Shown here: in pieces, positions 1 to 32,791 of the stretch
How positions within the stretch are numbered: position 1 is the first letter of the stretch
Layout: each line of letters begins with the position of its first letter
Assembly: GCA_029547025.1 (NCBI GenBank)
Contig: JAKPQA010000229.1
Location: 1-32,791 of the forward strand
Source: Armatimonadota bacterium
Lineage (GTDB): Bacteria; Armatimonadota; Zipacnadia; UBA1398; JAKPQA01
Direction of reading: 5' to 3'
Length of the DNA stretch: 32,791 bases
Notes under the pieces: generated by a model
Seen by the model: only the letters and a program-made list of their open reading frames with translations
Told to the model about the DNA's origin: nothing
The model's database searches: none
Translations under genes and position numbers: made by a program

Positions 1-1620
1 ACCGAGGCGCGCGGGGCACTCCGCGATGCGCTGGTGGGGGCTGACGGCGCATGGGCCAGGGCGCTGGTCAACTCGCTGGGCGCGCTGCGCGACGCCGAGT
101 CCTTGCCGGCCATTGCCGGGCTTCTCGCGAGCAACGACGCCGGTCTTCGGGCTGCGGCGGCCCGGGCCCTGGCCTGGACCGGCGATCCGGCGTATGCGGA
201 CCGCCTCCGCCGGGTGGCTGCCGAGGCGACGCCCGAGACCCAGTTTGATGCCACGGACGCGCTGCTGCGCTATGCGGACGCCATGGCGGTTCGCGGGGGC
301 AACTGGGACCGCGCCATGGCGCTGTTCCGCGAGGTGCTCGAGAGCCAGCCCGAGGGAGTGCTGAAGGATGGCGCACTCGTTGGGCTGGGCAGGTTCGGCG
401 ATGAGACCGTAGTGGCTCCCATCCTGGCCACGCTGGCCTCGGCCGAGGATCCTCGAACGCGCGGCGCGTGCATGGTGGCGCTGGAGGCACTCAAGGGCCC
501 CGGGCCAGGCAAGGCCCTTGTCGCAGCCTATCCCGGGCTGACGGGGCAAGCTCAGGTAGCGATGATCGCGATGTTCGGACGCAAGGGCGGGGCAGCCGTG
601 TTGCCAGCCATCCTTGAGGCGGCGAGGAGTGAAGAGGCCGAGCTGCGCCAGACGGCGCTGCGCGCCCTGGGGATCTGTGCCGAACCGGGCGGCGTGCCCG
701 TGCTGGCCCAGGCGGCAGTCTCGGGCCCGGATGAGGAGCGTCCGCTCGCGGTAGACGCGCTGGCGCGGGCCGCCCAGACGCTTCGCGAGCGGGGCCGCAC
801 CGACGATGCGGGCCGCGCGTACGGGGCCCTGTACGAGGCGGCGCCGACGCCGGAGCTGCGTCAGACCGCGCTGGATGGCATCATCGCGTGTCCGGTAGCC
901 GAGGCGTTCGACATTGTGTTCCGCGTGGGCGGCGAGCTGGAACCGTCCGCTCTGTCACCCCCGGCTCAGATCGCGATGCTGGGCGCACTGGCCAAAGTGG
1001 GGCGCAAGGGCGAGGCCATGGAGCTCCTCGACGCGCTCACGAACCAGCCACTCGTGGGCGATGGTGTGGCCCAGCTCGCCGCGTCGCTGGCTCCCCTGGC
1101 CGGGGATATGAATGTCCCACAGCGGCTTGGGTTCGTGACGGACTGGCGTGTGGTCGGGCCCTTCCCCTTCGGCGGGCCGGGGTCAGGGCTCGATGAGGAA
1201 CACGTGGGCGAGCCGAAGGTCGATCTGGCCGCTCGGTACCAGGTCGGCGACGCGGAAGTGGCCTGGCAGGAAGTACACAGCCGAGACCTGGCGGGCATCG
1301 TCAGCCTGCACGACGTGTTCGGTATGGTTGAGCGGCGCGTCTGTTACGCCTACACGAGGATCGATGTGCCTGAGGGCGGAGACGCGATCCTTCGTTGTGG
1401 CAGTGACGACGGGATCAAGGCCTGGGTCAACGGTGAGGTCGTGCTCAATCATGATGTGGATCGGGGGGCCCAGGTCGATCAAGACCAGGCGCCCTGCACG
1501 CTTCGGGCAGGCACGAACGAGCTGTTGGTGAAGATCAGCCAGGGCGGCGGAGGGTGGAACTTCTGCCTGCGGTTCACCACACCCGATGGCCGTCCACTGG
1601 TGTCGAGCCCGGCGAGGTAG
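1..1620 (+). CDS. HEAT-repeat protein with C-terminal beta-sandwich, 5' partial
   Basis: The frame is open from the first base of the window, so the N-terminus is missing; the GTG at 34 is probably only an internal codon. The first ~360 residues are alanine- and leucine-rich paired helices of about 30 residues with HEAT-repeat periodicity, for example around 'ALRALGICAEPGGVPVLAQA'. From about residue 375 (after 'RLGFVTDWRVVGPFPF') it changes to a beta-rich module with 'CGSDDGIKAWVNGEVVLN' and 'LRAGTNELLVKISQGGGGW', the pattern of PA14/galactose-binding-like beta-sandwiches attached to HEAT proteins in planctomycete- and Armatimonadota-type genomes. A surface or periplasmic scaffold that binds carbohydrate or protein is plausible, but no catalytic motif is visible. 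It ends 44 bp before the ATPase gene. The fold call is fairly firm; the function is unknown. Confidence 0.8.
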   Translation, partial: TEARGALRDALVGADGAWARALVNSLGALRDAESLPAIAGLLASNDAGLRAAAARALAWTGDPAYADRLRRVAAEATPETQFDATDALLRYADAMAVRGGNWDRAMALFREVLESQPEGVLKDGALVGLGRFGDETVVAPILATLASAEDPRTRGACMVALEALKGPGPGKALVAAYPGLTGQAQVAMIAMFGRKGGAAVLPAILEAARSEEAELRQTALRALGICAEPGGVPVLAQAAVSGPDEERPLAVDALARAAQTLRERGRTDDAGRAYGALYEAAPTPELRQTALDGIIACPVAEAFDIVFRVGGELEPSALSPPAQIAMLGALAKVGRKGEAMELLDALTNQPLVGDGVAQLAASLAPLAGDMNVPQRLGFVTDWRVVGPFPFGGPGSGLDEEHVGEPKVDLAARYQVGDAEVAWQEVHSRDLAGIVSLHDVFGMVERRVCYAYTRIDVPEGGDAILRCGSDDGIKAWVNGEVVLNHDVDRGAQVDQDQAPCTLRAGTNELLVKISQGGGGWNFCLRFTTPDGRPLVSSPAR

Positions 1621-1664
1621 AGACAGCGCTCGAGTGGCACCGACAGAGGGGAGGAGTCCTGCCG

Positions 1665-3050
1665 ATGTTCCGCCGGCTCCGAATCCAGAACTTCAAGTGC
1701 TGGGCAGACACCGGCGAGATGCGCCTGGCCCCCATCACAGTGCTGTTTGGCCGGAACAGCTCCGGCAAGACGAGCATCATTCGCTTCCTGCTCATGCTGA
1801 AGCAGACGGTGGAATCGCCAGACAGGCTGCGAGTTCTTCACCTCGGCGACTCGGCATCGGCCGCCGACCTTGGCACGTACCATGACTTCGTCCACGGCCA
1901 CGACGCGCGTCGAGACTTGCGGTTCGAGCTCGAGTGGGACCTGCCCTCGCGTCTGGTTCTCAGCGAGGTCGATGAGACAGGCAGCCGGACCTTTGCCGGG
2001 CGGGCGCTTCGCTTCGAGGCCGCCGTCGGCGAAGCGAACGGGGCGGGCGCACTCTCGGTGCGTCGCATGGAGTACGTTCTCGGGCCGGATGAGGCCGATG
2101 GCACGCGAGTGTGGATGTGCGCGGCCGAGGACCGCACCCGCCACGAGCTGGGCAGTTCGCCCCTAGCCATGAGACGCAGGCAGGGCCGGCCGCGGCAGCG
2201 CGTCGCTCCCGTCAAGTTCTATGGCTTCCCCGAGGAGGAGGTGGCGGCCCACCAGGATGCCGGCGGCCTTCTCGATCTGGTTCTCGCACTCGAGCAGCGG
2301 CTAAGGGGCCTCCACTACGTGGGCCCACTCAGGGGGTACCCAAACCGCTCCTATGTGTGGTCCGGGCAGGCACCCCAAGAGGTGGGGGCTCGGGGGGCCG
2401 ATGTTGTCCCGGCCCTACTCGGCGCTCGTGACCGGGCGATCTCGCCGGGCCCACGGAGAAAATCGGTACCATTCCACGAGCTCATCGCGCGCTGGCTCCG
2501 CGAGCTCGGACTCGTACACTCGTTCGAGGTGAAGCCGCTCGCGAGCCATCGCCGCGAGCATGAGGTCCTCGTCCGCGCGTGGGGCGGCGGCCCTGAGGTG
2601 AACCTGGTTGACGTGGGATTCGGCATCTCCCAGGTCCTCCCCGTCATCGTTCAGTGCTTCTACGCGACGCGGGGTTCGCTCGTCATCCTGGAGCAACCTG
2701 AGATCCACCTCCACCCTTCCGCCCAGTCTGGGCTGGCGGACCTGCTGACGGAGGCCATCCATGCGCGGGAAGATGGCGAGGACCGCGGCGTGCAACTCCT
2801 GGTCGAGAGCCACTCGGAACACCTCCTGGAGCGGCTACAGCGGCGGATCGCGGAGGGGAAGCTGAGCAAGGATGATGTGGCGGTCTACTTCTGCGAGCAG
2901 GAAGGGGCGGCCTCGAAGATGACGCCGCTCGAGCTCGACCGGTTCGGCAACATCAGCAACTGGCCCGATGGGTTCTTCGGCGACGAGATGGGGGATGTGC
3001 TTGCCCGGGCGGAGGCCGAGGCGAAACGGCGGCAGGGAGCTCTGAAGTGA
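1665..3050 (+). CDS. AAA/ABC-type ATPase of the DUF3696 family (OLD/AAA15-like)
   Basis: Predicted 461-residue cytoplasmic ATPase. It has Walker A (GRNSSGKT, 29-36), an ABC-like signature (VGFGISQVLP, about 317-326), Walker B (VILEQPEIHLHP, centred on E343) and a switch histidine (VESHSEHLL, H383). The C-terminal stretch with 'YFCEQEG' and 'DRFGNISNWPDGFFGDEM' is typical of DUF3696. The open frame extends upstream to 1554, but the ATG at 1665 is preceded by GAGGGGAGGAG and gives the usual 'MFRRLRIQNFKCW' start. The next gene, a PIN nuclease, overlaps its stop by 4 bp (GTGA), so the two are translationally coupled. ATPases of this family act with separate nuclease partners in anti-phage or plasmid-exclusion systems such as PARIS and Septu. 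A defence role is inferred from this pairing. A transporter role is unlikely because there is no permease and the motifs are of the SMC/OLD type. Confidence 0.88.
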   Translation: MFRRLRIQNFKCWADTGEMRLAPITVLFGRNSSGKTSIIRFLLMLKQTVESPDRLRVLHLGDSASAADLGTYHDFVHGHDARRDLRFELEWDLPSRLVLSEVDETGSRTFAGRALRFEAAVGEANGAGALSVRRMEYVLGPDEADGTRVWMCAAEDRTRHELGSSPLAMRRRQGRPRQRVAPVKFYGFPEEEVAAHQDAGGLLDLVLALEQRLRGLHYVGPLRGYPNRSYVWSGQAPQEVGARGADVVPALLGARDRAISPGPRRKSVPFHELIARWLRELGLVHSFEVKPLASHRREHEVLVRAWGGGPEVNLVDVGFGISQVLPVIVQCFYATRGSLVILEQPEIHLHPSAQSGLADLLTEAIHAREDGEDRGVQLLVESHSEHLLERLQRRIAEGKLSKDDVAVYFCEQEGAASKMTPLELDRFGNISNWPDGFFGDEMGDVLARAEAEAKRRQGALK

Positions 3051-3568
3051 GCGACTTCGTCATCGACACGAATGTCGCCGTCGTTGCAGACCGTCGAGGC
3101 CCGAGCAACACAACGGAAGGATGCATCCTCGCGGCGATAGCGGCACTCCGGCGAGTTCAGGAGAGTGACCGCCTCGTGCTCGATGCGGGCGGGCGCATCC
3201 TGGCAGAGTACACGGAGAACGTGAGGACGGCCGGACAACCGGGCCCCGATCAGCGCTTCCTCAGGTGGGTCCACCGCCATCAGTACAACGAGCAGCGGTG
3301 CGTCCGAGTGGCGATCCACGTGCGCGGAGATGAAGGTGAGGACTACGAGGAGTTCCCGGACGCCGCCGACCTGACTGACTTCGATCGGTCCGACCGCAAG
3401 TTCGTGGCAGTGGCTCTGGCACGCGGGCCCGTTACGCCCATCATCCAAGCCACCGATGCCGAGTGGTGGCGGCGCCGCCATGCGCTGGCCTCCGCTGGCG
3501 TGAGGATTGAGTTCATCTGCCCGGATGACATCCAGCGCTCTCACCGCGCCCTCCTCAACACGCGGTAG
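3047..3568 (+). CDS. PIN-domain-like nuclease, partner of the DUF3696 ATPase
   Basis: 173-residue protein beginning 'MSDFVIDTNVAVVA', the classic PIN N-terminus with metal-binding D7 and N9. Other acidic positions expected of a PIN active site are visible: E54 (RILAEY), D116 (FDRSDRKFVAVAL) and D137 (QATDAEW). PIN domains are Mg-dependent RNases or DNases. The GTG start overlaps the ATPase stop, with GGGAG a few bases upstream. The 173 residues exceed a typical VapC toxin (about 130), and there is no small antitoxin gene upstream, so this is not an ordinary VapBC pair. The coupled ATPase suggests a regulated effector whose nuclease is held or triggered by ATP binding. That mechanism is inference; the PIN fold call is fairly strong. 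Confidence 0.8.
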   Translation: MSDFVIDTNVAVVADRRGPSNTTEGCILAAIAALRRVQESDRLVLDAGGRILAEYTENVRTAGQPGPDQRFLRWVHRHQYNEQRCVRVAIHVRGDEGEDYEEFPDAADLTDFDRSDRKFVAVALARGPVTPIIQATDAEWWRRRHALASAGVRIEFICPDDIQRSHRALLNTR

Positions 3569-3666
3569 CCGCGCGGGGGCGCAGGACATACGGTCCACGT
3601 GCTGAACACGCGAGACGACCCAGTTGGGGAGGTCCGCGTGGGGAGTCCTGTTTGGAGGCGAATCGC

Positions 3667-4671
3667 ATGGCCGATACGCTGCGCGCGGGTGTCATTGGGT
3701 GTGGGGTCATGGGTGCAGACCACGCGCGCCTGTATGCCGAGATGGCCGATGTTGAGCTCGCGGTCGTGATGGATCCCGCCGGCGCCCGGGCCCGTGAGCT
3801 TGCCGGACTCCATGGCTGCGAGGTGTGCACGGATCTGGATACGGTGGCCGAGTTCGGGCTCGATGTGGTCAGCATCTGTGTTGATGATCGGTACCACCGC
3901 GAACCGGCGGTTCGCATGGCCCAGTGTGGCACGCATATCCTCATGGAGAAGCCATTGGCGACGACGCTTGAGGACTGCGACGCGATCATTCAGGCGGCGC
4001 AGCAGGCGGGCGTGAAGCTGATGGTGGGCCACTGCGTGCGGTTCGACCCCCGTTACCATTCGGCGCACCAGGCCATTTGTCGTGGTGACTTGGGCGAGAT
4101 CTCAACGGCCTACGCGCGGCGGGTGAACACGCTCTCGACCGCCCGGCGGATCGGGGGACGCGTGGAACTGCCCTTCTACCTCGGGGTGCACGACATCGAC
4201 ATCTTGCGTTGGCTGGTGGGGAGCGAGATCCGCACGGTCCATGCCGTGGCCAGCAGGAAGGTGCTCCCGACGTTGGGCATCGATGCGGCCGACGCGTACC
4301 ATGCGACCTTCGGGTTCGACAATGGGGCCATCGGAGCGCTCGAGCTCTCGTGGGCCGCGCCCGATGGCATGGGGTGGATGCTGGACGCCGTGTGCACGAT
4401 TACCGGCACACAGGGCATGGTGCGGATCGACGTATGCGGCGAGGGCTACACCAAGGCCGACCGCTCCGGGGTCAGCGGCGGCGGAGTCACCTACGGCTAC
4501 GAGCTGGGCGGACGGCTGTACGGGGCCCTGCAGGCGGAGGTGGCCCATTTCGTCTCGTGTGTCGTTGATGACCGGCCACCCCTGACTGCCAACACCGATG
4601 CGCGCCGGGCGGTCGAGGTGGCCATCGCGATGGTCGAGTCCGCGCGAACCGGCGCGACGATCACACTCTAG
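3667..4671 (+). CDS. Gfo/Idh/MocA family NAD(P)-dependent oxidoreductase
   Basis: 334-residue enzyme, the usual family length. The N-terminal Rossmann motif is GVIGCGVMGADH (8-19), followed by the family EKP signature (LMEKPLATT, E94-K95-P96) and the 'GVHDIDILRWLVG' motif of the C-terminal alpha/beta domain, where the conserved His/Asp lies at the active site. These enzymes oxidise or reduce sugars, inositols or sugar derivatives at the expense of NAD(P); the substrate cannot be read from sequence. The start is the ATG at 3667, with GGAGG 8 bases upstream; the in-frame TTG at 3652 is too far from any Shine-Dalgarno. The nucleoside hydrolase gene follows after 36 bp on the same strand, so the pair is probably co-transcribed. 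Confidence 0.9.
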   Translation: MADTLRAGVIGCGVMGADHARLYAEMADVELAVVMDPAGARARELAGLHGCEVCTDLDTVAEFGLDVVSICVDDRYHREPAVRMAQCGTHILMEKPLATTLEDCDAIIQAAQQAGVKLMVGHCVRFDPRYHSAHQAICRGDLGEISTAYARRVNTLSTARRIGGRVELPFYLGVHDIDILRWLVGSEIRTVHAVASRKVLPTLGIDAADAYHATFGFDNGAIGALELSWAAPDGMGWMLDAVCTITGTQGMVRIDVCGEGYTKADRSGVSGGGVTYGYELGGRLYGALQAEVAHFVSCVVDDRPPLTANTDARRAVEVAIAMVESARTGATITL

Positions 4672-4707
4672 GAGGGACGCTCGGCCCCGCGCCGAGAGCA
4701 CACAGCC

Positions 4708-5595
4708 ATGGGCGAACGGATCCCGCTGATACTCGACACCGATATTGGCTCTGATATCGACGACGCCGTGTGCCTGTCGTACCTGCTGCGCGAGCCACGG
4801 TGCGAGCTGCTGGGCGTGACCACGGTCACGGGCGATGTGGCGAAGCGGGCAGCTCTGTGTGAGGTCATCTGCCGGGCGGCGGGCCGCGAGGACGTACCCA
4901 TCCATGCGGGTGTGGGCCCGGCGCTCCTCGGTGCGCCGGGGCAGCCGCACGTGCCTCAGTACGAGGCCATCGCCGACCGGCCCCATCGGCGGGACTGGGA
5001 GCCCAACACGGCCATTGGGTTCCTGCGGCAGACGATCCGCAGCCGGCCGGGCGAGGTCACGCTGCTGACCATCGGGCCTCTGACAAACGCCGGCCTGCTG
5101 TTCTCGGTAGACCCCGAGATCCCGGGGCTACTGCGTGAGCTGGTCATGATGTGCGGCGTGTTCACGGCGGGCAAGGGGTTCGGGCCGGGCGCACGCGAGT
5201 GGAACGCATTGTGCGACCCCCTGGCCACGGCCATGGTCTACCAGGCTCGTCCGCCTCGGTGTACCTCGATCGGTCTCGAGGTGACGACGCGGTGCGTGCT
5301 GCCCGCTGACGAGTGCCGCCAGCGCTTCCGCGCCATCGGCGGGCCGTTGGGCATCGTGGCCGACATGGCCGAGGTGTGGTTCCGGGGCTGCCCGGGCATC
5401 ACGTTCCACGATCCCCTGGCAGCCGTGGCGACGTTCACGCCGGATGTGTGCACCTATGCCTCAGGTACCGTCGACATCCACCTGGGCGACCCGAATCTGG
5501 CCGGGCTGACCCGATTCGTGCCCGACGAGAACGGCGCGCACCGCGTGGCGGTGGACGTCGACGCGGAGAGGTTCTTCGAGCTCTACTTCACCTAA
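4708..5595 (+). CDS. Inosine-uridine-preferring nucleoside hydrolase family protein
   Basis: 295-residue protein with the calcium-binding N-terminal motif of the family (LDTDIGSDIDDAV, D10, D12, D18, D19) and the C-terminal 'TFHDPLAAVATF' motif containing the conserved His-Asp pair. The family hydrolyses the N-glycosidic bond of ribonucleosides to free base and ribose; some members act on other ribosides. 'LTIGPLTNAGLL' and 'MMCGVF' in the middle match the conserved core strands. No signal peptide is visible, so it is probably cytoplasmic. It lies 36 bp downstream of the Gfo/Idh oxidoreductase, which suggests use of a nucleoside-like or sugar substrate. It ends just before the inverted-repeat element at 5614. 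Confidence 0.92.
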   Translation: MGERIPLILDTDIGSDIDDAVCLSYLLREPRCELLGVTTVTGDVAKRAALCEVICRAAGREDVPIHAGVGPALLGAPGQPHVPQYEAIADRPHRRDWEPNTAIGFLRQTIRSRPGEVTLLTIGPLTNAGLLFSVDPEIPGLLRELVMMCGVFTAGKGFGPGAREWNALCDPLATAMVYQARPPRCTSIGLEVTTRCVLPADECRQRFRAIGGPLGIVADMAEVWFRGCPGITFHDPLAAVATFTPDVCTYASGTVDIHLGDPNLAGLTRFVPDENGAHRVAVDVDAERFFELYFT

Positions 5596-5613
5596 CGGCG
5601 GCGGAGAGCTCAC

Positions 5614-5847
5614 AAACCGGTGACAGTCACCCATTTCTAGAGTTCAAAAAATAGATTACTATCACAGATGGTCCGCAATTAAGCCCGATGCCAGAGGCGT
5701 ATGTCGCATCACCTCTGTAGCCGGGGCTTTAGCCTCGGCTCACAATGGCCTGTAGAGCCACTTCGCGCGAGGCTGAAGCCTCGCCTACGGTTGGGTGTGC
5801 GTGGGTGCCGACCCCAAGTGCGTGCCATTCGCAACTGTCACCGGTTT
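5614..5847. repeat. MITE-like inverted-repeat element enclosing a REP pair
   Basis: The 323-bp stretch 5596-5918 has no convincing gene. It contains a 14-bp perfect inverted repeat, AAACCGGTGACAGT at 5614-5627 and its reverse complement at 5834-5847, with a further palindrome GGTGAC-A-GTCACC at the left end (5619-5631). The interior has an AT-rich stretch (about 5635-5680) unlike the flanking GC-rich DNA. No target-site duplication is evident. The ends resemble those of small non-autonomous elements mobilised in trans; no transposase is present in the window. Confidence 0.6.
5718..5788. repeat. GTAG-headed REP doublet (REPIN-like)
   Basis: Two related imperfect palindromes lie in inverted orientation. 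The left unit (5718-5740) reads GTAG followed by an AGCCGGGGCT / AGCCTCGGCT stem with one wobble. The right unit (5767-5788) has a perfect 8-bp stem GCGAGGCT-GA-AGCCTCGC ending in CTAC, the complement of the GTAG head. A GTAG tetranucleotide next to a hairpin is the hallmark of REP sequences processed by RAYT (Y1/IS200-like) transposases, and two inverted copies make a REPIN. Confidence 0.6.
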
Positions 5848-5918
5848 CCGGCCCGCCGACGTGCGGCCGACCGTCTGGGCCGGCAATGGGGCTGAGGGCC
5901 ATCAAGCGCCGCGCCCCC

Positions 5919-6371
5919 TCAGTGCATCTGAGTGTCGCCGAGTAGCCGCTGGATGTAGCAGACCTGGCCCGCGTGGTACATGTTGTGACCAGACGTCAGG
6001 AACAGGAACTCGGCTACGGACATGACGGCGCCCCATGGCATGGTGACCTGCTCATCAAGCCGCGCATCGGGCACGGCGCGTATGGCGGCCGCCAGCTCAG
6101 TCTTCGTCTCGAGGGCCAGGGCCTGTGCGGCCTCAAAGGTCGGGTAGTCCTCCTTGCTGGGCCCTCCCTCCGTGTCCGGGGCCTCGCCGCGCAGCATGGC
6201 GGCCACCATCCGCTGGATGCCCGCGCACTCGACGAGGACGTCGAGGGCGGAGCGCGTGGTTTCGTTGGGCGCCCAGTCGCGCTTGTCGACTGGAGTCTCT
6301 TTGACGGCGGTGAGGAGCTGGTCGACGGACCCCTCGAGCGCCATAGCGGCCACGTCCTGGATCCTGGGCAT
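5919..6371 (-). CDS. DinB-like (DinB_2/DUF664-type) four-helix protein
   Basis: 150-residue, mostly helical protein starting 'MPRIQDVAAMALEG'. The C-terminal 'SGHNMYHAGQVCYIQRLLGD' is the hallmark of the DinB/YfiT superfamily, where both histidines bind a divalent metal. The first metal histidine, normally in an 'H' motif near residue 50, appears replaced (VLVECAGIQRMV), so metal binding may be incomplete. Members include thiol-dependent transferases and many proteins of unknown role. The frame remains open far upstream to 6911, but that part is antisense to the zinc-ribbon gene; the ATG at 6369-6371 has GGAAGGA upstream and gives a normal family length. It is divergent from the gene at 6553. 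Confidence 0.78.
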   Translation of the reverse strand: MPRIQDVAAMALEGSVDQLLTAVKETPVDKRDWAPNETTRSALDVLVECAGIQRMVAAMLRGEAPDTEGGPSKEDYPTFEAAQALALETKTELAAAIRAVPDARLDEQVTMPWGAVMSVAEFLFLTSGHNMYHAGQVCYIQRLLGDTQMH

Positions 6372-6552
6372 GCTGGCACCATCCTTCCGGGTGATGGGTG
6401 GGGCTTCGTTGGGCAGGAACCGGTCACCTGCCATCGGCTGCGGCGCCTGCCGGCCTCTGATGGCAGGTTCGTCGCCGGTGCGGGCTGAAGAATGACTGGG
6501 CTGCGGAGGCGTTGTCCATGGCAAGCGCTGCCCGCGGCGAGAGGTGATCGTG

Positions 6553-7647
6553 ATGCGATGCCCCCATTGCGGTAAGGACGTGAAACCCAAGGGCCCCAAC
6601 TGCCCCGCGTGCGGCCAACGCATCTTTGGCAGTGGGGGGGCCCTGGACTCGACACCGGCGCCACCGACGACTGCCCCGAAGGCGCCCGCCGCGCCGCCAG
6701 CCGTGGCCCCGCCGCCCAAGCCCGCTCCTCCGAGCGCTGGTCCCGACGATAGCGGCGTGTCGCTGGCCGTCGATGTGGTGGCCGACCTGGGCGACACGGG
6801 GGACGATGTCGGCCTGGACCTGGACGCCGAACTGGGCGTGGGCGCTGTCCTCGGCAGCTCGGGCGCGACAGCAGCCGCGGAGGTGGAGCCGGCGGCGGCT
6901 GCCGAGGGCACCGGGTGGACCTCGGTGGACCTCGATGCCGAGGACGTCGTCGAGGCTCAAGAGGCGCAGGAGCGAGCGCGGGCCGCCGAGTTGCAGGAGT
7001 CGATGGTCACCGAGGACCGCATCCGCAGCCGCCGGGAGACGGCCTTCGTCGAGGAGTCCGCCGAGTCGCTATATGACGAGAGCCTCATGGGGGGACTGTA
7101 CATCGGCGGGCTGGTGGGCGCACTGGCGGGCTACTTCCAGGCGAAGGGAAGCGGGGGGAGTCTCTGGGGCGGGCCGATCGTGGGAGCGGTGATCGGCGCC
7201 CTGATCGGTCTGGCGATCGGCGTCGCCGTAGGGCGCGGGGGAGCGGCGGGGGTGCGGACCCATCGGGGACAAGCGTTCCTGATCGGTGTGGGCATCGTGC
7301 TGCTGGCCGGGCCCATCATCGCGGTGCTGGTGGCGCTGATGGCCTGGGGATTCGGGAAGCATCCCCTGTGGGCGGCACTGTCATACCTGGTCCTGGCTTT
7401 CGCTTTCTTCGCGCTGACCTGGCAGGATGCGAAACGCAGGCAGGCCGACAGCCCCTTGACCTGGGGGCTGATCGTGGCCGCGCTGCCGCCGTTGCTGGGT
7501 CTGTACTACTCTCGCAGGCCCCATGGGGAGCTGGTCCAGTGTGGGTCTCCCCAGTGTGGCGAGTGGCATCTCTCGACGCACACCAAGTGCCCGCACTGTG
7601 GCTATGCGCGCCGCGCCGGCGTCATCGAGAAACATGTGGAGCTGTAG
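6553..7647 (+). CDS. Membrane protein with zinc ribbons at both ends
   Basis: 364 residues. The N-terminus is a zinc ribbon (MRCPHCGKDVKPKGPNCPAC; C3, C6, C17, C20). A Pro/Ala-rich linker (about 30-65), an acidic low-complexity region (65-135) and a charged helix (135-175) follow. About five hydrophobic segments come next (roughly 179-196, 207-228, 241-266, 272-290, 303-320), the first two glycine-rich and 'GGxxxG'-like. A second ribbon closes the protein (C330, C335, C346, C349). I do not recognise a named family. The design suggests a membrane protein with cytosolic metal-binding ends. The ATG at 6553 was chosen because AGAGGTGATC, a near-full anti-16S match, lies just upstream; an in-frame GTG at 6544 overlaps that site. 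Its stop is 4 bp from the convergent GH76 stop. Confidence 0.82.
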   Translation: MRCPHCGKDVKPKGPNCPACGQRIFGSGGALDSTPAPPTTAPKAPAAPPAVAPPPKPAPPSAGPDDSGVSLAVDVVADLGDTGDDVGLDLDAELGVGAVLGSSGATAAAEVEPAAAAEGTGWTSVDLDAEDVVEAQEAQERARAAELQESMVTEDRIRSRRETAFVEESAESLYDESLMGGLYIGGLVGALAGYFQAKGSGGSLWGGPIVGAVIGALIGLAIGVAVGRGGAAGVRTHRGQAFLIGVGIVLLAGPIIAVLVALMAWGFGKHPLWAALSYLVLAFAFFALTWQDAKRRQADSPLTWGLIVAALPPLLGLYYSRRPHGELVQCGSPQCGEWHLSTHTKCPHCGYARRAGVIEKHVEL

Positions 7648-7651
7648 AGGC

Positions 7652-8965
7652 CTACCGACTCGCCCTCCCCACGAGCCAGAGCAGGCGTGCGCACCCGGCG
7701 TTGGCGAGGAGTGTCTTCACCAGCGGCCGCTGGGCCACGGGGAGCGCGAGGTGCCCGGAAGCTTTGCTCCGCTCGTCCTCATCGGGGTCGAGATGGCCCT
7801 CTTGCCCCGTGAGCCGCTCCCACATGCGGAGCTGCTCCTCGCTGATGCGCCAGAGCCGCCAGTTGCGGAAGAACAGGCCATCGGCCGGGTCGCGCACGTA
7901 GTCCAGCGCGAAGTCCGCGTGGCGCTGCGCCTCGCGGAGCAGTAGTGGGTCGCGTGTCTCGCGGTAGAGGGCCAGCCATCCCTCAATCACCCAAGGCACG
8001 AAGTAGCTCGAGTCATAGAGGAACCGATGCTCCATGTCGTGCACCAGGCTGTCGTAGAGCGCGCCCCCACGGTGGAGGGTGGCATCGGCAAGACGACGGG
8101 CGATGCCGAGAGCGCGGGTATCGGTGGCCAGCCGGTAGAGCAGGACGTGAGCGCAGATGGCGATACCGGTGTTGTAGGTCCATTTCACCCGGCGCAGCCG
8201 CCAGTCGGGCGGTTCGAGAGCATCCATCACCAGGCCGTCAGTGTCGAGCAGGTGTTCGACCAGCCACTGCAGAGCCCGCCGGCCCCACTCGATGTTCGAC
8301 TCGACCGCTACGCCGGTGTCGGCAAGCAGCAGCGCCGCTAGTGCGGCGAGGCCCGTGGAGCAGGCCGCGCGGTCCGCGGTGCCGGCTCGGGTCGGGTCGG
8401 TGCCCCACCGTACGCCACCGGGCTCACCATCGTCCCAGCCGCTCAGGCAGAACCTCGACATTACGTCCCATGCCCGGTCGATGTAGGCCTTGGCGCGTGT
8501 CACCCGAAACGCCTTGGTCAGCGCGATGACCACGATGGCATTGTCGTCGTAGTACGTGTCGTTGTTCCCCGGGAAGTTGAGCCAGGCAGTGTAGGCCTTG
8601 CGCTCCGCGTCGAAGTACTGCTCGAGCCCGCCGAAGACCTCGTGAAGGGCGGCTCGGTAGCGGCCGGGCAGGCTACGGTTGGCTTCGACGAGGGCGTGAA
8701 AGGCTTCGACGGAGGGCCAGAGCACATAGCCGTTGTTGTGCTGGGGATCACTGTCAACCGTCTCGGCGCTCCGCTGGGGCGCCCGGTACATGCGCGCCGC
8801 AGGATCCCAGAACGTGCTCTGAAAGGTGTCAGTCAGTCGTCGGGCGGCCTCCAGATACCGCGCGGCATCGTCGGGACCCGCGGTGACGAGGTCGGGGCCG
8901 ACGGCCGCGAGCACGGCGCCCCTCCTGAGGAACTCGCGTCGGCTCAGCCTGCTGGGCCATACCAT
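7652..8965 (-). CDS. Tat-exported GH76-family glycoside hydrolase (alpha-1,6-mannanase-like)
   Basis: 437 residues, starting 'MVWPSRLSRREFLRRGAVLA', which is a clear twin-arginine export signal (SRREFLRRG). The body is an (alpha/alpha)6-type helical repeat protein. 'NDTYYDDNAIVVIALTKAF' (D140-D141) matches the paired catalytic aspartates of GH76, and 'WTYNTGIAI' matches its 'YNxG' motif. Characterised GH76 enzymes are endo-alpha-1,6-mannanases, so fungal-type mannan or a related bacterial alpha-mannan is the likely substrate. The frame extends upstream to 9133, but the ATG at 8963-8965 has GGGAGTGG upstream and puts the Tat motif at the N-terminus. It is divergent from the GH172 gene at 9082 across a 116-bp gap, so the two may share control. 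Confidence 0.82.
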   Translation of the reverse strand: MVWPSRLSRREFLRRGAVLAAVGPDLVTAGPDDAARYLEAARRLTDTFQSTFWDPAARMYRAPQRSAETVDSDPQHNNGYVLWPSVEAFHALVEANRSLPGRYRAALHEVFGGLEQYFDAERKAYTAWLNFPGNNDTYYDDNAIVVIALTKAFRVTRAKAYIDRAWDVMSRFCLSGWDDGEPGGVRWGTDPTRAGTADRAACSTGLAALAALLLADTGVAVESNIEWGRRALQWLVEHLLDTDGLVMDALEPPDWRLRRVKWTYNTGIAICAHVLLYRLATDTRALGIARRLADATLHRGGALYDSLVHDMEHRFLYDSSYFVPWVIEGWLALYRETRDPLLLREAQRHADFALDYVRDPADGLFFRNWRLWRISEEQLRMWERLTGQEGHLDPDEDERSKASGHLALPVAQRPLVKTLLANAGCARLLWLVGRASR

Positions 8966-9081
8966 GGGCAACCACTCCCTGTGCCGAGAAGGTCTTCCAA
9001 GCTCAGGGCGCCAACCATCTGGGCGCCTGGCGGCTCTGGTAGACCGCCCAATCCGACATCGCTCCGGAGGGACGTCCCCAC

Positions 9082-10161
9082 ATGGCAATGCCACCGAACG
9101 TGCTGCTGCAGGGCCTGGCCACGGCCAAACCATTCATCGCCAAGCGCAAGAGCTCGTGGGATGTCACGGGCGGGAACTGGGATGCCTGGCGTATCGAGCC
9201 CGGCGAGACCAAAGTCCTGGCCGACATCGACGGCCCGGGTGTCATTTCGCACATCTGGTTTACCATCTCATCGCCCGACGCATTGCACCTCCGCAAGCTG
9301 CTTCTGCGCGCCTACTGGGATGGCGAGGACAACCCTTCCATCGACTGCCCGGTGGGCGACTTCTTCGGCCTGGGCCACGCCCGGACGTACAGCTACCAGT
9401 GCGCCCTGTTCAACACAAGCTGCCACCAGGATGGCGGAGTGGGTGGCGGGTGCGCCATGAACTCGTGGGTGCCCATGCCCTTCCACCGCAACGCCCGCAT
9501 CGAAATCGTCAACGAGCAAGACGATCCAGTGCACAGCTTCTACTTCTACATAGACCATCAGCTCTATCCAGAGTTGCCCGACGATGCCCTCTGGTTCCAT
9601 GCCAAGTGGCGGCGCGACAACCCGTGCGAGGGGTGGAAGGGCAAGGGCAGCGTGTGGTTCTCGCCCGAGTGGCACGACCGGCAGAACGGCCCGGAGGGGA
9701 AGAACCTCTCGGACAAAGGCAACTACCTGATCCTCGAGGCCGAAGGGCGAGGGCACTACATTGGTGCCAACTTCAGCATCGACCACCTCTACAAGGGCTG
9801 GTATGGCGAGGGCGATGACATGATCTTCGTCGATGGTGAGCCCTGGCCGCCATCGCTACACGGGACGGGCACCGAGGACTACCTGGGTCACGCCTGGGGG
9901 ATGCAGAAGAACGCTCACCTCTACAACGGGCAGGCCTGGGCGGAGATGGACAACTTCAACGAGTGGGGGAAGGTCTGTGTGTACCGGTACCACGTGGTCG
10001 ATCCCGTACCCTTCACGAAGAGCATCCGGGTATCCATCGAACACGGCCACGCCAATGACCGGAGCGACGACTACAGCTCAGTAGCCTACTGGTACCAGAC
10101 CGAACCGCACCGGGACTTCGCACCCATGCCGCCGGTGAAGGCGCGCATACCCAACGGGTAG
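9082..10161 (+). CDS. DUF2961 / GH172-family glycoside hydrolase
   Basis: 359-residue protein with GH172 hallmarks: 'ADIDGPGVISHIWFTI' (N-terminal jelly roll), 'CPVGDFFGLGH', and 'PSLHGTGTEDYLGHAWG' (G261-Y267), where E265 is the likely catalytic-site glutamate by analogy to characterised members. GH172 includes a bifidobacterial difructose-dianhydride hydrolase and enzymes acting on D-arabinan; the family forms trimers or hexamers. No signal peptide is visible, so it may be cytoplasmic or exported by another route. The start is the ATG at 9082 with GGAGGGA 9 bases upstream; a second ATG lies two codons later. Divergent pairing with the GH76 gene suggests a shared polysaccharide target. Confidence 0.9.
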   Translation: MAMPPNVLLQGLATAKPFIAKRKSSWDVTGGNWDAWRIEPGETKVLADIDGPGVISHIWFTISSPDALHLRKLLLRAYWDGEDNPSIDCPVGDFFGLGHARTYSYQCALFNTSCHQDGGVGGGCAMNSWVPMPFHRNARIEIVNEQDDPVHSFYFYIDHQLYPELPDDALWFHAKWRRDNPCEGWKGKGSVWFSPEWHDRQNGPEGKNLSDKGNYLILEAEGRGHYIGANFSIDHLYKGWYGEGDDMIFVDGEPWPPSLHGTGTEDYLGHAWGMQKNAHLYNGQAWAEMDNFNEWGKVCVYRYHVVDPVPFTKSIRVSIEHGHANDRSDDYSSVAYWYQTEPHRDFAPMPPVKARIPNG

Positions 10162-10170
10162 AGGAGCAAC

Positions 10171-10203
10171 GACGCCAGAGGCCGCCCGGCGGCCTCTGGC
10201 GTC
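10171..10203. terminator. Bidirectional hairpin terminator between convergent genes
   Basis: Perfect 15-bp inverted repeat, GACGCCAGAGGCCGC (10171-10185) and its complement (10189-10203) with a 3-nt CCG loop. It fills the 46-bp gap between the GH172 stop (10161) and the converging hydrolase stop (10208). There is no clear T tract, so rho-independent termination may be partial. Confidence 0.75.
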
Positions 10204-10207
10204 AGAC

Positions 10208-11689
10208 CTACTCCGCCCCGAAGATGGCCTGCCGCATCGCCTGGACACTGCCGATGCGCTCTCCGAGGACCCGCAGCCGCTTGGGCAGCTTGCGGTACAG
10301 CGCCACGAGGCGCTCGGCGCACGCGGCGTCTTTGGCGTAGGTTCGCAGCGAGCGGAGCACGTCGGCCCTCTCGGCCTCGGGGAAGTCCAGCGTGGTGAGC
10401 GTCATCGGCGCAAGCCTGCCCTCCGGAACGGCCCGGACCTCCCGGTAAGGCCGGCCGGCGTAGCGCATCATGAGCCGCTCGAGCTTGGCCTGCGTGAGCT
10501 GGCCGGGGGCGATGGGCTGACTCAGGGCCCACTCCCGGAAGGCCGTGCGATCGGCATTCAGATAGTACTTGAGATGACCGACCCAGGGCTCCGGCGCCCC
10601 CTCATCGATGACGACCAGGCTGAATGTCCTCTGCTCGCTGAAGGGCAAGGGCACATGGGCCGCGGGACGGGTCGGGCTGGCGCCCGGTCTCAGTTCCTCG
10701 GCGCCGTGGGGCGCGGCCACCACGAACAGCTCGTAGCGATCACGGTCGAGCACGTCCAGCAGCGTCCTACGGGCGCTGGCTGGCGCAACGCAGTCGTTGA
10801 GCCGCATGGTGAAGCCCTCGGGGAACATCCCGGCGGGTGGCTTCCGCACCAAGGCGCGCGACATCTGGTCGATGGGGACGAGCATGTCGGCCGTCGAGAA
10901 TGTGACCTGGGTGGGACACGTGATCGTCTCGAGGTGCGATATCGGTGACATGTGGAGCCAGGCATCGGAGCCCGTGTCGGGTCCGAGCATCTTGACCCCA
11001 TCGTCGGCTAGCCCGATAACGACGTTGAGGACCGGCAGCGGCGACTGTGTCTCGCCAGCAGGCACCTGCCTGGCCCGCTCGCGGTTCCGAATGAAGTAGG
11101 CCGCGTTGTAGCCCCAGTTCGTGGGCGGAACGTCGGGCATGGCTGCGGTCAGCGGGAACGTCTCCGCCGCCAGCATGAGTGTCGTATACCCGCCCGCGCT
11201 GCCGCCCTGGATGAGCACTCTCGAGTCGTCGATGAAAGGCAGTGCCCGCGCACCGTGCAGGATCGCCGTGTCGAGATTGGGGCCGCGCGAGATCGGGTTC
11301 TGCGGATGGGCGTGAGGCGTGGTCACCACGAAGCCTGCCACGAGGTAGCCCGACGCTCCGCCCGCGTCGATCTCGTAGCCCGCAGCGTGAACAAGCGGCA
11401 CCCGGAGGGTGGGGTCATCCACCAGGGCGGGCGGGACGAAGATCCGTGCCTGGGCCGTCTGCGTCTCGCCATATACATCGCGGTGGAGCAGTTCGACCGT
11501 CACCTGGCCACCCCTGCGGTCGCCGACCGGGATCTCCTCGGCCGCCATGCGCCGGAAGCGCGGCTCGCATTGCGCCGGCGGGTCGGTGTTCGGGAACAGC
11601 GCCGCCGCCCATGCCGGCTCCTCTGCTGACCCCGCCATCGGGAGCACGGTCGAGACGAGCACCACGAACCATCCACCCATCGCTGACAT
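10208..11689 (-). CDS. Exported alpha/beta-hydrolase (prolyl-oligopeptidase-like serine hydrolase)
   Basis: 493 residues with an N-terminal Sec signal peptide (MSAMGGWFVVLVSTVLPMAGSA). The nucleophile elbow is 'LIQGGSAGGYTT' (GGSAGG, S164), typical of the S9/dienelactone-hydrolase superfamily. 'VVTTPHAHPQNP' and 'ITCPTQVTFSTADMLVPIDQM' (a likely acid loop) match the following fold elements; the catalytic His may be in 'VVAAPHGAEELRP'. The C-terminal ~120 residues are helical and not recognised. The activity is esterase or peptidase of unknown substrate. The open frame begins at a GTG at 11713, but the ATG at 11687-11689 has GAGAGG nine bases upstream and places the hydrophobic core correctly. 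It is divergent from the CoA-binding gene. Confidence 0.8.
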   Translation of the reverse strand: MSAMGGWFVVLVSTVLPMAGSAEEPAWAAALFPNTDPPAQCEPRFRRMAAEEIPVGDRRGGQVTVELLHRDVYGETQTAQARIFVPPALVDDPTLRVPLVHAAGYEIDAGGASGYLVAGFVVTTPHAHPQNPISRGPNLDTAILHGARALPFIDDSRVLIQGGSAGGYTTLMLAAETFPLTAAMPDVPPTNWGYNAAYFIRNRERARQVPAGETQSPLPVLNVVIGLADDGVKMLGPDTGSDAWLHMSPISHLETITCPTQVTFSTADMLVPIDQMSRALVRKPPAGMFPEGFTMRLNDCVAPASARRTLLDVLDRDRYELFVVAAPHGAEELRPGASPTRPAAHVPLPFSEQRTFSLVVIDEGAPEPWVGHLKYYLNADRTAFREWALSQPIAPGQLTQAKLERLMMRYAGRPYREVRAVPEGRLAPMTLTTLDFPEAERADVLRSLRTYAKDAACAERLVALYRKLPKRLRVLGERIGSVQAMRQAIFGAE

Positions 11690-11806
11690 GGCCACCACCC
11701 TCTCGGCTGTCACGGCTCACGTTCCCGACCCGGCGGCAGCCGACCTCCGCGGGAGGCCGCGAGGGCGAGCAAGCAGAAGGTCTTCGACCGAACGGGGGGA
11801 CGCGGC

Positions 11807-12253
11807 ATGAGGCAAACCATCGAGTCGGTCCTCGCAGGCAAGTCGGTGGCCGTAGCGGGTGTGTCGCGCAGGCCCAGAGGCTTCGGTCGGCAGCTCTACA
11901 TCGCACTGAGACAACGCGGCTACACGACGTACGCCATCAACCCGCATGCCGAAAGCATTGGCGGCGACCCGTGCTACGCCAGCCCCCGGATGCTCCCGCG
12001 GCCCGTCGACTGGCTACTCGCCGTCACACCGCGGAGCGCGACGGCGCAGGTCGTCCGCGAGGCCGCACAGGCGGGCATCACGCGCGTCTGGATGCAGCCC
12101 GGCTCCGAGTGCCCGGAAGCCATCCAGGCCGCGCGGGAGGCAGGCATGGTCACCGTCACGCGCGCGTGCCTGTTCCTACACCTCGAGCCCGTGACATGGC
12201 CCCACAGCTGGCACCGAGCGCTGGCGAAGGTGTTCGGCAGGCTCTACCGCTGA
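11807..12253 (+). CDS. CoA-binding domain protein (CoA_binding_2/YccU-like)
   Basis: 148-residue single-domain Rossmann protein: 'KSVAVAGVSRRPRGFGRQLYIALRQRGYTTYAINPHAESIGG' is the standard N-terminal CoA-binding motif, and 'GITRVWMQPGSECPEAIQAAREAGMVTVT' is the matching second half of the YccU/CoA_binding_2 family. Family members bind CoA but their physiological role is mostly undefined. The ATG at 11807 follows a G-rich ribosome binding site (GGGGGACG). The last ~25 residues (WPHSWHRALAKVFGRLYR) are a basic, aromatic tail beyond the usual domain. Confidence 0.88.
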   Translation: MRQTIESVLAGKSVAVAGVSRRPRGFGRQLYIALRQRGYTTYAINPHAESIGGDPCYASPRMLPRPVDWLLAVTPRSATAQVVREAAQAGITRVWMQPGSECPEAIQAAREAGMVTVTRACLFLHLEPVTWPHSWHRALAKVFGRLYR

Positions 12254-12275
12254 GGGCATACGGGGGTGCCGTTGC

Positions 12276-12322
12276 GGGCGATCCCGCCGAGGCGCCCAGC
12301 ACCGACGATCGGCGGGTCGCCC
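12276..12322. terminator. Candidate bidirectional terminator hairpin
   Basis: GGGCGA-T-CCCGCC (12276-12288) pairs with GGCGGGTCGCCC (12311-12322), a 12-bp stem with one bulged T and a 22-nt loop. It lies in the 76-bp gap between convergent stops at 12253 and 12330. There is no T tract. Confidence 0.4.
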
Positions 12323-12329
12323 GGCCGAC

Positions 12330-13541
12330 CTACAGCAGCCGCAGCTGCGCGCCCCGGGGACTCGCGACCACTCGACCGAACCGGCCGCCGCCGCCGGGCT
12401 GGAGCAAGAGAGATCCATCACGCGCAGCCACGATGTGCTCGGCCAGGCGCGTGCCCACCACGGACGCAAGCTCGTCGGGGGCGGCATGATGAAGCACCGC
12501 CATCTCGCTGCCAAACCGGTTCAGCAGCCGCGTCATCGCCACGGCGCCGAGCTTCGGGACGAACTGCAGGGGGACCTGGTGGTGGTAGGGCGGCCGGTGC
12601 GGCGGGTGGACGGGGCTTGGCCGGTCAGCGATCTCGACGATGCGGTCCAGCACACCGAAGGTGACCTTCGTGCCGCCGCACCGGGTGCACGCGCGCGCCG
12701 GTGGCTCGGCGGTGACCACCTGGCCGCACTCCTCGCAGAAGGTTCGGTGGTACTTGCCGAGCCGGGGGTCCATGCCGTAGTTGCCCACGACTCCGCGCCC
12801 GTCCTGACGACGCAGAGCGAGACTGAGCTCCTCCCACGAGTCCGACTCCATCCGCAGCACGTTGTACTCGCGCGCAATCTTCGGGAGCGAGTGTGCATCG
12901 GAGTTCGAGAGGAACGACACCTCGGCGAGCTCCGAGAGCCGGTCGGCGAGGTCGGTATCCGCGGACAGGCCCAGCTCAATAGCCGCGATGCCCGACAGGG
13001 CCTTCGGCCCAAACACACGGCCGATCCGATCCGCGCATGAGCCGTAGAGGCTCTTGTGCGGTGTGAACGCGTGCGCAGGAACCACGAAGCCCCCATGGTC
13101 CACAGCAATGAGCGCCAGGTCGTTCGCGGGCATGTGGCACTGCTGCGAGCTGAGCTGCAGATTGCTTACATAACCCGATAGCGCGTGGGCGAAGCCGCGA
13201 ATGGCGTCGACCGTGGGGAAGTAGCAGAGCACGTGGGACAGGCCGCCGTCGACCTCACGGGTCTCGAGCTCGGAGCCCAGGATGACGGTCAATCGGTCAC
13301 GATAGCGCAGCCCGCCGCCGGGCTGCGGGACCATTTGGCCGCTCTCGAGCAAGAGGTCGATGTCGCGCAGCACGCCCGGCGAGGCGCAGTCGATCATGCC
13401 GGCGATCTCGATGCCTTTGCGGTCCACGCACTCAATGCAGATGTTCTCGAATGTCAGATCGCGAGACGCCGTAACCTTGACGGCCCGGCCGTCCGATGAG
13501 CGGCCGATGTGGATGTGTAGGTCGGCGAAGTACGTGCGCAA
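12330..13541 (-). CDS. Endonuclease Q-like PHP-domain protein (TIGR00375 type)
   Basis: 403 residues, 'MRTYFADLHIHIGRSSDG' (D7, H9, H11) at the PHP metal site, then 'GSELETREVDGGLSHVLCYFP', 'VPAHAFTPHKSLYGS' and 'SNSDAHSLP' as further metal-binding segments. A zinc ribbon follows (C269, C272, C285, C288) within 'GKYHRTFCEECG', and the C-terminus has a helical region (FGSEMAVLHHAAPDELASVVG) like helix-hairpin-helix DNA-binding ends. This order is that of archaeal and Bacillus-type EndoQ, which nicks DNA 5' of uracil, hypoxanthine, xanthine or AP sites. The start is TTG: GGAGGTG lies 11 bases upstream, and no in-frame ATG or GTG exists nearby. It follows ThuA by 45 bp on the same strand, so it is probably co-transcribed with sugar-metabolism genes. 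Confidence 0.85.
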   Translation of the reverse strand: MRTYFADLHIHIGRSSDGRAVKVTASRDLTFENICIECVDRKGIEIAGMIDCASPGVLRDIDLLLESGQMVPQPGGGLRYRDRLTVILGSELETREVDGGLSHVLCYFPTVDAIRGFAHALSGYVSNLQLSSQQCHMPANDLALIAVDHGGFVVPAHAFTPHKSLYGSCADRIGRVFGPKALSGIAAIELGLSADTDLADRLSELAEVSFLSNSDAHSLPKIAREYNVLRMESDSWEELSLALRRQDGRGVVGNYGMDPRLGKYHRTFCEECGQVVTAEPPARACTRCGGTKVTFGVLDRIVEIADRPSPVHPPHRPPYHHQVPLQFVPKLGAVAMTRLLNRFGSEMAVLHHAAPDELASVVGTRLAEHIVAARDGSLLLQPGGGGRFGRVVASPRGAQLRLL

Positions 13542-13586
13542 GCCCGGCGATGCACCTCCGACGAGACGGCAGCTCTCACGACGCCC

Positions 13587-14330
13587 TCAGTCTTTCCGCG
13601 CGCACCACCGGATGGCGTTGCCCACCAGTCGGCGATAGCTCGGGTTCGCGTAGGCCGAGGGGCCGTGGCCGAGTTGGATGGCGGCCACACGGCCTCGACC
13701 CAGCCTGCCCGCCCACGCCATCTCCGGCGTACTCTCCGGGTGGTCGGTGCGCAGGAGCAGGTGGGCATCGGGGCTCACCCACATCCCACCGTAGACCTCG
13801 TCATGGATGGTGAAATCTTCGAGGCCACGAGTCACCGGGTGATGCCGGTCGGCGATCTGCACGCGGATGTCCACTCCCTCCCGGAATGTCGATCCCGGCA
13901 GGTCCCGCCCGTCCACCGTGCGGGGGGTCATGAGGTAGTGCCCGCCCACAACTTTCCACCACTCGGGCCATGTGTCATAGGAGCCCAGAGCGTGGTGCAG
14001 AACGACTAGACCCTTGCCCTCTCGGATGCGTGCGAGCAGGTTCGCCTTCTGGGCGTCGGTGATCTCCTGCATCATGTCGTATAGCACGATGGCGTCGTAG
14101 CCCTTGGCCCGGCTTTCGGTGTACTCATCACTGGCCGCGGGCTGGAGGGCCTCGCGCCACTCGAGGCCCTCCTCGGCACTGAACATGGCGAAGAATGCAT
14201 CGCGCTCGAAGTCATGCCCGCCCGTCACGATCAGGGCCCGTACCGTCGCCGTGCGTCCGACGGCCGGTACCCTCGCCGCCAGCGCCGCGACCGCGACGGC
14301 GCCGACCAGCAATCCGGGAGCGTACCGCAT
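13587..14330 (-). CDS. ThuA-like domain protein, exported
   Basis: 247 residues with a hydrophobic N-terminal signal (LLVGAVAVAALAARVPAVG). The ThuA/glutamine-amidotransferase-like fold is shown by 'VRALIVTGGHDFER', 'YDAIVLYDM', 'GKGLVVLHHALGSYDTWPEW', 'GGHYL' and the C-terminal 'GRGRVAAIQLGHGPSAYANPSYRRLVGNAIRWC'. ThuA was named from trehalose utilisation; the catalytic role is undefined, and these proteins are frequent in sugar clusters. The ATG at 14328-14330 has GGAGGAGG upstream, located inside the last codons of the sugar isomerase gene, whose stop is only 4 bp away, so translation is likely coupled. Confidence 0.88.
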   Translation of the reverse strand: MRYAPGLLVGAVAVAALAARVPAVGRTATVRALIVTGGHDFERDAFFAMFSAEEGLEWREALQPAASDEYTESRAKGYDAIVLYDMMQEITDAQKANLLARIREGKGLVVLHHALGSYDTWPEWWKVVGGHYLMTPRTVDGRDLPGSTFREGVDIRVQIADRHHPVTRGLEDFTIHDEVYGGMWVSPDAHLLLRTDHPESTPEMAWAGRLGRGRVAAIQLGHGPSAYANPSYRRLVGNAIRWCARKD

Positions 14331-14334
14331 CGAC

Positions 14335-15174
14335 CTACGCCTCCTCCAACACTCGCCGGAACCACGGGACCGAACGCTCCGTGGGCGCGTCTCCGCTGAC
14401 CTCGAGCGAGCAGACTACGTTCTTGCCATGCTCCTTGAGCATGCGAACGCACTGCCGGATGCCCTCTGCGTTCGCTCCCTCACCGATGGCCGCCGAGCTG
14501 GCGGCGATGCCGGTCGACTCGCCGCGGAGTGCTGCCGCCAGCTCGTGGCTCACTTCCTTGATGTGCATGTGGTGCACGTGGTCGATGACCTGGCGGAGGA
14601 AGTCCGGTGGGTTGTGACCGGCGATGAACGTGTTACCCGTGTCGAAGTTCACGCCCATCATCGGCGACCGCGTCTGGGTGACGATCCGCAGCAGCGAGTC
14701 GGGGCGCTGGGTCAGTACTCCATGCGGCTCGACACAGACATACACGCCATGGCGCTCGGCCGAGGGGACCACGCAGTCGAAGTGGTACTTGTAGACGCCC
14801 ATCCACTCGTCGAGCGAGTACGTGTCAGGAATGTGCTCGCTGTCCGTAGTGGCGATGGCGCTACACCCGAGCACCCGTGCGAAGCGAATGGCCTTGATCA
14901 TGTAGTCGATGCACTGGTAGCTCCAGATCGGCCAGTGGGCGCTCAGGCACGAGCAGCGCAGGCCGTGTTCGTCGATCAGGTCCTTGAGCACGTACGGGTC
15001 GCTCTCGAGACTGACTGATGGCGAGAACTGCTGGCCCTCAAAGAAGTCCAGGCCGGTGATCACATCGAACTCAATCCACTTCGAGCCCAACTCCGCCACG
15101 CGCCCGACACAGAAGCGCAAGCTCTTGTTCTCGAGTCGCCAGTTGTCGGTGCTGATCCCGAGTTGCGGTCCCAC
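14335..15174 (-). CDS. Sugar phosphate isomerase/epimerase (xylose isomerase-like TIM barrel)
   Basis: 279 residues of AP-endonuclease-2/xylose-isomerase-like barrel. Visible markers are 'LGCSAIATTDS', 'VYVCVEPHGVLTQRPDSLL', 'MGVNFDTGNTFIAG' (metal-binding Asp region), 'DHVHHMHIKEV' (metal-binding His) and 'VVCSLEVSGD' (acidic residue). Such enzymes isomerise or epimerise keto-sugars or inosose-type compounds with a divalent metal. The frame is open to 15258, but the GTG at 15172-15174 has GGGAGG 7 bases upstream and gives the natural 'VGPQLGISTDNW' N-terminus. It is the first gene of a three-gene minus-strand set with ThuA and EndoQ, and it is divergent from the GH20 gene. Confidence 0.88.
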   Translation of the reverse strand: MGPQLGISTDNWRLENKSLRFCVGRVAELGSKWIEFDVITGLDFFEGQQFSPSVSLESDPYVLKDLIDEHGLRCSCLSAHWPIWSYQCIDYMIKAIRFARVLGCSAIATTDSEHIPDTYSLDEWMGVYKYHFDCVVPSAERHGVYVCVEPHGVLTQRPDSLLRIVTQTRSPMMGVNFDTGNTFIAGHNPPDFLRQVIDHVHHMHIKEVSHELAAALRGESTGIAASSAAIGEGANAEGIRQCVRMLKEHGKNVVCSLEVSGDAPTERSVPWFRRVLEEA

Positions 15175-15305
15175 ACAGAGCCCTCCCGGCCACCAGACTG
15201 CCCGCACACTTCGCCAGGAACCCGCGCGAGCCCTCGCCTCTGCCGCAGGCCCCGGCAACCGACAGCGCGAACGCGCCGTCGCTGAATCCCGAGGAGGCCC
15301 TAGCG

Positions 15306-18300
15306 ATGCTTGTGTCGTGCCTGCCGGCCGTTCTCGCCGCAGTCTCCGCCCTGTGGAGCCCGCTCTGCCTCATCCCCGAGCCGAGGGACGTACAGGTGCA
15401 GCCCGGCCGGTTCGGCTTCGAGCCGCGGACTCGGATCCTGCTGGGCAGCACTGACAGCTCCGACGACCGTTTCGCGGCGGAACAGCTCGCCGACGAAACC
15501 CGGCGCGAGTGGGGCCTCCGGCCGGCCGCGGACTCGCTCCGCACGGGCCATCCCGCCGCCGGCTGTGTGCTCCTTCTGCGCCCGACAGCGTCCGAGGCCG
15601 CCCATGCGTTCTGCGAGCATGCCGACGCGCTCCCTGATCCGGCGCTGGGCGACGAGGGCTACCTCCTACGCGTCGACCGGGATCGCGTGCTCGTCGCGGC
15701 CAATGCCGAGGCGGGGCTGTTCTACGGTGTGCAGACACTCAAGCAGCTCATCCGCGCGAACTCCGAGGGGCGAGCGATCCCGTGCGTGCGCATCCGGGAC
15801 TACCCCGGCATGCGCTACCGGGGCATCCTGGATGACATCACCCGCGGCCCGACACCGACCCTCGACTTCCTCAAGCGCGAGGTCCGGACGCTGGCCGAGT
15901 TCAAGATGAACCTCTGGACACCATACATCGAGCACCAGTTCGAGTTCCGAAGGCACCCACTGATCGCTCCAGAGGGCGGCAGCCTCACAGCCCAAGAGGT
16001 TCGCGAGCTCACGGCCTACGCCCGGCGCTATCATGTCGAGATCGTTGGGTGCCTGCAGTCTTTCGCCCATTTCGCGAACATCCTCAAGCACCCCCAGTAC
16101 GCGCACTTGGGCGAGACAGACGGCGGGTGGATCCTCCGGCCAGTCAGCGAGGACTCGTACCGTCTGTTGGGTGACCTGTACTCGGAGATCACGCCGGCCT
16201 TCGAATCGCCGCTGTTCAACGTCTGCTGTGACGAGACCCAGGGTCTTGGCGAAGGCAAGAGCAAGGCGCTGCTTGAGGCTTTCGGAATCGAATGGCTCTA
16301 CGCGACGCACATCAACCGCATCCACGACATGCTCGCGCGCCGGGGCAAGCGAATGATGATGTGGGCCGATATCGCCCTCTCGCACCCCGGCATCCTCGAC
16401 CGGATCCCGCGCGACACGGTGATGCTGAGCTGGGGCTACCACGCGGCCGAGACCTTCGAGCCCGCCATCGTGCCCATCGCCCAGCGCGGGTTCGCCTTCA
16501 TGGTGTGCCCGGGCGTGAACTGCTGGGGCCGCATGTTCCCCGACATCGATACCTCGCTGGTCAACATCGCGCACTACGCCCGCGACGGTGCGAAGCACGG
16601 GGCGCTCGGGATGATCAACACCTGCTGGGATGACGACGGCGAGAACCTCTTCTCGGTGAACTGGTACTCGCTAGTCTTCGGCGGCGACTGCGCGTGGAAT
16701 CCCGGGCAGGCCAGTGCGGAGCGGTTTGCCGGTCGCTACTCGCAGTGCTTCTATGGCACCCATGACGACTCGGCCGCGCTCGCCAACCTGGCGCTCTCGG
16801 CCGCCCAGCGCCATCCGCTGTCGACCGGCATGTGGAACCGTGTCTACTGGGCCGACCCAACGGCTCCATCACCCACCACTCGCGACCGCGAGCACCAGTG
16901 GCTTGCCGACCTGCAACAGCGGGCCCAGAGTGTCCTCCGCCAGACCGGGGCTGCGCGCGCCAGTGCCACGGCCAACGCGGACAACCTGGCCTACCTCGAG
17001 ATGACTGCTCTGAAGCTCTCGACCCTGGCGGGCCGACGGCTCGCTTTCCTGCAGGCCGCTGACCTCTACGCCGAGGCCGCGAACGCCGCCAGCGCGGACG
17101 CGGCGGTACCGCGCCTGATGACGGCCCGGAGGCTGCTGGTGGCCGCCCTGGCCGATATCCGTGCCATCGGCGACCGCTACGCGAGGCTGTGGCTGGCCGA
17201 GGCGCGGCCCTACTGGCTGGATGTTCAGACCCCCAAGTACGCCGCCATGGGCCGGCTCATCAAGGACCGCGTCGATAGGCTCGATGCGGCGGCAGCCGGC
17301 CTGCGAGACGGCAGGCCCTTGCCCCCGGCAGCCGAGGTCGGCCTCGCAATCGCCTTCCCCGCCGAGCGCGGCGTCCGGCCTACCGTCAGCGATCAGCCGC
17401 TGCCCGCTGGGTCCAACGACTGGTTCGACCCCGCGTGGCACTACCGCATCGGAGTACGCATCGAGGCACGTTCCCTGCCGCGGACTGACTTGCCGGTGGA
17501 GATCGAGCTGGACCTGGCCCCACGGCTCCCGGGCCACACACTCGATCCCGGCTCCATCCGGGTCGTGTCGTGCGATGCTTCGGGCCACCACGAGCACGAG
17601 ATCCCCTCTCAGCTCATGACCGACGGGCTGAGAGTGCCGCACATCGCGTTCATCGCGGCCGGGCGAATCGAGACGGGGCAGAGCCGCCACTTCCGCATCT
17701 ACTTCGACACGGTGGCGAACGGCTCCAAGACCCACCCGACGTATCCCGGAGTGTCCCTATCGCGGGCCGACGGCGGGTACGCCATCGCGAACGAACGCGT
17801 CCGCTGGCTCGTGCTGCCCGAGGGTGCCCACGTATACGAATGGCACGTGAATGCCTTGGGCGGCGTCGACATCACCGATCCGGGCCGGGCGGGGTACTCT
17901 GGCTTCCTGGACGTGAACACGAGCCGCACCGCGTCCTTCGCGCTCACTCCGCTGGCCGAGGGGCCTGTCGTCGCTCGCCTCCGGTGCGAGTCGCCGGACG
18001 GCGCGGAGAAGGTGCTGAGCTTCTATGCCGGCGCGGGATGGGTCGAGGCCGATATCTCGCCCGAGACCACCTACTGCTGGAACTTCGACCCGGCGACGCT
18101 GATGGCTTCAGACAGCCCGACGCCCGGCACGGCACGCTTCTCGACCGGGTACAGCGCGCCGGTCGGGCGCTCCGGGGTACTCGGGCAGGTGAGGGCCGCC
18201 GGGGCTGTCTGGGGCTGCAAGTACCGTCCCGACGGGCTGACGTTGGGCATGGTCACCCCGGGCCGGCCGACGACCCACGTCATCGGGCCGGGGGGCGGCT

Positions 18301-18608
18301 GGGGTGGCGCCGGCATCGAGGGCGGCGCGGGCGCCAGCCACTTCGTCGCAGTGGGCGACGTTCTCCTTGACCCTCCCGCCGTGCTCAGTTCCCTGGCGGC
18401 CACACTGGACTACACCAACCCGCCGGCCATTACACTCGGCCGGGTGGAGCAGAAGCCTGAGGACGCCGCGAGCGGAGGGCGGGCGGCGCGTGCCGTGCCG
18501 TTCGCCGCACCGGTCCGCTGCGACGCGGCCCGGTGCAGATGCGAACGCGCCGGGGGATCAGGTAGAATACAGCGCTGCTGCGGGCTCGCCGGGTCGCCAT
18601 GCGCTTGA
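15306..18608 (+). CDS. Large exported GH20-type beta-N-acetylhexosaminidase-like protein
   Basis: 1100 residues. It opens with a signal peptide (MLVSCLPAVLAAVSALWS). The GH20b-like domain follows ('LIPEPRDVQVQPGRFGF', then 'GDEGYLLRVDRDRVLVAANAEAGLFYGVQTLKQLI'), leading into a TIM barrel that starts 'IRDYPGMRYRGILDD'. The paired acids of GH20 appear as 'FNVCCDETQGLG' (D309-E310); the usual HxGGDE is changed to NVCCDE. 'GKRMMMWADIA' and 'INTCWDDDGENLF' match later barrel strands. From ~700 on, 'DWFDPAWHYRIGVRIEAR' resembles a DUF2341-type beta-sandwich, and a second beta-rich domain follows (840-1050). GH20 cleaves terminal GlcNAc/GalNAc. The ATG has GAGGAGG 8 bases upstream. The last ~45 residues are Cys/Arg-rich and look like read-through to a chance stop. 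Confidence 0.85.
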   Translation: MLVSCLPAVLAAVSALWSPLCLIPEPRDVQVQPGRFGFEPRTRILLGSTDSSDDRFAAEQLADETRREWGLRPAADSLRTGHPAAGCVLLLRPTASEAAHAFCEHADALPDPALGDEGYLLRVDRDRVLVAANAEAGLFYGVQTLKQLIRANSEGRAIPCVRIRDYPGMRYRGILDDITRGPTPTLDFLKREVRTLAEFKMNLWTPYIEHQFEFRRHPLIAPEGGSLTAQEVRELTAYARRYHVEIVGCLQSFAHFANILKHPQYAHLGETDGGWILRPVSEDSYRLLGDLYSEITPAFESPLFNVCCDETQGLGEGKSKALLEAFGIEWLYATHINRIHDMLARRGKRMMMWADIALSHPGILDRIPRDTVMLSWGYHAAETFEPAIVPIAQRGFAFMVCPGVNCWGRMFPDIDTSLVNIAHYARDGAKHGALGMINTCWDDDGENLFSVNWYSLVFGGDCAWNPGQASAERFAGRYSQCFYGTHDDSAALANLALSAAQRHPLSTGMWNRVYWADPTAPSPTTRDREHQWLADLQQRAQSVLRQTGAARASATANADNLAYLEMTALKLSTLAGRRLAFLQAADLYAEAANAASADAAVPRLMTARRLLVAALADIRAIGDRYARLWLAEARPYWLDVQTPKYAAMGRLIKDRVDRLDAAAAGLRDGRPLPPAAEVGLAIAFPAERGVRPTVSDQPLPAGSNDWFDPAWHYRIGVRIEARSLPRTDLPVEIELDLAPRLPGHTLDPGSIRVVSCDASGHHEHEIPSQLMTDGLRVPHIAFIAAGRIETGQSRHFRIYFDTVANGSKTHPTYPGVSLSRADGGYAIANERVRWLVLPEGAHVYEWHVNALGGVDITDPGRAGYSGFLDVNTSRTASFALTPLAEGPVVARLRCESPDGAEKVLSFYAGAGWVEADISPETTYCWNFDPATLMASDSPTPGTARFSTGYSAPVGRSGVLGQVRAAGAVWGCKYRPDGLTLGMVTPGRPTTHVIGPGGGWGGAGIEGGAGASHFVAVGDVLLDPPAVLSSLAATLDYTNPPAITLGRVEQKPEDAASGGRAARAVPFAAPVRCDAARCRCERAGGSGRIQRCCGLAGSPCA

Positions 18609-18677
18609 CGAGGCCCGTGGCGAGACCGGGCAGACTGACGCGGGGCCGGCGGCACCGCGCGGAGGAGGAGCGCGCCC

Positions 18678-19175
18678 ATGGGCAGGTCGTTCGAGGGAAC
18701 TCTTGAGGCTCGCGGGCTTCGGTTCGGCATCGTGATCAGTCGCTTCAACAGCTTCATCACCACGAAGCTGCTGGACGGGGCCATGGACGCGCTGGGGCGC
18801 CACGGCGTATCGCTCGATGATGTGGACGTGGCATGGGTCCCGGGGGCATTCGAGGTGCCCTTGGTGGCTCGGCGGTTGGCTGAGACCCGGCGCTATAGCG
18901 CCGTGCTGTGCCTCGGCGCCGTCATCCGCGGCGATACACCACACTTCGACTATGTCGCCAACGAGTCGGCGCGGGGGATCGCGGACATCAGCGCACAGCT
19001 CGGGGTACCGGTGATCTATGGGATCATCACGGCCGACAACCTCGAGCAGGCCATCGAGCGTGCCGGCACGCGTATGGGCAACAAGGGGGCCGAGGCGGCA
19101 TTCGCCGGGATCGAGGTCGCCAACCTTCTGGCCCGCATCGACTCCGCGCTCGGCGGACCCGATAAGGTGGAATAG
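18678..19175 (+). CDS. ribH: 6,7-dimethyl-8-ribityllumazine synthase
   Basis: 165 residues, the normal family length. It condenses 5-amino-6-ribitylaminouracil with 3,4-dihydroxy-2-butanone-4-phosphate, the penultimate step of riboflavin synthesis. Signature segments are '[19 protein letters not shown]', '[17 protein letters not shown]', '[16 protein letters not shown]' (with the proton-transfer histidine) and '[14 protein letters not shown]'. The start is the ATG at 18678 following GGAGGAGGAG. No other riboflavin gene is in the window, so ribH stands apart from the rest of its pathway. Only 4 bp separate it from the HtrA gene, implying a shared transcript. Confidence 0.96.
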
Positions 19176-19179
19176 CCGC

Positions 19180-20406
19180 ATGGACGACACACTCTCAATG
19201 GATCCCTCTCCCCCGCCGGTGCCCGACCTGCTCCCACCGCCGCGGCCCCAGCGATCGGGTTGCGCCCTTGTGGCTATCGCCGTGATATCCGGCGCCATCG
19301 CGGGGTTGGCCGGGTGCCTCGTTGCCCTGGCCTACTTCATGCCGCAGATCCAGAATCGGGTGGGCTCGCAGGGCGCACCGGCCCTCGCCCCACTACGCCC
19401 CGGCAAGACGGTCACCGCGCAGACCGACCTCACCATCGAGGGAGGCGACTCCGAGGCCATCAAGCGGGCCATCGCCAAGGTCATGCCTGCAGTGGTGCAC
19501 GTGACCCAGGCCATCCCGCGGGATGTGCCCATCCGCACTCCGCAGGGCGGCAGGGACGTGGGCGCCGGGAGCGGGTTCATCATCGATGGCAAGAAGGGGT
19601 TCGTCGTCACCAATGCCCACGTACTTGCCAACCCCGGATTGCCGACCGAGCCCGAGCTCTATGTGAAGCTCGCCGGGCAGGATGACAGCCAACGGATCCT
19701 GGCCCGCCGACTGGCAGTGGACCCGTACCACGACCTGGCGGTGCTCAAGATTGACACCGGGGGCAAAGAGCTGCCTCAGCTCCAGTTTGGCGACTCCGAG
19801 AAGCTGGCCCTGGGTGACTGGGTCATCGCGCTCGGCAGTCCCTTTGGACTGGCCGAGACGGCGACGGTGGGGATCGTCAGCGCCAAACACCGGCGCCTTG
19901 CCATCGCCGATAAGACCTACGACGACCTCCTCCAGACCGACGCAGCCATCAACATGGGCAACAGCGGTGGCCCCCTGGTCAACCTCAATGGCGATGTGGT
20001 TGGGGTCAACAGCGTGATCCAGTCGCCCACGGGCACCAGCGCCGGAGTGGGATTCGCCATTGCATCGAGCCGGGCCCGTACCTACATCGAAGACATGATG
20101 TCGCGGGGTTACCTCGGCGTCGTGATGGGCCCCTACGAGCAGAAGCCGGGCACGGCCGCGGCTCCCGACGGGCACATGTGCGAGGTGCGAGACGTACTCC
20201 CCAAGGGACCGGCCGACGCTGCGGGGATCAAGGTCGGTGACGTGATCCTCCGTATCGACTCCACCGACATTGCGGGCATGGAGGAGGTCGTGAACCTGGT
20301 GGGATCCAAGAAGCCGGGCACCGTGCTGGAGATCGTGGTGTTCCGGCCATCGGAGGACCGCCAGGTGAGGCTGAAAGCGACCGTGGGAGATCGGACCGAG
20401 TACTAA
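19180..20406 (+). CDS. HtrA/DegP-like trypsin-type serine protease with one PDZ domain
   Basis: 408 residues. A proline-rich cytosolic tail is followed by one membrane anchor (about 27-53), so the protease faces the periplasm. The catalytic triad is visible: H147 (VVTNAHVLA), D185 ([11 protein letters not shown]) and S262 ([10 protein letters not shown]). A single PDZ domain follows (YLGVVMG..., '[21 protein letters not shown]', '[17 protein letters not shown]'). It degrades or refolds misfolded envelope proteins, a sensible companion to the porin gene downstream. The start is the ATG at 19180 with AAGGTGG upstream, overlapping the end of ribH; the open frame extending to 19018 is out of frame with ribH and is not used. 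No terminator is evident before the porin promoter. Confidence 0.93.
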
Positions 20407-20435
20407 CAGGTGGGAGTGTTATTGTCGAGTTCGGT

Positions 20436-20464
20436 TTGACAGGGTTGACGGGTGCCGCTACAAT
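20436..20464 (+). promoter_or_regulatory. Strong sigma70-type promoter of the porin gene
   Basis: TTGACA (20436-20441), a 17-bp spacer, then TACAAT (20459-20464): a perfect -35 and a one-mismatch -10 at ideal spacing. Transcription would start near 20471 and give an untranslated leader of about 300 nt before the ATG at 20768. Such a good promoter fits an abundant envelope protein. Confidence 0.85.
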
Positions 20465-20470
20465 CTGCCG

Positions 20471-20767
20471 GAATCTTGTTTCGGGACCTTGCAGGGGAAT
20501 CCGCGAACGGGGTTGAACCCCGTGAACGGAGCGGAGGGTTTGGCCCCTGGGGTAGGAGCACAATCTTGCGCAGGAAGGGAGGCGCCAAGAGGAGAGACGT
20601 CGTCCGAAGCGGGTGAAGTACCGCCGCGCCGCAGCCATGAGGAAACACGGCAACTCACGCTGCATGCGACGGGCTCGCCAGCCCAGGCATTGTGTCTCTC
20701 CGCCTGCGATAGCGCCGTGCTTCTACTGTGGGTCACACCGAAGCATATCGTAGGAGGAAAAACGCAA
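20471..20767 (+). ncRNA. Structured 5' leader RNA of the SLH-collagen porin mRNA
   Basis: Domain I (20492-20549) is a three-level coaxial helix: CAGGGG 20492-20497 with CCCCTG 20544-20549, TCCGC 20500-20504 with GCGGA 20531-20535, and CGGGG 20508-20512 with CCCCG 20518-20522 closing a TTGAA loop. Domain II (20591-20701) is closed by GGAGAGAC 20591-20598 with GTCTCTCC 20694-20701. It encloses three hairpins: GCGG/CCGC (20609-20624), GCAGC-TGAG/CTCA-GCTGC (20631-20663) and GGGCT/AGCCC (20671-20684). The ribosome binding site (AGGAGG, about 20752-20757) follows directly. I recognise no known riboswitch class. It may be a cis-regulator of porin synthesis, as long leaders are in some S-layer genes, or may also be released as a small RNA. 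Confidence 0.6.
20637..20753 (+). CDS. Possible 38-codon leader ORF ending at the porin ribosome binding site
   Basis: ATG at 20637 opens a 38-residue frame with nine Arg, four Cys (two in 'CFYCG') and three His, closed by a TAG whose bases begin the porin Shine-Dalgarno (TAGGAGG). It overlaps leader domain II, so its translation would disrupt that RNA fold. No Shine-Dalgarno precedes it and its composition could be chance in GC-rich DNA, so this is a weak call. Confidence 0.2.
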
Positions 20768-22468
20768 ATGGGACGCAAGCTCGCATGTGTTCTGGGCTTG
20801 GCGCTCGTGCTCATGGCCGGTGCCGCGGCATGGGCCGATGCGGGCGCAAAGGATACGGTAGCTCCGCCCGCCAAGGCTGGCATGCCGGCCGACGTGGCCT
20901 TCGACCACTGGGCCTATGACGCAGTGGCCGACATGTACGACGCTGGGCTGCTTGAGGGCTACCCCGACGGGACCTTCAAGGGCAATAACAGCCTGACTCG
21001 GTACGAGTTCGCGATGGCCCTGGCGCGCACGCTGTGGACCATCAAGACCAACCCCGAGTACAAGGGCCCCAAGGGCGACAAGGGCGATACCGGCGCTGCC
21101 GGTCCCGCTGGCCCCAAGGGTGATACTGGCCCAGCCGGTCCCGCGGGTCCTGCTGGCCCCAAGGGCGACAAGGGCGCAACGGGCCCTGCCGGCCCCAAAG
21201 GCGAGAAGGGTGCGAAGGGCGACAAGGGCGATCGTGGCCCTGGCCCGACGCCCGCTGAGGTCGACGAGGGTGTCAAGAGGGTCTTCGGCGACATGGGTCT
21301 CGTGAACCAGGACCAGCTCAACGGGGCCATCAAGAAGCTGAAGGACGAGCTCACCCCGCAGTTTGAGGACCTCTCTGATCGCATCGACGACCTCGCCGAT
21401 GAGATCGATGGCCTCAAGGTGCGCGTCCAGGCCCTGGAGGAGAAGCCGGATACGGTTAGCGGCTCGATTTCCTGGGATGCTGGGACGGCTTGGCCGACCT
21501 TCAACACCAACGTGGATTCGGCGCGCAACGGTATCTTCAACTCGCTCGAGACCGTGGTGCAGATCCACAAGAAGATCAGCTCCAACTCGAGTGCGACCGT
21601 GGTCCTGTTCGAGAACCTTGGCAACGGCCTGGGTGTCGCGCCCCGTTCGTTCGCCATGGCCGACGAGGCCTACTTGACCTTCCGTGACACCGATATCTTC
21701 GACATCGACTCCGACATCGTGATCGGTCGCCAGTATGTGGGTTATGGCTATGGCCTGACCTTCAACAACAACTCCTGGTCGATCGATGGCGTGCGTCTGA
21801 TCAACCGCGACTGGGACTTCGAGACCGAGCTGTTCGTCGGGTCGAAGTTCGGTGACATCGTCACCGTCCTGCGCGTGGCCGATGACATCGGTGATCATGT
21901 CAATGCCGGTATCACCTACGTGGCCAATCCGATTGGTGGCACCTTCCTGACGCCGCGCTACGGCTTGGACGTGACGGTCCTGGCTGGAGAGCACACGATC
22001 TACGGCGAGGTCGCCTGGGATAGCAACATCTCCTGGCTGGTCCCGTCGGCAGCCTTGTTGGATGTCCAGGTCCTGTATGACGGGGACTGGGACGTTCACT
22101 TGGGCGGATCGTATGTCCGCGCCGCGTATGCCGCCGCTGATCCTGCGACCCTGCTGACCCCGTACACCCGTGCGTGGGGCAACGAGCCGTTTGCTGGGTT
22201 CTTCTATCAGCGCCTGATGACCCCGCTGGCTTTCGGCAAGGGCGAGGCGACGGCCTACCTGAAGGCGACCTTCCATGACGACAGCCGCGACTGGCGGTTC
22301 GCGTACATCCAGAGCAGCATCAAGGGCAACTCCATGGCTTCGGTCGGGACCGATATCCCCATCGGCGGGGACTTCGATCTCAACGTCGACGTGGCGCAGA
22401 CGCTGTTCGGCTGGGTGAACAACACCCCGCGTACGCTGGTCCGCATGGGTGTGAGCGTGCCCTTCTAG
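20768..22468 (+). CDS. SLH-domain outer-membrane porin with a collagen-like stalk
   Basis: 566 residues in a clear modular order. A signal peptide ([21 protein letters not shown]) is followed by one SLH domain (about 40-88, '[45 protein letters not shown]') that binds the cell wall polymer. Twenty uninterrupted Gly-X-Y triplets come next (G100-159, rich in GPK, GDK, GPA). A heptad-type coiled coil ('[25 protein letters not shown]', about 195-225) leads into a beta-rich barrel of roughly 340 residues ending in 'MGVSVPF', with the terminal Phe read by the BAM complex. SLH-coiled coil-barrel porins (OmpM, SlpA type) tie the outer membrane to peptidoglycan as trimers; collagen helices are also trimers. 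AGGAGG lies upstream of the ATG. The open frame reaching 20489 is leader, not protein. Confidence 0.9.
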
Positions 22469-22496
22469 GGTTCGCCCAATCCAATCGGCAGACGCG

Positions 22497-22534
22497 ACGG
22501 ACGGCTCGGCTTCGGCCGGGCCGTCCGTTTGTGT
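22497..22534 (+). terminator. Rho-independent terminator of the porin gene
   Basis: 14-bp stem ACGGACGGCTCGGC (22497-22510) with its complement (22515-22528) containing one wobble, a TTCG tetraloop, then TTTGTGT. It lies 28 bp after the porin stop. Confidence 0.85.
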
Positions 22535-22582
22535 CACGGGCGGCATGGCGCCGGGCCAACCCGGTAGCCGGAGACGCGGGGC

Positions 22583-23551
22583 GTGGGGGGCACGACATTG
22601 GTCGAGAGAGACCTGACAACCAAGCTCTGCGAGATGCGGGCCACGGGCGAGTTCGTCGCCGCCCTGGCTGAAGCACGGGCAAGACCCCGACGGGCCCGGC
22701 CATCCCCGGACGGACGGCTCGCTCTCATCGCGGCCGACCACCCGGCGCGAGGCGTGACGGAGGCACTGGGAGACTCGCTGCGCATGGCCGACCGGCACGA
22801 CTACCTCTCTCGGATTATGCGGGCTCTGGAGGCCCCGCTGATCGACGGGGTGATGGGGACTTCCGACGTTCTCGAGGACCTGCTCGTGGCGGACCTGCTC
22901 AGGTCGCGGGAGGCGCGAGGGGCCTTGCTGCGGGACCGCCTCCTTATCGGAAGCATGAACCGAGGTGGCCTCTCCGGGACGACATTTGAGCTCGACGACC
23001 GGGTGACTGGGTACACCCCGGACGGGCTCCAACGCTCGGGACTCGACGGCGGCAAGGTCATGGTGAGGATCGACCGGACATCAAGGGACTCCGGGGCGAC
23101 ACTCGAGTATGCGGCAGCGGCAGTCGAGGCTTGCGGACGCCTGGGACTGGTCACGTTCGTCGAGCCGCTTCCGGTGGAGAGGCTGGAGGGGCGGCTTCGG
23201 GTGCAGAGAACCGTAGAGGCACTGGCCTGGGCGGCGGGGATCGCATCGGGGCTGGGTTCGACCTCAGTCCGCACGTGGCTCAAGCTTCCGTGGTGCGAGG
23301 GCTTCGCTGCCGTTGCCAGGGCTACAACGCTGCCCATTGTGCTGCTGGGCGGTCCGGCAGAGGGAGAGCCGGAGAGAACCATCTCGGAGCTCGGCGAGGC
23401 AATGCGTTGCGCTCCCAACGTCCGAGGCGCCCTGTGCGGTCGGAATGTGCTCTACCCGGGCGACAGCGATCCGCTCGAGATAGCGCAGCGGATCGCTGAG
23501 GTTGTGCACGGCACCATGAACGGTGCGGCACCGGCTCCCGTTGTGGAATGA
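22583..23551 (+). CDS. Cgl0159-family (beta/alpha)8 aldolase-like protein
   Basis: 322 residues. The pattern 'DGRLALIAADHPARGVTEALGD' near residue 45, 'LEAPLIDGVMGTSDVLEDLL', 'LIGSMNRGGLSGTTFELDDRVTGYTPDGLQRSGLDGGKVMVRID', 'LVTFVEPLPVERL' and 'TSVRTWLKLPWCEGF' matches the Cgl0159 family. That DeoC-like barrel family is often found in inositol or sugar-acid catabolic gene sets and is annotated as aldolase-like by fold. The lysine in 'GGKVMVRID' or 'RTWLKLPW' is a candidate Schiff-base residue. Start choice is open: the GTG at 22583 gives 322 residues, and a TTG at 22598 follows a G-run at a good distance. The sugar kinase gene starts 31 bp downstream, a logical kinase-aldolase order. Confidence 0.82.
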   Translation: MGGTTLVERDLTTKLCEMRATGEFVAALAEARARPRRARPSPDGRLALIAADHPARGVTEALGDSLRMADRHDYLSRIMRALEAPLIDGVMGTSDVLEDLLVADLLRSREARGALLRDRLLIGSMNRGGLSGTTFELDDRVTGYTPDGLQRSGLDGGKVMVRIDRTSRDSGATLEYAAAAVEACGRLGLVTFVEPLPVERLEGRLRVQRTVEALAWAAGIASGLGSTSVRTWLKLPWCEGFAAVARATTLPIVLLGGPAEGEPERTISELGEAMRCAPNVRGALCGRNVLYPGDSDPLEIAQRIAEVVHGTMNGAAPAPVVE

Positions 23552-23582
23552 GTACTGTGGGGTGCCGTCTGGGGTCGCTGGT

Positions 23583-24560
23583 ATGAGAATTGGCGTAGTG
23601 GGTAACATTAACATGGACTTCGTCCTTCGAGGGCAGCGTCTGCCTCGGGAGGGCGAGACGCTTGTGGCTGACGGGCTCCATGTCTTTGGGGGGGGCAAGG
23701 CCGCGAACCAGGCCGTGGCGGCCCGAAGACTGGGCGCCGACGTGTCCATCGTCGGCTGCCTTGGGACGGACGACCTGGGAGACCGGGCGCTGGCCCTCTT
23801 GGACGAGGCTGGCGTTGACACCGCATTCGTGGTGCGGACCCAACGGTGCCACACGGGCACTGCCCTCGTGTTCGTTGACCGATCGGGGAGGAACTCCATC
23901 GTTACGGCGCTGGGCGCCAACGATGACCCCGAGGGCACTCGGGGCGCAGTGGAGGGCGCCACCAAACTGCTGGGGTCGGTCGACGTCGTGCTCATGCAGC
24001 TTGGACTGCCGGTTTCGACTGTCGATCAGGGGATCAGGTTGTGCCAGGAGCATGGCGTTCCGGTATACCTGGATCCCACGCCTATACGGCGCTCCCTGCC
24101 CGAGCTGTGGTGCGGTGTGGCTCTGATCGCGCCCAACGAGACCGAGTCCCAGATTCTGCTGGGTGGAAGCCGGACTGACGGCCCGGAGGAGGCTCGGACG
24201 GCGGCCGCCCGGCTACGGGACGCCGGTGTCGGCGTGGCGGTCGTGAAGCTGGGCGCCGCCGGATGCGTGGTCGCGGCGGATGGGTGGACGGCGCACGTGC
24301 CCGGGGTCAAGGTAGATGTGGTGGACACCACCGCGGCTGGCGACGCCTTTATGGCCGGGCTGGCCGTGGCGCGGGGCGAGGGGGCAGACTGGGTCGAGGC
24401 GGCCCGATTCGCCAACTGTGCCGGGGCGCTGGCCGCCACGAAGCTGGGTGCCCAGCCATCATTGCCATACCGGCCCGAGGTGGATGCGCTCTACCGGAGT
24501 GGTGATGCTGGAGTGCGGCATTGCGCGCCGACATTGGGGGAACGGGAAGGGGGAGGATGA
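23583..24560 (+). CDS. PfkB-family carbohydrate kinase (ribokinase-like)
   Basis: 325 residues. 'MRIGVVGNINMDFVLRG' (N-terminal NxxMD), 'FGGGKAANQAVAARRLGADVSIVGCLGTDDLGD' (GGGKxANQ sugar-binding loop, A in place of the usual G) and 'VDVVDTTAAGDAFMAGLAVA' (C-terminal signature; DTTAAGD for the usual DTTGAGD, catalytic Asp retained) define the family. It phosphorylates a sugar or sugar-derived alcohol with ATP; the neighbouring aldolase-like gene suggests a sugar such as a 5-keto-deoxy acid or ribose-like compound, but this is inference. The ATG at 23583 gives a normal length; the open frame beginning at 23523 overlaps the upstream gene. Its stop overlaps the FapA-like gene start (ATGA, 24557-24560), so the two are coupled. 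Confidence 0.92.
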   Translation: MRIGVVGNINMDFVLRGQRLPREGETLVADGLHVFGGGKAANQAVAARRLGADVSIVGCLGTDDLGDRALALLDEAGVDTAFVVRTQRCHTGTALVFVDRSGRNSIVTALGANDDPEGTRGAVEGATKLLGSVDVVLMQLGLPVSTVDQGIRLCQEHGVPVYLDPTPIRRSLPELWCGVALIAPNETESQILLGGSRTDGPEEARTAAARLRDAGVGVAVVKLGAAGCVVAADGWTAHVPGVKVDVVDTTAAGDAFMAGLAVARGEGADWVEAARFANCAGALAATKLGAQPSLPYRPEVDALYRSGDAGVRHCAPTLGEREGGG

Positions 24561-26056
24561 TGGCCGGAGTGGGCGACGCGTCTGAAGATATGAATGGTGA
24601 TGCAACCGTTCTAATAGCGCGACACCGCATGACTGCGGCGGTCACGATCACTCCCCCCGTGGGCAGAGGGGCGCCCGTTCTCGCGCCGGGAATACGCCAG
24701 CGACTCGCCGCGGCGGGCGTGAGATACGGGATCCAGGACTCGGCCATCGAGGAGCTCCTGCTGCGCAGCCGATCGTCTTCCGAGCCGGTGACGGGCGATG
24801 TTGCTTTCGGCGCGCCAATGGTGCCGGCGGGCGACACCACCTTCGAGTACCTCATCGACATGACGGATAGCGGCAACTGGGTCAACGACGAACAGATCGT
24901 CAGCCCGCTATCCGGTTCCGACACCGGCGCGCGCCACGCGCCGAGTGCCGACGAGACCGAGGCAAGAACCGACTATCACTTCCCGGCCCCCATTCCCGTT
25001 GTGACTCCGGGAACGGTCATCGGCGTCCGGCGGCCCGGGAGTCCCGGCCAAGCGGGCATGACGGTGCTGGGCCAACCCGTGGAGGTGCCGCCTGCCAAGG
25101 ACGAGACACCGCGAATCGGAGCGGGCGTCACACTGGTAGAGAAGCCCGACGGGACCGCCGAGGTTGTGGCGCAGGTGGCGGGCAAGGCGGTCCTCGACGG
25201 GAACAGGCTGGTTGTGTCGTCGGAGCACACGGTGATGGGCGATGTCTCGGTCCGGGGCGGAGACGTGATCTTCCCGGGCGACGTCGTGGTGCGGGGCAAC
25301 GTCCTGGACGGCGCGGTGGTGAAAGCGGGAGGCAACATCACGGTCATGGGCCGCGTCGATGGCGCCCACCTGGAGGCCGAGGGCACGATTGCGGTGAGTA
25401 AGGGAATCGTGGGTGGAGGACGCGGAATGGTCCGGGCCCGCGGGGACATCACCGCAACGTTCTGTGAGGGCGCAACGGTCGAGTCGCGAGGCGACGTGGA
25501 CATCAGCCGCGGTATCATGAACTCTGACGTCTCGGCCTCAGGCACAGTCCGCTGCATGCAGGGCCGGGGAGCCATCATCGGAGGCACCATCCGGGCGGGC
25601 AGAGCCGTCGAAGCCAAGAACATCGGGACCGAATCGAGCAGCGAGACCCAGATTATCGTTGGCACGGACTTCGGCTTGCTTCGCGAACGGGACGATGTAC
25701 TGCGAACGAAGGAGCAGTGCGAGTCACTCCTGGCCCGGCTGGACGTGGCACTCGGCCCCCTGTCAGAGACGAGCGACCTAAGCCACCTGCCCGAGGACCG
25801 GCGCGAGATGGTCCGGAAGGCGCTGCAGGAGCGAGTGAGACAGCGCGCTCGGTTGTCACAGATCCAGACCCGCCTCGAGGACCTCGAACGCCAGATGGCT
25901 GCCACCGACCAGGGAGCGGTGAAGGTGTTTGGCTGCGCGCAGCCAGGCACACGGATCATCATCCGAAAGTGCCAAGTCCTGCTGACGGACACGGTCAACT
26001 ACGCCCAGCTCGTGGAGAACCAGGAGATGGGCACCATACGATCGGCGCCGCTATAG
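24557..26056 (+). CDS. FapA-like (DUF342) polysaccharide/polar-growth-type beta-helix protein
   Basis: 499 residues. The first ~200 residues form the alpha/beta N-terminal part of DUF342 ('PAPIPVVTPGTVIGVRRPGSPGQAGMTVLGQPVEVPPAK'). A right-handed beta-helix follows (about 215-370: 'SEHTVMGDVSVRGGDVIFPGDVVVRGNVLDGAVVKAGGNI', 'MVRARGDITATFCEGATVESRGDVDI'), then a coiled coil (395-465), and a C-terminal strand pair ('KCQVLLTDTVNY'). FapA proteins in Firmicutes and Vibrio associate with membrane, flagellar or surface-related functions; the biochemical role is not settled. Two adjacent ATG codons start here (24557 and 24560); the first overlaps the kinase TGA, with GGAAGG ahead of it. The C-terminal TAG is back to back with the convergent prfB stop. 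Confidence 0.88.
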   Translation: MMAGVGDASEDMNGDATVLIARHRMTAAVTITPPVGRGAPVLAPGIRQRLAAAGVRYGIQDSAIEELLLRSRSSSEPVTGDVAFGAPMVPAGDTTFEYLIDMTDSGNWVNDEQIVSPLSGSDTGARHAPSADETEARTDYHFPAPIPVVTPGTVIGVRRPGSPGQAGMTVLGQPVEVPPAKDETPRIGAGVTLVEKPDGTAEVVAQVAGKAVLDGNRLVVSSEHTVMGDVSVRGGDVIFPGDVVVRGNVLDGAVVKAGGNITVMGRVDGAHLEAEGTIAVSKGIVGGGRGMVRARGDITATFCEGATVESRGDVDISRGIMNSDVSASGTVRCMQGRGAIIGGTIRAGRAVEAKNIGTESSSETQIIVGTDFGLLRERDDVLRTKEQCESLLARLDVALGPLSETSDLSHLPEDRREMVRKALQERVRQRARLSQIQTRLEDLERQMAATDQGAVKVFGCAQPGTRIIIRKCQVLLTDTVNYAQLVENQEMGTIRSAPL

Positions 26057-27215
26057 CGGGGCGCCAGAGCCACCGGCTGAGACCGAGCCCGCGGCCGTGC
26101 TCTGCAGATATGCCTGGATATACGGGTCGATGGCCCCATCCAGCACTCGTTGCGTATCGCTGCTCGTGTACCCCGTGCGCAGGTCCTTGATCATCATATA
26201 CGGGTGCAACACGTATGAGCGGATCTGGCTGCCCCACCCGATGGTCCGCTGCTCACCACGCAGGGCTGCCTTCTCCTCCTCCTGACGGCGGCGTTCCTGC
26301 TCGAAGAGCCTGGACCGGAGAATCCTCATCGCCGTATCGCGATTCCGGTGCTGGGAACGCTCATTCTGACACTGCACGACGGTGCCGGTCGGGATGTGAG
26401 TGATGCGGACGGCGGAATCCGTCTTATTGACGTGCTGGCCCCCCGCGCCCCCCGAGCGGTACGTCTCGATCCTGAGGTCATCAGGAGAGATGTCGATGTG
26501 GATGTCATCATCCAGCTCGGGCACGACGTCAACCGAGGCGAAGCTCGTGTGCCGGCGATGGGCGGCATCGAAGGGCGACAGCCGAACCAGCCGGTGAACC
26601 CCGACCTCGGACCGCAGGAGGCCAAAGGCGAATGGCCCCTTGACCAGGCAGGTCACGCTCTTGATCCCCGCCGACTCACCGGGGGTGCAGTTGAGAACCT
26701 CGACCTCCATGCCGCGTCCCTCGGCCCACAGCGTGTACATGCGCTGTAGCATCTCCGCCCAGTCCTGGGACTCGGTGCCGCCCGCTCCCGCGTTGATCGA
26801 GAGATACGCGTTGCGGAAGTCGTGCTCGCCCGAGAGGAGCAATGCATGCTCGCAGTGGGCGAGCTCGGCTTCGACCTCTTCGAGCTCGCGAGCGACATCC
26901 TCGACCAGGCTCTCGTCCCCCTCGGTCTGGGCGAGCTCGATCATCTCGAGCGCTTCGGCCACGCGACGCTCCATTCGCTGCCACGGAGCCAGGAAGCGCT
27001 CAAGCTGGCTCATCTGCTGCGAGTGAGCGCGCGAAGCCTCCAGGTCGTCCCAGAAACCCTCTCGAGCGGCCTCCTGGCGCATCTCGGCCAGACGCCGCTC
27101 CTTGCCGGCGAAGTCAAAGACGATCCCTCACCTGAAGGAGCTTGTGACGTATCTGCTCCCCCAAAGCGCTGAGCGACTCCCAGGTCGGAGCCGCCGGTGC
27201 TTCCGCGCTGCCCAA
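26051..27215 (-). CDS. prfB: Peptide chain release factor 2, with programmed +1 frameshift
   Basis: RF2 releases peptides at UGA and UAA. 'RSGGAGGQHVNKT' (GGQ catalytic loop) and 'LSPFDAAHRRHTSF' (SPF stop-reading loop) are diagnostic. The first segment starts at a TTG (27213-27215), two bases after the secA stop, with AAGGCGGGG upstream. It runs 33 codons to CTT-TGA-C at 27119-27113, where the in-frame UGA sits. Shifting +1 at CTT gives '...QVRDRL-DFAGKERRLAEM...', the RF2 junction. An SD-like AGGTGAGGG lies just upstream of the slip site. The second segment continues from 27115 to 26051. The full product is about 387 residues. The TTG start is uncertain. Low RF2 favours shifting, so the protein autoregulates. 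Read without the shift, the gene would appear broken or start falsely at 27082. Confidence 0.93.
27114..27128 (-). promoter_or_regulatory. prfB frameshift site (SD-like element, CTT TGA C)
   Basis: On the minus strand the sequence reads GTG AGG GAT CGT CTT TGA C. CTT at 27119-27117 is the slippery codon and TGA at 27116-27114 is the recoded stop; the resumed frame starts at 27115 with GAC. The AGGTGA stretch just upstream matches the anti-Shine-Dalgarno sequence and is the usual stimulator. This is the same design as in E. coli prfB. Confidence 0.92.
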
Positions 27216-27217
27216 GA

Positions 27218-30055
27218 CTACCCCGCCTTTCCGAGGCAACACCGCTTGTACTTGCGCCCGCTGCCACAGGGACATGGGTCATTCCGGCCGACTTCCTGGC
27301 CCTTGCGTACCGGGGCCCGCCGTCTCTGCCCGGGCAGTGCCTCGCCCGGGCTCGAGCCGCGGCCCTCTTCCTGAGGTTGGTAAGCGCTCTGCTGAGGCTC
27401 CTCCGTCTCCGCGAGGCGGACCCGGAACAGGGCCCGAATCGTATCCTCGCGGATGGCCTCCAGCAGCTCCTCGAACATGTCGAAGGCCTCTTTGTGGTAG
27501 AGCACCACGGGATCCTTCTGCTCGCCCTGGGCACGGAGGAAAATCCCGTCTCGCAGGTAGTCCATGGCGGCCAGGTGGTCGATCCACTGATCGTCGATCA
27601 CCTGCAGCATGCACCAACGCTCCAGCGCACGCATCTGCTCGGCGCCGAACTGCGCCTCCCGGGCCTCGTAGCCGCGCCGAATGGCCCCGATCAGCTGCTC
27701 CCGCAGCTCATCTCCTGGTGGCGGGTCAGCCGCCAGTGCCTCAGTATCCATCAGGTAGTCGATGGGGGCCACGCCACGGAGAGTATCCAGGAGCTCACCC
27801 ATCTCCCACTCCTCGGAGGAGAGGCGCGGACTCGCATACCGCTCCATGGCCCGATCGACGACGTAGTCGATCATGTCCATGATGGTGTCGCGGAAGTCCT
27901 CGGCCTCGAGGATCTTCCGGCGCTCGCCGTAGATGACACTGCGCTGGGTGTTCATCACATCGTCGAACTTGAGCACCTGCTTGCGGATGTCGAAGTGGTG
28001 GGACTCGACGCGGCGCTGGGCGTTCTCGATCATCCGAGACAGCAGGCGGTTCTCGATGGGCTCATTGTCGCGCCACGAACGCTGCAAGCTCTGGAATCGT
28101 TCCTGTGCGCCGAACAGGCGCCAAAGCTCGTCCTCCAGACACACGAAGAACCGCGACGAGCCCGGGTCGCCCTGTCGACCCGACCGGCCCCGGAGCTGGT
28201 TATCGATACGCCGACTCTCATGCCGCTCGGTGCCCAGGATGTGCAGCCCGCCCAACGCCCTTACGGTCTCATAGTCGGGGCTCACATCCATGCCCTCGGG
28301 AGGCTTGCCGCCGAGCTGGATGTCCACCCCGCGGCCCGCCATGTTCGTCGCAATGGTCACGGCGCCAATGCGCCCCGCCTGCGCAATGATCTGGGCCTCT
28401 CGCTCGTGGTACTTGGCGTTGAGGACGTTGTGCGGGATGCCACTGCGTAGAACCTCAGCCAGCCGTTCGGCCTCCGATGGCACCCCAATGGCCTGGGCGA
28501 ACGCCGCCACAACGTCGTCACTCAGCGGGTCGGACGGCATGTCCACCATACGCGCGGCTCGACGAATGGCGCCCGGGTTCAGGTTGTCCAGTGGCTGGAA
28601 GAGCTGCTCCTCCAGCGCGCGACGCTCCTTGGGGTCGCCACCGCGCCCGCCCGTCTGGAGCCGCTCGACCAGCAGCGTGGCCATGGCCAAGCGCTGCAGC
28701 CGATCAGGGCTCAACCGGTCGCTGAGCCGTTCCGAGATCTCGATCGACCGCGTGCCGACCAGCACCGGCTGCCCGCGCAAGTGGCACTGCAGGATCTCCG
28801 TGGCGATACCACGGAACTTGGCTTCCTCTGTCTTGTAGACGATGTCGGGGTGATCGACGCGCCGCACGGGGCGGTTGGTGGGGACAATGACCACGGGCAT
28901 ATCGTAGATGCGTATGAACTCAGGCTCCTCGGTCTTCGCGGTGCCCGTCATGCCCGCCAGGCGCTCGTAGAGACGGAAGAAGTTCTGGAAGGTGATGGTC
29001 GCCAGAGTCTGACTCTCTTGCTCGACCTTCACGTTCTCCTTGGCCTCGATGGCCTGGTGGAGTCCCTCGCCATAACGCCGGCCGAACATGAGCCGCCCAG
29101 TGAACTCGTCCACGATGATGACCTGGCCATCGCGGACCACGTAGTCCACGTCGCGCTTGTACAGCGTGTGGGCCTTCAGTGCGCAGTTCACATGATGGAC
29201 GTACTCCACGCACTCGGGATCGGACAGGTTGTCGATCCCCAACGCGCGTTCGACGGCCTCGACGCCCTCATCGGTGAGCGAGACCTGATGCTGCTTCTCC
29301 TCGACCTCATAGTGCTTGTCGCGGGTGAGGCTGGCGACAATCCGGTCGAACCGCCGGTAGAGATCCGACGAGGCCTGCTTCACCCCCGAGATGATCAGCG
29401 GGGTGCGGGCCTCGTCGATCAGGATGCTGTCGACCTCGTCCACGATGGCGTAGTAGAGGCCGCGCTGAACCAGGCGGTCGCGCGAGAACGCCATGTTGTC
29501 GCGAAGATAGTCGAAGCCGAGCTCATTGTTCGTCCCATAGGTGATGTCAGAAGCATAGGCCGCAAGACGGTCCGGCGCATCCATGTCATGCTGGATAATC
29601 CCGACCGTCAGACCAAAGAAGCGGTAGATCGGACCCATCCACTCGGCATCGCGCTTGGCCAGGTAGTCGTTGGTGGTAACGAGGTGGGCCCCTTTGCCCA
29701 GGAGCGCATTGAGGGTGAGCGGGAGCGTGGCTACGAGAGTCTTGCCCTCCCCGGTCTTCATCTCGGCGATGCGCCCACTGTGGAGTACCATGCCGCCGAT
29801 GAGCTGGACATCGAAGTGGCGCTGTCCCAGGGTGCGCACCGACGCCTCGCGCACCGCTGCAAAGACCTCCGGCAGCGCCTCGTCGATCGATCGGCCGTTC
29901 TGCACCTGGTCCCGAATCGCCATCACGTACTGGCGAAGAGAGTCGTCGTCCCGGGCCTTCATGGCTGGCTCGAGCTCATTGATGCGCTGGGCGACCCGAC
30001 TGTACTTCCGCACCAGACGCCCACTGGGATCGAGCCAGTTGATCGGGTTGAACAT
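27218..30055 (-). CDS. secA: Preprotein translocase ATPase SecA
   Basis: 945 residues, slightly longer than E. coli SecA. The motor of the Sec system pushes unfolded preproteins through SecYEG with ATP. Visible elements are Walker A ([17 protein letters not shown] at 102-106), '[23 protein letters not shown]', '[17 protein letters not shown]', the DEVD Walker B ([23 protein letters not shown]), the '[14 protein letters not shown]' region, the '[16 protein letters not shown]' helicase motif VI area, '[16 protein letters not shown]', and the C-terminal zinc-binding tail ([13 protein letters not shown]). A full C-terminal linker and zinc tail indicate SecB-type or ribosome-related contacts. The ATG at 30055 is preceded by AGGGGGATC. 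prfB begins 2 bp after its stop, a gene order seen in many phyla. Confidence 0.98.
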
Positions 30056-30076
30056 CAGATCCCCCTATCGGAGGGC

Positions 30077-30139
30077 CGTACTCGTAACACAGCGCGTGCG
30101 AGAAGCGGATACCCGATCCGCATCCGGCACCCGAGTACG
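30077..30139 (-). promoter_or_regulatory. Nested hairpin in the secA 5' region
   Basis: CGTACTCG (30077-30084) pairs with CGAGTACG (30132-30139), enclosing GCGGAT (30105-30110) pairing with ATCCGC (30116-30121) across a 5-nt loop. The structure ends 22 bp before the secA start codon, so it could influence translation of secA or termination ahead of it. I see no clear -35/-10 pair in this 142-bp gap. Confidence 0.4.
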
Positions 30140-30157
30140 ACGTGATGGGTCAAAGCA

Positions 30158-30172
30158 GAACCGAGGAGGTTC
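30158..30172 (-). terminator. Weak hairpin after the lipoprotein gene
   Basis: GAACC (30158-30162) pairs with GGTTC (30168-30172) across a 5-nt loop, 26 bp past the lipoprotein stop; on the minus strand it is followed by TGCTTTG. A 5-bp stem is weak, so some transcription into secA is likely. Confidence 0.3.
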
Positions 30173-30197
30173 GGAGAGCGGGATGGACCTCGTGCGG

Positions 30198-30782
30198 TCA
30201 GAACTCGACGGTGAAGGCGCTCCCGAATCTGGAGCGCGCGCGCCCCGAGGCGCCCAACTCGCCGTAGGCCTGCACGCCGGCACCGACCGATAGGCCGCCC
30301 ATATCGTGCCGGACGCCTAGGGAGACCATCCCGCCAGCCCGGACGTCGTTCGCAGGATCAAAGAGCGACCGAAGTCCCAGGCCAACCGTGGTACTGCGCG
30401 AAAGTGGGTACTGAAGGCTCAGCCCTAGGTCTGAGCCGCGAAGAGTCTCGACCATCGTGCTCGAGCCGCCTCGCAGGGCGTTCTCCCTGGCCCAGGGCTG
30501 CGTAAGCTGGAGGCTGAAATCACCCAGCGGAAGCCGGATGATGTTCCGCCCGGGCGCGGCGGTGACCGACATGCTCAGAGGCACACTGGGACCGCCGGGC
30601 TGGGGCACGCGCCGAACCGCATACGACGGCTCGGTGATCGAGGTGCCGGCCGGCCGGCCGGTCGGTTCTCCCGGTGAGCGATCGACAACCCGGTCGCCCG
30701 TGGCCTCTTCGACCGTCCCGCCGGTCTGGCATGACGCAGCCACAATGACCACAGTCAATCCCAATGCCAGACGACGGTACAT
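30198..30782 (-). CDS. Predicted lipoprotein with beta-rich outer-membrane-like domain
   Basis: 194 residues. 'MYRRLALGLTVVIVAASCQTGG' is a lipoprotein signal with the lipidated cysteine at C18. After a Pro/Thr-rich linker (about 20-65) the rest alternates hydrophobic and polar residues ('GDFSLQLTQPW', 'SDLGLSLQYPLSRSTTVGLGLRSLF', 'AGGMVSLGVRHDMGGLSVGAGVQAYGEL') and ends 'RFGSAFTVEF', like a small beta-barrel with a terminal Phe. I do not recognise a family. The ATG at 30780-30782 was preferred to a GTG 36 bp earlier because it puts the signal at the N-terminus and has GGGGTG upstream. It precedes secA by 142 bp on the same strand and has its own promoter. Confidence 0.72.
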   Translation of the reverse strand: MYRRLALGLTVVIVAASCQTGGTVEEATGDRVVDRSPGEPTGRPAGTSITEPSYAVRRVPQPGGPSVPLSMSVTAAPGRNIIRLPLGDFSLQLTQPWARENALRGGSSTMVETLRGSDLGLSLQYPLSRSTTVGLGLRSLFDPANDVRAGGMVSLGVRHDMGGLSVGAGVQAYGELGASGRARSRFGSAFTVEF

Positions 30783-30833
30783 CCCACAGCACCCCGAACC
30801 CAGACTTGGAACAGACACACCTCAACTACCTTG

Positions 30834-30863
30834 ATGATAGCAGCACCATGGCAGCCGCGTCAA
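30834..30863 (-). promoter_or_regulatory. Sigma70-type promoter of the lipoprotein gene
   Basis: On the minus strand, TTGACG (30858-30863) and TATCAT (30834-30839) are separated by 18 bp. Transcription would start near 30827, about 45 bases before the ATG at 30782. Confidence 0.65.
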
Positions 30864-31248
30864 ACCAGGCACCCAGAGCCATCTCGCTCCCCACTGCGGG
30901 CCCGATGACCCTCTTCCCCGCTTCGCGGCCCCTCCCTCTTGGCCCCGCCTCAGTTGTTCAGAGGATCTTCGGAGAGGCGGCACAGAAAGGACCCGCCGCA
31001 GGTTGGCCGGACGCCATCCGGCCCACGGCCATCGGTGTCTGAGAAGGCACATGGCTTGCTGGAAGAACGGCACGACCCCGCGACGCCCCGGCTACCCGGC
31101 AGAGGACCTGCATGGACACCAAAGGAGCTGAGCCACCCCGCACAGGAGCCCTCTCCGCTGAACCGGCGCCGGGATGCGGCCTCAGACCCACTGGCGCCGC
31201 GAGGCACCGGTGTGGAGCCCCATCGGCTGATACGATGGGGGCACGGGC
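30864..31248. other. Gap with no recognised gene
   Basis: No reading frame with a ribosome binding site and no tRNA or other known RNA is evident in these 385 bases. The only features seen are a perfect hairpin GGCCGGA-CGCCA-TCCGGCC at 31005-31023 and the hairpin at 31218-31240. Confidence 0.5.
31218..31240 (-). terminator. Hairpin at the 3' end of the glycoside-hydrolase-like gene
   Basis: CCCCATCG (31218-31225) pairs with CGATGGGG (31233-31240) over a 7-nt loop, and GAGCCC/GGGCTC can extend it to 31215-31249, reaching the gene's stop. No U-tract follows, so intrinsic termination is uncertain. Confidence 0.45.
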
Positions 31249-32791
31249 TCACGGCAGCGCCAGTACCGCGTCACGCGAGACCAGGCAATGCCGTGCCCAC
31301 GACCGCCACTCCGAGGGGTCGTGGCCCGCAAACACCCACAGCCACGGAGTCTCGCCTCCGACCCAGCGTTCCTCAGGCCCGAGCCTCTTCCCCACTGCTA
31401 GGCAAGCATCAGGGTGGATCCCGCCCCCCTCGTCCTTCCAGAACCGGACTGTCCACTCACCCGGGCGGCTGACAGCACCGAAGATACCCCCCTCGATCTC
31501 GTCCGTGCAAGCACCGACGGACCCGAGGTAATACATGGGCACGCTGGGGCCCACGACCCGGTCGCCCTGGGGCGAACCCCCGACCAAGGGCCGGCAAAAC
31601 ACGAACACATCGACGAGTTCCCATGGCCTCGGATCGGTGCTGGCTGCCCAGAGGGGGCGAACCAGCACCAGAGGGCGCCCGGAGAGCACGGCCACGCGCA
31701 CCCCTGCACGGTACCGTGCCGGCGCGCTACGCAGGGCTTCGGCCGCACCGTCGTCGCCGACACGGGTCACGGGCTGCCCTCCACCCGTGAAAGCGACCAC
31801 GTAGTCCACCACCGATCCGGCACTCGAACGATGGACGGTCATCTCCTCGACCGCATCGGCCTCGGTCCACAGGTGCTGGCCGCCCACGCGCTGATGGAGC
31901 GCGAACGCCAGACGGCCCAGCCGGAGTCCGTCGTACTCGACCACCTCGAACAGGCCCCCTGATCCCTCAGGGTGGATGAACCGCGCTGCCTCAGCGCGCA
32001 GAACCAGCGAGGTCTCCGTCGTCGTTGTCACCCCGTCGTTGGCGATAGCGAACGCCTGACCCGAAGCGATCTCGGGCACCAGGATCGGACGGGGAGCAGT
32101 GCCCTCGAGGACCATAGGCACATCCCGGAGCTCGTCCACCCCGGTGTTCAGAACTGCCGGCGACTCCGAATGCGGGATCAGATCTCGGGTCGATCCGTCC
32201 CAGCCCGTCAGCCTGGCGAAGGCGAGATGCCCTCCTGGAGCGGGCATGACCCGACTCTCCGACGGGGCCAGATCCAGCTCGATGGTGTGCGCCTCCGCCC
32301 CACCGCTGACGAGCAGGCGTGCTCGAGCGTGGCGTTCGGAGGTGTTGACTGCCTCGACGGCGCCATCGGCGGTAAGCTTCAACTCGATCTCGCCCGACCG
32401 GATGCTGCGTGCGTGGCGCTCGGCCAACCTCGGGTTCACCTCGGCGACCCGCCGGACGAATGCCTCATAGGGCTCGTCTCGCTCGTTGACCAGCCCGTAG
32501 TTGCTGTCCTCGGGGAAAGTCGAACTGATGCCCAGGGCGGGCTCGTCGACCCACATGAAGTAGTGCTGCCCGACCATGAAGGGCAGATCCGCCACCATGT
32601 TGGCGAAGATCTCGTAGCACCGGGCCTTCTGTTCTTGGGTATCGACCCGCATCCCCGCCCCCGCCGTGCACGGCAGCCCACTGTCGAGTGCCGGGAAGCT
32701 CCACTCGGTGATGATCATCGGCTTGCCGGCATGGTCGAAGTAGTCACAGAGCTGCTGAGGCACGTCGAGCACCTGCCCGCGGTCCATGTCG
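31249..32791 (-). CDS. C-terminal part of a glycoside-hydrolase-like protein, 5' partial
   Basis: The frame is open to the window edge, so the N-terminus lies outside; the ATG at 32785-32787 is probably internal. The visible 514 residues start near the end of a TIM barrel: 'HAGKPMIITEWSFPALDSGLP' carries the Glu that acts as nucleophile in clan GH-A enzymes at the end of strand 7, and 'VGQHYFMWVDEPALG' resembles the last barrel strand of agarase/GH50/GH5-like enzymes. Three to four beta-rich modules follow (from about residue 110), ending 'WRSWARHCLVSRDAVLALP'. The exact family is unclear. It is convergent with nothing nearby and is followed by a hairpin. The carbohydrate-active role fits the other enzymes in the window. 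Confidence 0.78.
   Translation of the reverse strand, partial: DMDRGQVLDVPQQLCDYFDHAGKPMIITEWSFPALDSGLPCTAGAGMRVDTQEQKARCYEIFANMVADLPFMVGQHYFMWVDEPALGISSTFPEDSNYGLVNERDEPYEAFVRRVAEVNPRLAERHARSIRSGEIELKLTADGAVEAVNTSERHARARLLVSGGAEAHTIELDLAPSESRVMPAPGGHLAFARLTGWDGSTRDLIPHSESPAVLNTGVDELRDVPMVLEGTAPRPILVPEIASGQAFAIANDGVTTTTETSLVLRAEAARFIHPEGSGGLFEVVEYDGLRLGRLAFALHQRVGGQHLWTEADAVEEMTVHRSSAGSVVDYVVAFTGGGQPVTRVGDDGAAEALRSAPARYRAGVRVAVLSGRPLVLVRPLWAASTDPRPWELVDVFVFCRPLVGGSPQGDRVVGPSVPMYYLGSVGACTDEIEGGIFGAVSRPGEWTVRFWKDEGGGIHPDACLAVGKRLGPEERWVGGETPWLWVFAGHDPSEWRSWARHCLVSRDAVLALP

Follow-up and report, generated by a model that had tools for sequence, protein, structure and literature searches.

The window analyzed here is a stretch of 32,791 nucleotides from a bacterium of the phylum Armatimonadota. 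A 566-amino-acid open reading frame on its forward strand (20768..22468, +) was identified from the ORF list, Pfam domain analysis and full-length homologues as a gene for a protein with an SLH domain, a collagen-like tract, a coiled coil and a porin barrel. The start codon is preceded by a good ribosome-binding site, AGGAGG (20752-20757, +), and a sigma-70-type promoter, TTGACA-17-TACAAT (20436..20464, +; 11/12 match), lies further upstream; one such promoter was seen, compared with 0.3 expected in shuffled sequences. Promoter and porin start are separated by a leader of approximately 300 nt (20465-20767, +), and a search against Rfam returned no match anywhere in the window, this leader included. 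Directly after the stop codon, a GC-rich, terminator-like hairpin with a short T-run (22499..22526, +) was read from the sequence; the scan that reported the promoter did not flag it. The gene directly upstream of the porin encodes an HtrA/DegP-like protease with a PDZ domain (19201-20406, +) and is itself preceded by a lumazine synthase gene. Next to other porins of the window's order no such HtrA/DegP gene arrangement was seen, and synteny within the order extended to the porin and one other gene only. The window also encodes an AAA_15/AAA_21 ATPase with DUF3696 (1554-3050, +), a possible defense-type ATPase.

The porin begins with a signal peptide (residues ~1 to 24; 20768..20839, +), which was read directly and has the same position in relatives. 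It is followed by a single SLH domain (residues 47 to 82; 20906..21013, +; PF00395, E = 8.5e-10, over the cut-off), the expected peptidoglycan anchor, and by a collagen-like tract of 20 Gly-X-Y triplets (residues 100 to 159; 21065..21244, +; PF01391, E = 2e-8, also over the cut-off). An AlphaFold2 model built with 26 homologues placed a coiled-coil helix at residues 181 to 225 (21308..21442, +) and the start of an outer-membrane beta-barrel at residue 230. Near the end of the helix, alignment of the homologues revealed an RhxxhE trimer motif, RVQALE (residues 219 to 224; 21422..21439, +), of which R219 and E224 are invariant across all 26. The barrel (21455..22465, +), which has 18 predicted strands and a C-terminal Phe, was modelled better alone (pLDDT 82, pTM 0.79). 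A preliminary description of this DNA had proposed both the 20 perfect triplets and the order of SLH domain, collagen, coiled coil and barrel; both were confirmed, the former in the open reading frame and the latter by Pfam, the model and the homologues.

The barrel fold matched Occ, AlgE, MOMP and LamB-type porins with Z scores of about 20 to 24, the barrel modelled alone scoring about 23 against Occ, AlgE and MOMP. Against OmpM1, the barrel gave a VIA Z of 17.9 (rmsd 6.3, 276 aligned) and the full model a Z of 18.6, and a Foldseek comparison of the model with 8bym gave an E value of 2e-10. With phmmer, homology of the SLH region was detected to OmpM1 (8bym; residues 5 to 89, E = 1e-14) and to 7zgx. 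The N-terminal SLH domain, the predicted coiled-coil joint and the modelled C-terminal porin-fold barrel give it the sequence features and fold of a porin of the OmpM/SlpA type. It fell below the cut-off for the iron-uptake porin NF033921 (por_somb; 41 bits versus 100), the match being confined to the SLH region.

The collagen-like tract

Residues 100 to 159 comprise exactly 20 uninterrupted Gly-X-Y triplets (20/20), of which the Pfam Collagen match spans residues 100 to 157. With Gly making up 12% of the protein, such a run has a chance of ~4e-19 per start position. The underlying DNA shows only weak tandem repetition (45-bp unit, 2.9 copies, 71% match), and Gly, Pro and Ala codons are mixed across the tract. 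These properties led us to reject both chance and DNA slippage as its source. In the 6.3-Mb genome, the window tract is the only Collagen match over the cut-off, and one other, weaker SLH match is present. The uninterrupted Gly-X-Y repeat by which collagen-like proteins are recognized is present in this protein.

The AlphaFold2 monomer had low confidence across the tract (block means about 39 to 49), as would be expected if the tract were a flexible or extended linker that forms no triple helix. An extended chain has a similar rise per residue, and the TamB and stalk-swap results described below would, taken alone, be compatible with such a linker. Gly is, however, retained at every third position. 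In 69 collagen-bearing proteins we counted 11 interruptions in 1016 triplets (about 1%), and across the 26 aligned homologues, which keep the order of SLH domain, Gly-X-Y tract, coiled coil and barrel, many triplets have an invariant Gly, in contrast to the variable X and Y residues. Pro occupies 58% of X positions in the sampled tracts, the window tract has seven KGD/KGE motifs, and the trimer motif follows it. Since the length matching reported below also implies a stiff element, we consider the linker improbable and favor a collagen triple helix.

Many described bacterial collagens are displayed on the surface, and in Bucl8 the collagen lies outside a trimeric outer-membrane channel (PMC7682875); the tract could by analogy be a surface adhesin. 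In the window protein, however, it is located between the SLH domain and the barrel, on the N-terminal side, which in OmpM1 and SlpA is the periplasmic side (PMC10628300, PMC9388160), and an adhesin would predict neither length matching nor covariation with TamB. The protein also missed the NCBIfam equivalog cut-offs for SclB (48.6 bits versus 325) and Lcl (45.2 versus 500); by these curated cut-offs it is not an Scl/Lcl adhesin, and the repeat is all that it shares with them. We regard a role as an adhesin as very improbable and retain the periplasmic location.

Predicted lengths were calculated for straight rods, with a rise of 0.286 nm per residue for collagen and 0.149 nm for helix. The tract then measures ~17 nm (60 x 0.286), the length given in the preliminary description; the whole stalk is longer, about 27 to 31 nm predicted.

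Distribution in Armatimonadota and other diderms

A profile of the whole protein matched 43 of the 46 genomes of the class (Armatimonadota, Ca. Zipacnadia/WS1), and a sample of 66 full-length SLH proteins of this class contained 65 with the tract; the lone exception carries extra SLH repeats at the stalk position. Class proteins typically have 11 to 18 triplets, the window protein has 20, and those of family f3 have 33 to 44 or more. At least six perfect triplets were present in 24 of the 32 Armatimonadota families sampled, and other families of the phylum have a coiled coil at the position of the collagen. In relatives, either the tract lies between the SLH domain and the barrel-proximal coiled coil, as the preliminary description had it for this gene, or a coiled coil stands there instead. 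With the tract this widespread, a one-off insertion was rejected. The sampled genomes include MAGs, which are possibly incomplete or contaminated.

The preliminary description had suggested looking for the same order in other diderm genomes. The tract was absent from named outgroup loci of Cyanobacteria, Atribacterota, Negativicutes and Capsulimonas-like Armatimonadota, and in profile searches of 244 Cyanobacteria, 250 Negativicutes-class and 50 Atribacterota genomes, none of the matches listed entered the collagen part. Those listed outside Armatimonadota ended at model position 65 or earlier. These searches covered the three groups named.

One member of family f38 (G248) has 15 SLH matches and a related genus 11, the usual number in the phylum being 1 to 4. 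A contig of another genome (G032:C151) carries several broken SLH-collagen-porin fragments in tandem, resembling a gene array in decay or an assembly with frameshifts.

Stalk length in paralogues and its relation to TamB

A stalk that bridges a gap of fixed width would be expected to be equally long in every SLH-porin of one cell. The window's own genome holds one SLH-porin, and matching was measured in its relatives, with stalk length counted from TRYEFA in the SLH domain up to where the barrel's first strand starts. Within the window's order, stalks in relatives were 143/145 and 143/145/145/143 residues. A larger comparison was made between two paralogue groups, A and B, whose split predates families f6 to f9 in the tree and whose barrels are 32 to 41% identical. 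In 22 genomes, with stalks ranging from 107 to 123 residues between genomes, A and B stalk lengths were correlated with an r of 0.94, and the mean difference within a genome was 1.09 residues. An alignment-free repeat of the comparison again gave an r of 0.94. The correlation was present inside f6, f7 and f8 (r = 0.91, 0.99 and 0.96, respectively). As controls, barrel length was weakly correlated between the groups (r = 0.49), and the correlation for the coiled coil was not significant (r = 0.33).

Lengths carry phylogenetic signal, and we considered whether the matching was a by-product of shared ancestry. Permutation of partners within families gave a mean difference of 3.76 residues, with none of 200,000 permutations as small as 1.09 (P = 5e-6); independent contrasts retained the correlation (r = 0.885, P = 4e-8); and under independent Brownian evolution the observed r was not reached in 20,000 simulations (P = 5e-5). 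Shared ancestry is rejected for the paralogues by these analyses. There was also no sign of gene conversion, which was rejected, since SLH domains of one genome were no more alike (0.714) than those of different genomes (0.730).

Triplet number as the matched quantity was likewise rejected: it was correlated less strongly (r = 0.55) than total stalk length (r = 0.93 to 0.94). The distance from the SLH domain to the end of the collagen gave an r of 0.95 and the coiled coil no significant correlation, indicating that the collagen together with a short linker carries the matched variation. Individual genomes combine unequal triplet numbers with equal stalks, such as 15 and 12 triplets at 115/115 residues (G018) and 14 and 7 at 118/118 (G006).

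Equal stalks would also arise if the paralogues assembled into heterotrimers that need collagen and coiled coil in register, rather than from a common gap, and both groups do keep the coiled coil and the Gly-X-Y tract. Triplet numbers are, however, only loosely matched where total lengths are equal, and the interruptions are placed differently, which would break the register. The divergence of the barrels also argues against mixed trimers, which in addition predict neither the TamB correlation nor the family f24 swap described below. Heterotrimers are thus unlikely, and we prefer a common gap. The length matching shows co-adaptation, not control of the spacing by the stalk.

Matching was also observed among 50 coiled-coil-only porins of 10 cyanobacterial genomes, a set that includes recent duplicates and was compared without phylogenetic correction: the mean within-genome difference was 0.53, compared with 1.96 expected, and was reached in 0 of 5000 permutations. 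SLH-to-barrel spacing was near-identical per genome in G291, G294 to G296 and G298, in which some stalks are only ~40% identical; ten porins of G291 and six of G295 have a spacing of exactly 68.

TamB runs from the inner to the outer membrane. As it spans both membranes, its length should follow the depth of the periplasm. Measured from the transmembrane helix to the end, TamB was 1722 to 1879 residues long in 16 class genomes and 2104 in one more. Two genomes of family f3 had TamB proteins of 4261 and 4291 residues and a third at least 2875, the gene being cut by the contig end. These giant TamB-like proteins (G014:C7, G042:C444, G003:C78), of ~4,260 to 4,290 residues, are about 2.4 times the class norm of ~1,750. 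The f3 stalks are 207 to 244 residues long, ~49 to 59 nm predicted. Judged from the sequences, the giant TamB and the long stalks suggest an unusually deep periplasm in this family.

In 67 genomes across the phylum, for which TamB lengths were open-frame lengths, predicted stalk length in nm was correlated with TamB length with a rho of 0.75. For 29 family means, used in place of a full phylogenetic model, rho was 0.70 (P = 2e-5), and 0.67 without f3. TamB followed stalk length in nm (rho = 0.69) better than residue count (rho = 0.45; family means). Poor fits were G049 (18.9 nm, TamB 2366), G058 (21.6 nm, TamB 1449) and the G268 pair (115/109 residues). An attempt to estimate the collagen rise from the TamB regression was dropped, as the interval was useless: the ratio of Gly-X-Y to helical residues was 1.90, compared with 1.92 expected, but its bootstrap interval is so wide that the ratio by itself is no proof.

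General inflation of gene length could produce such a trend, and TamB length was indeed correlated with genome size (rho = 0.49). The partial rho of stalk and TamB given genome size was nevertheless 0.66; barrel length did not track TamB (rho = -0.24), and f3 barrels are no longer than others. We therefore doubt that inflation, or ancestry in the paralogues, explains the two patterns. The data show tether length to be matched to a quantity common to the whole cell, which scales with TamB as well and of which tether length may be either cause or consequence.

Family f24 provides a natural swap: the stalk of one genome is 152 residues long and includes 16 triplets (29.2 nm, TamB 2807), whereas that of another is helical, lacks collagen and is 208 residues long (31.0 nm, TamB 2910). 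The ends of the two stalks are clearly homologous (HEARIEELERIK and HEARLAALERIK). As the pair is similar in predicted nm with and without collagen, collagen and coiled coil look interchangeable at about constant length.

Proposed role of the stalk and comparison with known systems

We propose that the gene probably encodes a homotrimeric porin of the OmpM/SlpA type in which collagen forms an adjustable segment of a stalk fitted to the cell-wide gap between outer membrane and peptidoglycan. Three chains would zip into the coiled coil beside the barrel, with the RhxxhE motif nucleating the trimer, and the collagen triple helix would then zip from the coiled coil toward the SLH end to form a rod of about 27 to 31 nm. 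The SLH domain at the N terminus would hold peptidoglycan, and the barrel would sit in the outer membrane. All SLH-porins of a cell would have to span one gap; otherwise the shorter would take all the load and the longer would tilt. Across Armatimonadota, the collagen and short linker vary while the coiled coil keeps a near-constant length within a lineage, so that gain or loss of triplets would adjust the total reach. Tether length may help to set the gap rather than only follow it.

The preliminary description had read the tract as a spacer that sets or braces this distance. The predictions tested (paralogue matching, the TamB trend and the f24 swap) held and support the spacer, which may either set the gap or be fitted to it. 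We think it reasonably likely, with somewhat less assurance than for the gene itself, that every diderm cell tethered by SLH-porins gives all of them the same stalk length, making the gap readable from the genome, and that Armatimonadota tune it by triplet counting, the stalks of family f3 having reached roughly 50 nm or more and TamB having grown along with them. The results suggest that collagen serves bacteria as a ruler of adjustable length for the space under the outer membrane.

To our knowledge, it is mainly for Lpp of E. coli that control of the spacing between outer membrane and wall is understood in detail. The Armatimonadota add tethers whose predicted lengths range in nature from about 15 to nearly 60 nm and whose stalks co-adapt with TamB, the lipid bridge, and with other tethers. 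They would give bacterial collagen, otherwise mostly described as a surface adhesin, a periplasmic structural role. They would also offer a sequence-based prediction of envelope geometry in uncultured bacteria. A literature search, in which few subscription papers were covered, returned no report joining SLH, collagen and a porin or tether, and the description of Ca. Zipacnadia (PMC10290634) mentions neither collagen, SLH nor an outer membrane. Both the TamB trend and the rule of matched lengths seem to be new, and they hold the greater interest.

Both OmpM1 (PMC10628300) and SlpA (PMC9388160) form trimers whose SLH stalk lies in the periplasm. OmpM1 of Veillonella parvula (8BYM; PMC10628300) resembles the window protein in its signal peptide, single SLH domain, coiled coil and porin barrel. 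Unlike the window protein, with 20 triplets, a stalk of about 27 to 31 nm and 18 predicted strands, it lacks collagen, and its coiled-coil stalk is short and its barrel 16-stranded. SlpA of Deinococcus radiodurans (PMC9388160) shares the SLH domain, long stalk and barrel, and the spacing of R and E in RVQALE is that of its R227-E232 salt bridge (R-x4-E). Its 28-nm stalk matches a measured distance between outer membrane and peptidoglycan of 30 +/- 3 nm. In contrast to the window protein, the stalk of SlpA is all coiled coil and its barrel has 30 strands; the word collagen does not occur in PMC9388160. Bucl8 of Burkholderia (PMC7682875) is the closest earlier case of collagen on an outer-membrane trimer: a trimeric channel is likewise fused to a collagen-like tract, the triple helix of which was demonstrated by CD. 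That collagen is, however, extracellular and follows the channel, a TolC-type efflux protein that has no SLH domain and is not a wall tether. Lpp of E. coli (PMC8824477) is an unrelated, covalently linked coiled-coil lipoprotein with no pore and no collagen, but it offers a functional likeness, since the length of this trimeric rod constrains how far apart outer membrane and peptidoglycan lie: when Lpp is lengthened (Lpp+21), this spacing is altered, and OmpA and Pal become essential.
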